Positions 1 to 52,049 of a stretch of DNA of 52,049 nucleotides are shown in pieces. Both the position numbers and the translations under genes were made by a program. A model generated the notes under the pieces. It saw only the letters and a program-made list of their open reading frames with translations, made no database searches and was not told the DNA's origin. Origin of the DNA: a virus; the IMG/VR virus record IMGVR_UViG_3300036857_000074, positions 1 through 52,049 of that record, one strand, 5' to 3'. The first letter of the stretch is position 1; each line of letters starts with the position of its first letter.

Positions 1-229
1 GCTGGAGCCCCTTGGTTGACTTGGCGAGGTCGAGCGTGGTGCTGACGGAGCCCTTGAGGAATGACCACGCTTTGACCGTGACGCCCGCCGCCGCCGCCGT
101 CTTGAGGAGACTGAGAGCGGTGTTCTTCCCGGACTTCTTGGTCTGTTCGTCCGCCTTCTGAGCGGACTTCCCGATGCCCTCAACGTCCTTGCTCGCCTGC
201 TTTGCCTGGCCACTGAACTGCCGCTGGCC
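1..229. repeat. Terminal direct repeat, left copy
   Basis: Bases 1-229 match 51821-52049 over the full length with a single difference, C at 128 against T at 51948. The tape measure reading frame continues without a break across the joined ends, so the repeat is best read as the overlap of a circular or circularly permuted genome rather than a gene duplication. The mismatch changes codon 50 of the tape measure gene from GGA to GGG, both glycine. A real 229-bp terminal redundancy cannot be excluded from sequence alone. Confidence 0.93.
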
Positions 230-277
230 ATCCATCCGGAGCCGTGCGGCAATGACATCTTCGCCAAAGCTAGCCAC
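1..277 (-). CDS. Tape measure protein, N-terminal part (gene split by window ends)
   Basis: This is the 5' end of the tape measure gene; the rest lies at 50403-51820. Joined at the terminal repeat the gene is 1695 nt, encoding 564 residues. The chosen start is GTG at 277, seven bases after a GAGG ribosome site and overlapping the stop of the frameshifted chaperone ORF by eight bases. An ATG at 234 is a weaker alternative. The N-terminus starts MASFGEDVIAARL and is rich in Lys, Gln and Ala, helical and coiled-coil-like as in tape measure proteins. Its place directly after the two-frame chaperone gene is the canonical tail-gene order. Confidence 0.88.
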   Translation of the reverse strand, partial: MASFGEDVIAARLRMDGQRQFSGQAKQASKDVEGIGKSAQKADEQTKKSGKNTALSLLKTAAAAGVTVKAWSFLKGSVSTTLDLAKSTKGLQ

Positions 278-991
278 GGCGGGTCCTCGCCTTCTTGTTC
301 GCTTCTTCCATCAGCTTGTGAGCCTGCTGAGCAGCTTCAATCAGCAATTCACGAGCCTCCGGGCTCGCGTTGATGACCCCACAGGGGTCCACTCCAGCGA
401 GGGCGCACATGGCTAGCGTCCTGATCCAGCCGCGCCCTAGTGTTCCCCCACCGGCTCGCTTGCGGCCGTCGATGGGCTGGTCATCCACTCCGTTAGCTCG
501 TCACCGTGCCTGGTGATCGCTGCTCCGTTCCGGCCGAACAGCCGGTTGATGACCTCGTGGCTGCTCAGCTTGGGCTCATCCGGAGCCGCGAGGTCGAGCA
601 GACGGGCCAGCCGGTCCTCCAGCTTGACCGGTCCATACTCGTCCTCCAAGACCTCCTCCTCATCCCCGTACCGGCCGATGAGACACTGACAGGCGCGAGA
701 CATCATGTCCATCGTGGCGGACGTGGCGGAGAGGTCTTGAATACGAACACCCGCCCGGGTGGCGACAAACCGGTCCATCTCGTCCGGGCTGAGGACGCCG
801 TACTTGATCCAGAGCCGATCCTCAAACTCCCCGCCCACGGCTAGCTCCGTGTAGCGTGTTGTCTGCTGTGCTCTCGCACGTTCTCTGAGGCGGGCGACAA
901 TGCTCCCAGGGGTAGGGACAGCAGGAGCCGCCGGCAACGGCTCCTGCCCATTCGCATCGGTGACCGTCTGTACGTTGACCCGGCCGCTCAT
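270..991 (-). CDS. Tail assembly chaperone G-T fusion made by -1 frameshift
   Basis: This is the longer product predicted if ribosomes slip back one base near the end of the 184-codon chaperone ORF. The overlapping ORF in the -1 frame is open from 488 to a stop at 270. The likely slip site is the run of five G at 445-449 (codons GTG GGG GAA). After slipping on GGG the next codon is GGA at 444-446, giving 182 upstream residues plus a 58-residue extension, 240 in all. The extension ends in a helical charged segment (LIEAAQQAHKLMEEANKKAR). The same frame direction and position before the tape measure gene are conserved for lambda gpG/gpGT and many contractile-tail phages. The exact slip position is inferred. 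Confidence 0.8.
437..991 (-). CDS. Tail assembly chaperone (G-like, zero frame)
   Basis: A 184-residue protein between the tail tube gene and the tape measure gene, the usual position of the tail assembly chaperone, which coats the tape measure protein during tail polymerisation and is absent from the virion. The sequence is acidic and helical (residues 90-184 include LEDEYGPVKLEDRLARLLDL). The start ATG at 991 overlaps the tail tube stop by four bases (ATGA), implying coupled translation. The last codons carry the G-rich slip site for the G-T fusion. Function is assigned from position and frame arrangement, since chaperone sequences are poorly conserved. Confidence 0.82.
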   Translation of the reverse strand: MSGRVNVQTVTDANGQEPLPAAPAVPTPGSIVARLRERARAQQTTRYTELAVGGEFEDRLWIKYGVLSPDEMDRFVATRAGVRIQDLSATSATMDMMSRACQCLIGRYGDEEEVLEDEYGPVKLEDRLARLLDLAAPDEPKLSSHEVINRLFGRNGAAITRHGDELTEWMTSPSTAASEPVGEH

Positions 992-1404
992 GAGACCGTG
1001 TCGATTGTGAACTCCATCTCGATGCGTGCTTCATCGGAGCCGGTGGAGTCCGGTTCAGGCGGGAGGACCCGCTTCAGCGTGCCGCCGTACACCAGTGGCT
1101 TGCCTTGCGGGTTCTTGTGTATGTCGCCCGGCTGCTGACCAATGGACGCACGAGCGGCTCCCCTCAGAGCCAACCAGCCCGGGACCTTGGGCCAGTCGCG
1201 AGCCCAGTCGCAGTAGCGGCTGATCGTGACGTTCCCGAACGTCGCTCGACCGCCCATGCTGATCTCGTCCACCATCCCGCCGGGCGGATACTTCAACTCC
1301 TCAGAGTCACCCTCGCCGCCCTCCTTCTTGTCCCAGATGCCCTCATCCACGCCATTGAGAATGAGAGACACGATCCAGGTGTCTTCTCTGGTCGGGTTTG
1401 CCAT
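988..1404 (-). CDS. Tail tube protein
   Basis: A 138-residue protein immediately after the sheath gene, where myoviruses encode the inner tail tube. It opens MANPTREDTWIVSLILNGVD and is beta-rich with alternating polar and hydrophobic stretches (LVYGGTLKRVLPPEPDS, RIEMEFTIDTVS), as expected for the two-sheet tube fold of the Mu gpM/XkdM type. A strong ribosome site (GAAGGAGGCGAAC) precedes the ATG at 1404, suited to a very abundant virion protein. Assignment rests on size, fold pattern and order sheath-tube-chaperone-tape measure. Confidence 0.83.
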   Translation of the reverse strand: MANPTREDTWIVSLILNGVDEGIWDKKEGGEGDSEELKYPPGGMVDEISMGGRATFGNVTISRYCDWARDWPKVPGWLALRGAARASIGQQPGDIHKNPQGKPLVYGGTLKRVLPPEPDSTGSDEARIEMEFTIDTVS

Positions 1405-1422
1405 GTTGTTCGCCTCCTTCCG

Positions 1423-2865
1423 TTACGCTGCGATAGCCCGCTCCAGCGGGACCTTGACGATGTCGAGAGCGATCCACTCCGCCACCCGGGAGGTCCGGAG
1501 CAGGACCTGGGCGTGAATCTCGCCCTTGCCCACCGTCTCGACTGTGTTGATACCGGGGTAGCTCGTGTCCACGATGAACCCCTCCGCCGGTGTCTCCCCG
1601 AACAGCGCATTGGCTGCCCAGTATCGCTGACAGACGCCGGTGAGTGCGACGTTGACCCGGCCGAATATCTTGCCACGGCCGTCGATGGTCTGGAAGACAA
1701 AGTCCTCCATGGCGGCGTCGCACTCGTGAGCGACCGCCATGACCACCCTGCTCTCCTGGAAGAACACCCAGTTGGTCTCGTCCTGTCCGGCTGTCGTCCT
1801 GTAGCCGTACGTCCGGACCTGGTTGTTCACCACCTTGGCGAGCGTGACCCCCTGGTAGTTGAGGCTCTCCCGCTCGTCATCGGTGAAGTCCCGTTTGGGA
1901 CCGATGGCCAGCCGAGAGTAGCCCAGGGCTCCGGCCGCGACCTGTGACGGATCGTTCAGCCCGTCCACCCGGGCGATGATGCCCATTTGGACGCCGCTGT
2001 ACGGGACCTCCCAGACGGCCGGTGCGACCTCGCCGGGATAGTCGAGCCGCTGACCCAGGGAGAGGATTTGACGCCCCTTCCCACCCAGCTGAGCGATGCC
2101 ATCCACCGACACTCCCAACTCAAGCGGGTCCGCCGTGTCTGGGAGGTCGAACACCGCCACCCGGTGGTTCTTATCGCAGTGGGCGTCGAGCAGTTCAGCC
2201 GTCGTGGCGTCACTGTCGCCCGGGAACGCCACCTGAGCAGGACCCAACTCGTATCGGAGGGTGTCGAGGGCGGCTCCCAACTCCGCCTGCTCCGGATCGC
2301 CGCCGTCCACGCCTCCGGAGAGGTCCACCGTTTCAGTAGGAGCATCGCCCACCGGATACGTTGGGCTTGCGACCTCTGCCATCGTCACGTAGCTGGACTT
2401 GAACCCGGGAACGTCTGCCGCCACGAGCGGAGCAGATAGCTCCTTGGCCACGCCGTCCTCAAGGACCCGAATCACGTACATCACCGGGTCCGAACCTGCT
2501 GGGAGCCCCTGGGGGTCAATCTCGACGGTGACGTCATTGCCCCACGAGCCGGGGCTGATGGCTGAGATGTCCAGCCAGCCAGCCGCCGTCCCGGTCGCCT
2601 CGACAGCACCACTGGACACTGCTCGCACGACCCACAGGTACAGCCCGCCCTCGTTGAAGAAGCCATACGCCGCCTTGTACATGTCCGGTCCGCCCGCGAG
2701 CGCACCGAACGTGTCCTTGTACTGACGGAACGCCGTGACCTGGACGGGAGTGTTGGCTGGCCCCTTCTCCGTGACCCCAACGATCATTCCCGTCCCGGTG
2801 TTGAGTGCCGGACCCGCCGGAGCGAAGTCATCGAGCACCTGAGTTGTGACCCCTGGTCTGGGCAT
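1423..2865 (-). CDS. Contractile tail sheath protein
   Basis: A 480-residue protein with clear sheath features: N-terminal MPRPGVTTQVLDDF, then GTGMIVGVTEKGPANTPVQV and FGALAGGPDMYKAAYGFF, and a C-terminal half containing RLAIGPKRDF, NNQVRTYGYRTT and WVFFQESRVV, typical of phage sheath C-domains. It forms the contractile outer cylinder around the tube. The ATG at 2865 overlaps the upstream stop by one base (TGATG). Length is normal for Mu/XkdK-type sheaths. This is the strongest single indicator that the phage is a myovirus. Confidence 0.96.
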   Translation of the reverse strand: MPRPGVTTQVLDDFAPAGPALNTGTGMIVGVTEKGPANTPVQVTAFRQYKDTFGALAGGPDMYKAAYGFFNEGGLYLWVVRAVSSGAVEATGTAAGWLDISAISPGSWGNDVTVEIDPQGLPAGSDPVMYVIRVLEDGVAKELSAPLVAADVPGFKSSYVTMAEVASPTYPVGDAPTETVDLSGGVDGGDPEQAELGAALDTLRYELGPAQVAFPGDSDATTAELLDAHCDKNHRVAVFDLPDTADPLELGVSVDGIAQLGGKGRQILSLGQRLDYPGEVAPAVWEVPYSGVQMGIIARVDGLNDPSQVAAGALGYSRLAIGPKRDFTDDERESLNYQGVTLAKVVNNQVRTYGYRTTAGQDETNWVFFQESRVVMAVAHECDAAMEDFVFQTIDGRGKIFGRVNVALTGVCQRYWAANALFGETPAEGFIVDTSYPGINTVETVGKGEIHAQVLLRTSRVAEWIALDIVKVPLERAIAA

Positions 2866-3557
2866 CAATCCTCCTGGTAGTGTTGAACCTCTGCGTCAAT
2901 TGGGACCTTGTCGACGTCAAGCTCATAGCTCTCGACGTATGGCCAGAGCGGCCGGTCAGTTGGCGGATCAGTCTCCGGCGGGTAGATGGGCTCAGTGGGA
3001 CCCGCACCCCACTCCGCGTAGCTGAAGGTCTGGACACGGAAGGAGCAGACAGCCAGACACGTAGTCCGGTCATCCTCGACGGACAGGGCTCCGCCGGGGA
3101 CCTCCGTGAGCGGGTCAACCATCCCCATCACGCCGTCCTCGTCCCGCTGCTGAAGCATGGCGAGCCGGATCGCCAGGCTGTACATTCTCGCCAGCGTAAG
3201 AGCCCGCGGAGCCGCACGGACCTTCTGGCCCTTGGCTACGGCGTGGATGCCCAACTGGATCACCCAGTATGCCATGTACGTTGAAGCACCATCGTCTGTG
3301 CTGTACTTGACGGGCGGCTCCGCTACGCCGTTGTTCACGAGGATGACGCCTGGTAGCTGGTCCTCCGGGAACCGCTCCATGTCGGTCGCGACTCGCCACG
3401 ACCGGACCGGCTTGAGGTGCTCCGGGTCCATCCCAGCCTCCCTGCTGACCTCGTACTGGTAGCTGGGGAGCCACTTCCAGAGGAGGCTCAGGATAGCCGC
3501 CTCGACGTGGTGGGCTCCGGTGAACTCCCCGTACACATGAGTCCGCGTGTAGCTCAT
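2865..3557 (-). CDS. Putative tail terminator / neck protein
   Basis: A 230-residue protein between the gpG-like virion morphogenesis gene and the sheath, the slot normally filled by a tail terminator or second neck protein in Mu-like myoviruses. It is a mixed alpha/beta protein (HHVEAAILSLLWKWLPSYQYEV; TYMAYWVIQLGIHAVAKG) with a proline- and acid-rich C-terminus (IYPPETDPPTDRPLW). The start ATG at 3557 overlaps the preceding gene by four bases. I do not recognise a specific family; the role is inferred from gene order. Confidence 0.6.
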   Translation of the reverse strand: MSYTRTHVYGEFTGAHHVEAAILSLLWKWLPSYQYEVSREAGMDPEHLKPVRSWRVATDMERFPEDQLPGVILVNNGVAEPPVKYSTDDGASTYMAYWVIQLGIHAVAKGQKVRAAPRALTLARMYSLAIRLAMLQQRDEDGVMGMVDPLTEVPGGALSVEDDRTTCLAVCSFRVQTFSYAEWGAGPTEPIYPPETDPPTDRPLWPYVESYELDVDKVPIDAEVQHYQED

Positions 3558-4003
3558 TCGTGGTACCCTTCCATCAACGCCCGCTGAACGATCTTGATGA
3601 CCTGACGCTTCTCCGTCTCGCGGAGCCGGAGCGGACGCGCAGGCATCGGCGTCTTGGTTCCGAACTGATGGAACAGCCCCGGGACCTTGGGGGCGAGCAG
3701 GACCAGCTCAGACGGGCTCTTGTGGGACTTGAGATTGCCTGTCATCGCCCGCCGGTACTGCCCTGACCTCGTCAGGATCGGACCGGGCGAGTACCCCTGG
3801 GCGATCCGGGAGCGGATGGTGGATGGCTTGAGCGGAGCCCAGCCCGGTCCCTGGCTGGAGAAGTTGCGCTCAAACGCCCGCTTGAACTCCGCCTCGACGT
3901 CAGGCCACGCCGGAGACATGTCCATCGCCCGGTCCGCGAACCGCAGCAGCTTGCGGGAGACGATATCATCGCCCCACACGGTCACCCTCATAGTCAACGC
4001 CAT
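3554..4003 (-). CDS. Virion morphogenesis protein (Mu gpG-like tail completion)
   Basis: A 149-residue protein resembling phage virion morphogenesis proteins: DVEAEFKRAFERNFSSQG followed by GWAPLKPSTIRSR, a basic loop with ILTRSGQYRRAMTG, then GLFHQFGTKTPMPARPLR near the C-terminus. The pattern of W.PL...T...R, LT.SG.LR and HQFGT..MPARP is characteristic of this head-tail joining family. Ribosome site GAGAGGAG precedes the ATG at 4003. It presumably completes the neck so that the tail can attach to the head, fitting its place between head connectors and tail genes. Confidence 0.85.
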   Translation of the reverse strand: MALTMRVTVWGDDIVSRKLLRFADRAMDMSPAWPDVEAEFKRAFERNFSSQGPGWAPLKPSTIRSRIAQGYSPGPILTRSGQYRRAMTGNLKSHKSPSELVLLAPKVPGLFHQFGTKTPMPARPLRLRETEKRQVIKIVQRALMEGYHE

Positions 4004-4166
4004 GAAGGCTCCTCTCTGCCATTCTCTGGTCGGCTAGGAGTGGGTCTGACCCGTAGCCCAGGGGGACCTGCGCGAGCCTCAGAGAATTGGCGGGAGTGTG
4101 GGAGGATGACGCATCCGCGGCGTCTCCGCCGGTAGGATCGCACCTGCCACGTGGCAAACCCCTTGC
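4004..4166 (-). promoter_or_regulatory. Intergenic composite repeat element 1
   Basis: A 163-bp gap between the connector gene and the virion morphogenesis gene. Read in the minus direction it has GCCAATTCTCTG, then a CTACGGGTCAGACCC core, CTCCTAG, and CAGAGAATGGCAGAGAGGAG just before the next ATG. The outer arms are inverted (ATTCTCTG at 4021-4028 against CAGAGAAT at about 4081-4088). The same parts recur at several other gene starts. A 59-codon ORF with an ATG at 4173 overlaps this element but lacks convincing protein character. Confidence 0.5.
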
Positions 4167-4691
4167 TCACCATCGGGTACGCCACCCCACCATTCCGCCG
4201 CGGTCCGCTGGGAAGGCGTAGCTGGGCTTGGGGATGTTCACGCCCTCGCCCGGGTCCGGCTCGACGCCGCCCGCCGCGCACTCAGAGACGGAGCCCACGA
4301 GGTCGCCCATCATTCCGGACTTGCCGTCAGGTCCATACAAGAGTTCGTGATACTGGTCATACGCGGACCGGCTGGACTGGACCTGTTCCGGGAAGTAGCT
4401 CAACTCCACCAACATCGCCGCGAGCAGGGCAACACAGGTCGCCGCCTGCGTCATCACGTCCTCCGCCGTGTTGCAGATCAGGACCTCCGGCGTCAGCGGT
4501 CCCGTCCGCCCCACGACAGAAGATGCCGCCATCTCAAGTATCCGCTCGACCTCCGCGAGCGTTGGCCTCGTGGAGTCTGTCCACGAGCCAACCTCCACAT
4601 CAGTGTCGTCCTGCGTCCTGGCACGGAGGAGAGAGGCAACGTCGTCAGGCGTCGCAGGCCAGGTGACAAGTGGGGAGGTTGGCTCGCTCAT
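4167..4691 (-). CDS. Putative head-tail connector / head completion protein
   Basis: A 174-residue mainly helical protein (TPDDVASLLRARTQDD; LAEVERILEMAASSVVG; VMTQAATCVALLAAMLVELS) resembling gp6-like head-tail connector proteins, which sit below the portal and extend the DNA channel. The C-terminal third is glycine- and proline-rich. It lies two genes after the capsid, the usual connector position. Start ATG at 4691 overlaps the upstream stop by one base. Fold assignment is moderate, from helix pattern and synteny. Confidence 0.65.
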   Translation of the reverse strand: MSEPTSPLVTWPATPDDVASLLRARTQDDTDVEVGSWTDSTRPTLAEVERILEMAASSVVGRTGPLTPEVLICNTAEDVMTQAATCVALLAAMLVELSYFPEQVQSSRSAYDQYHELLYGPDGKSGMMGDLVGSVSECAAGGVEPDPGEGVNIPKPSYAFPADRGGMVGWRTRW

Positions 4692-5137
4692 CAGTCCTCC
4701 TCATCCGGCTCGGATTGGTTGATGATCCGGTTCAGACCGGTGGACACCCCCTTGCGGGGCTGTGTCCCTGTTGCTGCGTTCTCCGCCGCGAGCAGCGCAC
4801 GAGCCTTGTCTGGATCGTCCTCCGCCGCGGAGATGACCGTTGTGACTGTGGGCTGCTCCTCCTTGAACCACTCCACCAGTGCGTCGTGATCATCGAACGG
4901 GAGCCCGGTGGTCTGCTCCTCCGCCACCGGGCTCGCCTGCTCGATCTCATCCGGCTGGAATGAACCGGTCCGCTCGCCCCGCTCGATGTCCTGCTCAAGC
5001 GGGATGTCCACGGTGTCCCCTCGCAGGGCGTGGCGCACTGACACCACGTCCTCCTCGACTCCATCCCGCCGAACCCGCTTGCGGCCGGTCGGGACGTAGT
5101 ACATGAACTGTGCTGCTCGGATGGTTCGCCTGGCCAT
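4691..5137 (-). CDS. Head protein of unknown function (post-capsid)
   Basis: A 148-residue acidic protein immediately after the major capsid gene. The N-terminus (MARRTIRAAQFMYYVPTGRK) and RHALRGDTVDIP suggest a small beta domain; the C-terminal half is charged and helical (DDHDALVEWFKEEQPTVTTV, DDPDKARALLAAENAATG), similar in style to short helix-loop-helix domains in phage structural proteins. The start ATG at 5137 lies two bases from the capsid stop. No family recognised; a head-tail joining or capsid-associated role is inferred from position. Confidence 0.6.
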   Translation of the reverse strand: MARRTIRAAQFMYYVPTGRKRVRRDGVEEDVVSVRHALRGDTVDIPLEQDIERGERTGSFQPDEIEQASPVAEEQTTGLPFDDHDALVEWFKEEQPTVTTVISAAEDDPDKARALLAAENAATGTQPRKGVSTGLNRIINQSEPDEED

Positions 5138-5139
5138 GA

Positions 5140-6111
5140 CTACCCAGCCAGACCCGTGAATCGCAGGATCGCGAACTTGTTGTCCACGAACCAGAGCGGC
5201 CGGACGGAGGACTGGACCCAGGTGCGCTCTGTCTTCTGCTCTCGCCACGTCTCCGTCCCCAGTGGCTTCTCGATGCGCATCTGACCGACCTGCCGCTCAG
5301 CCACCGCCAACGCCTCGCCCGCGGGCTGGCGTGGGGTGCTGTAGATAGACGGAACGCCGGGACCCGCTAGTGCGGGACCGTAGATGGCGGTGAGGGCCAA
5401 CGCCTCCTGCGGGTTCACGATCCACAGGTTGTAGTCGATGCCCATCTCCTCCGTCTCCGCCTGCATCTGCGCACGACCAAAGTCATACGCCGGTGAGGAC
5501 TGAGGCGGGTCCACTTCTGGGTTGTAGGCGGACCAGTCGTTGCCCGTCACATCCCGGGAGCCATCTGAGAGAGCCGCGTTGACTTCCGCGATGGCCCTCT
5601 GGTTGAGCTTGCGGGTGATCGTGTTCGCCAGCTGACGCATCAGCTTGGTGAACCCCGCGGTGTCGTTGCGGTCGCGAGCCTCGTCCGTGACGAACGTCTT
5701 GCCGCCCCACTTCTCCACTTCAGCGATCTTGGGGGCCAGCTGCTCGCTCGTCACCAGCGGGAACTCCGCCGCCGGAGACACCTGCTCGACATCGCGGTTG
5801 GTGTACAGCTCATTCTCCTGAGCCTCATCGTACACCACCGCTCCGCCGGTCACGCCGCCGCCGGACGCGAACAGCCGGTCAGCGACAAACCGCTCCGTCG
5901 TCAGGTCCATGATCATCCGGGTCACCCTGGTGGGCTGCTGGAGCATGGTCTCGACGGTGATCGTGGTACCGCTGATCATGGGCGGTCCCAACGGGTGAGT
6001 CGTGGGCATCGGGTAGCTCGTGGCCGCGTGGACGCGAGCCTCGCAAGCGATGATGCCGTGACGGGTGACGTGCCTGTGGTACGCCGCCCTGATTGATGCG
6101 CTTGTTCTCAT
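5140..6111 (-). CDS. Major capsid protein
   Basis: A 323-residue protein following the decoration protein, in the position and size range of HK97-fold major capsid proteins. A helical segment EQLAPKIAEVEKWGGKTFVT then DRNDTAGFTKLMRQLANTITRKLNQRAIAEVNAAL fits the spine helix, and the C-terminus WVQSSVRPLWFVDNKFAILRFTG resembles the terminal strand seen in capsids of this group. ATG at 6111 is preceded by GAGGAGG at good spacing; a GTG nine bases upstream is unlikely. The acidic scaffold-like tail of the upstream protease gene supports the assignment. Confidence 0.85.
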   Translation of the reverse strand: MRTSASIRAAYHRHVTRHGIIACEARVHAATSYPMPTTHPLGPPMISGTTITVETMLQQPTRVTRMIMDLTTERFVADRLFASGGGVTGGAVVYDEAQENELYTNRDVEQVSPAAEFPLVTSEQLAPKIAEVEKWGGKTFVTDEARDRNDTAGFTKLMRQLANTITRKLNQRAIAEVNAALSDGSRDVTGNDWSAYNPEVDPPQSSPAYDFGRAQMQAETEEMGIDYNLWIVNPQEALALTAIYGPALAGPGVPSIYSTPRQPAGEALAVAERQVGQMRIEKPLGTETWREQKTERTWVQSSVRPLWFVDNKFAILRFTGLAG

Positions 6112-6126
6112 GTTGGTCACCTCCTC

Positions 6127-6552
6127 TCAGATCAGCTTGATGATCGCGTCCTCGTCCGCCGCCGCGTCTGCGAGAGCGGTCCCGTACTTGAGACCACCGG
6201 CGGTGACGTCCACTGCTTTGCCTCCTGCTCCCGGCCCCACAGGCATCCCTGCTGTGAGTGCTCCTCCGGCCGTGATCGGGACGGTGAACCCGCCGCACAA
6301 GACGGCCGTGGTCTTGCCAATGTCGGCGTCGTGTTCTGCGACGCCCAGGCAAGCGGCGTCCGCGAGTCCGGCCGGTTTGATCAGGACGTTCCCGCCCGTT
6401 GCGCCCGGGTCGAGCCCGCGGCTCCCCGGGTCCTTGGTGCGAGCCACGGCCACGAACCGCTTGCCCACGACCGCCGCCCCGTACGCCCGCCCTGTGATCC
6501 GCGAGGACGGCTCATAGAAGGGCACGCAGAGGTTGGATGTGTTGCTACCCAT
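6127..6552 (-). CDS. Capsid decoration/stabilisation protein (DUF2190-like)
   Basis: A 141-residue glycine- and alanine-rich beta protein: SSRITGRAYGAAVVGKRFV, GATGGNVLIKPAGLADAACLGVA and AGGALTAGMPVGPGAGGKAV. This repeated pattern of resetting values and G-A-x-V turns is characteristic of the DUF2190 capsid stabilisation family, which binds capsid surfaces as trimers. It lies between the maturation protease and the capsid gene, as expected. ATG at 6552. Confidence 0.82.
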   Translation of the reverse strand: MGSNTSNLCVPFYEPSSRITGRAYGAAVVGKRFVAVARTKDPGSRGLDPGATGGNVLIKPAGLADAACLGVAEHDADIGKTTAVLCGGFTVPITAGGALTAGMPVGPGAGGKAVDVTAGGLKYGTALADAAADEDAIIKLI

Positions 6553-6558
6553 AGTGGC

Positions 6559-8187
6559 TCAGCCTCCTCTCTTGATCTCCGGCAGCCACTCCGCCGGGTA
6601 CGCCTCGATGGTGGTGTTCTCGATGGGGCTCTCCCCGCCCCTGGCCTGGACCGGCACGAGCCCCTTGGCGAGCCCGCCCTTGTCCTCCTCAGCCGTCAGC
6701 AACGTCCGTGTGCCATCTGGGTCCCGCTCAAGGAGCCCGGCCCAGTGCGCCCGTCGAGAGGGCGGGATGCGCCCCTGCTCGATGGCCGCGTTGAGGACCC
6801 TGTCACGGTCCTCGCTCGCCTGACGCTCAAACGCCGTTGCGCCCTGTTGGGCTTGACGCCGCGTCTCCTCCCACGTCGCACGATCCACCGTGACCGTGCT
6901 GCCGGCGGTGACGGGAGGCTCCACTGCGCCGGCATCGTTCTCGCTGGAAGGAGAGCCACTCTCCGGCTGCGCGGTCGCAGGGTCTGTAGGTCCGTCTGGG
7001 GCTGTGTTGTCCGGACCGCCCGGGGTGTGCTCCGCCGTCGCACTCGTCCCCGACTGCTCCGCCGCCGGAGCCCGGTCCGTGTCGCCCTCCGCCTCGTGTC
7101 CGGGCGGAGTGATGATGCCTGCAGACGCCAGCGCGGTCCGGACCTCCTCGTCACTGGCGTCATCCGCCAGTCCAAGGGAGTTCCGGAGGGCCACTGGGTC
7201 CACTTCCGTGGTCACACCCACGTTCGATCCCTCCTGTTCAGGGCGGCTCTCCGCCCGGTTGGCATACACGGCTATGGATCGCCCGGCCGGTGGAGCCGGA
7301 ACGCCCCATGCCGCCTCCTGCTTCGCAGGTTGCTGACTTGCGGGTTTGTCGACGTACTTGATCTTGACTGCGATGGGATCGGAGAAGGTCACCTGGTCGC
7401 CGTTGATTTCAAACGGAACCCGGTACAGATCGCCGTTGTCCTCGTCCTCCACGATCAGTTCGTTGGGGTCCACGTACATGGACCTGATCCACCACCAGAA
7501 GTGATCGGGTCCCGCCTCCTCGTAATACTGGCGGCGGATGTTCTCCGCGTCCACCTGAGCGCGGACCGAACCCCGCGCAGGACGGGCCATAGCGTCAACC
7601 TCCTCCTTTGTTGTGAGGACCTGGACGTTGTCCGGTCCCTGCTCGCTGTACAAGGCTTGGATGTCATCGAGGGTTCCGACGCCGGGCCAGACCACCCCCA
7701 GCAGGGCGAGGTCAGTCATCACGAGCCGCCAGTGGTGGCCGGTGTTCGTCTCGACCTCCCACACACCCTCAATGGAGCGGGCGGGATACGCGGATGGCAG
7801 GATGTCCGCGAGCCAGGTGGGGATGCCAACATAGTCCCCCACCACCAAGTGGCCGTCCTGCTCCAGCCGGAGATTGCCCACCGTCCCGATTGCTGGTTGG
7901 CCATCCTCCATCAGCCCAAGATCAGCTGTATGCCCCAGCTTGAGCCGCGGGACCTTGATGGCCGGGTCCCCCTGCGACTCCACGATGGAGTTCAGGTCCT
8001 CAGTCGTGAAGGTGACGGGTCCGGTCGCCAGCGGGTACTCGATGCCCGTCTGGACAATCTCCACGTCCTTGATCGTGGTCGTGTTCGGGATCGCGACCGC
8101 CGCCGCCCGGAGCAGGGCGGGCCACGGCTCCTCGCGGTGGACCCAGCCGACCTCGCCCGCGAGCCGGTTCACGGCGTCCCAGGTCAC
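6559..8187 (-). CDS. Capsid maturation protease with C-terminal scaffold (Mu I-like)
   Basis: A 542-residue protein. Residues about 30-170 resemble Mu gpI-like proteases (VEIVQTGIEYPLATGPVTFT, DLNSIVESQ, IKVPRLKLGHT, VGDYVGIPTWLADIL, ARSIEGVWE, HHWRLVMTDLALLGVVWPGV). The C-terminal half is proline/serine/glutamate-rich and then coiled (TWEETRRQAQQGATAFERQA), matching an internal scaffold that is cleaved during prohead maturation. It precedes decoration and capsid genes. Start ATG at 8187 overlaps the upstream stop by four bases. Catalytic residues were not pinned down with certainty. Confidence 0.82.
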   Translation of the reverse strand: MTWDAVNRLAGEVGWVHREEPWPALLRAAAVAIPNTTTIKDVEIVQTGIEYPLATGPVTFTTEDLNSIVESQGDPAIKVPRLKLGHTADLGLMEDGQPAIGTVGNLRLEQDGHLVVGDYVGIPTWLADILPSAYPARSIEGVWEVETNTGHHWRLVMTDLALLGVVWPGVGTLDDIQALYSEQGPDNVQVLTTKEEVDAMARPARGSVRAQVDAENIRRQYYEEAGPDHFWWWIRSMYVDPNELIVEDEDNGDLYRVPFEINGDQVTFSDPIAVKIKYVDKPASQQPAKQEAAWGVPAPPAGRSIAVYANRAESRPEQEGSNVGVTTEVDPVALRNSLGLADDASDEEVRTALASAGIITPPGHEAEGDTDRAPAAEQSGTSATAEHTPGGPDNTAPDGPTDPATAQPESGSPSSENDAGAVEPPVTAGSTVTVDRATWEETRRQAQQGATAFERQASEDRDRVLNAAIEQGRIPPSRRAHWAGLLERDPDGTRTLLTAEEDKGGLAKGLVPVQARGGESPIENTTIEAYPAEWLPEIKRGG

Positions 8188-8432
8188 CGGCTCTTGCCCT
8201 TCTTGTAGCCCGGTCCGGTCACGGTCCCGCGCTTGGTACCCACGCTGGCGACTTTGTTGCCGTGACGCCGCCGGACCGCTTTGGCCACGTGCTGGTAGCT
8301 CCCATAGGTCCCCTTCTGGCGAGCCCTGGCCAGCGCGTTCCGGGCTCGCTTGACGGTGTCGATGGGGTACCGGCGTTGTTTGGGGTACGCGAATGCGCTG
8401 GACGGTAGCTTCTTGCGCCTGCTCGCCTTCAT
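8184..8432 (-). CDS. Small basic head-region protein (DUF6582-like)
   Basis: An 82-residue strongly basic protein with FAYPKQRRYPIDTVKRARNA and a central LARARQKGTY followed by AVRRRHGNK. The phrase FAYP..R.YPI and subsequent RARNALA motif recur in a small family encoded next to phage maturation proteases, which I recall as DUF6582. The basic tail (GTKRGTVTGPGYKKGKSR) could contact DNA or the portal. ATG at 8432. Confidence 0.62.
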   Translation of the reverse strand: MKASRRKKLPSSAFAYPKQRRYPIDTVKRARNALARARQKGTYGSYQHVAKAVRRRHGNKVASVGTKRGTVTGPGYKKGKSR

Positions 8433-8435
8433 GAC

Positions 8436-8840
8436 TTAGCCGTTCAGCCGCCCGGTGGTGACGAGGATCTTGGCTGCCTTCGCCCGCTCCTGCGTCTTGA
8501 TCTCCGCCGCCGTCAGCTGGTACTTGGACGGGTCATAGGCGGGGATGTCGCCTGCGAACACCCGCTCGCGGACCCGCGTTGTCCCGTTGAAGCAGATGAT
8601 GACGTGTTCGCCCTCGCTCGTGAACGTTGCGTCATACTGGAAGATGCCAGGCATCCCGCTCCCATCCGGAGCGGTCATCTGGCCCATGGGGACCTGTGCG
8701 CCCGTCTCGTCCAGCTGGACGTACGGCAGCTCAAAGGAGGCGCACTCGACCGTCCAGGACATATTGTCGCCCTGAACAGGCGTCAGGTCCATCGTGATCG
8801 CGCCCTCCTCGCCTTCAATTGCGACTGGGTCAACACCCAT
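8436..8840 (-). CDS. Head protein of unknown function
   Basis: A 134-residue protein between the portal-MuF fusion and the protease. It is beta-rich (GAITMDLTPVQGDNMSWTVE; GIFQYDATFTSEGEHVIICF) with a helical C-terminus (LTAAEIKTQERAKAAKILVT). The ATG at 8840 is chosen because AAAGGAG lies eight bases upstream and it follows the portal stop; a longer reading back to 8939 would overlap the portal gene and has no ribosome site. Function unknown. Confidence 0.62.
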   Translation of the reverse strand: MGVDPVAIEGEEGAITMDLTPVQGDNMSWTVECASFELPYVQLDETGAQVPMGQMTAPDGSGMPGIFQYDATFTSEGEHVIICFNGTTRVRERVFAGDIPAYDPSKYQLTAAEIKTQERAKAAKILVTTGRLNG

Positions 8841-8841
8841 A

Positions 8842-11055
8842 TCAGTAGCTCCTTTCACCTTCATACGTTGCCACGACCGTTCCCCGACAGCGACCTCCGC
8901 CTTCACAGTCAATGTAGCCTCCTCCCGCGTACAGCGCAAAGGCGTCCTCCTCCGTCAGCTCAGTCCCGTCGATGTCCATACAAGGACCGCACGTGTTGGC
9001 GTCGAGCAGTTCAGACGAGTACATGGTGATCCGGTTCCCATCGTCGCTCGCGTCCGTGAACACTTCAGTCCGCGCCTGGTTGACCGCCTCGTTGATCATC
9101 CCCTTGAGCTGATCACTCGCGTACACGTCCACCCGGGCGATCATGTCGTTGTAGACCTTGTCAGCCAGATCGTTCATCTGGGTGTACGATGCCTTGACCT
9201 TGGCGGTGAGCCGCTGCGCGTTCCCGGTCAGGCTCGCCCGGAGGCTGCTGGCGTGATCGGCCGCCATGATTCGCCCCTTGTCGCCCGCGATCAGGTGCTT
9301 GGACCCGCCGTAGTGGACAGCCTTCAGGAGCCCCTGCTTGACCAACTCCTCGCGAGCCCGGCCGGTGGCCACGTGAGCGGTCTGACCGATCACCTTCATG
9401 AACGCCTCCTCCGCCGCTGCTGCCGCGGCCGGAGCACCACGCCCCGCCTCCTCCATCGCCGCCGCCGCTTCACTCGCAGCGTCTGCTCCCGCCTTGGCCA
9501 CGACCTCGACCACGTTGTCTGCGGTAGCTCCTTGGATGGCCTTCTGAATCCGGTCCATCATCGCCGCCCGCTCCGCGTTCCACGCTGCTTCCGCGTCCGA
9601 CAGGCCAGCTTCTGCGTCCTCGTCTAGCCCAGCGAAATCAGTTCCAGCGCGGACCTCGTGGGGGTAGGGCTGGCGGCGTAGCGGGCGAGCCGGGAGACGT
9701 GGGCTAGGCATGGCAGACGGGCTCACGGCCGGGTCCGGCTCCGCCGCGGCGTGAGGGTGGCGGGAGGACGGCAGGCCAAACCGCCCTCCTCGCCGGGCGG
9801 AGGTCTGGGGCACTTGACCGGTGTCCGACAAACCGGTCGCGACCTCCGGTGGCAGCTGGGCGCCAGCAAAGTCCTGCAGCGTGGGCTTTGCCTGCTCGTC
9901 CCGGACGTAACCCAGCGTGGGTGTACGTACGGCTGCTGGGTCAACGTTCCAGTTCCACCAGTCCTCGATGACGTACTGGACGGTGGTCGCGACTACCCAG
10001 TCTGCAATGAACGTCTGTTGCTCCGCGAACCAGTCGATGAAGGACTGGCCCAGAGCCCGGGAGCCCGTCTCCGTCTGGCCCAGCTGCATGAACATCATCA
10101 GCATGGACCTGGCCATCTCCTCATTCTGGAACCGGATCGAGCCGATGGTGTCTGGGATCGAGCCTTCTGTCCCCACCAGCCGTAGCTTGGTCTGGTTCGG
10201 GACCGCTCCGCCGCCTCGCTCGCCCACCTTGTACTCCTGGGCCATGTCGTCGAGAGCCTGGATGTCTGTCGGGCTCGCGCCCGGCGGAGCCTCGATGATT
10301 GGCATCCCGACGCCGTTGCGCTCGTGTTTGATGGCGTCCACCCGGAGCAGTCTGTCCTTGACCAACCAGTTCCGGTACATCGGCCGGTAGATGGAACGGC
10401 CGATCCAGTTGCCCGGCTCCTGGTCCCAGATGTACGCCACGAGCCGGTCCACCGGTATCTCCGGCGGAGGCATCCCGGCCGTCCCGAACCCCTGTGTGAT
10501 GGACACGAGCCCGCCGTCATCGGCCACCTTGATCTCTGTGATCGTCCGCGGGTGGCGTGGCCCTAGCTTCCGGAGCCTCCACACCTGGGAGCGGTTGGGT
10601 CCATCGGTCGTGATGTCGCCCACCTGCTCAAAGTAGTAATGGCCATAGATCATGGCCTTCAGCAACGTCTGTAGATGCCTGTACCAGCCGAACCGCCCCT
10701 GGGAGCGGAGCCGGGCGGACTTGGACCCGTCCGTGAGAGCCTGCTTGGCAGCATCAGCCCCCACGACCAGGTTCAAGTCCGCCGCAAGGAGGTCGGTGTA
10801 GAACGGGTCGCACTCGTTGGGGTCCAGATACCAGCCATAGCGCATCAGCGCAGCGGTCGCGCCCAAGTACAGACCTTGGCACTGGGCGTCGTTTCGCATC
10901 TGGTCGAACCACTCGATGGAGCGTGGCCACTGGAGTTCGGGAGCCTTCTCCGCGTCGTCCATGAACTGGGACCACGGCAGGACGCCTGTCCAGTTGTAGA
11001 CCGTCGAGACGGCTGTGCCTCGCTCCGTCGTGGGTGCGTTCCCGTTCACCGCCAT
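8842..11055 (-). CDS. Portal protein fused to MuF-like morphogenesis domain
   Basis: A 737-residue protein. Residues 1-430 are a portal of the DUF935/Mu gp29-like type: WPRSIEWFDQMRNDAQCQGL, LKAMIYGHYYFEQV, NWIGRSIYRPMYRNWLVKDR, DAIKHERNGVGMPI and FIDWFAEQQTFIADWVV. The middle (about 430-500) is a low-complexity linker. The last about 100 residues carry a MuF-like domain (NQARTEVFTDASDDGNR, LLDANTCGPCMDIDGTE, GGRCRGTVV). Usually portal and MuF are separate genes; here they form one ORF. The portal forms the dodecameric DNA gate at one capsid vertex. Confidence 0.9.
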   Translation of the reverse strand: MAVNGNAPTTERGTAVSTVYNWTGVLPWSQFMDDAEKAPELQWPRSIEWFDQMRNDAQCQGLYLGATAALMRYGWYLDPNECDPFYTDLLAADLNLVVGADAAKQALTDGSKSARLRSQGRFGWYRHLQTLLKAMIYGHYYFEQVGDITTDGPNRSQVWRLRKLGPRHPRTITEIKVADDGGLVSITQGFGTAGMPPPEIPVDRLVAYIWDQEPGNWIGRSIYRPMYRNWLVKDRLLRVDAIKHERNGVGMPIIEAPPGASPTDIQALDDMAQEYKVGERGGGAVPNQTKLRLVGTEGSIPDTIGSIRFQNEEMARSMLMMFMQLGQTETGSRALGQSFIDWFAEQQTFIADWVVATTVQYVIEDWWNWNVDPAAVRTPTLGYVRDEQAKPTLQDFAGAQLPPEVATGLSDTGQVPQTSARRGGRFGLPSSRHPHAAAEPDPAVSPSAMPSPRLPARPLRRQPYPHEVRAGTDFAGLDEDAEAGLSDAEAAWNAERAAMMDRIQKAIQGATADNVVEVVAKAGADAASEAAAAMEEAGRGAPAAAAAAEEAFMKVIGQTAHVATGRAREELVKQGLLKAVHYGGSKHLIAGDKGRIMAADHASSLRASLTGNAQRLTAKVKASYTQMNDLADKVYNDMIARVDVYASDQLKGMINEAVNQARTEVFTDASDDGNRITMYSSELLDANTCGPCMDIDGTELTEEDAFALYAGGGYIDCEGGGRCRGTVVATYEGERSY

Positions 11056-11058
11056 CAG

Positions 11059-11235
11059 CTAGTCCCCGCCCTCGTCACCCTCCGCGGGCTCTGACTTCTC
11101 CCGCTCCTGCTCGACGCGAGCCCGCTCAGCCGACTGCTGGCTCTCATCGTCCTGGCCCTCGTCCTGCGCCTCCTCCTGAGGCTCCTGCTCCGGCTCCTTC
11201 TCCACTGCGCCCTCCTTTGGTTGATCAGTTGTCAT
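11059..11235 (-). CDS. Small acidic protein in lysis/portal interval
   Basis: A 58-residue protein starting at ATG 11235, overlapping the holin-like gene by 11 bases. It is composed almost entirely of charged residues and Gln (EKEPEQEPQEEAQDEGQDDE, AERARVEQEREKSEPAEGDE) and would be disordered or coiled. No motif was recognised. It could be a small scaffold-like or antiholin-like accessory, but nothing in the sequence shows this. Confidence 0.5.
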   Translation of the reverse strand: MTTDQPKEGAVEKEPEQEPQEEAQDEGQDDESQQSAERARVEQEREKSEPAEGDEGGD

Positions 11236-11440
11236 CGTCCCGGTTCCTTCCAACACCAAGATAGGTCGCCAGGGCACCAACAGCAGCGCCCAGAGCCGTC
11301 GACAAGACACCCGCCTCTTGATCGGAGACGTGGCCATGGCCGCTGAAGAACTCCACGGCAATCAGCAGGATCAGCGTGAGGCTGACGCCGGTCGCGAGAA
11401 CGACAGCCACGATGTCTCGACCGTTCCATGGGTGCTTCAC
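11225..11440 (-). CDS. Holin-like membrane protein
   Basis: A 71-residue protein with two hydrophobic segments: IVAVVLATGVSLTLILLIAV (about residues 10-29) and TALGAAVGALATYLGVG (about 48-64), then a charged end RNRDDDN. This topology fits a small holin that opens the membrane for the endolysin encoded immediately upstream in the transcript. The start is GTG at 11440, sharing one base with the endolysin stop (TAGTG), so translation is coupled. Confidence 0.78.
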   Translation of the reverse strand: MKHPWNGRDIVAVVLATGVSLTLILLIAVEFFSGHGHVSDQEAGVLSTALGAAVGALATYLGVGRNRDDDN

Positions 11441-12327
11441 TACCCAGGCACCGGAGCGAACCCGACGAACCCGGCCACGGACTTCCCAGCTTGTCCACCG
11501 TTCCATCCGTTCTGGCCCGGCTTCTGCCACGTGTAGACCAGCGAGCCGTTCCGCTTCTTGCCCACGAGCGTGAGGGCACCGCTCGCGGAGCGGTCCGCGG
11601 AGATGGACACCACGTCCTTGGCCTCGCAGAACTTGCTCATCCCGGCCGGACCCTTGCCGGACTCGCCGCCGTTCCACTTGGTTGCCCCCTTGTTCTGCCA
11701 CGTGTACCACACCCAACCGTCGTGTAGCTCAAACACGTGGATGCCATCGCTCCAGTTGAGTGCGACCGCCACTTGGTCCTCCTCGTCTTGTTCGGTGGGC
11801 GCTGGAGCCCCGCCGCCGCCGCGGGCGAGGTCCAGCACATAGTCCATTGGGAAGCCAGGCCCACAGTCCCAGTGACCGCCGCCCCAACTCCCTAGCTCGT
11901 TGTGTTGACAGACGCCGCGGCCGGAGCCCTGGGCCTGTGAAGAGTTCAGCTTGGTGATGGGGAGCCCGTAATGAGCCGCCTCCTCCGCGATCCACGCCGC
12001 CGTATTGCGCAGCATCGCATCGTGGTTGTTGCGCCACTCGTTGGTAGACCAGGAGGCGAACCCGCACAACTCGATCTGGACAGCCACCGGGTTCGCCCCG
12101 GCCGCGGTCCACGCCTTGTTCCCGCGCTTGACGTACTCCCCGATGACGTTGGGCTTGTCGTCTGCTCCCGTGTGGGACGAGACGCCTGCCCCGCTTGAGG
12201 CAAAGAAGTTGCCCAGGCTCTCGATGGTCCGGGCTCCCTCAGCAGTATGGAGGACGATCAGCCGGACGCCTGCGCCGCCCCTGCTGGAGTAGTTGGGCGA
12301 TGGGATCCAGACGCGCTTGATGGCCAT
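11440..12327 (-). CDS. Endolysin: N-acetylmuramoyl-L-alanine amidase with C-terminal repeat domain
   Basis: A 295-residue enzyme. Residues about 5-170 form an amidase_2/PGRP-type domain: LIVLHTAEG (His27), YVKRGNKAWTAAGAN, VQIELCGF, and GHWDCGPGFPMDYVLDLA, with His27 and a downstream His as likely zinc ligands. The C-terminal part (about 185-295) has repeats of the form V.YTWQ.....WNGG..GK...G, resembling a carbohydrate-binding beta-propeller/lectin module that would target the cell wall. ATG at 12327 overlaps the preceding stop by one base. It cleaves between MurNAc and the peptide stem at lysis. Confidence 0.93.
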   Translation of the reverse strand: MAIKRVWIPSPNYSSRGGAGVRLIVLHTAEGARTIESLGNFFASSGAGVSSHTGADDKPNVIGEYVKRGNKAWTAAGANPVAVQIELCGFASWSTNEWRNNHDAMLRNTAAWIAEEAAHYGLPITKLNSSQAQGSGRGVCQHNELGSWGGGHWDCGPGFPMDYVLDLARGGGGAPAPTEQDEEDQVAVALNWSDGIHVFELHDGWVWYTWQNKGATKWNGGESGKGPAGMSKFCEAKDVVSISADRSASGALTLVGKKRNGSLVYTWQKPGQNGWNGGQAGKSVAGFVGFAPVPG

Positions 12328-12497
12328 CAGTCCTCCCTCAAGCTATCCAGGAACCCGGGACCGTGCCTGCGCTCGACCTCGATGCGCCGCGGGTCCGCCG
12401 GGTCCAGAAACCGCGCATCAGCGTCCGCGTCGAGCGGTGGCAGGTGCTCGTGCGGCTCCTGCTCCGGCTCCGGGACTGGGCTGACGTCGTCACTCAT
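12327..12497 (-). CDS. Small acidic protein in lysis block
   Basis: A 56-residue protein missed by simple length filters. ATG at 12497 overlaps the collagen-like gene stop by four bases (ATGA), and its TGA shares a base with the endolysin start, so it is locked into the operon. It is Pro/Glu-rich at the N-terminus ([20 protein letters not shown]) and ends [13 protein letters not shown]. Tight coupling on both sides is the main evidence that it is translated. Function unknown. Confidence 0.65.
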
Positions 12498-12817
12498 TTG
12501 ATACACCCGTACATAGTCACTTGACCTCCAGGATGGTTGATCACGACCTCGCCGGGGACGAACCCGCCTGGGCAGGCTACAGAGCCGCTTGGCCCCTGGG
12601 GTCCGGCGGGTCCCCTTGGACCGGGTGGTCCCGCCGGACCCGTTGGTCCCGCCGGTCCAGCTGGTCCCGGCTCCCCGTTGTGAAGGGTGATGGTCACTGT
12701 CTTCTGCGGTGCTGGTGGGTTGTCTGCTCCCAACGCCATTGCCACCAGCCCTCCCGCTCCAGCCGCGAGTACCAGCGAGCCTCCCATGACCGCGCTAATC
12801 ACCTTCATGCTCGCCAT
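12494..12817 (-). CDS. Secreted or membrane-anchored collagen-like protein
   Basis: A 107-residue protein with an N-terminal hydrophobic segment ([18 protein letters not shown]), a short linker, about ten Gly-X-Y triplets ([20 protein letters not shown] and following) and a compact C-terminus with two cysteines ([11 protein letters not shown] ... [11 protein letters not shown]). The triplets should form a collagen-type triple helix outside the membrane. ATG at 12817 is used; ATG at 12808 is an alternative. Its position in the lysis block suggests a role at the envelope, possibly spanin-like or host-surface directed, but this is inference. Confidence 0.72.
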
Positions 12818-12956
12818 GCTCCAGCCCCTCCTTGTAGGCGTCGAGCCGCGCATCGCAGGCATCCTTCTCGTGCGCAATCACCTTCTTGATGACCCAGCCG
12901 GAGCCGAGTATGGAGCCCAAGGCCGCAAGGAACGCTGTGATCCATTCCCATGACAC
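12795..12956 (-). CDS. Small membrane protein with coiled C-terminus (lysis block)
   Basis: A 53-residue protein starting at GTG 12956: an N-terminal membrane segment ([20 protein letters not shown]) followed by a charged helical tail ([20 protein letters not shown]). One membrane anchor plus coiled domain is seen in small phage lysis accessories. The gene follows a 30-codon membrane protein and overlaps the collagen-like gene by 23 bases. Start choice is uncertain because the ribosome site is weak, but the frame reads as protein throughout. Confidence 0.65.
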
Positions 12957-12961
12957 TCACT

Positions 12962-13054
12962 CTACACCAGCTTGATGATCACCAGAGCGATAGCCGCCCA
13001 GATCAGGAGCCCGGCCGCGATTGCGGCCACGGCGTGGATCCAGGACTTGAACAT
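12962..13054 (-). CDS. 30-residue membrane peptide, possible second holin or antiholin
   Basis: A very short ORF with an excellent ribosome site (GGAGGGGCAAC before ATG 13054). It encodes a single hydrophobic helix: MFKSWIHAVAAIAAGLLIWA followed by AIALVIIKLV. It sits between the terminase large subunit stop and the next small membrane protein at close spacing. Single-helix peptides in lysis blocks can act as holins, antiholins or pinholins; the sequence cannot tell which. Confidence 0.62.
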   Translation of the reverse strand: MFKSWIHAVAAIAAGLLIWAAIALVIIKLV

Positions 13055-13069
13055 GTTGCCCCTCCACAG

Positions 13070-14575
13070 CTACCACTTGCGCTCCAGGAGGTCCGCCGTG
13101 AGGCTCGCCTCGTCCACGCCCCGGCCGTCTGCTCGACGTGCCTTGGGGATGTAGAAGGAGCCCTGTCCAGCGCACGTCGATTGCATGACGGCGTCCGCCC
13201 GGTCCGGGCTGGGCATGCCTCGCCGCTCCATGTCCTCCTTGGACTCGATGAGGATGCGCCCATCGGACCGGATCGTGTACTTGATCGCGAGCAGTTGGGA
13301 GATGAGCTTGTCGTCCTCTCCGTCCGGTGGGAGGTCATACAGCCCCTCCTCCAAGCCCTGTCGGAACGTCCACCACTGCTCCGCCCGCCGGTTGACGAAC
13401 CGCTTCTGTGCCTGAGCGGTGGATGGCTTCTCGCTTGCGACGAATGGGACCACCGGGAACCCCTGCTCACGCAGCCGGTCGAACACGCCGCCGCCGATGC
13501 CCACGGTGTCGATGTGCGCCGGAGCGTACCCAAACGTCTCGTTGAGAGCCTGGGCCATCCGGCCGCTGGTCACCATCGTGTCCTGCTTGTTGGCCACCCA
13601 CTCCATCCGGATCATCCCAGCCCGGTTCCGGTAACACGCCGTCTCGTTGGAGCCCTGGCGGGCCACGTCGAGCCCGAACACGCCCGGCTCGCCCAGGGCA
13701 AACCCGGATAGGTCCTGCTCCTGCGCCCGGCGGACCCATGACGGGTAGATCAGCGTCTCCTCGCTGACCTCCGGGAACTCCGCCAAGACCTTGGAGGTGT
13801 ACAGAGGCGAGCCCACACCCCAAGATCGCCCCACCTCCTCGACCCACTCAGGGGACACCAAGCGGTCCAGGACATCCTGTGGGCAGGGCTCGCCAGTGAA
13901 CGCCGGGGTGTCGAATGCGGAGATGGTGATCACATTCCACCCGCTCGACGGCCGACAAACCCGCTCAAACTCGCTCGATGGATCGTCAGGGTTCCCAATC
14001 GCGAGGACCCTGTTGGTTGGGCTCGTGAGCAGCGTGTCAATGGCGGTCCACAACCATTTGGGAACGCCGCCCGCCTCATCCAGCAACACGAGGACGTACT
14101 TGGCGTGGATGCCCTGGAACGCGGTCGCAGCCTCCTCCTGGTTCCGGAGGTCTTGAGGCTTGCGCCCGTATGCGACCAGGGTCCCGTCCCACTTCCACTC
14201 TGGCGTGTCGCCCTCCGTGATGTAGCCCGGGAGCCCCGCCTTGCGGTGGGCAACGCGGATGTACCGCCAGAGGATCGCCTTGACCTGGTTGGTGCTGGGA
14301 GCCGTGGTTACCACGAACACGTCGTCAATAGGGTGGGTGTCCAGCCACCAGGCAACCGCCCTGCTCGCGATGTGGGACTTGCCCGTGGAGTGGGCGGACT
14401 TGACGGCCGTCTTGCGGTTGTCCCGGATGGAGTCCATGATCCGGTCCTGCTCGCTCCACGTGTGCTCGTGGAGGCGAGCAGACACCCAGGCCGGTCCGCG
14501 GCTCGCCATCGGGTCCGGCTGCGGGTCGAGCCCGTCCGCTATGCGCTCCAGGAACCGGGTGCGCTGGTCCATCAT
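13070..14575 (-). CDS. Terminase large subunit
   Basis: A 501-residue packaging motor. ATPase motifs: Walker A-like SAHSTGKS, Walker B LVLLDEA with the catalytic Glu, and VLAIGNPDDP after it (motif III region). The RNase H-like nuclease has VFGLDVARQG as the first acidic strand and a final acidic motif in DRADAVM. Length is standard. The gene follows a small-subunit candidate and a short zinc-ribbon ORF, with start ATG at 14575 overlapping the latter by four bases. It cuts and translocates concatemeric DNA into the portal. Confidence 0.95.
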   Translation of the reverse strand: MMDQRTRFLERIADGLDPQPDPMASRGPAWVSARLHEHTWSEQDRIMDSIRDNRKTAVKSAHSTGKSHIASRAVAWWLDTHPIDDVFVVTTAPSTNQVKAILWRYIRVAHRKAGLPGYITEGDTPEWKWDGTLVAYGRKPQDLRNQEEAATAFQGIHAKYVLVLLDEAGGVPKWLWTAIDTLLTSPTNRVLAIGNPDDPSSEFERVCRPSSGWNVITISAFDTPAFTGEPCPQDVLDRLVSPEWVEEVGRSWGVGSPLYTSKVLAEFPEVSEETLIYPSWVRRAQEQDLSGFALGEPGVFGLDVARQGSNETACYRNRAGMIRMEWVANKQDTMVTSGRMAQALNETFGYAPAHIDTVGIGGGVFDRLREQGFPVVPFVASEKPSTAQAQKRFVNRRAEQWWTFRQGLEEGLYDLPPDGEDDKLISQLLAIKYTIRSDGRILIESKEDMERRGMPSPDRADAVMQSTCAGQGSFYIPKARRADGRGVDEASLTADLLERKW

Positions 14576-14829
14576 CTCAGCGCGTCCTCCAGGTAGTGGA
14601 ACAGGTCCTCGTCACGGAGCACCACGCCGTGTACCGGACACAGGTACCACAACGCCTGCCAATCGTAGACCGTCCGGCGCAGACACCTGGGGCATAGTAT
14701 GGGCGTGGTGGGGCGGACCGGGAGATTGGCAGAGGTCATGTCAGCCACCTTGACGATCTGGATGTTGACGTGCTGCGAGTGCGGTGGGAGCCGCAGGTAC
14801 AGCCTCGCAAGGAACTGGGGCTTGGTCAC
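14572..14829 (-). CDS. Small zinc-ribbon protein between terminase genes
   Basis: An 85-residue protein overlapping both terminase genes by four bases (ATGA junctions), so its translation is coupled to packaging genes. The central region has CPRCLRRTVYDWQALWYLCP followed by VHG, a probable zinc ribbon (two CXXC/CXXH-like pairs). The second half of the ORF includes a plus-strand copy of the genome's composite repeat (14686-14734). Function unknown; a small DNA- or terminase-binding partner is plausible. Confidence 0.7.
   Translation of the reverse strand: MTKPQFLARLYLRLPPHSQHVNIQIVKVADMTSANLPVRPTTPILCPRCLRRTVYDWQALWYLCPVHGVVLRDEDLFHYLEDALR
14686..14734 (+). repeat. Composite repeat element 2 (inside zinc-ribbon gene)
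   Basis: On the plus strand, CCTGGGGCATAGTATGGG is followed by GGGAGATTGGCAGAG at 14720-14734. The second half is identical to the copy at 39934-39948, including flanking GG and TCAT. It is oriented against the genes and lies within coding sequence, so it may act as a protein binding site rather than a promoter. Confidence 0.42.
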
Positions 14830-15353
14830 GCCGCGACCTCTGGGAGAGCCGTCCCCTCAACCAACCGCCGCCTGATCCCCTCGCCCAACAGCCTGACCTG
14901 CTCATTGTTCAGCCCGGCGTCGTTGGCGGCAGCCCGGATCGCCGCAAGCACCCACGTGGCCTTCTGCTCCTCCACCGCGACCTGACGCTCAGCGATCCCT
15001 AGCCTGGTCATGTCAGCAGCGATCTGGTGGACCTCGACCCTGAGAGCCGCCTCCAGCTTGTACCACTTGTTCGGCTCGACCCGGACGTTGCCCTGGGCGT
15101 CCCAGTACTTGACCCAGAACTCGTCCACTGGTACATCGTCAGCGTAGCTCGCGGCCACGTACAGCGAGCCCATCGCCCGGTCGAGCACCAGCTGGAGAGC
15201 CTGGGCCACGGAGGTCCGCGACTCCAGCCACCTGGGATCGTCACCGCACAACTCACTCGCCTCAGCCCAGAGGACCCGGCGGACGGTCATGCGTCGCTTC
15301 CGCCGGGCTCGCTCGCCCTGAGGCATCACTCGACCTTTGCCACGCCCACTCAC
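14826..15353 (-). CDS. Putative terminase small subunit
   Basis: A 175-residue helical protein immediately before the terminase genes. A basic N-terminus (GERARRKRRMTVRRVLWAEA) is followed by helical segments (VAQALQLVLDRAMGSLYVAA; LEAALRVEVHQIAADMTRLG; IRAAANDAGLNNEQVRLLGE). Small subunits recognise packaging sites and stimulate the large subunit; their sequences vary, so the call depends on position and helix pattern. ATG 15353 is used; an internal ATG 27 bases downstream is possible. Confidence 0.7.
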   Translation of the reverse strand: MSGRGKGRVMPQGERARRKRRMTVRRVLWAEASELCGDDPRWLESRTSVAQALQLVLDRAMGSLYVAASYADDVPVDEFWVKYWDAQGNVRVEPNKWYKLEAALRVEVHQIAADMTRLGIAERQVAVEEQKATWVLAAIRAAANDAGLNNEQVRLLGEGIRRRLVEGTALPEVAA

Positions 15354-15361
15354 AGGGCGGG

Positions 15362-15391
15362 AGCGTAGCTCGACGGACGTTGGTCAGTCAA
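15362..15391 (-). promoter_or_regulatory. Candidate late promoter upstream of terminase operon
   Basis: Minus-strand TTGACT (15386-15391) and TACGCT (15362-15367) are separated by 18 bases, a fair housekeeping-sigma promoter, just after a cluster of terminator-like hairpins and just before the terminase small subunit. It would start transcription of the virion genes. A second TTGACC lies nine bases upstream. No experimental support. Confidence 0.42.
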
Positions 15392-15419
15392 GGGGTCAAT
15401 CCTCCCGCGCTGAACGCCC

Positions 15420-15468
15420 GCCCGCGCCCGCGGGCGAGCCGCTGGCCGACCTCCGGGCGGCTACGCCC
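15420..15468 (-). terminator. Terminator-like hairpins between early and late blocks
   Basis: Two GC-rich inverted repeats lie in the 154-bp gene-free stretch 15354-15507: GCCCGCG-CC-CGCGGGC at 15420-15435 and GGGCG-GCTA-CGCCC at 15455-15468. Neither has a clear U tract, as is common in high-GC genomes. The location at the boundary between the replication block and the terminase operon suits transcription termination. Confidence 0.5.
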
Positions 15469-15507
15469 AGCGGAGGGGATTGCCCCGCCTTGCGAGGCAC
15501 GCCCGCC

Positions 15508-15930
15508 CTAGTCCTCACGAGGAGCCCCTGGCCAGGCGGCTCGCGGGTGCGCCTCCAGTATCTCGATCCGCCAACCTGAGGGGGATCGAGTGAACACCCT
15601 CTTGCCCCAATGCTCCTCCGCCTCGTACACAGGCCAGTCCTTGGTCCGAACAACGCGAGCGAATTGCGACCCGATCACGACCGCGACATGTGACCGGCCG
15701 CCGACTCCAAGCGGAGCCTGCGGCAACTCGTACGCCGGAACGGGCACGAGATGGATCCACGAGGACGCCCACCCCTCAGCAGCGAGACCAGGCCAGGATC
15801 GCAGCCACTCGGTGTGCCCCATTTGACGAGTCCTTTGGAGCCGTTTGTACCCCAACCACGCCCAGAATCCCAGCTCAGCGGTCACCAGCGAATTGTCAAT
15901 TTCAAGTGTCACGTGACTGATCAAAAACAC
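15508..15930 (-). CDS. Hypothetical protein at end of replication block
   Basis: About 140 residues, ending RRAAWPGAPRED-like (EILEAHPRAAWPGAPRED). The body reads as protein: VTLEIDNSLVTAELGFWAWL, HTEWLRSWPGLAAEGWASSW and SHVAVVIGSQFARVVRTKDW. The frame stays open to 16023, but the upstream part contains a composite repeat element, and a GGAGG ribosome site precedes GTG 15930/TTG 15924, so a start there is preferred. No family recognised. Confidence 0.55.
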   Translation of the reverse strand: MFLISHVTLEIDNSLVTAELGFWAWLGYKRLQRTRQMGHTEWLRSWPGLAAEGWASSWIHLVPVPAYELPQAPLGVGGRSHVAVVIGSQFARVVRTKDWPVYEAEEHWGKRVFTRSPSGWRIEILEAHPRAAWPGAPRED

Positions 15931-15972
15931 CAACCTCCAACCAAACACAGATTGTTCATTAGAGCCACCTCC

Positions 15973-16013
15973 CTGCCATTCTCTGCCAATCCCATGTCGC
16001 AGCTGGACTAGGA
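15973..16013 (-). repeat. Composite repeat element 3
   Basis: Minus-strand TCCTAGTCCAG, then GGGATTGGCAGAGAATGGCAGG, lie just upstream of the hypothetical gene's ribosome site. TCCTAGTCCAG and GATTGGCAGAGAA are shared with the element before the baseplate J gene (43474-43519). The surrounding 100 bases are more AT-rich than average. Confidence 0.45.
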
Positions 16014-16097
16014 GACAGACCAAGTCATCGCGTCAAGTCCTCCCTGCTATTTGCCAACTTTTTGGCTCCGAGCAGAAGCCATTGAACCGCAATCCGG

Positions 16098-16766
16098 TTA
16101 TCCACCAACTTGGCTCCGCGGACGCCGCAAATCCGTCACCCAATCGGTGAACTCAGCAGCCAACTCCCACGACTGAATCCGCGGGTCCCCCTCCACCACC
16201 CAAGCCTCCATCCCGGGACCTCCGGCGTATGTCTTCAAGACGTCACCGACGTACCCACGCCCGGTCGTTTCAGAGCCGTGTAGGATGCGAGCAACGCACA
16301 ACGCCATATGACGCACCGCGTCCGTCCGGTGATCACCACGCCCCAGTGCTCGACCCTTGCGCTTTGCGTGCGCCACTCGCCACAGCCCCCACTCCTTCAA
16401 TCTCGCATCGGTCGCGTACTTCTTGGCGTCAGCCGGAGTCTGCTCGACAACGGTCACGCCCAGCGCATAGCGTCCGGCCGGAGCCGCCCGGCCGGGCACG
16501 TTCAACTCACCCTGAATCCCGGCGTCACGAGGCACGAGCAGGCACCGGAGCCCGGCCGCGACCTCGACACCGGTCAGGTCCACGTTCACCTGCCGCAGTG
16601 CGAAGGACTCGATCACCAACCAAATCCTGAACCCCTCCTCGACGCCGTACGCCCGCCCAACCCTCTCGCCTCGCATGCGCTGCTCTAGCGCGGTGTCCGC
16701 CCAGAACAGCCCACGTGCCACGCCGGTCGCCTTCCCCGGGTCAATGGCCATCACAGCGAACCGCAT
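16098..16766 (-). CDS. RuvC-like Holliday junction resolvase
   Basis: A 222-residue RNase H-fold nuclease candidate. It opens FAVMAIDPGKATGVARG, the D.G..TG first-strand motif of RuvC; has LVIESFALRQVN with a conserved Glu; and RGDHRTDAVRHMALCVARIL with the D(A).RH motif closing the active site. Such enzymes resolve recombination and replication branches before packaging. It follows the primase-helicase. ATG 16766 is preferred over an upstream TTG. Confidence in the fold is good; the exact substrate is inferred. Confidence 0.8.
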   Translation of the reverse strand: MRFAVMAIDPGKATGVARGLFWADTALEQRMRGERVGRAYGVEEGFRIWLVIESFALRQVNVDLTGVEVAAGLRCLLVPRDAGIQGELNVPGRAAPAGRYALGVTVVEQTPADAKKYATDARLKEWGLWRVAHAKRKGRALGRGDHRTDAVRHMALCVARILHGSETTGRGYVGDVLKTYAGGPGMEAWVVEGDPRIQSWELAAEFTDWVTDLRRPRSQVGG

Positions 16767-16787
16767 TACAACCGTCCCCAGCCGCAA

Positions 16788-16920
16788 GGGTCCGGGAGAA
16801 TCGTCCGGGACGGTACGCCCCTAGAACCCCTAAAAGGGGGTTCGGCGGACGGCCGGACGGTTCCCGGACCCACGGACCGTCCGGGACCGTCCGGGACGGT
16901 GCGGACGATTCTCGCGCTGA
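16788..16920. repeat. Palindrome-rich gap beside primase-helicase
   Basis: A 133-bp non-coding stretch. It contains near-palindromes CCGTCCSGGACGG (around 16804-16815 and 16873-16902, the latter in tandem), an inverted repeat GAGAATCGTCCG (about 16797) against CGGACGATTCTC (about 16903-16915), and a hairpin GAACCCC-TAAAAG-GGGGTTC. Such packed palindromes next to a replication gene suggest operators, an origin, or a terminator. Confidence 0.6.
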
Positions 16921-18570
16921 TCATGTAGACCTCCAGTAACGCTCACCCTTCCCCACGATCTTGGACGTGATCAAACCGTCCGCTCGCATGGATTCCAGGA
17001 TCGGTTTCACCATAGAGTTCTGGACGCCTCTCACGGCGTCCCGGATTACAGTGTACGAGCAGGCATTGGCCTCGTCCGCCGGGACCTCCTCCCAGACAGC
17101 CTCCCGGTACTCAGGGTTCATGACAGTCGCAGTAGCTCGCCGCTCGCTGGCCTCTGCCTTGGCCTCCTCTCGCCGGGCTGCCTTCTCCCGCTGAAAGTCC
17201 TCAGGCAGATACTCGTCACCGGCGGAGCCCCGTGAGCAATCCCAGATCATCGAGGTCCCCAGACTCACCCGCTCCATCCTCATCGCCTTGAGCGGTCCAT
17301 ACCGGTTCTTGTCCACATGGAACAGCCCCGCCTCCCGGGAGCCCATGGCCTCCAGCTTGAGCACAGCCTCGCTGAACATCTGTAGATGCCTCGTCCCGCG
17401 AGCCTCGCCCATCGCGTTGGTATGCTGGAGGACGATCACGGTGATGTTGAGCCCCAGGGCTAGGGAGCGCATCCCCAAGGCGAATGACCGGGTGTCCTCC
17501 ACGCCGTCCTTGTTCACCGTCCCGTACAGCCCGGCGGAGTCCACCACGAGGACCCGGACCCGGCCGCGTCGCAGGACTTCCAGCGCAAGCCGGGCGAGCC
17601 CCGCCGGTGACGTGATGTCCCAGGTGCTCTGAGTGAAGTACGCCGGAGCCGCCCCGTTCAGATCGCCGCGAGCCCGGACGAGAGCAGCATACACAGGCCC
17701 CAGCTGCTGTGTCCCCTCGCCCTCCAGCATCACGACAGAGCCACGATCCACCCGGTAGCCGTGCCAATCGAGCCCACGAGCGATGGCGTCAGCGAGGTCG
17801 GACACCAGGATGGTTTTACCCACGCCCGCTGCTCCGTACAGCACGGTGTACCCAACTTCCGGGACCCAGCCCTCAACGAGCCAGCGTGGAGGAGGCTGGT
17901 TCAGGACCTCCTCGACCGTCATCCAGGCGATGTCGGGCTCGCCGCCGGAGAACGTCTCCAACACGCCCTCGATCACATCGCGGAACTCGCCCGCCTCGCC
18001 AAGAACCTCCTCCACGTTCGCCTTCTCAGCGTAGCTGTCAGTGGTCGTCTCCGCGACCGTGGGCGGGTCCTCCCTGATCAGGTGCTCGACTGAGAGTTCA
18101 TTATCGCGATGGTCACTGAAGTCCTTCCCACGGGCGGCTCTCCAACACTCCCAACTCGCCCCCACTTCATCGAGAGCCTCCATCGCCCAGCGAGCCCGCC
18201 GTGCCCCGTCATCATCCCGGTCCCAGATCAGCATCACGTCCGCACCAGCGAGCGGCCGGGCGAGCCCTGCTGGCCACTTCCCGTTCTGTGGTGGGGTCGT
18301 GGCGGAGCCGAACCCGTCCTTGACGAACCGGTCCGCGTCCTTCTCACCCTCGACCACGGTCACCGTCTCGCCCTGCTCGACCGCCGCCCAGACCTCCGGG
18401 AGCCGGTACAGCACATCCATCTCAGAGCCGTAGCCATCCTGCCACCCTGACTCTGTGTAACACTCCCACTTGAACCCCTTGGGGTCGAATCTGATCTTGC
18501 GACGGATCGCCTCGCCGTGTCTGGAGACGTAGTGATATGTGGCGACTTCTCGCCTCTGTGCCTTAGCCAT
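16921..18570 (-). CDS. TOPRIM primase / RepA-like helicase
   Basis: A 549-residue replication protein. The TOPRIM domain has VVEGEKDADRF (Glu74) and LIWDRDDDGARR (Asp117, Asp119). The RecA/RepA-type ATPase has YGAAGVGKT (Walker A about 245-253), VLVVDSAGLYG (Walker B), and VIVLQHTNAMGEARG (sensor). A basic linker and a winged-helix-like C-terminus (SMVKPILESMRADGLITSKI) follow. ATG 18570 is used because GGAG lies seven bases upstream; the longer frame includes a non-coding hairpin. It probably primes and unwinds DNA with the DnaE polymerase. Confidence 0.9.
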   Translation of the reverse strand: MAKAQRREVATYHYVSRHGEAIRRKIRFDPKGFKWECYTESGWQDGYGSEMDVLYRLPEVWAAVEQGETVTVVEGEKDADRFVKDGFGSATTPPQNGKWPAGLARPLAGADVMLIWDRDDDGARRARWAMEALDEVGASWECWRAARGKDFSDHRDNELSVEHLIREDPPTVAETTTDSYAEKANVEEVLGEAGEFRDVIEGVLETFSGGEPDIAWMTVEEVLNQPPPRWLVEGWVPEVGYTVLYGAAGVGKTILVSDLADAIARGLDWHGYRVDRGSVVMLEGEGTQQLGPVYAALVRARGDLNGAAPAYFTQSTWDITSPAGLARLALEVLRRGRVRVLVVDSAGLYGTVNKDGVEDTRSFALGMRSLALGLNITVIVLQHTNAMGEARGTRHLQMFSEAVLKLEAMGSREAGLFHVDKNRYGPLKAMRMERVSLGTSMIWDCSRGSAGDEYLPEDFQREKAARREEAKAEASERRATATVMNPEYREAVWEEVPADEANACSYTVIRDAVRGVQNSMVKPILESMRADGLITSKIVGKGERYWRST

Positions 18571-18613
18571 TCTCTGACTCCGGACCAGCGACCCTGTACC
18601 CGTACCCAGGGTC
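18571..18613 (-). promoter_or_regulatory. Composite repeat element 4 with 7-bp hairpin
   Basis: Just upstream of the primase-helicase start, minus-strand GACCCTG and CAGGGTC flank a GTACGGGTAC-type loop (18590-18613), followed by GGAGTCAGAGAATGGC, where ATG of the last word is the start codon. The TACGGGTACAGGG core and AGAGAATGGC match other copies of this family. Confidence 0.45.
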
Positions 18614-18699
18614 ACCCCAGAATTCATGCGAGAGGGTGGCTAGCGTTTGCGAGAGCCCACATCTAGGGGTTCTCGCCCCTCCGATAAGTGGACGCCTCA

Positions 18700-18715
18700 C
18701 GGGAGAGCCCTCCCG
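18700..18715 (-). terminator. Hairpin after thyX
   Basis: CGGGAG-AGCC-CTCCCG forms a 6-bp stem four bases beyond the ThyX stop codon. A second small stem, AGGGG-TTCTCG-CCCCT, lies about 20 bases further in the 18628-18718 gap. Together they may attenuate transcription between thyX and the primase-helicase gene. Confidence 0.5.
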
Positions 18716-18718
18716 CTG

Positions 18719-19597
18719 TCAGCGGACGAATGCCGCTGTCGGATCAGCCATCCATTCTCGGACCTCGATCTGGTCGAACCGCTCCGCGTCCACCCGCTCC
18801 CGGATCGTACAGCCCCGGTCGAACTCCGCCGTGAATGGGCAACGCCCCAGCGCGTAGCAGACTGGACGGAACAGCGAGGACGCCGCTATGAACTCGTACT
18901 GCCAATTGAGCCCGTACCCCTCGACCGTCTTGCGGTCGCCAGGGAACACCGGCGGCTGGTAGTCCGCGAGAGCCTTGATGATCTGGGCTCCAACGAGCCT
19001 CCACTCAAACTGCGCCTGTGTACAGAGCCGGTTCCCAAGGTGGTCAACCAGGTTCCGGAGGTTGGTCTTGTAGTTCAGCCGGGTCAGGGTGTCGTGTGGG
19101 AGGAGCCCGCGAGCCTCCTCCGCCGGGACGCCGTTTGCGATCAGGCTCTGGTACGCGAGCCAGACAGCCTTCATCGTCGCGCCCCACATCTCCAGAGCCT
19201 GCTTGTTCGACCCGATCAGCGGACCCGGCCGGGCTGCGATGTCCTCCTTGACCGCGAACCGCATCGACTCCTGAGCGTACACCGCCGTCCGCTGGCGGAC
19301 CATTTGGTGCGTGAACGCCCGGGTGACGTTCTCGACCATGAAGTGGAGGTCAACCGCCTCCAGTGGGGCCTTGAGATGGGTTGAGTTGGCCTGCTCCCAC
19401 GCCCACATCCGGTCCTCCTCCGTTAGCTCCCGGAGGTCCCGGATCACCCGCCCCTTGTACATGAATACCATTGCGGCTATGGACCCCAGCGGGTCCGGCG
19501 TAGCGGAGAGCAGCGTGACCTGGGGGAACCCCTGGCCCACCGCCGGTTCCGCCGGGTACATCGCCTTGTCTACGTATGTGCTCACTTCTGCTTTCAT
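18719..19597 (-). CDS. thyX: Flavin-dependent thymidylate synthase (ThyX), divergent motif
   Basis: A 292-residue ThyX homologue that would methylate dUMP using FADH2 and methylene-tetrahydrofolate. The family signature RHR-X7-S appears as RQRTAVYAQES (residues 101-111), with Gln replacing His. Flanking VTRAFTHQMVRQR and SMRFA fit the fold; the C-terminal half includes LPHDTLTRLNYKTNLRNLVD and RPVCYALGRCPF. ATG 19597 follows GGGGACAG. The 5' end is overlapped by 248 bases by the upstream gene in another frame. It feeds the DnaE-based replication block; altered substrate is possible. Confidence 0.88.
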   Translation of the reverse strand: MKAEVSTYVDKAMYPAEPAVGQGFPQVTLLSATPDPLGSIAAMVFMYKGRVIRDLRELTEEDRMWAWEQANSTHLKAPLEAVDLHFMVENVTRAFTHQMVRQRTAVYAQESMRFAVKEDIAARPGPLIGSNKQALEMWGATMKAVWLAYQSLIANGVPAEEARGLLPHDTLTRLNYKTNLRNLVDHLGNRLCTQAQFEWRLVGAQIIKALADYQPPVFPGDRKTVEGYGLNWQYEFIAASSLFRPVCYALGRCPFTAEFDRGCTIRERVDAERFDQIEVREWMADPTAAFVR

Positions 19598-20072
19598 CTG
19601 TCCCCTTCATTCGTTCAAACCTCTCCGCCAGATAGCCCCGGACGTGACGCACCGGATACAGAGCTACGCTCCCGTCCCGGCCGTTGATGACGCGATACCC
19701 GCGGTGGAGGTCGATGATGGTCTGCCTGCTGAGGCTGTAGTCCTGCTGTAGCTGCTCCAGGGTAGCTCCGGCCGCGACCCGCCGGATCAACTGCTCCCGC
19801 ACCGACCAGGCATCGACCCTCAGCTGACTACCGATGCGCTGTAGGTACGTCTCCCTGTTGTACTGCTTCCGGTCCTTGGACTTGTACCACTCCCGGCGTC
19901 GAACCCGGGAGCAGTTGTCGCACTGCGATCTGATGTAGTACACGCCCCGGCCGCGGTGGCGGATCAAGGAGAAGTCCGACACGTGTCGCCACCGGCCGCA
20001 CCGGGTACAGTTCCGCCGACCGCAGACGAGATTGCCTGGGAGCACCACACCATCTGGACGCCGGTGGCTCAT
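19350..20072 (-). CDS. Zinc-finger/HTH protein with long 3' overlap into thyX
   Basis: The frame encodes 240 residues. Residues 15-60 hold CGRRNCTRCGRWRHVSDF and RSQCDNCSRVRRREWY, two cysteine pairs of a treble-clef-like zinc site with a basic end. Residues 95-135 look like a helix-turn-helix (GATLEQLQQDYSLSRQTIID). The last about 80 residues overlap thyX and are Gly/Pro-rich, typical of an alternate reading of GC-rich sequence, so the tail may be unstructured. ATG 20072 overlaps the polymerase stop by four bases. Probably a DNA-binding regulator or nuclease accessory. Confidence 0.65.
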   Translation of the reverse strand: MSHRRPDGVVLPGNLVCGRRNCTRCGRWRHVSDFSLIRHRGRGVYYIRSQCDNCSRVRRREWYKSKDRKQYNRETYLQRIGSQLRVDAWSVREQLIRRVAAGATLEQLQQDYSLSRQTIIDLHRGYRVINGRDGSVALYPVRHVRGYLAERFERMKGTDESRSEHIRRQGDVPGGTGGGPGVPPGHAALRYAGPAGVHSRNGIHVQGAGDPGPPGANGGGPDVGVGAGQLNPSQGPTGGG

Positions 20073-23000
20073 GGAGTGATCACCCAGAGCCTCTTGACGT
20101 TCAGCTTCCGGACCGCCGACCGCGCTGGCTTGGTCGCCTCGACCAGCAGGAGGTCAGAGCCCGTGTTGAACTCCATGATGTGATCCCGGTACATCGGGAA
20201 CCGCCAGCGGTCCACCGTGATGAGGAGTTGGTCGGTGTCGTCCTCGCCCGTCAGCAGCGCCCATTCACGCAGGTGCGGGTCCTTGATGCTCGCCGGGTCC
20301 AACTCGATCCCACGAGCCCGGTTCTGTTCGAATATGTCCCGGATGTTGAGCTTGAGGAACGTCCCCAGCCAGAAGCATTTGACCGCTCGCCCAACCAGGC
20401 TCTCGTCCGCGAGAGCGGTGGACGTGTGGGTGGGGACCGGGAGCCCCATCCCATCACTCCCCTGCTCAAGCCACTCCCGCGTCTGCGCAATGTTCCGGTC
20501 GAGCAGGAACGCCCCAAACGGGTCCTCGTCCGCGAGCCAGGCCTTGATCTTCTCCGCCGTCTTGGGTCCGAACCCCTTCAGCTCAACGATCTGGTCCCAG
20601 CTAGTCGGGTGTCGCTCGCGAGCCCACGCCGCCACAACCGCCGCCGTCTTGGGTCCGATCCCGTTGATGGCTCTGAACCCGGCTCTGATCCCGCCGTGCC
20701 TTCCGACCGGTGACCAGCCCTCCTCGCTCTTGGACAGAGACGGACGCCGGACCCGGATGCGGTGCTTGTCCGCGTCCCGGAGGAGGTTGCGAGTCCGCTC
20801 CGGGTCGCTCGCTGCTTCCGTCAGGCTCGCAGCGTAGAACACGTTGGTGTGATGTTGCTTGAACCACTGGGTGTAGTAGCTGATTAGCGCGTACGCCGCG
20901 CAGTGAGCGGCGTTGAAGGCGTACGCCCCGCTGGTGACCATGTTCCCCCAGATGCGGTCCGCCAGAGCCCGGTCCATCACCCGCTCCGCCCCGGTGAGGA
21001 ACTCGTCCCGCCTTGCCTGGAACTTCTGCTCGCCCTTCTTGAGCGCGATGATCTTGCGAATCTCAGCAACACCCGCGGGCGGGAACCCACCAATCTCACG
21101 AGCCACCTGAAGTATCTGCTCCTGGTACACCATCTGGTATTGAGTGGGAGCCGTGATCCGGTCATACGCCGGGTGGACCCGCTCCGGCTCGCGGAGCCCC
21201 GCCTTGATCTCCGCGTACTCGCGGGCGGCTCCGTTGTGGAGCGGTCCCGGGCGACAGAGGGCGATACAGTCCATCAACTCGCTGAACCGCTCCGGTTGGA
21301 TACCGGCCGTCACGTACCGGGTAGCTCGACCCTCAAACTGGAAGATGCCGGTCAGGTCCCCTGCCCTGAACGCCTCGTACACCACCGGGTCGCCCAAGTC
21401 CAGCGCGTACAGGTCCGCCGCCGTCATCCCGATCCGCTTACAGGCGTCCCACAACATCGACATGGTGTTGAGCCCCAGGAAGTCCATCTTGACGAGCCCC
21501 TGTCGCTCCGCGTCCGGCTTGTCGAGGGCCACGACCTGAACGATCTGTCCCGATCCCTTGGGGACCTCTCGCTCAGCGACCGTCGTGACGCTGGTGATCG
21601 GCTCGTTGGAGAGCACCAGCCCCGCGGCGTGAACACCGAACCCCTTGACGTTGCCTTCCAGCCACGCCCCTTTGGACAGGTCCGGGTTCCGGTCCCAGAC
21701 GGCTCGCGCCTGGGGGAATTGCTCGATGGTGTCCTCAATGGTGCTGCTCGCCCGGAGGTCCCCGCTCGACCGCTCAATGAGGAACTTCTTGAGTTCTTCA
21801 ACCTCCCACTTGGGGATGCGAAACACCCGGGCGATGTCGTCCAAGGAGTTCCGCCCCTTGAACTGGATGTACGTCCCGATGTTGTTGACGCAGCCGGGTC
21901 CCATCAGGTCCTCATAGAACCGCCGGAGCAGCGGGCGAGCCTCGCTGGGGAAGTCCAGGTCAATGTCGGGCAGGTCCTCGCGGGTGACGTCGATGAACCG
22001 CTCAAAGCGGAGGAGCCCCTCAAACTCCCGGCGGAGCGGATCAACCTCCGTGATCTCCAGCAGCCACGCCGCTATCGACGCCGCCGCCGACCCGCGAGCC
22101 GGACCCACCGGGATGCCCAGGCTCTTGATGTGACGTACGCCCGCCGCGACCAGCAGGAAATAGTCAACAAAGTCCTTCCCCTCGATGAGAGCCATCTCGT
22201 GTCGGAGTTGGGCGCTGTACCGTTCCTTCTCCTCGTCAGGGAGCCGGTGGAGTCCACGCGCACGCCAGCCCGTCTTGAGGAGGGTACGCCAATGCCCTGT
22301 CGCTGAGCCCTCGCCGGGCGGGAGCGGGTAGCGGACCATTGGGAGCCGTGGGAGCCGGGCGGAGCACTCCTGGGCAACCTCCTCCGTCGTGACAATCGCC
22401 TCAATTGCCTCCTCCTTGCTCAGTCCGGTAGCTCTCAGCTTCCGGTACACCGTCGCATCGTTTGGTGGTGGGCAGAGTGGAGCACTGTACCCCCACTCCC
22501 GCGCCTGCTCCTCCAGCGTGCGCTTCTCGCCCGGCCGGAGGTTGTGGAGTATCTTCTGGACCTCCGCTTCTTCCAACATCGTGTAGTGGCAGTCGAGCGT
22601 AGCCACGAGCCGGGTCCCGACTGCTCTGGCCAGGCGTCCCGCGAGTGCGTTGAACCGCCGTGTCGTCTCCAACTCCGGGAACGCCTGGACCTCGATCAGA
22701 TAGTTGGAGCCGAACGTCTCCTTGAACAGCTGCGCTATCCGGAGCCCTCTGGCGTAGCTCGCCCGCTCCTGGGGGATACCCTTCCCGCCGACCGTCGCAC
22801 ACGAGAGGAGGCTGCCCTGACAGCCGGACAACACAAGGAGCCCTGCTCGCCGCCGGACGAGTTCGTCCCACGTGACTGTCGGCTCGTAATAAAAGGCACG
22901 CCACGAGCCGGTGACCAGCGCGAGCAGGTTGGCATAGCCGACAGCGTCCTTGGCGATCAACGTCAGATGATGCTTGCGCTGAGTTTCCGTGTTGTCACGC

Positions 23001-23341
23001 CGCCAGAACCGCCCGACTGGCATGTAGACCTCGCAGCCGAACAGAGGCTTGATGCCGCTAGCTTCTGCGGCAAGCTCAAACTTCACGTGGGAGTCGATGT
23101 TGCCGTGTTCGGTGAGGGCGAGAGCCTCCATCCCCAACTCCGCCGCCCGGCGGACGTGAGCCTCAGGCATCCCGTAGCCGTCCAGGTAGCTCAGCGTGGA
23201 GTGGTGATGGAGGCTCGCGAACCGCATTGGCTTCAGGTTCCCGTTCGTGTGACCTCGCCTGCGCAGCGCGAGTCCCGCGGACGAGTGGCCGCCGCCGACC
23301 TTCACTTCATGAGCAGCGAAGTCACCTAGCCTCGCGGGCAT
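20069..23341 (-). CDS. dnaE: DNA polymerase III alpha subunit (DnaE-like) with PHP domain
   Basis: About 1090 residues. The N-terminal PHP domain has [28 protein letters not shown] and GCEVYMPVG. The polymerase core contains [19 protein letters not shown], then [19 protein letters not shown] with the catalytic aspartates, [41 protein letters not shown] and [11 protein letters not shown]. Helix-hairpin-helix motifs ([23 protein letters not shown]) and an OB-like end ([13 protein letters not shown]) follow. ATG 23341 is chosen; GTG 23350 with AAGGAAGG upstream is a good alternative. This is the replicative polymerase, using a bacterial family C enzyme. Confidence 0.96.
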
Positions 23342-23658
23342 CGTGACCACCGGTCCCTTCCTTTGTTGAACATATCGGCTGTGTTGTCCGCATGAGTACC
23401 AAGAAACAGATGTGATGGGTTTACGCACGGAGGATTATCGCAAGAATGAAGCACAAGAACTCCATCTGGAATAGGACCAATGTACAACTCCCAAGCGAAT
23501 CGGTGTGCGTATACAGGTCCTTCATCCCAGCTGACACTGAATCGTCCATAACCGGTGGGAAGTCTTGCTGCCATCCATTCCCAACAGTCTTCATCCGGAC
23601 CTTCAATGAATTTGTTCTCAAATCGAACCTGTGGAGGAATTGCTGTATAGTGTCTCAT
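23326..23658 (-). mobile_element. HNH homing endonuclease
   Basis: A 110-residue HNH protein of the free-standing homing type: [50 protein letters not shown] and [10 protein letters not shown] contain the HNH metal/catalytic pattern. It lies directly before the polymerase gene and overlaps its start by 16 bases. Its DNA is visibly more AT-rich than its neighbours, consistent with independent transfer. It likely cuts a polymerase-proximal site in competing phages lacking it. Confidence 0.9.
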
Positions 23659-23661
23659 CGG

Positions 23662-23856
23662 TCACCCAGTCGGGCGGGCATCACTCTCCTCCTTCTCAAC
23701 CATCGTGGCTCCCATGAACCGGCCGTCGAGCCCTCGTGGATAGCCCTCGATCAGAACCGCCGTGATCGGCTGCTCGCCCAACATCGACTGAAGCCTGGCG
23801 ATCCCCTCATCGTTCATCATCACATCAATCAACAGTCTGATCCTCAAGTCCACCAC
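23662..23856 (-). CDS. Small hypothetical protein
   Basis: A 64-residue protein with a GTG start (23856 or 23853) overlapping the Nmad1-like gene. It has a strand-helix character: VDLRIRLLIDVMMNDEGIAR, SMLGEQPITAVLIEGYPRG. An internal ATG pair (at the MMNDEG position) could be the true start. Nothing identifies a function. It lies between the accessory cassette and the HNH gene. Confidence 0.5.
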   Translation of the reverse strand: MVDLRIRLLIDVMMNDEGIARLQSMLGEQPITAVLIEGYPRGLDGRFMGATMVEKEESDARPTG

Positions 23857-24179
23857 TCTCCATCTCTTGTCGTCTCGCCCTCGATTGCCCTAACCAGGAA
23901 CCCTGCGAAGTTGATCAAGTCGATTGCGTCATCAGCCGGTCCCGGACCGTATGGAATCCCGCCCGGCCACATCGCGTCCCAGAGCCGGTCGGATCGCTCG
24001 CGGATGCGCACCACTACGCCTCGCCAGCCGGACCTCCGCCAGTTGTCGGCGTACCTGACGTTGCGCTCCGCGTAGATGTCGAGAGCCCGGAGCAGGACCG
24101 CTGCCTGTCTGGTCACGTCCTCGCGGCCGGAGTAGCCCATCACCCGGACGCACCGGCGGACCTTGGAGTCAGTCACCAT
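23844..24179 (-). CDS. Nucleotide-modification-associated (Nmad1/DUF1599-like) protein
   Basis: A 111-residue helical protein: VTRQAAVLLRALDIYAERNV, RYADNWRRSGWRGVVVRIRE, RSDRLWDAMWPGG and DDAIDLINFAGFLVRAIEG. The order helix, Y..NWR.SG..G...RI..K/R..RL, then DD.ID..NFAGF is like the Nmad1 (DUF1599) family linked to phage nucleotide metabolism and base modification. The family has a MazG-like all-alpha fold. ATG 24179 overlaps the VOC gene by 11 bases. Family assignment is from memory of the pattern, moderate confidence. Confidence 0.66.
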   Translation of the reverse strand: MVTDSKVRRCVRVMGYSGREDVTRQAAVLLRALDIYAERNVRYADNWRRSGWRGVVVRIRERSDRLWDAMWPGGIPYGPGPADDAIDLINFAGFLVRAIEGETTRDGEWWT

Positions 24180-24504
24180 ACGGCCGGACCTCGACCCTGA
24201 GCCCGAATGCCTCCAGCCAGATACGGCCGGAGCCGGAGTCGCGTGTACACCACTCGCCCGCCCGGAGCCCGTCATAGACCTCCTGAGCGACCTCGACGCA
24301 GAAGTGACCTAGCCCCAACGCTACGGCGTCCCGCCCCACCAGGTGTAGGTAGATATGGTCTTGGCTGCGAAACCACCGGAGAGGCCAGGGAGCGGGCTCT
24401 AGAGGCACAACCTCGCGGAACCCCAGCACCAGCAGGAACTGCGAGATGCGCGGGTCAGCCAGCTGGTCCGCCGGTAGCTCGTATGTCAGGTGGTGGAAGC
24501 TCAT
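24169..24504 (-). CDS. VOC/glyoxalase-like fold protein
   Basis: A 111-residue protein with the beta-alpha-beta-beta-beta pattern of vicinal-oxygen-chelate domains: SFHHLTYELPADQLADPRIS, QFLLVLGFREVVPLE, DHIYLHLVG, ALGLGHFCVEV and RIWLEAFGLRVEVRPYGD. His residues at HHL, HIYLH and GHF, with a late Glu, could bind metal, but ligands are not certain. ATG 24504 shares a base with the preceding stop. It could act on a small molecule in the adjacent redox cassette or be a binding protein. Confidence 0.6.
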   Translation of the reverse strand: MSFHHLTYELPADQLADPRISQFLLVLGFREVVPLEPAPWPLRWFRSQDHIYLHLVGRDAVALGLGHFCVEVAQEVYDGLRAGEWCTRDSGSGRIWLEAFGLRVEVRPYGD

Positions 24505-24851
24505 CAGTCCTCTCGCCACTCCCACGAGTCGATTGTGCGACCGCCGATCCCCCAGACGGGAATGGGCCAGTCCAGATACGGAAACATGTTGGAACAAGCA
24601 GCTACAGCCCACTCCGCCATCTTGTCAGGTGAATCGTGATCGCCCAGGAACGGAAGTTGGACTCTGAGCGGCTCATGTTCGTCGCTCTCCTTCCGCCTGC
24701 TTGACCTGGCTATCTGAGCTGCGCTCACGTACTCGCCGGACTTGTCAACGCCTTTGTCGATCAGCTCAGCAAAGTGGACGTTAGCCGCAACCAACTCGAC
24801 TGTCTTGACTGCCTTGCCAATCTTCTCCATCTTCTGAGTACTGGCCTTCAT
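24504..24851 (-). CDS. Hypothetical protein in accessory cassette
   Basis: A 115-residue protein; ATG 24851 follows GGAGG and overlaps the SDR stop by four bases. The N-terminus is helical and basic (MKASTQKMEKIGKAVKTVEL), followed by a YVSAAQIARSSRRKESDEHE segment and a Trp-rich end (NMFPYLDWPIPVWGIGGRTI). No family recognised. Coupling to the SDR gene implies co-expression. Confidence 0.55.
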   Translation of the reverse strand: MKASTQKMEKIGKAVKTVELVAANVHFAELIDKGVDKSGEYVSAAQIARSSRRKESDEHEPLRVQLPFLGDHDSPDKMAEWAVAACSNMFPYLDWPIPVWGIGGRTIDSWEWRED

Positions 24852-25540
24852 CGTGATCCTCCATACAAATTGATTCCTGATCCTGCTGTCCACTTGGCGG
24901 CCGGTTCCGTCAGCAGCCAATACACGACCTCCGCGACCTCGCCCGGCGTCAGGTGGTCGTTCATCCGGAGGTCCCGCCGCTGGTACAACTCCGCCTCCTC
25001 CCGCGTCATCCCTCGCGTCCTCATCAAGTTCTCCACGACCCGGGCTCCCATGGGCGTCGATGGGACGTGGAACGGATGGACCACGTGGAAGTAGAACATC
25101 GGGACCAACTCCCAGGCTAGCTCCTTCACCGCCGCCGCGAGCCCCGCCTTGGCTGCGCAGTACGCCGCCCCGTTGGTCAGCGCGTGATCGTGGGCATACG
25201 AGCCCAGCAGGACAACGCTCCCGCCCAGATCACCCCGCTCTTGGACATATACCTTGGCTGCCATAAGCGGGAGTGTTAGACAGGCTCGTATCACGTCCGC
25301 GATGTCGTCCTCGTCCGCGTCCGGGAAGGGCACCATCCGGGTCGCGCCTAGCGTGATGACCATGGCGTCAAATTCCCAGTAGTTCAGGTTGGTGGGGATA
25401 CGGTACACCCCATCATCACTCCGACAATCGTCACTCTCCACGGTCCAGCCCCAATGACTCAACTCGTCCCGGATCGCCGCTCCGATGTTCTCCTCCTCCG
25501 TCCTGCTCGCTCCCAGCACCACTGCGTTCATCTCGCCCAT
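24848..25540 (-). CDS. Short-chain dehydrogenase/reductase (SDR)
   Basis: A 230-residue Rossmann enzyme. The N-terminal strand and cofactor loop are AVVLGASRTEEENIG; the catalytic set is Ser114 (LLGSYAH), Tyr127 and Lys131 in YCAAKAG, the classical YxxxK. FDAMVITLGATR is equivalent to the NNAG region, and the end TEPAAKWTAGSGINLYGG matches the SDR C-terminus (TG..I.VDGG). It would reduce or oxidise a small alcohol/ketone with NAD(P)(H). ATG 25540 has GAGGAG upstream; the 5' end overlaps the HAD gene by 110 bases. SDRs are uncommon in phages. Confidence 0.85.
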   Translation of the reverse strand: MGEMNAVVLGASRTEEENIGAAIRDELSHWGWTVESDDCRSDDGVYRIPTNLNYWEFDAMVITLGATRMVPFPDADEDDIADVIRACLTLPLMAAKVYVQERGDLGGSVVLLGSYAHDHALTNGAAYCAAKAGLAAAVKELAWELVPMFYFHVVHPFHVPSTPMGARVVENLMRTRGMTREEAELYQRRDLRMNDHLTPGEVAEVVYWLLTEPAAKWTAGSGINLYGGSR

Positions 25541-26183
25541 CTCGTCTCCTCATCATCATGTACAGGATTCCATCTGTCGCCTCGTCCAGCCGGTTGTACT
25601 CCAGCCCCTCCCACTCCGCCGCCCTGTTCCATCGCGTCCGGCGGAGCACCGGGACGCCCAGCCCCAACTCCTCCGCCCGCTCCAGCACCCAAGGGAGGTC
25701 ATCGAGGACCGCCACCACTCGCCGCGGGTCGATGCGATCCACGAGGGTGGACAGCTTGTCGTGACCGAACAGGAGCCCATCGAACTCGATGCGGTTACGC
25801 CGGGTCCACTCGACCGTGTCCGGATCAATCCGGTCATACCGCTCGTGAGGGCGGGTCGTGGTGAGCCAGACCTCTGCCCCGGCGTCCCGGAGGCTCCTCA
25901 CGAGCGGGCTCGCGCCCGGGTACACGCCCATCGTCCGCTTCATCCCGCCCTGCCTGTACGCCAGCTTGATCGCCCGGAACGTCGAGAGATCGATGTTGTA
26001 CACGTCGCACATCCACTCGCGGAACCGCGGATGACCGGTGTACTCCTCGCGTCCACGCGGCTCGTACCCCAACCAGCTGCTCGCGAACTCGATGAAGTGA
26101 GGGTGATATGGCGCCATGGTTCCGTCGATGTCGATGGCCACGACCGGTGCGACCGGCTCTGAGCATCTTGAGCACAGCATCAT
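25431..26183 (-). CDS. HAD-superfamily phosphatase-like protein
   Basis: About 250 residues. After an N-terminal CSRCSEP cysteine pair comes VVAIDIDGTMAPYHP (Asp18, Asp20), the HAD motif I. EVWLTTTRPHERYD supplies the motif II Thr, KLSTLVDRI a possible motif III Lys, and VVAVLDDLPWVLERAEELG the motif IV acids. It probably hydrolyses a phosphate from a nucleotide or sugar. The last about 37 residues overlap the SDR gene and are low complexity. ATG 26183 overlaps the preceding stop. Confidence 0.8.
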   Translation of the reverse strand: MMLCSRCSEPVAPVVAIDIDGTMAPYHPHFIEFASSWLGYEPRGREEYTGHPRFREWMCDVYNIDLSTFRAIKLAYRQGGMKRTMGVYPGASPLVRSLRDAGAEVWLTTTRPHERYDRIDPDTVEWTRRNRIEFDGLLFGHDKLSTLVDRIDPRRVVAVLDDLPWVLERAEELGLGVPVLRRTRWNRAAEWEGLEYNRLDEATDGILYMMMRRRDGRDERSGAGSEQDGGGEHRSGDPGRVESLGLDRGE

Positions 26184-26929
26184 GTAACGTTCTCCATCAA
26201 CTCCTCCACACGTTGATATGACTGGTCGAGCAGGACACCTGGCTTCCAGGTCCCGAACCGGCCGTTGCGCATCACGTTGGGGTGGCAGTCGCAGTCCGTC
26301 TGGACTACCTTGAACCCCTTCCGGCGTCTCCACACCCCGGGATCGCGAGCGCACTCCGTCACCCGGTGACCGAACAGGTCTTGCGCCCTGTACCAGTGGT
26401 CCTGCTCCCGGCCGTTGTACAACACGGAGTTCTCCACAACCTCGTCCGGAGCACCATCAATGAGCCAGATGTCCGTCTGCTCAAAGATATGGCCGCCCTC
26501 GCACAGCGCCCACGCCGGAGCCGTATTGATCACGAGCCCGTACCGTTTCAACAGCCCTCGCACCACTACGGCATTGACTCGCAGCGTCTGAACACGGTCC
26601 CCATACCGTCCCCACAGTGCCCCGTACGCGGGTGCGAGAGCCCACGCCGGGCGGAGCCCCTCATCAAACCGGTCCCACGAGGTTGAGCGGACCTCGCCGT
26701 ACACCTTCCGCGAGTACACCGCCGCCGTTCCAACCTTCTTGAACAACAGATAGGCGTCCGGGAGCCGGTGGGTGATGTCCGGGATCGCGGAGTGTAGGAA
26801 CACGCCCTGGGCCATTGGGGACGGTCCCGGCCGCTCGCTGTAGATGTCCGCCGTGAGCCCTGCTCGCTCGATGGCGTGGGCGGACAAGAGCCCGGCCGGA
26901 CCGCAGCCGATCACCGCGGCGTCACCCAT
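26180..26929 (-). CDS. FAD/NAD(P)-binding Rossmann oxidoreductase
   Basis: A 249-residue protein with a clear dinucleotide-binding start: AAVIGCGPAGLLSAHAIERA (GxGxxG at residues 8-13) followed by TADIYSERP with the acidic end of strand 2. Later segments include VNAVVVRGLLKRYGLVINTA, resembling the FAD-binding second strand. The C-terminus GRFGTWKPGVLLDQSYQRVE resembles phage FAD proteins. The catalytic domain is reduced compared with monooxygenases. ATG 26929 overlaps the DUF5659-like gene by eight bases. Substrate unknown; it heads a cassette with HAD, SDR and VOC genes. Confidence 0.8.
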   Translation of the reverse strand: MGDAAVIGCGPAGLLSAHAIERAGLTADIYSERPGPSPMAQGVFLHSAIPDITHRLPDAYLLFKKVGTAAVYSRKVYGEVRSTSWDRFDEGLRPAWALAPAYGALWGRYGDRVQTLRVNAVVVRGLLKRYGLVINTAPAWALCEGGHIFEQTDIWLIDGAPDEVVENSVLYNGREQDHWYRAQDLFGHRVTECARDPGVWRRRKGFKVVQTDCDCHPNVMRNGRFGTWKPGVLLDQSYQRVEELMENVT

Positions 26930-27215
26930 CCGCCGCCTCCTCTGAATCCATGTAGCCCAGGAACCGGTGTAGCTCGTTGCGGGCCACCCGGATCGCCCTC
27001 GCGTACCGGCGTGGTTCGACCTCCGCCTCACCAGCCCGGTACTCCTTCAGCAGCGCACTGAACCGCGGTCCCGCGCTGAACACCCACTCGACCTCCTCCT
27101 TGTTCGTAGCCGGGTCCTCGATGACCTCCATCGTCATGTGCCGCATCCCCTTCATCATCAGGTACGCGGCAAGCGGGAGGTCGCCTGTTCTGAATACGTC
27201 CTCTGTCTGTTCCAT
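26922..27215 (-). CDS. DUF5659-like small protein
   Basis: A 97-residue protein: VFRTGDLPLAAYLMMKGMRH near the N-terminus is the hallmark of DUF5659-type proteins (F.T.DL.LAAYL...G), followed by EWVFSAGPRFSALLKEYRAG and a helical tail RYARAIRVARNELHRFLGYM. ATG 27215 is used since GGAG lies six bases upstream. These proteins are common in phage replication regions; the role is unknown. Confidence 0.72.
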   Translation of the reverse strand: MEQTEDVFRTGDLPLAAYLMMKGMRHMTMEVIEDPATNKEEVEWVFSAGPRFSALLKEYRAGEAEVEPRRYARAIRVARNELHRFLGYMDSEEAADG

Positions 27216-27235
27216 CTCATTCTCCAGGAGGAGCC

Positions 27236-27265
27236 CCGGGACTCCGCCGCCATTCGGAGCCCCGG
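27236..27265 (-). terminator. Strong 11-bp hairpin in recombination operon
   Basis: Minus-strand CCGGGGCTCCG and CGGAGTCCCGG pair over 11 positions with one G-U wobble and an 8-base loop, in the 64-bp gap after the SSB-like gene. No U tract follows. It may attenuate transcription or protect mRNA ends between the abundant ssDNA-binding protein and downstream cassette. Confidence 0.55.
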
Positions 27266-27279
27266 AGCAGCTTGGTGGT

Positions 27280-28086
27280 CTAGAACGGCTCCCCGCTGTC
27301 GTCCTTCCGGAGCCGCTGGACCAGGACCGCTCGCGCCCCATTGGTGGGAAGCTCACGCTCCTTCAACTCCGCCTTCAGCTCAGCGACAGACAGGTTGTCG
27401 TAGTTGTCGTCCGTCTCCTCCTCGCCCTCGTCCTCCTCGTCCTCGTCCTCCTCCTCGTCTGGCTCCTCCTCGTCCTCCTCCTCGTCCTCAGGCATCGCCT
27501 CGACGATGGCGGAGCGGATGTCGTCGTCAGACATCGACTTCTTGACGGTGATGTCCAACTCCTCGTCCTTGATGAACTTCTTGAGTTCCGCCCGGCTGAG
27601 GCTGTCGAGGTCCACGCCCTCCTCCTCGTCCTCGTCCTCCTCGTCCTCCTCAGCCTCCTCCGGCTCCGCCTCGTCCGGCTGCTCGACCTTCATCAGCTTG
27701 GCGATCCGCGGCCGGTAGTCACCGTCCTGGTCGGTGTCGGACTTGAGCCGGGCCAGCACCTTCATCCCCTCGACCTTGTCAGGGTCGAATGAGCCCTTGA
27801 GCGGGAGCCCCAGAGCCGTGAAGAACTCCTTGGTGCGCCCCTGAACGAACGGGGAGTCATGCTCCAGCAGCGGGTAGTGCCAAATGGGCGCGTACTCCTC
27901 CTTGAGACGCTGGCCCTGGGCGTCGTGGGTTGGCCTGAACCGGACCTCCAACATCGGGTTCTGGTTGCTCGACGGCTTGGGACCGTCGATGTCCTCGACC
28001 GTCAGGATGTACGTCCCGACTGGGGCGTGGGCATCGCTCCCGGCGTCCGCGAACTGCGACACATCGTACTTGACCTTGGGTGACAT
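27280..28086 (-). CDS. Acidic SSB-like protein with SAP domain (DUF669-like)
   Basis: A 268-residue modular protein. Residues 1-135 (VGTYILTVEDIDGPKPSSNQ, MLEVRFRP, FFTALGLPLKG, VLARLKSDTDQDGDYRPRIA) match the DUF669-type OB-like ssDNA-binding proteins. Residues 136-157 and 199-229 are nearly pure Asp/Glu. A helix-extended-loop-helix-like segment (158-198) and a SAP-like motif (NLSVAELKAELKERELPTNG, 231-262) follow. Such proteins partner Sak4-type recombinases. The acidic runs could mimic DNA or recruit partners as in SSB C-tails. ATG 28086. Confidence 0.78.
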   Translation of the reverse strand: MSPKVKYDVSQFADAGSDAHAPVGTYILTVEDIDGPKPSSNQNPMLEVRFRPTHDAQGQRLKEEYAPIWHYPLLEHDSPFVQGRTKEFFTALGLPLKGSFDPDKVEGMKVLARLKSDTDQDGDYRPRIAKLMKVEQPDEAEPEEAEEDEEDEDEEEGVDLDSLSRAELKKFIKDEELDITVKKSMSDDDIRSAIVEAMPEDEEEDEEEPDEEEDEDEEDEGEEETDDNYDNLSVAELKAELKERELPTNGARAVLVQRLRKDDSGEPF

Positions 28087-28092
28087 AATCGT

Positions 28093-28965
28093 CTAGCTCC
28101 TCTTGGTTACGACACGACCCGCGGCGTGTTTGGCGGTGATGTTACGCACCGCCGTCCTCGCCTCGCTGCTCCGGGCTCGCGTCCTGCTCTTGTTGTTGGT
28201 CCTGCTTCCCGCGGGTTCCCCTAGTGGGACACCGCGAGACTTCTCGATCAGCCCAATGAGTTTGGGCATGGTGGGGTCCACTACGCGGAACGTCTTCAGG
28301 TCCATATCGAACTGGTCCTTGGCGTAGTAACGCTCAGTGGCGTGGGTCCGGATGACTCTGCGATTGTCTTGACCTCCGATCTTGGTGACTTCCATGAACA
28401 GGACCTGATTCATGTACCCGCAGAACTTGGGGGCCATGTTCTTACCCTGTACCCAGGGCATCAGCTTCCGGTCCTCCGCCGGGTCCTGCGACGGGAGGAG
28501 TTGGGCGCAGTGCGCCGTGAAGCCGAAATTGAAGGTGTCGGGTCCCACCACGTGGCGGACCCACCGGCCCAGCCGGGCCATGTTGATCCCGTACTCGCCC
28601 TGGTCCACGTCATACCGGGCTCGCGATGGCTTCTCGCGGACGGCCGTGTCCCAGACGTCATCGAGCAGATGGTCTTGGAGCAGGGAGACGCTATCCACGA
28701 ACACCCAATCCCACTCGTGGCCCTCGTGGCGCAGGTACTCCAGGATGTTGTTCATGTCGTCCCAGTCATCCGCCTTCCACCGCTCGACCCGCCGCTTGTC
28801 GGCCGGGAGCATCGCATCCTGGTGGTCGGTTGGCGGGTGGATGAGCAGGACCCGCCCGGGAGAGGTCCCCACGAGCCGCGTCTTGCCAACGCCCGGGTCC
28901 GCGTAGACGCAGATGCGTGCGTGCTTGGACTCGATGATGGGCTTGATCTCCTTGGGCTTTGTCAT
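28093..28965 (-). CDS. Sak4-like RecA-fold ATPase (single-strand annealing)
   Basis: A 290-residue P-loop ATPase. Walker A is ADPGVGKT (residues 22-29), Walker B is DWVFVDSVSLLQDHLL, and TFNFGFTAHCAQ corresponds to the sensor strand. A basic C-terminal extension (TNNKSRTRARSS) follows. Sak4 proteins are Rad51-like phage recombinases; the neighbouring SSB-like and Cas4/RecB-like genes make the full module. ATG 28965 overlaps the preceding stop by four bases. Confidence 0.84.
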   Translation of the reverse strand: MTKPKEIKPIIESKHARICVYADPGVGKTRLVGTSPGRVLLIHPPTDHQDAMLPADKRRVERWKADDWDDMNNILEYLRHEGHEWDWVFVDSVSLLQDHLLDDVWDTAVREKPSRARYDVDQGEYGINMARLGRWVRHVVGPDTFNFGFTAHCAQLLPSQDPAEDRKLMPWVQGKNMAPKFCGYMNQVLFMEVTKIGGQDNRRVIRTHATERYYAKDQFDMDLKTFRVVDPTMPKLIGLIEKSRGVPLGEPAGSRTNNKSRTRARSSEARTAVRNITAKHAAGRVVTKRS

Positions 28966-29312
28966 TGAATCTCCGCGTTCTCGCGGGTCCGTTGGATGCG
29001 GTGATCGGGACACCCGCACTCCTCCCAGACCCAGATGTATTCCCACACTGCGTTCACGGCCGCGTCGAGAGCCACCGCGGAGCCCTTCTCCGCCGTCCGG
29101 AGCGCATCAATCAGTTCGTGGTGCTCCGGCCGGTCCCGCCCGCGAGCCTCGCACATCTCCTCCGCCAGTCTCTTGACCTCCAGTCCGGACTTGTACATGT
29201 ACGCCGCGAGCAACAGGTGAGCGAACACCGGAGGAGCTAACTCCCAAGTGATGGCCTCCTCCATCTCGCCGTTCAGCGCTTGACGCCTGATCTGCTCTCG
29301 TGAAACCGTCAT
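28962..29312 (-). CDS. Helical hypothetical protein in recombination module
   Basis: A 116-residue alpha-helical protein: VSREQIRRQALNGEMEEAIT, PVFAHLLLAAYMYKSGLEVK, LDAAVNAVWEYIWVWEE. It is embedded by 4-bp overlaps between the nuclease and Sak4-like ATPase genes, so it is co-translated with them. The function is not recognisable; a small recombination accessory is plausible. Confidence 0.58.
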   Translation of the reverse strand: MTVSREQIRRQALNGEMEEAITWELAPPVFAHLLLAAYMYKSGLEVKRLAEEMCEARGRDRPEHHELIDALRTAEKGSAVALDAAVNAVWEYIWVWEECGCPDHRIQRTRENAEIQ

Positions 29313-30328
29313 CTTCGCTCCGCCAATTCATAGGGTGAGTACCCGTCCCAGGGCACCGTGATCTGATCTAGCACTGCATGCCAATCGCCGCCGGACTCGT
29401 GGACCTCGCACGACTCGCGAACGGGACAACCTCGACAGTTCGGGAACGCCAGTGTCCCCGGGTTCTTGTACACCAGTGGGGGTAGCTCCCCATTCCACTC
29501 CTGAGTCGCCGCCGCTCCGATGATGTACATGTCCGCCGCCTCCGCCCGGAGTCGCTCATAGAACCGCCGCTTGTCCGCCGCGTCCCGGTACACGGGGACC
29601 CGGGCGAAGTACGCCGCCGACTGACGCTTGGAGATGGAGCCGTCCTTGTTCAACCGCCGCCCCTCGCTGTCGAACCGGTCAGCAGGGTTCGGAACCGCTT
29701 TGCGAAGGAACGTGTACAGGATGTGATCGATGTCCTCGCCCGCCTTGAGGATGCCCTGCTTCCGGAGCCACGCCGGTCCGAACGTCCAGTACATGCTCGC
29801 CTGCTCGTCAAGGGCCAGCGCGTCTGTGTTGATGGCCGTAGCCGTCTTGAACTCCTTGAACACGATCCGCTTGGTGGGAAGATGTCGCCACACCCCATCC
29901 AACGTCCCGACTGCTTTGAACCGGAACGCCGCAGGCATCCGCTTGTACACCGGAACTTGGAACACCTGCTCGCTGCTGATGATCTCGTACTCAGCGTCAT
30001 CCGGAGCGTACTCATCGACGTACCGGGTCAGCATCCCACGCCCCAGGTCGAGCGCATCGACCCATGTCTCATCGGAGAACACGTTGAACCCGTACCCGTC
30101 CTGTAGCTCGCGAGCCTGCTCCTCGTACAGCTTGGCGAACGTCTCCGCCGGAGCAGGACCGCGCTTGCGACCCGGGATGTAGTACGCCGCGAGAGCCCGG
30201 TGAACCAAGTCTCCGAACCGGAGAGCCGTTGGTTGGGAGATGGCCTGGCGACCCATGACCCAGGTCAACCACCATCTGTGACGGCACGTGAGGAACGTTG
30301 AACGCTCCGAATTGCGAACCAGCCTCAT
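29309..30328 (-). CDS. Cas4/RecB-like PD-(D/E)XK exonuclease
   Basis: A 339-residue nuclease. An early Cys (TFLTCRHRWWL) and late cysteines FPNCRGCPVRESCEVH form a probable Fe-S cluster as in Cas4/AddB. The catalytic core is FRFKAVGTLDGVWR, then RIVFKEFKTATAINTDALAL (GxLD...ExK), and DEQASMYWTF is the Q.. YxxL-type motif. It would resect DNA ends for the adjacent Sak4/SSB system. ATG 30328. Confidence 0.85.
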   Translation of the reverse strand: MRLVRNSERSTFLTCRHRWWLTWVMGRQAISQPTALRFGDLVHRALAAYYIPGRKRGPAPAETFAKLYEEQARELQDGYGFNVFSDETWVDALDLGRGMLTRYVDEYAPDDAEYEIISSEQVFQVPVYKRMPAAFRFKAVGTLDGVWRHLPTKRIVFKEFKTATAINTDALALDEQASMYWTFGPAWLRKQGILKAGEDIDHILYTFLRKAVPNPADRFDSEGRRLNKDGSISKRQSAAYFARVPVYRDAADKRRFYERLRAEAADMYIIGAAATQEWNGELPPLVYKNPGTLAFPNCRGCPVRESCEVHESGGDWHAVLDQITVPWDGYSPYELAERR

Positions 30329-30452
30329 CGTAGTTCCTTCCGCGAGTGTATCCAGCAGGGCTCCGCCCGGAGCCCCGCCGGGGACCGTACCGGATACGGC
30401 CGGTGAGCGGGAGGCTCCGGGCGAACTCGCCCGCTAGCTCCGGGATATTCGG
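30329..30452 (-). terminator. Hairpin-containing gap before nuclease gene
   Basis: The 124-bp gap between the Rpf-like gene and the nuclease gene holds GGCTCC-GCCC-GGAGCC at 30359-30374, overlapping CCCC-GCC-GGGG at 30373-30383, plus an imperfect CCGTACCGGATACGG. They could terminate or attenuate transcription from the upstream genes. No clear promoter for the nuclease was seen. Confidence 0.45.
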
Positions 30453-30845
30453 CTAGCGGGACCCACACACCGGCCACGGCCGGTAGCCGCGGCGGTGGAT
30501 CAGGATAACCGCCCTGTACTTCTGTTCTAGCTCGCTGTTGAGATCAGGTCGGGACCGCCCGCCGACACCCCACCATGTAGGGAGGTCGAACTGGAGCCCA
30601 CCATAGAACCCGTTGCCTGTGTTCAGATGCCAACGGCTGGTTGACTCACAGTACGCCATCCGGTCCAGCTTGGCGTTGTACGGCCGGACTACCACGATCC
30701 GGTGGTCTACTGGTCGCCGCCGGTGCCTCCGCCGTTTAGGAGCCCGCCTAACAATCGGGCGGGGTGGGGTCTGGACCGTTACCCACGTGGAGTCACCGGA
30801 GCCCGGGAGGATGGCAGAGAGTGTGGCAACGAGAACAGCGGTCAT
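30453..30845 (-). CDS. Secreted Rpf-like transglycosylase-fold protein
   Basis: A 130-residue protein with an apparent Sec signal (MTAVLVATLSAILPGSGDST), a basic linker, and a resuscitation-promoting-factor domain: LDRMAYCESTSRWHLNTGNG then FYGGLQFDLPTWWGVGG. Glu67 in CES is the expected catalytic Glu; Cys66 and Cys127 would form the typical Rpf disulfide. The Rpf fold is largely confined to Actinobacteria, supporting the host assignment. It lies in the early block, far from the endolysin. ATG 30845 follows AGGAG. It may remodel peptidoglycan rather than lyse the cell. Confidence 0.86.
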   Translation of the reverse strand: MTAVLVATLSAILPGSGDSTWVTVQTPPRPIVRRAPKRRRHRRRPVDHRIVVVRPYNAKLDRMAYCESTSRWHLNTGNGFYGGLQFDLPTWWGVGGRSRPDLNSELEQKYRAVILIHRRGYRPWPVCGSR

Positions 30846-30856
30846 GGGTTCTCCTC

Positions 30857-31213
30857 TCAAATCTGACCGTAGCCAGCGACTAGCCTCAACTCCTGGCGGG
30901 CTCGCCGGTAGTGGTCAATGCCGTGGGTGTTCAGGTGCTCCGCCACTCCCTGCTCGACCAGACGGTTCAAAGCCCTGGTCGTGGCGTTCTTGGAGACGGG
31001 CGGCTTGAGTCGCGAGCGGACAGCCTGCTTGGCAGACCAGTCGCTGGTCAGAGCCTCGCGGACCCGCTCCGTGTTCTGCTCCGCCGCCGTCCGGACGACA
31101 ATGGGCGGCGGTGGGTCCCAGACGTTGAGCTGGTAGCCGACCTCCGCGAGTTCAGCCATCAGCTGCTCCCGCCGGAGCCGGAGTGCCTTGACGATGCGCT
31201 GCTCAAGAGTCAT
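30857..31213 (-). CDS. Winged-helix-like DNA-binding protein
   Basis: A 118-residue protein. N-terminal coiled helix (MTLEQRIVKALRLRREQLMA) then a probable winged helix: SDWSAKQAVRSRLKPPVSKN, TTRALNRLVEQGVAEHLN, DHYRRA.... The arrangement helix-helix-turn-helix-wing resembles MarR/replication-terminator-type domains. ATG 31213 overlaps the MazG-like gene by 11 bases. It may regulate the early operon. Confidence 0.6.
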   Translation of the reverse strand: MTLEQRIVKALRLRREQLMAELAEVGYQLNVWDPPPPIVVRTAAEQNTERVREALTSDWSAKQAVRSRLKPPVSKNATTRALNRLVEQGVAEHLNTHGIDHYRRARQELRLVAGYGQI

Positions 31214-31805
31214 GGCGAGCCTCCTCGTGCCACTGCGGGTGAGCAGGGTGGTTGGGACTGACCTCGCCCTCGCGGGCGACAGGTCCGTCATAGCCGGACT
31301 CGATGTTGGGGTCCTCAATTGGAGGCAACGGACCCGCCTCCCGCTCCAGAGCCGTCTCGTGCCACAGGTTGAGTTGGTTCCGGATCGCGGTCACCTGCTC
31401 CTCGTCCAGATGGGCAATGTGATTGATGACCTGCTCGACGTGGATGGGGTTGTCAGGGGCAGAAGTGATCCCGGAGAACTCCACCGGCGGCTGTTCAGAC
31501 ATCAGCTTCTCCATCCACGCGACCGACAACGCCGCGACCTGTGACAACTCCTTCAACAACGCCTCATCCGTCAGGTCGATGTCGTCCGTGGCGAGTCCTG
31601 CTCGACAGAGGACCGCCCGTGCGACCTCGCCCGTCTCCTCCGCGATACAAGCGGCACCCACGAACTCGCCCACTTGAGCGTCCGACAGGGTGTACTTGAA
31701 CACGCCCTGCTCCTGGAGCACCAACTGTCGCCGCCGCTCCTTGGCGACCATCGTCAGAGCCCGCTCCAACCGCGAGCCCACTTCAAGGTCTGGATCATAC
31801 ATCAT
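31203..31805 (-). CDS. MazG-like nucleotide pyrophosphohydrolase
   Basis: A 200-residue protein. Residues 28-102 fit the all-alpha MazG/NTP-PPase fold: LVLQEQGVFKYTLSD, VGAACIAEETGEVARAVLCR (Glu56, Glu57, Glu60) and LLKELSQVAALSVAWMEKL, where the usual ExxD is ExxQ. It probably cleaves non-canonical or signalling nucleotides such as (p)ppGpp. The remainder is acidic and proline-rich. ATG 31805 overlaps the previous stop by four bases. Confidence 0.78.
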   Translation of the reverse strand: MMYDPDLEVGSRLERALTMVAKERRRQLVLQEQGVFKYTLSDAQVGEFVGAACIAEETGEVARAVLCRAGLATDDIDLTDEALLKELSQVAALSVAWMEKLMSEQPPVEFSGITSAPDNPIHVEQVINHIAHLDEEQVTAIRNQLNLWHETALEREAGPLPPIEDPNIESGYDGPVAREGEVSPNHPAHPQWHEEARHDS

Positions 31806-32224
31806 CCATCCATCTCCTGTTCTAGTTGGTCTGCTTTGGCTTTGAACGCCGCCGCCTCCTCCGGCGTACGTCCGCTCGTGTTTCGCAGCAGCTCAATCCG
31901 CCGCCGCCTGGTTAGGTCCGGTCCGCGCAGCTGGTCAATCTCCTTCCGGAGCAGCGCAGCCCAACGCTCGATGTCGTCCACGAACCAACTGAGCCGCTCC
32001 AAGTCATACTCCCGCATCTCCATGTCCTTGGTCCGGCGGGCGAGGTTGAAGGCACGAGTGATATGGCGTCGCATCGGCGTCCACGCCTTCTTGGCGTCGT
32101 CAATCGCGTCCCAGGTGAACACCGTCCGCGATGGCAGCTGGACGTACGGGAACCCGTTGTCCGTCTCGTGGAACTCGTCCGGGTCCCCGTACCGCCGACC
32201 CAAGCGAGGTCTAGCCCTGGGCAT
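31802..32224 (-). CDS. Hypothetical helical protein
   Basis: A 140-residue protein. N-terminal MPRARPRLGRRYGDPDEFHE and VQLPSRTVFTWDAIDDAKKA, then helices with alternating charges (KDMEMREYDLERLSWFVDDI; ERWAALLRKEIDQLRGPDL). No family recognised. ATG 32224 shares one base with the preceding stop, which fixes the start inside a longer open frame. Confidence 0.58.
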   Translation of the reverse strand: MPRARPRLGRRYGDPDEFHETDNGFPYVQLPSRTVFTWDAIDDAKKAWTPMRRHITRAFNLARRTKDMEMREYDLERLSWFVDDIERWAALLRKEIDQLRGPDLTRRRRIELLRNTSGRTPEEAAAFKAKADQLEQEMDG

Positions 32225-32418
32225 CAATCCCACCACTCGTCTCCGCAGTGGTCGCACACGAACTGCTCGACCGATTGGACACAGGTGATAGCTGTGTAGT
32301 GATGCTTCCCATCCGGAGACTTGGGGCACTCACCGTATGGCTCCAGCTTGCGCCCTTCGCCCATTGACATCCCCGCCCAGGAGGACCCGTATGGCTGTCC
32401 GAACCGATCAGTGGACAT
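32224..32418 (-). CDS. Small zinc-finger-like protein
   Basis: A 64-residue protein with CPKSPDGKHHYTAITCVQSV and a terminal VCDHCGDEWWD: four Cys and two His that could bind zinc. ATG 32418 overlaps the preceding gene and follows GGGAGG. Function unknown. Confidence 0.62.
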   Translation of the reverse strand: MSTDRFGQPYGSSWAGMSMGEGRKLEPYGECPKSPDGKHHYTAITCVQSVEQFVCDHCGDEWWD

Positions 32419-32587
32419 TGGTGACCTCCCACTCGGTGGTCTCGTACATCCCGCCGTTCTCGCCGTCAAACTGCTGCGGGTCCGCCTGCTCCAACGCCTC
32501 CTGGATCTGATCGCCAATCTCGTCCCGGGAGGCGAACTTGCCTTGAGTCCGTTCGACCTCGACGGACACGGTGTAGGTGAATCTCAT
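32408..32587 (-). CDS. Small acidic protein
   Basis: A 59-residue protein: MRFTYTVSVEVERTQGKFAS, RDEIGDQIQEALEQADPQQ, MYETTEWEVTNVH. A beta-alpha-beta pattern. The third of three closely spaced ATGs (32599, 32590, 32587) has GGAG at the best spacing and is used. Function unknown; it is the first gene after an intergenic element with a hairpin, so it may start a transcript. Confidence 0.6.
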   Translation of the reverse strand: MRFTYTVSVEVERTQGKFASRDEIGDQIQEALEQADPQQFDGENGGMYETTEWEVTNVH

Positions 32588-32599
32588 CATCTGCTCCAT

Positions 32600-32694
32600 C
32601 TCTCTGGCACGCTCTGCCAGTTCGTCATTGTAGTCTGTACCCTAGTGTGGGTGGGTCCCGCCTCACCCAGAGACGGGACCCTAGCGCGTTTCGC
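32600..32694 (-). promoter_or_regulatory. Composite repeat element 5 with 8-bp hairpin
   Basis: The gap holds GGGTCCCG and CGGGACCC (32653-32681, 13-base loop), a terminator-like stem. Downstream in the minus direction are ACTAGGGTACAGAC (32633-32646) and CTGGCAGAG (32612-32620), the two halves of the recurring composite element. TACAAT at about 32624-32629 could be a -10 box. Termination of one transcript and start of another is plausible. Confidence 0.5.
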
Positions 32695-32838
32695 CTATTC
32701 GGGCTCGCGAGCCTCTAGCTCGTTGCCCACCCGGCGGAGAACTTCATCCTGCCACGCCCGCCGGGTCTGCGGCGTCCAGTTGTCGTAATCGCCAGCCTCA
32801 TCGATCAGGTCCGCGATCTGGTCGATCAGCTCATCCAT
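32695..32838 (-). CDS. Small acidic helical protein
   Basis: A 47-residue protein: MDELIDQIADLIDEAGDYDN, TRRAWQDEVLRRVGNELEAR. ATG 32838 overlaps the preceding gene's stop by eight bases. An amphipathic helical pair is likely. Function unknown. Confidence 0.55.
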   Translation of the reverse strand: MDELIDQIADLIDEAGDYDNWTPQTRRAWQDEVLRRVGNELEAREPE

Positions 32839-33214
32839 CCTGGCCCTCCTTCCGGAGTCGAGCCGCCGCCACCCGCTGCTCCTGAGCACGCAACTCGCGA
32901 GCCCGCTGCTCCGGCGTCATCTTGACGCCCAAGATGCCGGCAATCTCCTCCATCGCGGAGGTCTCACCCGCCTTGACGCGAGCGATGCGTGCCTCCGCGT
33001 CCGTCTGGGCGATCATCTCGTCAGCGTCCCGGCGGATCAACTCCGCCCGGAGGCTCTTGATGGGGAACTGGCCCAGCCCCTCGATCCGGACCTGCCCAGC
33101 CAGCGGGAACTCCGGTGACGGCTCCGGGTCCGGTCCCGGCCGTGAGGCCAGGACGTTCCGGAGGAGGCTGGTGTCCATCTCCTTGATCTGCTGTCGCTTC
33201 TTGTTGTTCATCAT
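32831..33214 (-). CDS. Hypothetical helical protein
   Basis: A 127-residue protein with a basic start (MMNNKKRQQIKEMDTSLLRN), a PGPDPEPSPEFPLAG linker and a coiled-coil C-terminus (ADEMIAQTDAEARIARVKAG; RARELRAQEQRVAAARLRKE). ATG 33214 overlaps the preceding stop (ATGATGA context). No family recognised. Confidence 0.57.
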   Translation of the reverse strand: MMNNKKRQQIKEMDTSLLRNVLASRPGPDPEPSPEFPLAGQVRIEGLGQFPIKSLRAELIRRDADEMIAQTDAEARIARVKAGETSAMEEIAGILGVKMTPEQRARELRAQEQRVAAARLRKEGQDG

Positions 33215-33408
33215 CGCTCCTCTGCTGCGTTGTCGATTAGGTCCTGGGCCAGCTGTTCCGTCCACCGGCGGATACGCCGTGCGCGATACCGGTCAACACC
33301 GTACATCGCGCCTTGGGGCTTCCACCCCCTGTGCTGGGCCAGATAGGCGAGATATGCCCTGAAGTAGCGCAACTCGCCCGGGCTCATTTTCATGTTGCTC
33401 CTGTCCAT
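33211..33408 (-). CDS. Small basic protein
   Basis: A 65-residue basic protein, Arg/Tyr-rich: KMSPGELRYFRAYLAYLAQH, GVDRYRARRIRRWTEQLAQD. Probably helical and nucleic-acid binding. Three ATGs (33408, 33393, 33387) are possible; the first follows AAGGAG and the stop of the 27-codon ORF upstream. Confidence 0.58.
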   Translation of the reverse strand: MDRSNMKMSPGELRYFRAYLAYLAQHRGWKPQGAMYGVDRYRARRIRRWTEQLAQDLIDNAAEER

Positions 33409-33412
33409 CTTC

Positions 33413-33496
33413 TCACTGCTCCTTGTTCCACCGCGTCTCCGCGGCGTGTGTTTGGTGTTTGATGTGCGGCTCCCAGTTGGAGGACCATGGACTCAT
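33413..33496 (-). CDS. 27-codon ORF coupled to helicase stop
   Basis: A very short ORF that fills the gap after the helicase: ATG 33496 overlaps the helicase TGA (ATGA), and its own TGA lies just before the next gene. It reads MSPWSSNWEPHIKHQTHAAE and ends TRWNKEQ. The last bases, AACAAGGAGCAGTGAGA, are identical to a stretch before the DUF6011 gene and supply the ribosome site of the following gene, so it may act mainly as a coupling leader. Confidence 0.48.
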   Translation of the reverse strand: MSPWSSNWEPHIKHQTHAAETRWNKEQ

Positions 33497-35316
33497 CGAG
33501 CCTTGGCCTTCATCATCTCGCGAATCTTGAGAATGGCCTCGTTGTTGATCTGCTTACCCTGGGTGATCTCGTGAATGTAGTCCTGGATGCTGTCCTCCGT
33601 CCGGTAGTACAGGACGTTCAGGCTCGTGGTCCGGTTCCTCATCCCGCGGTCCTCCAGCTGCTCCTGATCGTCCGGGTTCCACGTCTCATCGAGAATGTGG
33701 ATGGAACCGGTCATCCCCAGGTTGAGGCCAACGCCGCCCGTCTGGGTGGTCATCACGAGCGTGCGAGCCTCGTCCGTCTGCTCCTTGTACCAGTCCAGCA
33801 CGGCGTTGCGCCGGGCTCCGGTCACGGAGCCGTCGAGCCGCCGGACCGCGAGCCCCTGCTTGACCAGAGCCCGCTCGACCATCTCGACCATCCGCTGGCT
33901 CTCGCTCGCGACGATGGCCTTGGCCCCGGGCTCCGGGTCCTCCGCCCGAACACCGTACGTGTCCAGACGATCAACGAGAATGGGCAGCTTGCCGGAGTCC
34001 TCTGTCGGGGTGACGGTCCCGTCCTCCGCGACCTCGCACTTGGCGTTGGCTAGCTGCTTCAGCCGGGCGAACTCCGCGAGGACGCCGTCAGCAGCGATCA
34101 CGCCGCCGTCAACCACGACCTCCGCCGCCCGCTCAAACCGCTCGTACACCTTCCGCTGGCTGGCGGTCATCGGCGTCGGAACGTTGATGATCACCTTGGG
34201 CGGGAGCCCCGGGAGAGCCGTTGCGCGGTCCCGGCGGATCATGTGGGAGCGGTGCGCCGCCCAGAATGCCTCCTCGCGGCCGGGCATCAGCTTGCCAATT
34301 CCGGTCCCTGCTCCCGGGTCAACGGGTCCCGTCCCGTCCGCGTTCATGAGCCACTTCTGCGCCCACTTCCACTTGCCAGGGTACTTCTCCGGCTCGATGA
34401 AGTGGAGCACACCCCAGAGGCGAACCGGCTTGCCTCCCATCGGCGTCCCGCTCAGCGCGTACTTCCGGCTGGCATTCCGGCCCAGCGCATCGACGCCGCG
34501 GGCGAACAGGGTGTTGCGGTCCGCGCCCAGCCCGTACTTGTGGAACTCGTCTAGGGTCAGAGACGCCCACTGGACATCGAACAGGCGAGCCTGCTCCGCG
34601 TCCTTGGCGGTGTACTCGCGACCCTTGTGATCCCGCGAGAGGACCCGGAGCCCGTTGTCGGCGTCCCGCGCTACCCGCACCATCTCCGGGTTCACGATCA
34701 GCCAGACATCCTGCTCGCCCGCCGCGATGGTCGCGAGAGCATCAGTGACTGCCTGCTTCCGCTCCTTGACGGACTCGCCCCAAAACACCTGAGCGTGGGG
34801 AGCGTGAACCGCCAACTCGTCCGCCCACGGGTCCTTGTGGAGCGTGATCGGAGCCACGACCAGGTTCGGACCAGTCAGCCCGGACTCCTGGACCGCGTAG
34901 ATGACCTCCACCGTCTTGCCGACGCCGGGCTGGTTGGCGTTCAGCACGTTCTTGATCGCCATCATCGCCACGTCCGCCCGCTGGTACGGCCGGAGCCACG
35001 CCGCGGCGTCCCCGTTGATCCGCGAGAGGCTGGCGTCGTCCGCGTCCGCGACGACACCCAGCCGCCGCTCCGTCTTGACCTGCTCGCGACCCCAGGCCTT
35101 GAGCGCGTCTCCAAGGACCAGGCCGGGACCGAACGTGTCCCGGAGAGCCCGGCCGGAGTCGAGGTCAAGCGGGACCGTCCAGAACGGTCCGCCGTCCTCC
35201 CGCGGGACGAACTTGCGCCCCTGGATCGCCTTGACGCCTTCAACCGCGTCTGGGCTGTACTTGAAGTGAACGTTGATCCGGTTGCCCTTCTCGTTGATCT
35301 CTGCGAATGCGCGCAT
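33493..35316 (-). CDS. SNF2-family DNA helicase/translocase
   Basis: About 607 residues. The N-terminus (NVHFKYSPDAVEGVKAIQGR, WTVPLDLDSG) resembles the HARP-type annealing-helicase module. Helicase motifs: LRPYQRADVAMM (Q/I region), NQPGVGKTVEV (Walker A), NLVVAPITL (Ia), LTLDEFHKY (DExH box II), ALSGTPMGGK (III), IVASESQRMVEMVERAL (IV), LVMTTQTGGVGLNLG (V) and ETWNPDDQEQLEDRGMR (VI). ATG 35316 has GAGG upstream; GTG 35328 overlapping the prior stop is the alternative. It likely remodels forks or displaces proteins during replication. Confidence 0.9.
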   Translation of the reverse strand: MRAFAEINEKGNRINVHFKYSPDAVEGVKAIQGRKFVPREDGGPFWTVPLDLDSGRALRDTFGPGLVLGDALKAWGREQVKTERRLGVVADADDASLSRINGDAAAWLRPYQRADVAMMAIKNVLNANQPGVGKTVEVIYAVQESGLTGPNLVVAPITLHKDPWADELAVHAPHAQVFWGESVKERKQAVTDALATIAAGEQDVWLIVNPEMVRVARDADNGLRVLSRDHKGREYTAKDAEQARLFDVQWASLTLDEFHKYGLGADRNTLFARGVDALGRNASRKYALSGTPMGGKPVRLWGVLHFIEPEKYPGKWKWAQKWLMNADGTGPVDPGAGTGIGKLMPGREEAFWAAHRSHMIRRDRATALPGLPPKVIINVPTPMTASQRKVYERFERAAEVVVDGGVIAADGVLAEFARLKQLANAKCEVAEDGTVTPTEDSGKLPILVDRLDTYGVRAEDPEPGAKAIVASESQRMVEMVERALVKQGLAVRRLDGSVTGARRNAVLDWYKEQTDEARTLVMTTQTGGVGLNLGMTGSIHILDETWNPDDQEQLEDRGMRNRTTSLNVLYYRTEDSIQDYIHEITQGKQINNEAILKIREMMKAKAR

Positions 35317-35324
35317 CGTCATCC

Positions 35325-35687
35325 TCACAGTCCGATGAAGTGGCGCTCAGTGCCCCACTTGGAGTTCAGGTTGGTCAGGAACGCCCGGCCGTCCTCGTCC
35401 CGCCGGACGCTACCGGCGGACCGGGTGGACCGCTCGCCGCCGTGGGTGCCCACAACGGTCAGCCACGCCTCCTCGCCCGCGTCGAGCAGGAGGGCGACAT
35501 AGAACTGGCCCAGCGTCTCCGTCCCGCGTAGCGTGGCGTCCGGACTCCGCCGGTACCGGTACGCAGCCAACGCCGCCTCGCCCGGCTCCGCGTACGAGCC
35601 GAACATCTCATCGAACGTCAGCACCAGATCGGGCTCCGTCTTGTGGAACGTCCCGATCCTCACTTCAATCTCGTATGGACCCTTCAT
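35325..35687 (-). CDS. Hypothetical protein, first gene after promoter A
   Basis: A 120-residue beta-rich protein: MKGPYEIEVRIGTFHKTEPD, LVLTFDEMFGSYAEPGEAAL, YVALLLDAGEEAWLTVVGTH, FLTNLNSKWGTERHFIGL. ATG 35687 follows AAAGGAG. The frame remains open upstream through the promoter repeat, but the ribosome site marks this start. It is the first gene downstream of promoter A. Function unknown. Confidence 0.58.
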   Translation of the reverse strand: MKGPYEIEVRIGTFHKTEPDLVLTFDEMFGSYAEPGEAALAAYRYRRSPDATLRGTETLGQFYVALLLDAGEEAWLTVVGTHGGERSTRSAGSVRRDEDGRAFLTNLNSKWGTERHFIGL

Positions 35688-36015
35688 CTGCTTCTCCTTT
35701 GGTAGTCTGGGGTTCGCGCCCAGCCGCGTCCTTCGCACTACGTGCGAGTATACCCGACGGCTCACCAAAGGTTACGCTCCGGCGTCCGACAGCCAACAAC
35801 TCCCGGACCCGCTCGATGGAGGCCACGACCTCGCACTCAAGCACATCGTCCACGAACGCACGGACCAGGATCACGCCCTTGCCGCCAGGCGAGTACTGGA
35901 TGAGCCGGTGAGGGTGGATGTTGAACTCCCGCCCGTTCTCGCCGCGCTGACGTAGCTCGACGCCTAGCCGCTCCGCGTCCCGGTCGAGCCGGGCGATGGT
36001 CTCATTCAAGGCCAC
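35665..36015 (-). CDS. Hypothetical protein overlapping promoter A
   Basis: About 116 residues from GTG 36015: ALNETIARLDRDAERLGVEL, NIHPHRLIQYSPGGKGVILV, AFVDDVLECEVVASIERVRE. The final about 35 residues are encoded across the 47-bp promoter repeat, so the 3' end of this gene and the promoter of the next transcript share DNA. The GTG overlaps the preceding gene's stop. No family recognised. Confidence 0.55.
   Translation of the reverse strand: MALNETIARLDRDAERLGVELRQRGENGREFNIHPHRLIQYSPGGKGVILVRAFVDDVLECEVVASIERVRELLAVGRRSVTFGEPSGILARSAKDAAGREPQTTKGEADEGSIRD
35731..35777 (-). promoter_or_regulatory. Early promoter A with dyad
   Basis: Minus-strand GTAACC (35770-35775), 17 bases, then TATACT (35747-35752). 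A perfect 6-bp dyad, TCGCAC-GTA-GTGCGA (35733-35747), starts at the last base of the -10 box. All 47 bases are identical to promoter B at 38513-38559, and box sequences and spacing match promoter C at about 41104-41146. It would drive the gene at 35687 and the helicase. Confidence 0.72.
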
Positions 36016-36199
36016 GGTGGACCACCTTCCATCCCCGCTCATTCTGCTTGATCCGCCCCTCCTGACGGAGAGCAGACATCGCCAGCCAGGCATCGCCCGG
36101 GGTGTAGCCGATCCGCTTGGACGCCTCGATCCAGGTGATGCCCGGCTCCTCGCTGATGACCTCGTACAGCTGCTCCTTGATCTCCTGTAGCTCCATCAC
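36002..36199 (-). CDS. Small winged-helix-like protein
   Basis: A 65-residue protein: MMELQEIKEQLYEVISEEPG, ITWIEASKRIGYTPGDAWLA, ALRQEGRIKQNERGWKVVHR. The helix-turn-helix followed by R.....GW.V wing is typical of short winged-helix DNA-binding domains. ATG 36199 overlaps the preceding stop by four bases. Possibly an early regulator. Confidence 0.64.
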   Translation of the reverse strand: MMELQEIKEQLYEVISEEPGITWIEASKRIGYTPGDAWLAMSALRQEGRIKQNERGWKVVHRGLE

Positions 36200-36489
36200 C
36201 GTTCACTCCTCGCCTGACCAGTCGGATACTCCGGGAGACGCCACCAGTGCGGGCTCCCTAGCTGCTTCCACTTGACGTCCTCGATGACCACGCCCGTCCG
36301 CGGCTCGCGACCTCGCCCGCGGAGCCGCATCCGGATGTGCGCCGGGAACTTCCGCGGCCGGTCCACGTAGAACATCGGCTGTCCGTTCTCGATCCACACC
36401 AACCGTCCGCCTGCTTGGACTTGGCAGCTGGGAGGGTACGGTGACCGGGAGCGCAGTGGCTTATCGGTTGGGTGGTGCTTGGCCTTCAT
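36196..36489 (-). CDS. Small basic protein
   Basis: A 97-residue basic, Pro/Arg-rich protein: MKAKHHPTDKPLRSRSPYPP, QAGGRLVWIENGQPMFYVDR, HIRMRLRGRGREPRTGVVIE. ATG 36489 follows GAGGAG and overlaps the preceding TGA. A longer frame upstream is an alternate reading. Function unknown. Confidence 0.57.
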   Translation of the reverse strand: MKAKHHPTDKPLRSRSPYPPSCQVQAGGRLVWIENGQPMFYVDRPRKFPAHIRMRLRGRGREPRTGVVIEDVKWKQLGSPHWWRLPEYPTGQARSER

Positions 36490-36728
36490 CGTAGCTCCTC
36501 TGGGATGGTCGCCGCCTTGAAGCAGTAAGTACACGGCCGGGTCCGGTACCCGCCGACCGGCCACGACCGGTCCACAAGGGCGGAGTGGCCGCAGTCCCGG
36601 CGGGGACAGGTGATCTTCCAACCACCAGCTACCCGCTCCGCCGCCCAAAAGGGAAGCACCCACTTGGAGGAGGAGGGGACGCTTCCCACGTCCCCACCAC
36701 TCCGACTGATTCTCTGTGTCTCTCGCAT
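36486..36728 (-). CDS. Small zinc-ribbon-like protein
   Basis: An 80-residue protein with ITCPRRDCGHSALVDRSW and TRPCTYCFKA, two cysteine pairs forming a probable zinc ribbon. N-terminal part is Ser/Gly-rich. ATG 36728; its upstream region carries composite element 6. Function unknown. Confidence 0.62.
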   Translation of the reverse strand: MRETQRISRSGGDVGSVPSSSKWVLPFWAAERVAGGWKITCPRRDCGHSALVDRSWPVGGYRTRPCTYCFKAATIPEELR

Positions 36729-36744
36729 GATCGGCTCCTATGCG

Positions 36745-36767
36745 CTGTACCCTAGCCCAAGGGCTAG
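36745..36767 (-). repeat. Composite repeat element 6 with dyad
   Basis: Minus-strand CTAGCCCTTGGGCTAG, a 7-bp dyad with a TT centre, overlaps GCTAGGGTACAG (36745-36756). The CTAGGGTACAG word is shared with 32635-32645 and, on the other strand, 39905-39915. It lies between the DUF2786 gene end and the next start. Confidence 0.45.
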
Positions 36768-37798
36768 CGGTCCAACTCCTTCCTGCCACCGAGACGCTCA
36801 GACGGCTTGTTGGACAGGTTCGCCCGGTCCGCCGCCGCCCGGCCGTGGTTCGCCGCCTCGTACGAGAAGGCACGCTCACGGGACAGAGCCTTGGACCGCT
36901 TCTTGCCCTTGACGGGCTCCGGAGCGGGCCACATCTCCTCGTACAAGCTCAGCGCGTTCTGGTAGATGTCGCGGAGGACGAGAGCGGTGGAGCCGGTCGA
37001 GCCGCCTCCCTGCTCGCGGCGCATCCCGCGCAGCCGCTCCTCGATCCGGTCCGCGAACCCCTCGCTGTAGCTCCGCTGGTAGACCTGCGGCTGAACGTAG
37101 TTCCGCGGGAGCCCGTGGGCCTTGACGTACGCCCGGTTCAGGTTCGCCAGGTTGTTCTTGACGCCGGTCCAGTAGTCCTCCGGGAGCCGGTCGAACGGCG
37201 TGTCCAGCGTGATCGGCTCCCGCTCGCCCGTCTGGTAGTTCCAGACGCCTCGCTCCGCCAGCTTCCCGCGGAGCAGCTTGACCTGACCGATGGCCCACAT
37301 CTGACGGGTGATCTCCTTCCAGCCCATCCCGGCCATCCTCATCCGGTACACGTTCTCGCCGGGCTCGCGGCCGGACTCCGCCTTGGGGTACAGGTTCTTG
37401 GACATCTCCAGCATCAGGCTCGTGAACAGCATGTCGAACCAGTCCAGATCGGACGAGAGCCCGATCACCGGGATGCGCCTGTAGTCCCCGTTGGACCCGT
37501 GTCCGCGGAGAGCCACCACACAGCGGGCGTGGCGAGCAACGTCCCCGAACATCCACCACAGGGCGGTGTGCTGGGCGTGCTGGTACCACCAGCTGAAGTC
37601 AAAGTACCTGACCTCTGGCTTGGGCCGCTCCGTCGAGCCCTTCTGGGCGTCCTCGACCATCCACTGCTCGATGGCGTACGCCGCCATCAGTTCGTCCGCC
37701 TTGGCGCGGAAGGAGTCCGCCTCGCCCTGGAACTCCGTTGAGTCCGCCTTGGCGATCAACGCCCGGACCCGCTCCAACATCTTCTCTTGCTTGCTCAT
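36764..37798 (-). CDS. DUF2786 domain protein
   Basis: A 344-residue protein. The N-terminus KMLERVRALIAKADSTEFQG and EADSFRAKADELMAAYAIEQ is the DUF2786 signature (lets in ALLAKAEST....EA..A..KA..LM..Y.I). The middle FDFSWWYQHAQHTALWWMFG and IPVIGLSSDLDWFDMLFTSL resembles the companion DUF7168-type region. Such proteins occur widely in actinophages and their hosts; molecular function is unknown. ATG 37798. Confidence 0.82.
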   Translation of the reverse strand: MSKQEKMLERVRALIAKADSTEFQGEADSFRAKADELMAAYAIEQWMVEDAQKGSTERPKPEVRYFDFSWWYQHAQHTALWWMFGDVARHARCVVALRGHGSNGDYRRIPVIGLSSDLDWFDMLFTSLMLEMSKNLYPKAESGREPGENVYRMRMAGMGWKEITRQMWAIGQVKLLRGKLAERGVWNYQTGEREPITLDTPFDRLPEDYWTGVKNNLANLNRAYVKAHGLPRNYVQPQVYQRSYSEGFADRIEERLRGMRREQGGGSTGSTALVLRDIYQNALSLYEEMWPAPEPVKGKKRSKALSRERAFSYEAANHGRAAADRANLSNKPSERLGGRKELDR

Positions 37799-37828
37799 GG
37801 TTCTGAATCTCCGTTCAGTCGGTGTTGT

Positions 37829-38461
37829 CTAGTGGAATCGCCGGGCGCAGACGGGACCGATCCCGCGAGCCCTGCTCTCGTCATTCGTCAGTCCGCGGCC
37901 GCAGATACCGCACCGGCCGTACTCGTGGCCAAACAGGCTAGCCGCCGCCTCCGGGTCCGCCGCGATCAAGGTCAGCACCGCCAGCTGGAGCGGGAAGCTG
38001 ATCTTGTACTTGTCGTCGCTGACGTACATCCGGATGTTCCAGCCGCCGCGGTCCCCGATCCACAACTGAAAGAACGTCGTGTCGTTGGTGAACGCCTCGC
38101 CCGGCGTCTCGACGCCGTACGAGCCCGCGTACACCTTCCGGCCGTCCGGGAGGACGAGGACGCCGGTGCGCTTGCGACCCTTGTCCGTCTCCTGCTCCTC
38201 GTACTGGACCTGGGGGCGGTCCTGCTCGTTGGCCAGCCCCGCCTTCCGCGGGAGGCTCTTGAGGAAGTCAATGACCTCGCTCGCCTTGGGGATCGTGAAC
38301 TCGCCGCGATCCATCAACTCCGCGACCCGGGAGTCAAACGCCTCCCGGCGGGCGGGAGTCATCTCCTTCTGCTCCAGCAGGCTCGTGATGAACGCCAGCT
38401 GCTTGTCGGTAGCTCCGCCGTGGTCGGTGAACTCCGCGGGGACTTCGCTTCTCTGTACCAT
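37829..38461 (-). CDS. DUF6011-like protein
   Basis: A 210-residue protein. N-terminal ATDKQLAFITSLLEQKEMTP and ASEVIDFLKSLPRK form a helical module seen in phage proteins; the C-terminus GRCGICGRGLTNDESRARGI followed by GPVCARR is the DUF6011 zinc motif (CxxC...GIGP.C). ATG 38461 sits just after a 7-codon leader ORF whose ribosome site it shares. Widespread in actinophage early regions, function unknown. Confidence 0.8.
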   Translation of the reverse strand: MVQRSEVPAEFTDHGGATDKQLAFITSLLEQKEMTPARREAFDSRVAELMDRGEFTIPKASEVIDFLKSLPRKAGLANEQDRPQVQYEEQETDKGRKRTGVLVLPDGRKVYAGSYGVETPGEAFTNDTTFFQLWIGDRGGWNIRMYVSDDKYKISFPLQLAVLTLIAADPEAAASLFGHEYGRCGICGRGLTNDESRARGIGPVCARRFH

Positions 38462-38462
38462 C

Positions 38463-38486
38463 TCACTGCTCCTTGTTTCTCGTCAT
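38463..38486 (-). other. 7-codon leader ORF before DUF6011 gene
   Basis: ATG 38486 to TGA 38463 encodes MTRNKEQ. Its end includes AAGGAG, the ribosome site of the downstream gene, and its TGA lies one base from that ATG. The 17-base end AACAAGGAGCAGTGAGA is identical before the gene at 33408. It may couple translation or control it; expression is inferred. Confidence 0.35.
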
Positions 38487-38512
38487 TCCCGGGTTCCGGC
38501 CGGGTCCGGCTG

Positions 38513-38559
38513 CTTCGCACTACGTGCGAGTATACCCGACGGCTCACCAAAGGTTACGC
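38513..38559 (-). promoter_or_regulatory. Early promoter B with dyad
   Basis: An exact 47-bp copy of promoter A: GTAACC (38552-38557), 17-base spacer, TATACT (38529-38534), dyad TCGCAC-GTA-GTGCGA (38515-38529). Downstream, CCGGACCCGGCCGGAACCCG (within 38487-38509) is shared with promoter C. It drives the DUF6011 and following genes. Confidence 0.75.
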
Positions 38560-38570
38560 CGCCGGGTATC

Positions 38571-38822
38571 TCACAGAGCGATCAAGTCATCCGCCGCTAC
38601 GGTCCGAATGCCTCCGTGGCGAGCGATGAACTGGACCAACGTACGCTCGCGGAACCCCTGGCCATCGGAGGTCGGACCGGCTGGGAGCCATTTGGTGAGC
38701 TTGACCACCAGGTGGTCCTGCTCGATGGTCCGGCTCCCGTCGCCGCCGTTCCTCCGCGGGAGGCGAGTGATCTGGTGTACTCGCCTCCCAGCCAGGAGTT
38801 CCGCTCGCTGTTCAAACGTCAG
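38571..38822 (-). CDS. 83-residue protein with apparent CTG start
   Basis: This frame reads like a genuine protein but has no ATG/GTG/TTG at its head: TFEQRAELLAGRRVHQITRL, IEQDHLVVKLTKWLPAGPTS, RERTLVQFIARHGGIRTVAA, DDLIAL. The first plausible start is CTG at 38822, which overlaps the preceding TGA as CTGA, exactly like the ATGA junctions used elsewhere here. An internal GTG (in HLVVK) could give a shorter product. It ends just before promoter B. Alternatives are a -1/+1 shift from the preceding gene. Function unknown. Confidence 0.55.
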   Translation of the reverse strand: MTFEQRAELLAGRRVHQITRLPRRNGGDGSRTIEQDHLVVKLTKWLPAGPTSDGQGFRERTLVQFIARHGGIRTVAADDLIAL

Positions 38823-39367
38823 CCCGTCTGCGAAGGGTTTGCCTTGGCACCGCGCTTGACCTTGGACCCGCCGGACTTCTTGGTGGTGGTCTTGGTCTGC
38901 GCACCCTCCGGCTTGTCGGCCGCGGACTCCGCCGTCTTGGTCGCCGCCTTGCGACCGCCGCCGGACGGAGCAGCGTCACCGACAATCTCGCGTAGCTCCG
39001 GCTCCGGCTTGCCGGTCATCAGGGCGAGCATGTACCAAGCGGTGCCCTCACTCCGCTCCTTGACGAGCCGGTTCTTGAGCTTGGCCCCGGTGAGCCCGCT
39101 GATGTCCTCGTACTCCAGCTCATCGCCCTTGGAGTTGTACCCGGCTCGTGCCAGAGCCTCCCGGAGCGGGACGTCACTGGACACGCCGTACTCCTTCTTG
39201 AGAGCCTGCATGGTCGAGCCGCCCTGACGCTTGGCCCTGATCTCCTCGACGATGGAGTCCCAGTCCGCCGCGGTCCGGCGTCCGTTGGACGCCGCCTTGG
39301 TGGTGGACTTCTTGGTGGTGGTTGTCTTCTCCGCCTTGGCGGACTTGCTGCGTGTGACCTTGGCCAT
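38819..39367 (-). CDS. Nested shorter product: basic HTH/nucleoid-like protein
   Basis: AAGAAGGAGG lies six bases before ATG 39367, one of the best ribosome sites in the window, inside the longer frame. Starting here gives 182 residues: a basic tail-like N-terminus, a central helical DNA-binding-like region and a basic C-terminus, the architecture of small nucleoid-associated proteins. No stop separates it from the upstream module, so the longer form is a fusion in frame. Confidence 0.5.
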   Translation of the reverse strand: MAKVTRSKSAKAEKTTTTKKSTTKAASNGRRTAADWDSIVEEIRAKRQGGSTMQALKKEYGVSSDVPLREALARAGYNSKGDELEYEDISGLTGAKLKNRLVKERSEGTAWYMLALMTGKPEPELREIVGDAAPSGGGRKAATKTAESAADKPEGAQTKTTTKKSGGSKVKRGAKANPSQTG

Positions 39368-39718
39368 GGTGGCCTCCTTCTTGGTTGTGTTGGTTGTGTC
39401 CTGCTCGCGGAGACGGCTCGCGTACGTCCTCGCCTTCTCCGCCGTACGAGCGCACGACCGTGCGCCCGCGTAGTTGGGCCCACCGTCGAGCCCGCCGCCC
39501 TCGCTGTTCCCGATGGTCATCGCATCGAGCCACTCAGCGAGGTCCTCAAGCGACAGGGCGGTCAAGTAGACCGTCCCGCCGCCGGAGCCGACCCGGTGTA
39601 GCTCGCCCACGAGTTGCGGGCTGTACCCGGAGTCCACGTTGGGATTGCTGATGTCGCTCCCGGACGCCTCGCCCGCGATGAAGCGGGTGATCTTGAACGG
39701 AAGCTTCGCCACGATCAT
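38819..39718 (-). CDS. Lys/Thr-rich DNA-binding-like protein with N-terminal extension
   Basis: A 299-residue frame from ATG 39718 (GGGAGG upstream). Residues 1-115 form a separate folded part (VAKLPFKITRFIAGEASGSD, TVYLTALSLEDLAEWLDAMT). Residues about 118-299 start with a basic histone-like stretch (MAKVTRSKSAKAEKTTTTKK), contain ADWDSIVEEIRAKRQGGSTM and MQALKKEYGVSSDVPLREAL, an HTH-like unit, and end in another Lys/Thr tail. A strong ribosome site and ATG at 39367 lie inside in frame, so two products are likely. Probably binds and organises DNA or regulates transcription. Confidence 0.66.
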   Translation of the reverse strand: MIVAKLPFKITRFIAGEASGSDISNPNVDSGYSPQLVGELHRVGSGGGTVYLTALSLEDLAEWLDAMTIGNSEGGGLDGGPNYAGARSCARTAEKARTYASRLREQDTTNTTKKEATMAKVTRSKSAKAEKTTTTKKSTTKAASNGRRTAADWDSIVEEIRAKRQGGSTMQALKKEYGVSSDVPLREALARAGYNSKGDELEYEDISGLTGAKLKNRLVKERSEGTAWYMLALMTGKPEPELREIVGDAAPSGGGRKAATKTAESAADKPEGAQTKTTTKKSGGSKVKRGAKANPSQTG

Positions 39719-39731
39719 CGGTCCTCCCAGC

Positions 39732-39953
39732 TCAGTCCGTGGGGGTTGATGATCTGCTCCGCGGAGCACATGAAGCAGAAGGACAGCACGTGCATCGCCC
39801 CTCCTTCACCGTCAGGGACCGTAACGTGAGGCTGCCCCCTTCGCACCTTGCACACCCGTCGCACCGGTATGTGACCGTCGAGTGATGTCCGCGGTGACCT
39901 TGGTCTAGGGTACAGACCCCACCGCCGCGGACGGGAGATTGGCAGAGGGTCAT
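39732..39953 (-). CDS. Small cysteine-rich protein
   Basis: A 73-residue protein with ten... at least eight cysteines, including VTYRCDGCARCEGG and GRCTCCPSASCAP, plus a His-rich GHRGHHS segment; zinc binding is likely. ATG 39953 overlaps the preceding TGA. Its first 50 bases carry a plus-strand composite repeat (element 7), which constrains the N-terminal codons. Confidence 0.55.
   Translation of the reverse strand: MTLCQSPVRGGGVCTLDQGHRGHHSTVTYRCDGCARCEGGSLTLRSLTVKEGRCTCCPSASCAPRSRSSTPTD
39903..39951 (+). repeat. Composite repeat element 7 (plus orientation)
   Basis: Plus-strand GGTCTAGGGTACAGACC (39903-39919; 5-bp dyad GGTCT/AGACC) is followed by GGGAGATTGGCAGAGGG (39934-39950). Order and spacing match the minus-strand element before the baseplate J gene, though this copy lies inside a gene and points the opposite way. 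Confidence 0.48.
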
Positions 39954-40147
39954 TGGTCCGCCTTCCGCCGCGAGATGGTCAGCGCGTTGGCATCAAGTGT
40001 CTGACGCTCGCCCGCCGTACAGCGACCCACCGTGTACTTGAACTCGATGGTGATCGAACGACCGTCAACCGCCACGACCTCCGCGAGAGCGGAGCCGACC
40101 CGCTTGTACACGCGGTCACCGACCTCGTATGGCTGCTCAGTGCTCAT
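39950..40147 (-). CDS. Small beta-rich protein
   Basis: A 65-residue protein: YEVGDRVYKRVGSALAEVVA, VDGRSITIEFKYTVGRCTAG. The GDRVY.... G..AEVV...G..I.I.F.. pattern is an SH3-like small barrel. ATG 40147 and its TGA overlap both neighbours. Function unknown. Confidence 0.6.
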   Translation of the reverse strand: MSTEQPYEVGDRVYKRVGSALAEVVAVDGRSITIEFKYTVGRCTAGERQTLDANALTISRRKADQ

Positions 40148-40521
40148 CGTCCCGCCTCCAGCCTGCGAGCCTCGTCCATCGCGAGGTCCCGCGAGCCGTA
40201 TGGGGCGTCATCGCCAACCCAGTCGCCGGTCCAAGTGTCGGTGACCATCCACCGCTCCTCACCGAACTCGTCCCGGGTCATCTCGACGCCGTAGCGCGGG
40301 TCCGGCTGCTCGTCAGGCTCCGGCTCGTAAACCTCCGGGTCACCCCAGCCTTCAAATCGGTCCATGTCGCCGTGAGTCATGTCGTCCATCCGCTCCTGCT
40401 CTGCGCTGTAGTAGTGGGTGCTGTTGGGGCAGATGAAGTAACAACCCTCACCCGCCGGAGAGGAGCCGCACTCCGGGCAAACACCCGGAGTCGGCTGCGT
40501 CGTGGTCGCGAGGTCGCTCAT
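40144..40521 (-). CDS. Zinc-ribbon acidic protein
   Basis: A 125-residue acidic protein. An N-terminal ribbon is TPGVCPECGSSPAGEGCYFI; the remainder is Asp/Glu-rich (GDMDRFEGWGDPEVYEPEPD, DTWTGDWVGDDAPYG). It may mimic DNA or bind a host protein, as small acidic early proteins often do, but that is speculation. ATG 40521. Confidence 0.58.
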   Translation of the reverse strand: MSDLATTTQPTPGVCPECGSSPAGEGCYFICPNSTHYYSAEQERMDDMTHGDMDRFEGWGDPEVYEPEPDEQPDPRYGVEMTRDEFGEERWMVTDTWTGDWVGDDAPYGSRDLAMDEARRLEAGR

Positions 40522-40523
40522 GA

Positions 40524-41051
40524 CTACGCCTCGACCTTGGTCGTGGACTTCCGGCCGCGGGACCGCTTAGCCGCCGCCCGCTCCGCCTCCCGGCGGGCGA
40601 GCACCTTGGCGAGATACGCCGTGGCCTTGATGCCCAGCGCGGCTCCGATGGCCTTGAAGGTCGAGCCGTCCGCCCGCATCTTCTCCGCCTGGGTCAGCTG
40701 CTCCTCTGTGTAGCGGGGACCCGTTGCGCCGGTCACGCCCGTACGCCCGGCCGCGACCGGCTGCTTGGCGGGGAACGCCTTGTTGAAGTCCGCGATGGCG
40801 TCGCTGCGCTTCTCGCCGTTCTGGACATCGTAGTAACTCTGCCACGTCAGAGCCTTCTCGCCGTTGACGTGGGTGCTCGCGAGGAGCCCGGTTCGCTCTA
40901 GCCGCTTGAGCAGCTTGTTGACGTCCTTGACGTCCGTCTTGGTCGCCTTGGCGATGTCGCTCGCGTCCACAGCCCAGTTGTCAACCACGTACAGGTACGC
41001 GGTCCGGAGGGCGGGGCGGAGGTTGGTGGTCTGGGTCTTGGTGGTGCTCAT
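40524..41051 (-). CDS. HTH DNA-binding protein, first gene of early block
   Basis: A 175-residue protein. Residues 10-75 look like a winged helix (LRTAYLYVVDNWAVDASDIA, VKDVNKLLKRLERTGLLAST). Residues 112-150 contain a second helix-turn-helix (YTEEQLTQAEKMRADGSTFK, AIGAALGIKATAYLAKVL). The C-terminus is basic. It is the first gene after promoter C and so likely among the first made; a regulator of host or phage transcription is plausible. ATG 41051 follows AGGAG. Confidence 0.68.
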   Translation of the reverse strand: MSTTKTQTTNLRPALRTAYLYVVDNWAVDASDIAKATKTDVKDVNKLLKRLERTGLLASTHVNGEKALTWQSYYDVQNGEKRSDAIADFNKAFPAKQPVAAGRTGVTGATGPRYTEEQLTQAEKMRADGSTFKAIGAALGIKATAYLAKVLARREAERAAAKRSRGRKSTTKVEA

Positions 41052-41080
41052 CAGGTGCTTCTCCTATGTCGGTCCTGCTC

Positions 41081-41146
41081 TCCCGGGTTCCGGCCGGGTC
41101 CGGTCCAACTCCGTTGGAGTATACCCGGGCGGGCGCAAACGGTTAC
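41081..41146 (-). promoter_or_regulatory. Early promoter C with covarying dyad
   Basis: GTAACC (41141-41146), 17-base spacer, TATACT (41118-41123), dyad TCCAAC-GGA-GTTGGA (41104-41118) and then a 23-base leader shared with promoter B (41081-41103). Compared with promoters A and B, two positions of each dyad arm change together so pairing is kept. It is the first promoter after the tail operon terminator. Confidence 0.73.
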
Positions 41147-41228
41147 GCCGCCCACTCCTTCTATCGGTCCCAACGCCGGGAACTATAGCCGCCCAGGTCA
41201 AATCCCCAGCCCTCGCAGGCTCTCTGTG

Positions 41229-41245
41229 ACGGAGCCGGGCTCCGT
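41229..41245 (-). terminator. Terminator-like hairpin after gpI-like gene
   Basis: ACGGAG-CCGGG-CTCCGT (with two further pairs inside) forms a stable stem 60 bases past the last tail gene; a second stem, CCCGC...GCGGG, lies at about 41285-41302. The gene-free stretch 41052-41304 thus holds the end of the tail transcript and the start of the early one. Confidence 0.6.
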
Positions 41246-41304
41246 GGATCGCCCCTGTAGGACCGGCTGACTACCCGCCGCCGCCCGCGTACGCGAGCGG
41301 GAGG

Positions 41305-41934
41305 TCAGCTGGGCCGGTTCTCGCGGAGGTCCGCGTAAGTGGCGTACATAGCCGACTGCTCCGCGTACGTTCCGCCCTGGGTGGTCATGGCTTGATAGTC
41401 CCACCCATCCGCGTTCCGGTAAGTCAACTTGATCCCGCCTGGCTTGGCTGCGATGATCGCAGAGAGGGTGAGAGCCGGGTCCGGCGTCTCAGAGTTCAGC
41501 GTCACGACCTCCAGCCGGTACGCGGAGCCCTCTCGCTCACGGAAGTACACCTGCGCCGGAGCAGGAGGACGGGCGGACACGAGGGTGGCCTGGATCGCCG
41601 CCTTGATCGCATCGACCGTCCCCGCCTTGTGACCGGCGGAGGAGACGATGAGGACACGCGCAGTCGCGTCATCCATTCCCGCCGGGAGCCGGATGCCAAC
41701 TGCCTGAGCCAACCAAGGCAGCGCCCAGGTGGGGCACACGTTGATGTCGAACAGCGGACCCCACGGTGGGTACGGCTCCGGCGGGTCGATCAGCTCAGCC
41801 ACCTGCTCGTACGGCCGAGCGAGTGCCTCACAGAGGATGCCGTGAACCCATCCGTACTGCTCGTCATCCGGCTGGAGCGGTTGCGTCCGCTCCTGGAGCC
41901 GGAGAGCCCACTGTGACAACTGCGGTTCAGGCAC
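41305..41934 (-). CDS. Baseplate/tail protein I (P2 gpI-like)
   Basis: A 209-residue protein following the baseplate J gene, as gpI does in P2/Mu-like phages. EAPAR-like start (MPEPQLSQWALRLQERTQPL), then ICVPTWALPWLAQAVGIRLP (here NVCPTWALPWLAQAVG), SSAGHKAGTVDAIKAAIQAT match the GPI family (P...LP.LA...GV..W; R..I....  ..GT..AI..A). The GTG at 41934 follows AGGAGG after the AT-rich gap. It links baseplate wedges with fibres. Confidence 0.82.
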   Translation of the reverse strand: MPEPQLSQWALRLQERTQPLQPDDEQYGWVHGILCEALARPYEQVAELIDPPEPYPPWGPLFDINVCPTWALPWLAQAVGIRLPAGMDDATARVLIVSSAGHKAGTVDAIKAAIQATLVSARPPAPAQVYFREREGSAYRLEVVTLNSETPDPALTLSAIIAAKPGGIKLTYRNADGWDYQAMTTQGGTYAEQSAMYATYADLRENRPS

Positions 41935-42237
41935 TGCTCAACCTCCTATCCGGCGTAGTACGAGGCACAATAGTAGTCATCTACTAGCCACCATAGTACG
42001 AGGCACCATCGTACATACTACCGGCCATAGTACGAGGGCCAATAGTTGGTCGGCTCGACAAAACCACTGTAATGTTTCAGACATTTGAAAATTGGGCAAA
42101 AATTTGTGCCAAATTAGCAGGGACTTTTGACGCTAACAAAACCCGTGAGGGGGTACCTGCATAACGGGCCAGCTGAATGGCTCAAACACGGGAGAATGGC
42201 AGAGAAGTGGCTTAGATGAACAATTGCCCCAAACCTC
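41935..42237. repeat. AT-rich gap with iterons and inverted repeats
   Basis: The longest gene-free stretch. Three repeats of TAGTACGAGGCACMAT type begin at 41956, 41994 and 42028. Inverted repeats TAGTAG-TCAT-CTACTA (41971-41986) and TACTA...TAGTA lie between them. Next comes an AT-rich region (about 42058-42145) in this GC-rich genome, with TTTCA...TGAAA and TTGGGCA...TGCCAA imperfect dyads, then composite element 8 on the plus strand (GGGAGAATGGCAGAG, 42190-42204). Iterons plus AT-rich DNA resemble a replication origin. Confidence 0.62.
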
Positions 42238-43470
42238 CTAAACCACTGTAAAGCTCATGTTCGGACCTGGCGCCGGCATGGGTACGGCACCAGCCAAAAC
42301 GATGTCTCCAGCCGTCCAAACTGAGTCACTCGACTTCTTGAGCGACACGTTCTGAACCCAGTGAATCCCGCTCGCCCGGTTGAGCCAGTCGACAGCCTCA
42401 TACAGCCGCACCCGGTCGTCCATCGCCCAGTTCACGGTCGATGTCGTCCCGGGTACGAGCCCCCACTGTTCGGGTCCCAGCCAGAGGTTCATTTGGTCGA
42501 TGGCCTGCTGGATCGCGTCCGCGTCGGTGACGCCCGGGTAGGGATGAATCTCCGCCTGAACGTCGATGGCTGTGTACACCCCGTTCTCGCCCGGTGAGAT
42601 CACGTACTCCAGGAAGTTGACTTCACGGTTCGCGTCCAGGTCCTCCCAGACCTCCTGAAGCAGCGAGTCCGGCGGAGCCGCCCCGCCTTCCGCCGTGACC
42701 ACGACCGTGACGCACCGCTCGACGTTGGTATGTGAAGCGGAGTCCCGCGGGAGCCCGTACCCACCCTCAACCGTCGATGGCTGGTACAGGTCGATGGCGA
42801 TAGCTCGCCCCACGAGCGGGTTCAGCAGGGCTCGATTGGCGTGGTCCACCGGGAGAATCGGCCGGGCGGTGAGGACAGACAGGTACGTCGAGAACCGCCC
42901 CAGGTAGTCAAGCGGGTCCTCCGCGTCACTCCCGCCGGTCGTGGTGCTCACCGTGATCTTGGAGAGCCCGTCAAATGCCTCCTGCGGGTCCGCGTCTCCA
43001 AAGCAACCATTCTGGGCGGAGCCGACTTCGCTGGCGATCACGTTGGCCCCGGCTACAACGCCGCCGCCCTCCGGAGCGTACACGTCCCGGTCCAGCTCAA
43101 ACAGGTAGCTCGCCCCGCTGGGGTGGAGCAGCGCAACCTCCGTCCCCTCCGGGACCATCGTGGCCGGGGTGTCCGCCGCGAACTCGACCGTGGCCGCTCC
43201 GATGGATGAGGAGCCGTCGAGCATGGGGAGCCCGTAGATGGTTGTGCCCAGGTACGTCATCGCCTCGTCCGGAACGCCACTGGCCTGCTCGATGACCTCG
43301 CTGGCCATCTGACCGTTGGCTTCCATCATGATGGTCTCCGGAGAGCCCGGCCGCGACACCCAGCCGGGTATCGCCGCTTCCATGTATTCGATGGAGTACA
43401 GCGTCAACTGATCGCTGTCCATCATCAGGTCGAGGTCGGTGTACTCCGTGGCGTCGACAAGGTCGCTCAT
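42238..43470 (-). CDS. Baseplate J-like protein
   Basis: A 410-residue protein of the gpJ family: SIEYMEAAIPGWVSRPGSPE, TIMMEANGQMASEVIEQASG, GAATVEFAADTPATMVPEGT, GSAQNGCFGDADPQEAFDGL and LDYLGRFSTYLSVLTARPIL reproduce the usual J order. It forms baseplate wedges with gp25 and gpI. ATG 43470 is preferred; the frame is open to a TTG at 43482 inside the repeat element. No strong Shine-Dalgarno is seen. Confidence 0.86.
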   Translation of the reverse strand: MSDLVDATEYTDLDLMMDSDQLTLYSIEYMEAAIPGWVSRPGSPETIMMEANGQMASEVIEQASGVPDEAMTYLGTTIYGLPMLDGSSSIGAATVEFAADTPATMVPEGTEVALLHPSGASYLFELDRDVYAPEGGGVVAGANVIASEVGSAQNGCFGDADPQEAFDGLSKITVSTTTGGSDAEDPLDYLGRFSTYLSVLTARPILPVDHANRALLNPLVGRAIAIDLYQPSTVEGGYGLPRDSASHTNVERCVTVVVTAEGGAAPPDSLLQEVWEDLDANREVNFLEYVISPGENGVYTAIDVQAEIHPYPGVTDADAIQQAIDQMNLWLGPEQWGLVPGTTSTVNWAMDDRVRLYEAVDWLNRASGIHWVQNVSLKKSSDSVWTAGDIVLAGAVPMPAPGPNMSFTVV

Positions 43471-43572
43471 GTTCTCTGCCAATCTCTGGGTTGCGGGTGT
43501 GGGGTCTGGACTAGGACCCAGGGGTAGGGCTCGCGTTGGCAGAGGCAGTGCCGTACGTGGCCAGGCATTGGC
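43471..43572 (-). promoter_or_regulatory. Composite repeat element 9 before baseplate J
   Basis: A 102-bp gap flanked by inverted arms CTCTGCCAA (43474-43482) and TTGGCAGAG (43536-43544). Between them lie GGGTCCTAGTCCAGACCC (43503-43520), itself a hairpin, and a GC-rich spacer. This is the most complete member of the family and could fold into a large cruciform or RNA structure. Confidence 0.55.
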
Positions 43573-43932
43573 TTACGCTCCGCCCGTCCCGGCCGTCCCC
43601 ACGTTCTCGCCGGAGGAGTCCTCAGAAGTCTGAACGTTGACTTCCAGACGGATATTGACAGAGCCGTCTGGCGCAATCTCCTGGAAGATGGTCACCATCG
43701 CCCGGTCCTCGTAATCCTCCAACGCGATGGCGATGTCGTCCGTGTCAATGGGCATCGTCGTGAACGTGGGATCAGCAATCCCAAAGTCCGGGTCCTCGAT
43801 CCGGAACCCACGCTCAAATGCGCAGATGTTCCGGACGCACTGAGCGACCTCGTCATCAGTGTCCTGCTCGACCGTGACGAACTGTCCGTTGATGACCTGG
43901 AGCGGAACGGCTAGATGCGGGATGTCAGCCAC
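43573..43932 (-). CDS. Baseplate wedge protein, gp25/W-like
   Basis: A 119-residue protein with the gp25 family pattern: DTDDEVAQCVRNICAFERGF, IEDPDFGIADPTF, IAIALEDYEDRAMVTIFQEI. These lysozyme-like wedge proteins (Mu gp46, P2 W) bind the J protein encoded next. ATG 43932 lies four bases after the collar fibre stop. Normal length for the family. Confidence 0.85.
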   Translation of the reverse strand: MADIPHLAVPLQVINGQFVTVEQDTDDEVAQCVRNICAFERGFRIEDPDFGIADPTFTTMPIDTDDIAIALEDYEDRAMVTIFQEIAPDGSVNIRLEVNVQTSEDSSGENVGTAGTGGA

Positions 43933-43935
43933 CGT

Positions 43936-44670
43936 TCACCGTCCGGCGTAGATACATACCAGCAGGGCGAGACTGGGTGGGAGGTTGTTGTGTCCACCCC
44001 CACCACCTTGGGCCGTGATCCCGTGAGTGTGCCTTGTGCTTGCTCCCAGCGTGGCCCCCTGTGTGTGATAGTGGCCCTGTGACCGTCCACTGGTTCCAAT
44101 CGAGCCGCCGACCATGCTGTAGAACCCTGCTGGACCTGTCGTACAGGAACTGGCGAACAGTTGGTAAGCGATTGTGTGCGAGTGGTCACGGTCATCAATG
44201 CTCGTCCCGGGGTTCCCGTGAGTGTGATCCGGTGCGTCATTCTGAGTAGCTCCGCCGTGGTTGTGCGACGGTATCTCAGTCAACGCCAACGCCACCGTCT
44301 CAACCCCGAACCGGTCCGCGACCGCCCTAGCCGTCAGGCCGGTTCCGGCTCCGGCTCCCACGATGGACCGGCCGCTACACGCCGGGACCCGGAACTGTGT
44401 TGGCGACTCGCCGCCCGTGTTGAACCGGCCGCCCAGAGCCGCGTACAACTCCGGATAGGTCGCCTGCTCGACCGCCGACCCGTCGCAAGCCAGCCAGCGA
44501 GCCGGAGCGACAGCGAGCCCGAATGTCCTGATCTCTCCGATGATGACGGCAGCTGCGTTTGGATCCAGCTTGGTAGCCAATGCCTGAAGGTCCCGTGGAA
44601 CATCCACTTCATCGTCTGAGATGGGGTACGGGTAGCCGCCGATTGGGGTGGAACCGCTGGGACCGGCCAT
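43936..44670 (-). CDS. Tail collar-domain fibre protein
   Basis: A 244-residue fibre tip. GEIRTFGLAVAPARWLACDG and YPELYAALGGRFNTGG form a phage tail-collar (microcystin-dependent-like) domain; FRVPACSGRSIVGAGAG is its usual DLRGR-like segment. The rest is His-rich (PSHNHGGATQNDAPDHTHGN, DDRDHSHTIAY, HYHTQG, RHTHGITAQ), HxH motifs that bind Fe in trimeric T4 gp37-type tips. The region DDRDHxH...[10 protein letters not shown] is shared with the large fibre at 45173-47587. Confidence 0.85.
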   Translation of the reverse strand: MAGPSGSTPIGGYPYPISDDEVDVPRDLQALATKLDPNAAAVIIGEIRTFGLAVAPARWLACDGSAVEQATYPELYAALGGRFNTGGESPTQFRVPACSGRSIVGAGAGTGLTARAVADRFGVETVALALTEIPSHNHGGATQNDAPDHTHGNPGTSIDDRDHSHTIAYQLFASSCTTGPAGFYSMVGGSIGTSGRSQGHYHTQGATLGASTRHTHGITAQGGGGGHNNLPPSLALLVCIYAGR

Positions 44671-44671
44671 G

Positions 44672-44917
44672 TCAGGCTCCCGGAGTCGTCAGCGGGTCCG
44701 GCGGATCGGTGGGCGTGATCGTCGCTGAGACCTCAACAGCGAATGCGTTGGGGTCGGACATCGGATGCGCCTCCAATGTAGCGGTCCCCAACATACCCGT
44801 CTCCGCCACGCCCTGTACAGCCGCCTCCGCGGAGTCTGCTTGAGCGATCATCCCGGTGATCAGAATCTGCCCTGAGGGGATCGCTCCACCCCTCTGGAAG
44901 ACAACGAACTCAGCCAT
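44672..44917 (-). CDS. Small tail protein, duplicate 2
   Basis: An 81-residue protein: [58 protein letters not shown]. It aligns over most of its length with the preceding gene (44910-45176), sharing order of strand, helix and the TPTDPP ending, so the two arose by tandem duplication. ATG 44917 follows GGAGGAG and overlaps the neighbour by eight bases. Function unknown, likely fibre attachment. Confidence 0.66.
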   Translation of the reverse strand: MAEFVVFQRGGAIPSGQILITGMIAQADSAEAAVQGVAETGMLGTATLEAHPMSDPNAFAVEVSATITPTDPPDPLTTPGA

Positions 44918-45176
44918 CAATCTCCTCCTGTCTGAACAACGAGGGTGGATCGGTCGGTGTAGCCGCCGATTGGATCTCAACTGTGAAGGACTCGACGGTC
45001 ACCCCGGTCAGGTCGAGCGCACTTGCGACCCCGGGATCAATCCAGCCTAGCTCCGCCGCCTTCTGGACCGCCCGGGATGCGCTCGTGGCCTCCTGGACGA
45101 TCACCGCCGTTACCACCTGAACCGGCGGATAGTCCCCAGTGGGAGAGGGCGGAACCTGTGTAACCATGTAGCTCAT
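44910..45176 (-). CDS. Small tail protein, duplicate 1
   Basis: An 88-residue protein: [60 protein letters not shown]. Paralogous to 44672-44917. ATG 45176 overlaps the large fibre stop by four bases. Placed between two fibre genes, it may be a fibre chaperone or connector. Confidence 0.65.
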
Positions 45177-47587
45177 TGTGCCCATGCCTTTGCTGACATC
45201 CACAGTTGACCAGCACCTGAGTGATACTGCCATGAACCACCGGAGCCCGCGCCCATCACCATGTTAGCCGTGTAAGCGGTCCCCGCCGCGAGCCGGAACA
45301 GACGAGTCACAGCTGCAAATTCATACGTCTGAACCTGGCTGTGCTGAGTGATCAGCTGGTACGCCGTACTCTGGTTGTCTTGATCACTGGGCGTCACGTA
45401 GATGTAACGGTACATGTAGTGATATGCAGCGTCTGTCTTCTGAACAATCCCGCATCCAATAGTGACCTCCCACCAACAGGGAACCGTGGGGGTGTACGTC
45501 AATTGCATCAGCCCTCCGGCTCCCCGTGGGATCGCTGTGCTGTTGTTGTACGCTACGGCGTTGTACTGCTCCGCGTTCCCCGCGATGGACTGAGTGTTCA
45601 GGATCGTTCCCTTGGGCTTGGTATTAGAAAGAACACGCCAAAACTTCCCATAGGTCGGGTCGCTGGTGTAGATGAACTCGATGGTCGGGAGCAGCGCACT
45701 ATCAGGCATCACAACAGATGTAACACCCAGACCCTCAAACACGATGCTGTCCCCGCTGCTCGACTGAATGGTGACGCCTGCGAACCCACCGTGAACCGCG
45801 ACCAGTGAGCCGACCGGAGGAGCCGGTGGAAGGATGACCGTCGCATTGGCGACTCGTGGCTGGACGAACTCCTGCGGGTTAGCCACCCGGCTCGTGGTCG
45901 TTTGATAAACAACAGCGAGAGCCTGTCCAAGTCCTTGTGCTCCTTGATCGCCCTTGGGACCCACCGCCTGCGTCAAATGAGCAGACATCCAATTGACGTT
46001 CTGGTTGTACTGATAGCTGGAAGCTACCGTCGATGCGACATACAACTCCAGATAGTCTCCCACAGCACAGTCGATCACGTCACTGACGGTCGGTGCGACG
46101 TTCGTGGCATAAGTCGAGATCATCGTGGAGACGGCCATCTGACCGCCGTTCTTGTAAATCGCGACCTGGTAGAGCCCATTACCAGCAACCGCGATCATGT
46201 ACCCTTCCGCGTTGACCTGATACTTCCCGGCTTGTGTGATCTTGATCCGGCCGTTAGGGGTGTCGAACATCCCGGCCGTATCCCAGGAGTAACCACCACC
46301 AGCGGGAGCATCAAGTGGAATCTTGGTCCACGTGTTAGCCGGGAGAGCTACGTTGGTATTGCTAGCTCTCGTGGCACGACAGGCTACTTGCTGACCACCG
46401 CCCGCCGGACCCGGAGGACCCTGGATGATCCCGGAACCCGGATCCACGGTGATCCCCGCGATCTTGACGATCATTGCGACGATACAGTACGGCGGCATGT
46501 TGTTGTGAGCACCACCACCGCCATCTCCGTTGATCCCCTGACCGACCTGGGTGTGATAGTGGCCGGTGGATCGCCCGCCGGTATTGGTCGAACCTGAGCT
46601 TGAATAGAACCCGGCCGGACCTGTCGTACAAGCAGATGCGAAGATGTTCACCACCGAGTGAACGTGGTCACGGTCATCCACTCCGGTCGTTGCGGCCACC
46701 GTAGCTCCGCCGTGGGAGTGAACAGGCATCTCCGCGTTGCTCAACAGGTGGCTCTCCTCGCCCGCCTTGGAGCCCCAAGCCTTGGCTGCCGACCCAAGCA
46801 GGAACCGGTCACGGAGGTCCGGAACGGTGAACGTCTTGGCGGTCGTGTTAGCTGTCCATAGGGCATTGCCTGCTGTTGCCTCTGCAACCGCGTATGCATA
46901 CCCCTGGGGGTAGGCTGTCTGTGTGTACGTCGAGCCGTCTGCCAACACGTAGCCATATGGGAACGTCTTGCCGCTGAACGTCGTGACGGTCCCGATTGCT
47001 GATCCATCCATCGCGGGTCCGGCCGCTCCCGTTGCACCTGTGGGTCCCGCCGGTCCGGTAGCTCCCATCGCTCCCGGAGGACCAGTCGAACCAGTCGCAC
47101 CGGTATCGCCCTTGGGTCCTTGAGCACCGGTGGGGCCTGTCGGACCCGTTGGACCGGGAGGACCTGTCGCACCGGTAGCTCCCGGAGGACCCTGAGCACC
47201 TTGGGCGCCATTCGTCCCCGGAGGTCCAGCCACTCCCTGAGGAATGCCGAATGCGAAGTCAAAGAAGTTGGGAGACGGCTCCGTCACATCAACAGTGGCT
47301 GGCGTACCCGGCGTCAGCGTCGTGGTGTGAGCAGTGGCGTCAACGTCTGCTCCTCCGCCGCCTGCCTCAGCAGGCCAGACCACGAACAGCGTCCCGATCT
47401 GAGACACCGCTACACAGACCCGATCCCCCGCCTTGGCTGACGTCAGGTTCTCGACGGGACCCCAGAGCGACTTGGAGCCGTCGATCTTGATGTACCAACC
47501 GTCCGGCTGGAGAGCCAGCTGACCCTCAAGGACCTGGCGGTCACCGGCTCCCGGGATGGCGTACGGCTGTGGTGTCGTGGTGCTCAT
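45173..47587 (-). CDS. Large tail fibre: collagen-like, collar and C1q-like domains
   Basis: An 804-residue modular fibre. Residues 1-115 are a beta-rich attachment domain; 120-192 are Gly-X-Y repeats ([20 protein letters not shown]); 200-376 a tail-collar domain with HxH motifs ([19 protein letters not shown]); 390-400 a second short collagen link; 401-540 a C1q/TNF-like jelly roll ([54 protein letters not shown]); then further beta domains to the end. It probably is a trimeric host-binding fibre. ATG 47587 overlaps the hub stop by four bases. Confidence 0.88.
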
Positions 47588-49674
47588 GTACCTGGCCAGT
47601 GTCGTGGGCTGAACCCTGCCGTTGACCGGCTCTCGCCCCGGTAGCGCGGTCCTTCTCCGCCGCCGGGACCGCCGGTATCAAACCGGCCGCTGAACTGTCC
47701 TCTGAATATGGTGAACACGTGACCGCCGTTGTACCACACGGTCGCACCCTCGCCCTCACCAGCAACACCCCAGTTGACAAAGTCGCCGGACACCCGGGCG
47801 GTTGTACGTCCATCCCACATCCCCGCCTTGTACAACGCCAGCGAGGTCGATGAGGAGCAGTCCAGCCGGTCCCCCACCCCAAGCGAGGACAACGCCGGAC
47901 CATGACCGCCGCCGTACAGGTACGAGCCCGTGAACCGCTTGGCCCAGGCGATCATGTCGCCCACCTTGCTGCCTGAGTCCGGGCTCCCGGCTCCGCTCTG
48001 TGTCCCGCCCGGCGTCGTGATCGTCCTCGATGCCTTCTCCTCCGCGGGCTCCAGAGCCGCCTTGGATGGCTGACTGAGGGTGACTTCCGCGATGGGCTTG
48101 AACCAGTCTCGCCGGATGGACGTCACGAGCCACCGGCCGTCCGGGACCTCCCACCCCTCAAGCTCAACAACGCAGCCCGGCGGGGCACCCCACCGCTCCA
48201 GAGAGACGGTCACAACGCACTCGCTGACCGGCTTGCCCCAGTCCGCGTCAAAGGTCAGGTCCAGCACGGCGTTGTCGCCCGGCCGGAACGTGTAGCGGAT
48301 ACGCCGGTTGAACAGCTGCTCCTCCGACATGTAGTACACCGCTTCACCAACAGGAAAGAACTTCCAGTTGACCTCATCCGCGAGCCGTTTGATGGATGTG
48401 TACGCGGACTCGCTCTTGTCCCGGGCGAACTGGTACGCCTTGTTGTATGAGACCTCGTACGATGACGCCGTGCCCTCAGCGGAGCCGCCTGCTCCTCCCC
48501 ACTGGCGGAGCAGCTCAACCGCCGCGGGCTTGGTCTTGTCATACCGGGACGGGTACGCGGAGCCCTGGATGGTCTGGGCGATCTTGCCCTCACTCCAGGA
48601 CGGGAACGCCTTGGCGAGTGCGATGGCTCCCTTCCCGCCGTACGCCCCGGTCCACGATGGTCCGTTGAGGAACCGGTCAACGCACCACTCGATGTTCGTA
48701 GCGTTGGAGCCGTGGATGCCCACTCGGACCTGGAGAATGCCCTGGCTGTCCGCGTCCCCGCTCGCGGAGTTGGACCAGTGGTGCTCGATATTACACGCCT
48801 CCACCAGCGCGATCCGTGGCTTGAGGGAGCCGGTGATCTTGTCAGCTTCCGCGAGGACCCGCTCACAGTTCCGGCGGAGGTCGCCGCTGATTGGATACCG
48901 GGCTCCAGTGTGATCCATCCCGTACAGCTTGGCGTTAGGGCTGAACCCGGCGTCCCCGCCGGAGCCGCCGCCGGAGGTCCGCTTGGATGTCGAGGTCGTG
49001 CCTGCTCCGCCGGACTTGTCGATGGGCTGCCTGACGAGGAGTTCGGGGCAGATGAACGGAGGCTTGATGGTCTTGATCTCCCGCAGCTGGGAGAGGATGA
49101 ACTGTGCTCGCGTCACCTTCCGCCTGCTCGCCCGCCGCTCGCCGCGCTTGCGCTTGAGCAGGTAGATGATCAGGTCCTCAAACACCAGGGTCGCGCTGTC
49201 CTCCGCGTAGCTGTAGCTCACCTTGACGAGTCGGAACCGGGCTCCACGTAGCTTGATCTCGCACGGCTGACCCTGTAGCTCCGGCCGCAACATCGGCTCC
49301 CAACCCTCATCGACCTCCGCCGCCTTGAACTTCTGTTGCTTGGCTGCTCGCCGCTGCTTGGGCGTCAGAGGCTTGGGGATGTACCGCCCTGCTGCCTTGC
49401 TGAATATGTGACTGAACGGGTCCCGGACCTTGATGGTGAGGGTGGAGGCTCCGTCGATGGTCCGCTCCATGGTGACGCTCTCAGTCGCGCCCAGGATGTC
49501 GAGCCCTCTCACCCGCGGGTCCGCCCACTTCAGATCGAGGTCATTCATCCCCATGTACGGCTTGAGCCCAACGTTCTCCCAGATGCGCCACTGTTGGGCT
49601 CGCTTCCAGGTCGTGGACCGCCACTTGTACTCATCGTCCTTGCGGGACTTCCGGCTAGGGGTTGTCTTGGCCAT
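47584..49674 (-). CDS. Baseplate hub with lytic transglycosylase-like and NlpC/P60-like domains
   Basis: A 696-residue protein. Residues 40-215 and 415-545 together resemble a split gpD/XkdQ hub ([60 protein letters not shown]). Inserted at about 265-395 is a lysozyme/transglycosylase-like domain ([20 protein letters not shown], then DSQGILQVR) with Glu297 as candidate catalytic acid. The C-terminus (572-665) is NlpC/P60-like: [25 protein letters not shown] (Cys606) and NGGHVFTIF (His652). It would bind the tail tip and open the cell wall during DNA injection. Confidence 0.84.
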
Positions 49675-50403
49675 CTACTTCTTGGCTCGCTTCTTGGGCT
49701 TGGGCTTGACGACCGGGACCATGATCTGGAGCCCCGCCTTGAGCTTCTGGTTCGCGGACTTGATCACGCCCTTCTTGTTCAGCACCTTGATGTCAGTCCA
49801 CCGACACCGCCGCCCACGAGCGATCTTGACCGGTGTGTCGCCCCGCTTCACCTTGTAGATCACCGTCTTGGGGCGAGCCTGCTTCAGCGCGTTCTTGCGC
49901 AGCGTCTCGTACTGCGGTGGCGACCACTCGATCAGGTGTAGAGTCATGTCCTGACGGATGCGCTTCATCGACCCGTCCCGGATCATCAGGTCCCCAAATG
50001 AGACGGAGCCGATCACCCACTTGTCCGTGGGAAGGTTCGCGAGCCCATCCAGCATCAAGACGCCGGGCTCCGCCTTGGCAGTCCCGCGAGCCACGTCCAC
50101 GACCTCCTGGATCATCTGCTCGACGCCATCGGCGTTGTTCCAGAGGATGTGAAGATCACCCTCAAGCGGCGGAACGCCGGACCAGGTGGTCATGCCGACA
50201 GCGTGTGGGCGGCCGGTCACGTCCCATCCACCAGAGATATCAGCTGGCTTCCAGCCCTCCGGTCCCAGCCAGACCGTCCGGTTGAGCGGTGGCATGTTAC
50301 ACACCAGGTGTATCCGCCCCTGCTTGTGATCGTGACGGAGCCGCCGGACCCGCGCTGCCTGTCGCCCTGCTCCGCCGTAGCCGCGGATGTTCACAACAGC
50401 CAT
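49675..50403 (-). CDS. LysM-containing tail/baseplate protein
   Basis: A 242-residue protein. The C-terminal 55 residues are a LysM module: TVIYKVKRGDTPVKIARGRR, then TDIKVLNKKGVIKSANQKLK and AGLQIMVPVV. The N-terminal part (LHILWNNADGVEQMIQEVVD, WVIGSVSFGDLMIRDGSMKR) fits gp53/XkdP-like baseplate proteins. ATG 50403 shares a base with the tape measure stop. It likely joins the tape measure tip to the hub, with LysM contacting peptidoglycan or the hub. Confidence 0.85.
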   Translation of the reverse strand: MAVVNIRGYGGAGRQAARVRRLRHDHKQGRIHLVCNMPPLNRTVWLGPEGWKPADISGGWDVTGRPHAVGMTTWSGVPPLEGDLHILWNNADGVEQMIQEVVDVARGTAKAEPGVLMLDGLANLPTDKWVIGSVSFGDLMIRDGSMKRIRQDMTLHLIEWSPPQYETLRKNALKQARPKTVIYKVKRGDTPVKIARGRRCRWTDIKVLNKKGVIKSANQKLKAGLQIMVPVVKPKPKKRAKK

Positions 50404-52049
50404 TACGCCACCTTGCCCTTCCGCGCTGCCTCATCGGAGTTCCACTCTCTGACCGACAGCCCGATCTGACGCTTGTCCAGGTACACCGGCGTCGTGATCG
50501 TGACGTGCATCGCGCCCGCCGCCGGTAGCGGCGTGACCATTGCTCCGGCCGGGAGGCTGACAATCTCCGGTCCCTGCTCACCCACGAGAGCAGGACCGCC
50601 CATTCTCATGATCCCGCCCTGCGCCAGAGCCGGGAGCGTGAAGCTAACCGGTCCGACATGGACCTTGTCTCCGAACGGCGTGTTGGCGTTCAACCAGTCA
50701 GCGATACTCCGCCCGACATCGGCCGCGATCCCGACAGCACCAGTGAACATCGACTTGATGATCCCAGGGATCGCGGAGAAGATGGACCTGACTGAGTTGA
50801 CTACAGAGGACGCCGCCGACTTGATCTTGCCAAAGTTCTTGATGATCAGCGCGATGGCGAGCCCGAACGGTCCCGTCAGGATGCCCAACAGGAGAGGCCA
50901 GTTGTTCTTGATCCAGCCGAACACGTTGATGGCTGCGTTCTTGACCCACCCAAACGCCGTCACGACTGCTCGACCCATCGCGTTCACGGCGTCGTGGAAC
51001 CAGCCGACCTTCTTGTACGCCAAGAAGATGGCTGCGCCTAGCGCGATGACGAGCCCGATGACCAACACGATGGGGTTGGCGGACAACGCCGCGTTGAGCA
51101 GCCACTGAGCCGCCGCCCACGCCTTTGCAGCCGCCGCGGTCGCGATGTCGGCCACCTTGTTGGCGATGGTGCTCGCTGTCAGCCCGTCGATAGCTCCCGC
51201 GATGGTGCTCGCGATCATCAGCCCCACGAGAGCCCCGGCTAGCCCCAGCACGGCGTACGTCAACAACTTGGAGTGTGACATCCAGGTCGCGAACGTTTGG
51301 ATCAAAGGAGCCGCTACGTTGGCCAGCGAGGAGATGACCGGGATCAGAGCCGTCCCGATGGCCACCTTGACGCCGGTGGTCGCCATCTTGAGTTCCCGCT
51401 GCTTCTTGGCCAGCTCAAGAGCCTGCTTCCCGGATGCGCCCAAGGGCGGGACCATCTTGTTAGCCGCATCCATCTGCTCCTGTATGCCCTTGGACCCGGA
51501 GTTGAGGATGGGGAGCAGGGCTCGCCCCGCCCGGCCGAACAGCTTCTGGGCCAGAGCCGCCTTCTGGACGCCATCAGGGAGCCCCTTGAAGGAGTCCGCG
51601 ATCATCCCCATCCTGATGTCCATCGGGAGAGCAGCCAGCTGGGCGGACGTCAACCCCAGCTTCGCCAGCGCGGTGTCCGCCGCCTTGGATGGTCCGCCTA
51701 GCCCTCCCAGCGACCGTCCCAGAGTCGCCATCCCCATCTGTAGCTGGTTCGTCTGGATGCCTCGCTCCTTGGCGATCAGCACCCACGCTTGAGCCTGCTT
51801 GGCGTCGAGCCCGGTGACCCGCTGGAGCCCCTTGGTTGACTTGGCGAGGTCGAGCGTGGTGCTGACGGAGCCCTTGAGGAATGACCACGCTTTGACCGTG
51901 ACGCCCGCCGCCGCCGCCGTCTTGAGGAGACTGAGAGCGGTGTTCTTTCCGGACTTCTTGGTCTGTTCGTCCGCCTTCTGAGCGGACTTCCCGATGCCCT
52001 CAACGTCCTTGCTCGCCTGCTTTGCCTGGCCACTGAACTGCCGCTGGCC
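50403..52049 (-). CDS. Tape measure protein, C-terminal part (continues at 277-1)
   Basis: The frame is open to the window end and continues at the left side, giving 564 residues in total. Residues about 270-390 are strongly hydrophobic (LLTYAVLGLAGALVGLMIAS, IVLVIGLVIALGAAIFLAYK), typical of tape measure proteins, followed by NNWPLLLGILTGPFGLAIAL and the familiar C-terminal phrase GGPALVGEQGPEIVSLPAGA. No peptidase domain. The short length implies a tail of roughly 80-90 nm by the usual length rule. It sets tail length and is ejected during infection. Confidence 0.92.
   Translation of the reverse strand, partial: GQRQFSGQAKQASKDVEGIGKSAQKADEQTKKSGKNTALSLLKTAAAAGVTVKAWSFLKGSVSTTLDLAKSTKGLQRVTGLDAKQAQAWVLIAKERGIQTNQLQMGMATLGRSLGGLGGPSKAADTALAKLGLTSAQLAALPMDIRMGMIADSFKGLPDGVQKAALAQKLFGRAGRALLPILNSGSKGIQEQMDAANKMVPPLGASGKQALELAKKQRELKMATTGVKVAIGTALIPVISSLANVAAPLIQTFATWMSHSKLLTYAVLGLAGALVGLMIASTIAGAIDGLTASTIANKVADIATAAAAKAWAAAQWLLNAALSANPIVLVIGLVIALGAAIFLAYKKVGWFHDAVNAMGRAVVTAFGWVKNAAINVFGWIKNNWPLLLGILTGPFGLAIALIIKNFGKIKSAASSVVNSVRSIFSAIPGIIKSMFTGAVGIAADVGRSIADWLNANTPFGDKVHVGPVSFTLPALAQGGIMRMGGPALVGEQGPEIVSLPAGAMVTPLPAAGAMHVTITTPVYLDKRQIGLSVREWNSDEAARKGKVA
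51821..52049. repeat. Terminal direct repeat, right copy
   Basis: Copy of bases 1-229 with T in place of C at the position equivalent to 128. See the left copy. It shows the genome closes into a 51,820-bp circle. Confidence 0.93.

Follow-up and report, generated by a model that had tools for sequence, protein, structure and literature searches.

We analysed a 52,049-nucleotide stretch of DNA from a soil phage (IMG/VR record IMGVR_UViG_3300036857_000074, positions 1 to 52,049; hereafter 'the window'), in which six consecutive genes encoding a FAD-binding protein, a HAD phosphatase, a short-chain dehydrogenase/reductase (SDR), a protein of no recognized family, a VOC-like protein and an Nmad1-like protein overlap one another on the minus strand. 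The overlaps are 4 nt for FAD/HAD, 110 nt for HAD/SDR, 4 nt for SDR/unknown, 1 nt for unknown/VOC and 11 nt for VOC/Nmad1. The observation on which this work is based, an uncommon redox/phosphatase cassette of these six genes at 23844–26929, is confirmed.

Features of the cassette and its neighbourhood, with the sequence evidence for each
Coordinates	Strand	Feature	Evidence
26922..27215	-	DUF5659-like gene overlapping the FAD start; probably not core	PF18903 1.1e-4, just below cut-off; in 6 of 89 loci
26180..26929	-	Small FAD-binding protein, 249 aa, predicted UDP-galactopyranose-mutase-like fold	phrog_8720 (function unknown) 9.4e-39; intact GxGPAG; profile found in 120 actinophage records
25431..26183	-	HAD phosphatase (NT5C / PNK-phosphatase-like), catalytic motifs intact	PF00702 and NT5C, weak (~1e-3); phrog_415 8.6e-15; 77 phage records by tblastn
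24848..25540	-	SDR, S-Y-K intact	adh_short_C2 2.9e-12
24504..24851	-	Unknown 115-aa protein, found only in this phage	No Pfam, PHROG or NCBIfam hit; no phage tblastn hit; HMM finds only itself; absent from nearest relative L009
24169..24504	-	VOC-like protein (fold assignment unconfirmed)	81% identical in L009, dN/dS 0.31; no Pfam or PDB hit
23844..24179	-	Nmad1/DUF1599-like protein, predicted all-alpha	No direct Pfam hit; family-level PF07659 match
23662..23856	-	Small protein g8	Conserved only in L009
23326..23658	-	HNH_3 endonuclease, likely a mobile insertion between cassette and polymerase; not part of the pathway	PF13392 1.3e-14; not found in L009
20069..23428	-	DnaE-type DNA polymerase III alpha	After the cassette in 68/68 scored loci
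18719..19597	-	ThyX-like protein with RQRX7S in place of RHRX7S	phrog_85 8e-23; alignment to PDB ThyX

The FAD protein is better described as UDP-galactopyranose mutase (UGM)-like in predicted fold than as the generic oxidoreductase first proposed. Its AF2 model is of high quality (pLDDT 96.3), and 17 of the top 20 PDB fold hits in a Foldseek search are UGMs (E down to 4.9e-9, TMq 0.52–0.60). However, it is about 120 residues shorter than UGM (249 versus 367 aa), and comparison of its family profile with 14 UGMs aligned only 31 columns of the FAD-binding Rossmann N-terminus (probability 18.8), such that membership of the UGM family is rejected on sequence. A single-sequence scan of viral genomes with this protein found nothing, whereas a profile scan did recover relatives. 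A scan of 84,980 bacterial and archaeal genomes with a profile-derived pattern found no relative, suggesting that the family is restricted to phages, although this rests on one degenerate pattern.

The remaining cassette proteins vary in how securely they can be identified. The HAD protein carries the DxDGT, TTR, K and DD motifs, with D18, D20, T109/T110, K143 and D162 invariant in the family alignment; against the deoxynucleotidase model PF06941 the window protein scores 19.3 bits (cut-off 24.8), while its homologue in phage KandZ scores 31.9, over the cut-off (1.5e-7). The SDR triad, S114-Y127-K131, is likewise invariant. The Nmad1 assignment is supported at family level, where PF07659, a family resembling it in motif and all-alpha character, matches 7 of 30 relatives (best 4.7e-5) and the subfamilies are homologous (hhalign 95.7%), although the function of Nmad1 itself is only predicted. 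The AF2 model is a four-helix protein (pLDDT 92.8) that appears faintly MazG-like: no fold hit fell below E = 0.001, and the weak hits, which include HisE, DCTPP1, S-2L MazZ and iMazG, give no MazG match with E below 1. The VOC assignment is weaker still, as Glyoxalase_4 matches only 2 of 10 sequences at 0.013, these being relatives of a different VOC-like family occupying the same slot, and aligning the window protein with that family gave no credible register. Searches (tblastn) of phages with the window's SDR, VOC, Nmad1 and unknown proteins gave no match, the sequences being too diverged.

The cassette is not peculiar to this phage, and the possibility that its genes are not co-conserved, which the original prediction had named among the grounds for its own rejection, is itself rejected. 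The near relative L009 keeps FAD-HAD-SDR-VOC-Nmad1 under purifying selection (dN/dS 0.13–0.42), and the set recurs in dozens of divergent phages, with order kept at about 30% protein identity. In 68 related loci with enough downstream sequence to be scored, HAD occurs in 66, an Nmad1-like gene in 62, SDR in 26, VOC in 11 and a methyltransferase in 10, nearly always before a DnaE-type polymerase; the core FAD-HAD-Nmad1 set precedes DnaE in the great majority of these loci. VOC never occurs without SDR (11/11, P = 5e-6) and the methyltransferase is mostly with SDR (8/10, P = 0.005), although neither value is corrected for phylogeny. dCTP deaminase and UDG lie inside the cassette in 11 and 14 of the 68 loci, respectively, and MazG is a neighbour in some other phages. 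The Gordonia phage HubbaBubba has a similar Cas4-ATPase-DnaE backbone without annotated cassette genes, so the cassette is a separable unit, and DnaE is found in 1252 phage records as against 120 with FAD.

Beyond actinobacterial phages, the cassette is largely intact in some E. coli, Serratia and Pseudomonas phages. Escherichia phage FEC19 and Serratia phage MyoSmar carry FAD-ThyX-HAD·Nmad1 (fused)-SDR-VOC-exonuclease-DnaE, while Pseudomonas phage PB1 carries the set without SDR and VOC. HAD and Nmad1 are a single protein in Pbunavirus, Wifcevirus and Myosmarvirus phages (PA5, PB1, FEC19 and MyoSmar), and in a Rhizobium phage, with ThyX adjacent or close. The SDRs and VOCs of FEC19 and MyoSmar match the cassette models at 159–165 and 90–96 bits, respectively; as only about 30 proteins were searched, we rely on bit scores rather than E-values, and the FAD (8–14 bits) and Nmad1 (17–27 bits) matches are weak alone and lean on fold, motif alignment and synteny. 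ThyX in cassette phages lacks the motif His in all 39 readable copies, with S, Q, T or N in its place in 35/35 cassette-locus and 4/4 proteobacterial copies, whereas RHR is kept in 5/5 other phage ThyX used as controls.

We tentatively hypothesize that the cassette encodes a pathway that remodels deoxypyrimidine nucleotides during DNA replication, and most likely supplies a modified dNTP to the adjacent DnaE-type polymerase. Our analysis itself establishes gene content, conserved order, purifying selection, the HAD-Nmad1 fusion in other phages, the (predicted) fold class of the FAD and Nmad1 proteins, the SDR triad and the consistently altered ThyX motif; the substrates, the chemistry, the product and any modification of virion DNA are inferred. 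In this view, the variant ThyX would make or alter a 5-substituted dUMP, the small UGM-like flavoprotein, helped in larger versions by SDR, VOC and methyltransferase, would work on that nucleotide or its substituent, HAD and Nmad1 (a possible relative of all-alpha NTP pyrophosphohydrolases) would remove unmodified or mis-modified nucleotides, and DnaE would incorporate the product, helping the genome to evade restriction. The original prediction, that these genes may form a single pathway that could build or oxidize a modified nucleotide or sugar for DNA modification or defence against host nucleases, is supported only in part: the genes do form one co-conserved unit, set in a dNTP/replication neighbourhood, but DNA modification remains an inference and a redox reaction is not established, UGM itself being non-redox.

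Published restriction data bear on this hypothesis in both directions. Wifcevirus isolates are insensitive to the tested RM systems except EcoP1_I, with no known protection (PMC11990801); FEC19 has 10 EcoRI and 9 EcoRV sites in 56.6 kb. In contrast, Pbunavirus DNA is cut by HindIII, MspI and HpaII (PMC11945000), and EcoRI/HindIII/XbaI maps were made (PMC6521218), so a bulky modification at every T or C is unlikely there, though Pbunavirus lacks SDR and VOC. We gave less weight to the reported resistance of Pbunavirus DNA (PMC11945000), as many of the 'resistant' enzymes may lack sites: PB1 has 0–3 sites for BamHI, KpnI, XhoI, SmaI, BglII and XbaI, and such site avoidance suggests that restriction still bites. 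Further, no glycosyltransferase, DNA-base transferase or nucleotide kinase is conserved in the cassette, and the ThyX change may be inherited with one replication lineage rather than linked to the cassette. A bolder version, which we consider unlikely but not excluded, is that the His-less ThyX, the minimal UGM-like flavoenzyme and SDR/VOC/methyltransferase tailoring make a previously undescribed deoxypyrimidine, with HAD and Nmad1 clearing unmodified nucleotides, and that this modification is shared by actinobacterial and proteobacterial phages and explains the restriction resistance of Wifcevirus.

The closest known systems resemble this arrangement in part. In the replication regions of Gordonia cluster DV and Mycobacterium cluster D phages, the oxidoreductase, phosphatase, methyltransferase, FabG-like reductase, DnaE and ThyX were listed as phams shared across clusters (Xenia2 annotation, PMC11385102), but gene by gene, without a proposed pathway or function and without a link to proteobacterial phages. 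Literature searches, which did not extend to subscription journals, found no paper describing the cassette as a system. The Z-genome (2-aminoadenine) phages, with PurZ, MazZ, DatZ and a dedicated polymerase, share the logic of a premodified dNTP, pyrophosphohydrolase/phosphohydrolase clean-up and a phage polymerase, but use different enzymes; no PurZ was seen here, and the neighbourhood is pyrimidine rather than purine. The 5hmdU-derived thymidine hypermodification of M6, ViI and PhiW-14 also has a thymidylate-synthase-superfamily step and accessory enzymes in phage operons, but here that step would be ThyX, and no ThyA-type hydroxymethylase, 5-HMUD kinase or aGPT-PPlase was noticed among the window genes scanned against PHROGs, which did not include every ORF. 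Reading these unexplained enzymes, found in hundreds of phages including the therapeutic Pbunavirus group, as one pathway offers a concrete candidate for the unexplained Wifcevirus resistance; if a new base is made, it would add a DNA modification route, a divergent ThyX chemistry and a new use of the UGM fold.

Among the alternatives, nucleotide-pool housekeeping without DNA modification survives best, though we consider it less likely. Here the cassette would keep dUTP/dTTP balanced through dTMP synthesis by ThyX, nucleotidase and pyrophosphohydrolase clean-up, and reductases for cofactors such as folate or flavin. The ThyX, dCTP deaminase, UDG, MazG and nucleotidase neighbours fit this reading, and SDRs of the pteridine-reductase type are among many weak SDR matches, but it explains neither a phage-restricted flavoprotein with SDR and VOC add-ons nor Wifcevirus restriction resistance. 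Two further readings are improbable. In one, the UGM-like enzyme, SDR, methyltransferase and HAD would make an unusual (furanose) sugar donor for glycosylating DNA or virion, as suggested by the fold matches and by two annotators having named proteobacterial homologues UGM; the N-terminal-only profile alignment, the short length and the lack of a conserved glycosyltransferase argue against it. In the other, HAD would be a PNK-type 3′-phosphatase, with the other genes serving NAD/nucleotide salvage against host defence. The PA5 HAD does match HAD_PNKP (1.1e-10), and phrog_415, matched by the window HAD, is a polynucleotide kinase family, but there is no kinase domain, actinophage HADs match NT5C deoxynucleotidase, and no RNA ligase was seen in the annotated neighbours. 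Lastly, that these are unrelated accessory genes hitch-hiking in a conserved replication region is very unlikely: although all lie in one early-gene block and the window's unknown and HNH genes clearly are insertions, this is largely contradicted by the same set in actinophages and enterobacterial phages, the HAD-Nmad1 fusion, the restriction of VOC to loci with SDR, and the similar backbone that lacks the set.

The redox and phosphatase genes of the window lie in a series on the minus strand, running from a DUF5659-like gene to a DnaE-type polymerase, and the six genes from FAD to the Nmad1-like gene overlap one another by 1–110 nt. In the nearest relative (locus L009), the order FAD-HAD-SDR-VOC-Nmad1-g8-DnaE-ThyX is retained, where g8 is a small protein, but neither the unknown gene nor the HNH gene was found there. 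The HNH_3 endonuclease is inserted between the cassette and DnaE, and overlaps the annotated start of the latter. Comparison of the window with L009 gave dN/dS values of 0.13–0.42 for the cassette genes and 0.10 for DnaE. Tail sheath and baseplate wedge genes show that the window phage is a myovirus; it carries a replication module otherwise seen in siphophages of actinobacteria.

Coordinates of features in the 52,049-base IMG/VR record (the window) and in related loci
Record	Feature	Position	Strand
Window	DUF5659-like gene	27215-26922	-
Window	FAD	26929-26180	-
Window	HAD	26183-25431	-
Window	SDR	25540-24848	-
Window	Unknown	24851-24504	-
Window	VOC-like	24504-24169	-
Window	Nmad1-like	24179-23844	-
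Window	g8	23856-23662	-
Window	HNH_3 endonuclease	23658-23326	-
Window	DnaE	start 23428 or further in	-
Window	Tail sheath and baseplate genes	1423-2868 and 42238-43482	
L001	Conserved hypothetical family upstream of FAD	7862-8407	
L174 (Pseudomonas phage PA5)	Split FAD gene	34570-35570	

The FAD protein belongs to phrog_8720, a family of unknown function, and was modelled with AF2 (pLDDT 96.3). Of the top 20 PDB fold matches to this model, 17 are UDP-galactopyranose mutase (UGM), followed by VioD and aromatic hydroxylases. In contrast, profile comparison with 14 UGMs aligns only the FAD-binding start of the protein, so that it is UGM-like in its predicted fold but not shown to be a UGM. The HAD protein has intact motifs and falls between NT5C deoxynucleotidases and PNK phosphatase domains, and the SDR has an intact triad. 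The assignment of the Nmad1-like protein is supported at the family level through its relatives; its model (pLDDT 92.8) contains four helices and weakly resembles MazG-type enzymes, and the two Nmad1-like subfamilies are homologous at 95.7%. The VOC assignment of the window protein is plausible but unconfirmed, as searches against Pfam and the PDB returned no match, and a different VOC-like family fills the same slot in other cassettes.

Homologues of the FAD protein occur in 120 isolate records, all of them phages of actinobacteria, and in 80 IMG/VR loci. Among the 68 loci with at least 4 kb of downstream sequence, HAD is present in 66, an Nmad1-like gene in 62, SDR in 26, VOC in 11 (only ever with SDR) and methyltransferase in 10, while DnaE ends the series in all 68; in one of the underlying counts every counted gene was on the FAD strand. 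These counts treat related phages as independent. The commonest order is FAD-HAD-Nmad1-DnaE, whereas Microbacterium phage Ajin has FAD-HAD-SDR-VOC-Nmad1-small-DnaE, which is the order of the window, and 11 loci carry UDG plus dCTP deaminase between Nmad1 and DnaE. Other phages depart from this arrangement: HubbaBubba has a similar Cas4-ATPase-DnaE backbone with no cassette genes annotated, Krampus has FAD-ThyX-Nmad1 without HAD, and Terapin has FAD-methyltransferase-Nmad1. In addition, a conserved hypothetical family (motif FEMPPW..D.DV..SH) without a Pfam match lies about 0.1–1.3 kb upstream of FAD in 39 loci and downstream of it in Terapin, but was not detected in the window. Finally, one 129.8-kb contig (IMGVR_UViG_3300046533_000294) carries two divergent copies of the cassette with DnaE (loci L013 and L016), and may represent either a phage with two replication modules or a joined contig.

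The cassette is not confined to phages of actinobacteria. A fold match to a protein of Pseudomonas phage PA5 (E 5e-10) led to Pbunavirus, where a FAD homologue occurs with ThyX, a protein with an N-terminal HAD and a C-terminal Nmad1-like domain, an epsilon exonuclease and DnaE. In PA5 the FAD gene is split into ORFs of 280 and 53 aa, while phage PB1 has a single ORF of 333 aa, which may be due to a frame change or a sequencing error. By tblastn, relatives of the HAD-Nmad1 fusion were found in 444 records and those of the FAD protein in 359, in phages of Pseudomonas, Escherichia, Serratia, Xanthomonas, Pantoea and others (some HAD-only). Escherichia phage FEC19 (Wifcevirus) and Serratia phage MyoSmar have the order FAD-ThyX-HAD·Nmad1(fused)-SDR-VOC-exonuclease-DnaE, and their SDR and VOC proteins match the actinophage cassette models at 159–165 and 90–96 bits respectively. 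We consider this the strongest single result, namely that the set seen in the window is an ancient functional unit.

The ThyX proteins that accompany the cassette are altered in the RHRX7S motif of the family, which reads RQRX7S in the window. In cassette loci, the middle residue is S, Q, T or N in 35 of 35 readable copies, and it is T or N in four proteobacterial cassette phages. In contrast, five other phage ThyX, whose phages may or may not all lack the cassette, read RHR, as do the ThyX of Mycobacterium tuberculosis and Thermotoga. It is possible that a single inherited change explains this pattern.

As to mechanism, the gene content, order and motifs are observed here, whereas every step that concerns a substrate is inferred. 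Wifcevirus isolates are reported to be insensitive to the tested restriction-modification systems except EcoP1_I, with no known protection (PMC11990801), and FEC19, of the same genus, has 10 EcoRI and 9 EcoRV sites in 56.6 kb. Counter-evidence to a DNA modification comes from Pbunavirus, the DNA of which is cut by HindIII, MspI and HpaII (PMC11945000), and from the near absence of BamHI, SmaI, KpnI and XhoI sites in the PB1 and FEC19 genomes, where EcoRI, EcoRV or HindIII sites are plentiful. Furthermore, Pbunavirus genomes were rebooted from yeast-made DNA (PMC10913387), so any modification is not needed for the first round. The individual genes have been catalogued previously (PMC11385102), but our literature search found no paper that treats them as a system. 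We place the cassette among phage nucleotide-modification or pool-remodelling pathways, as a previously undescribed version for which no product has been identified.
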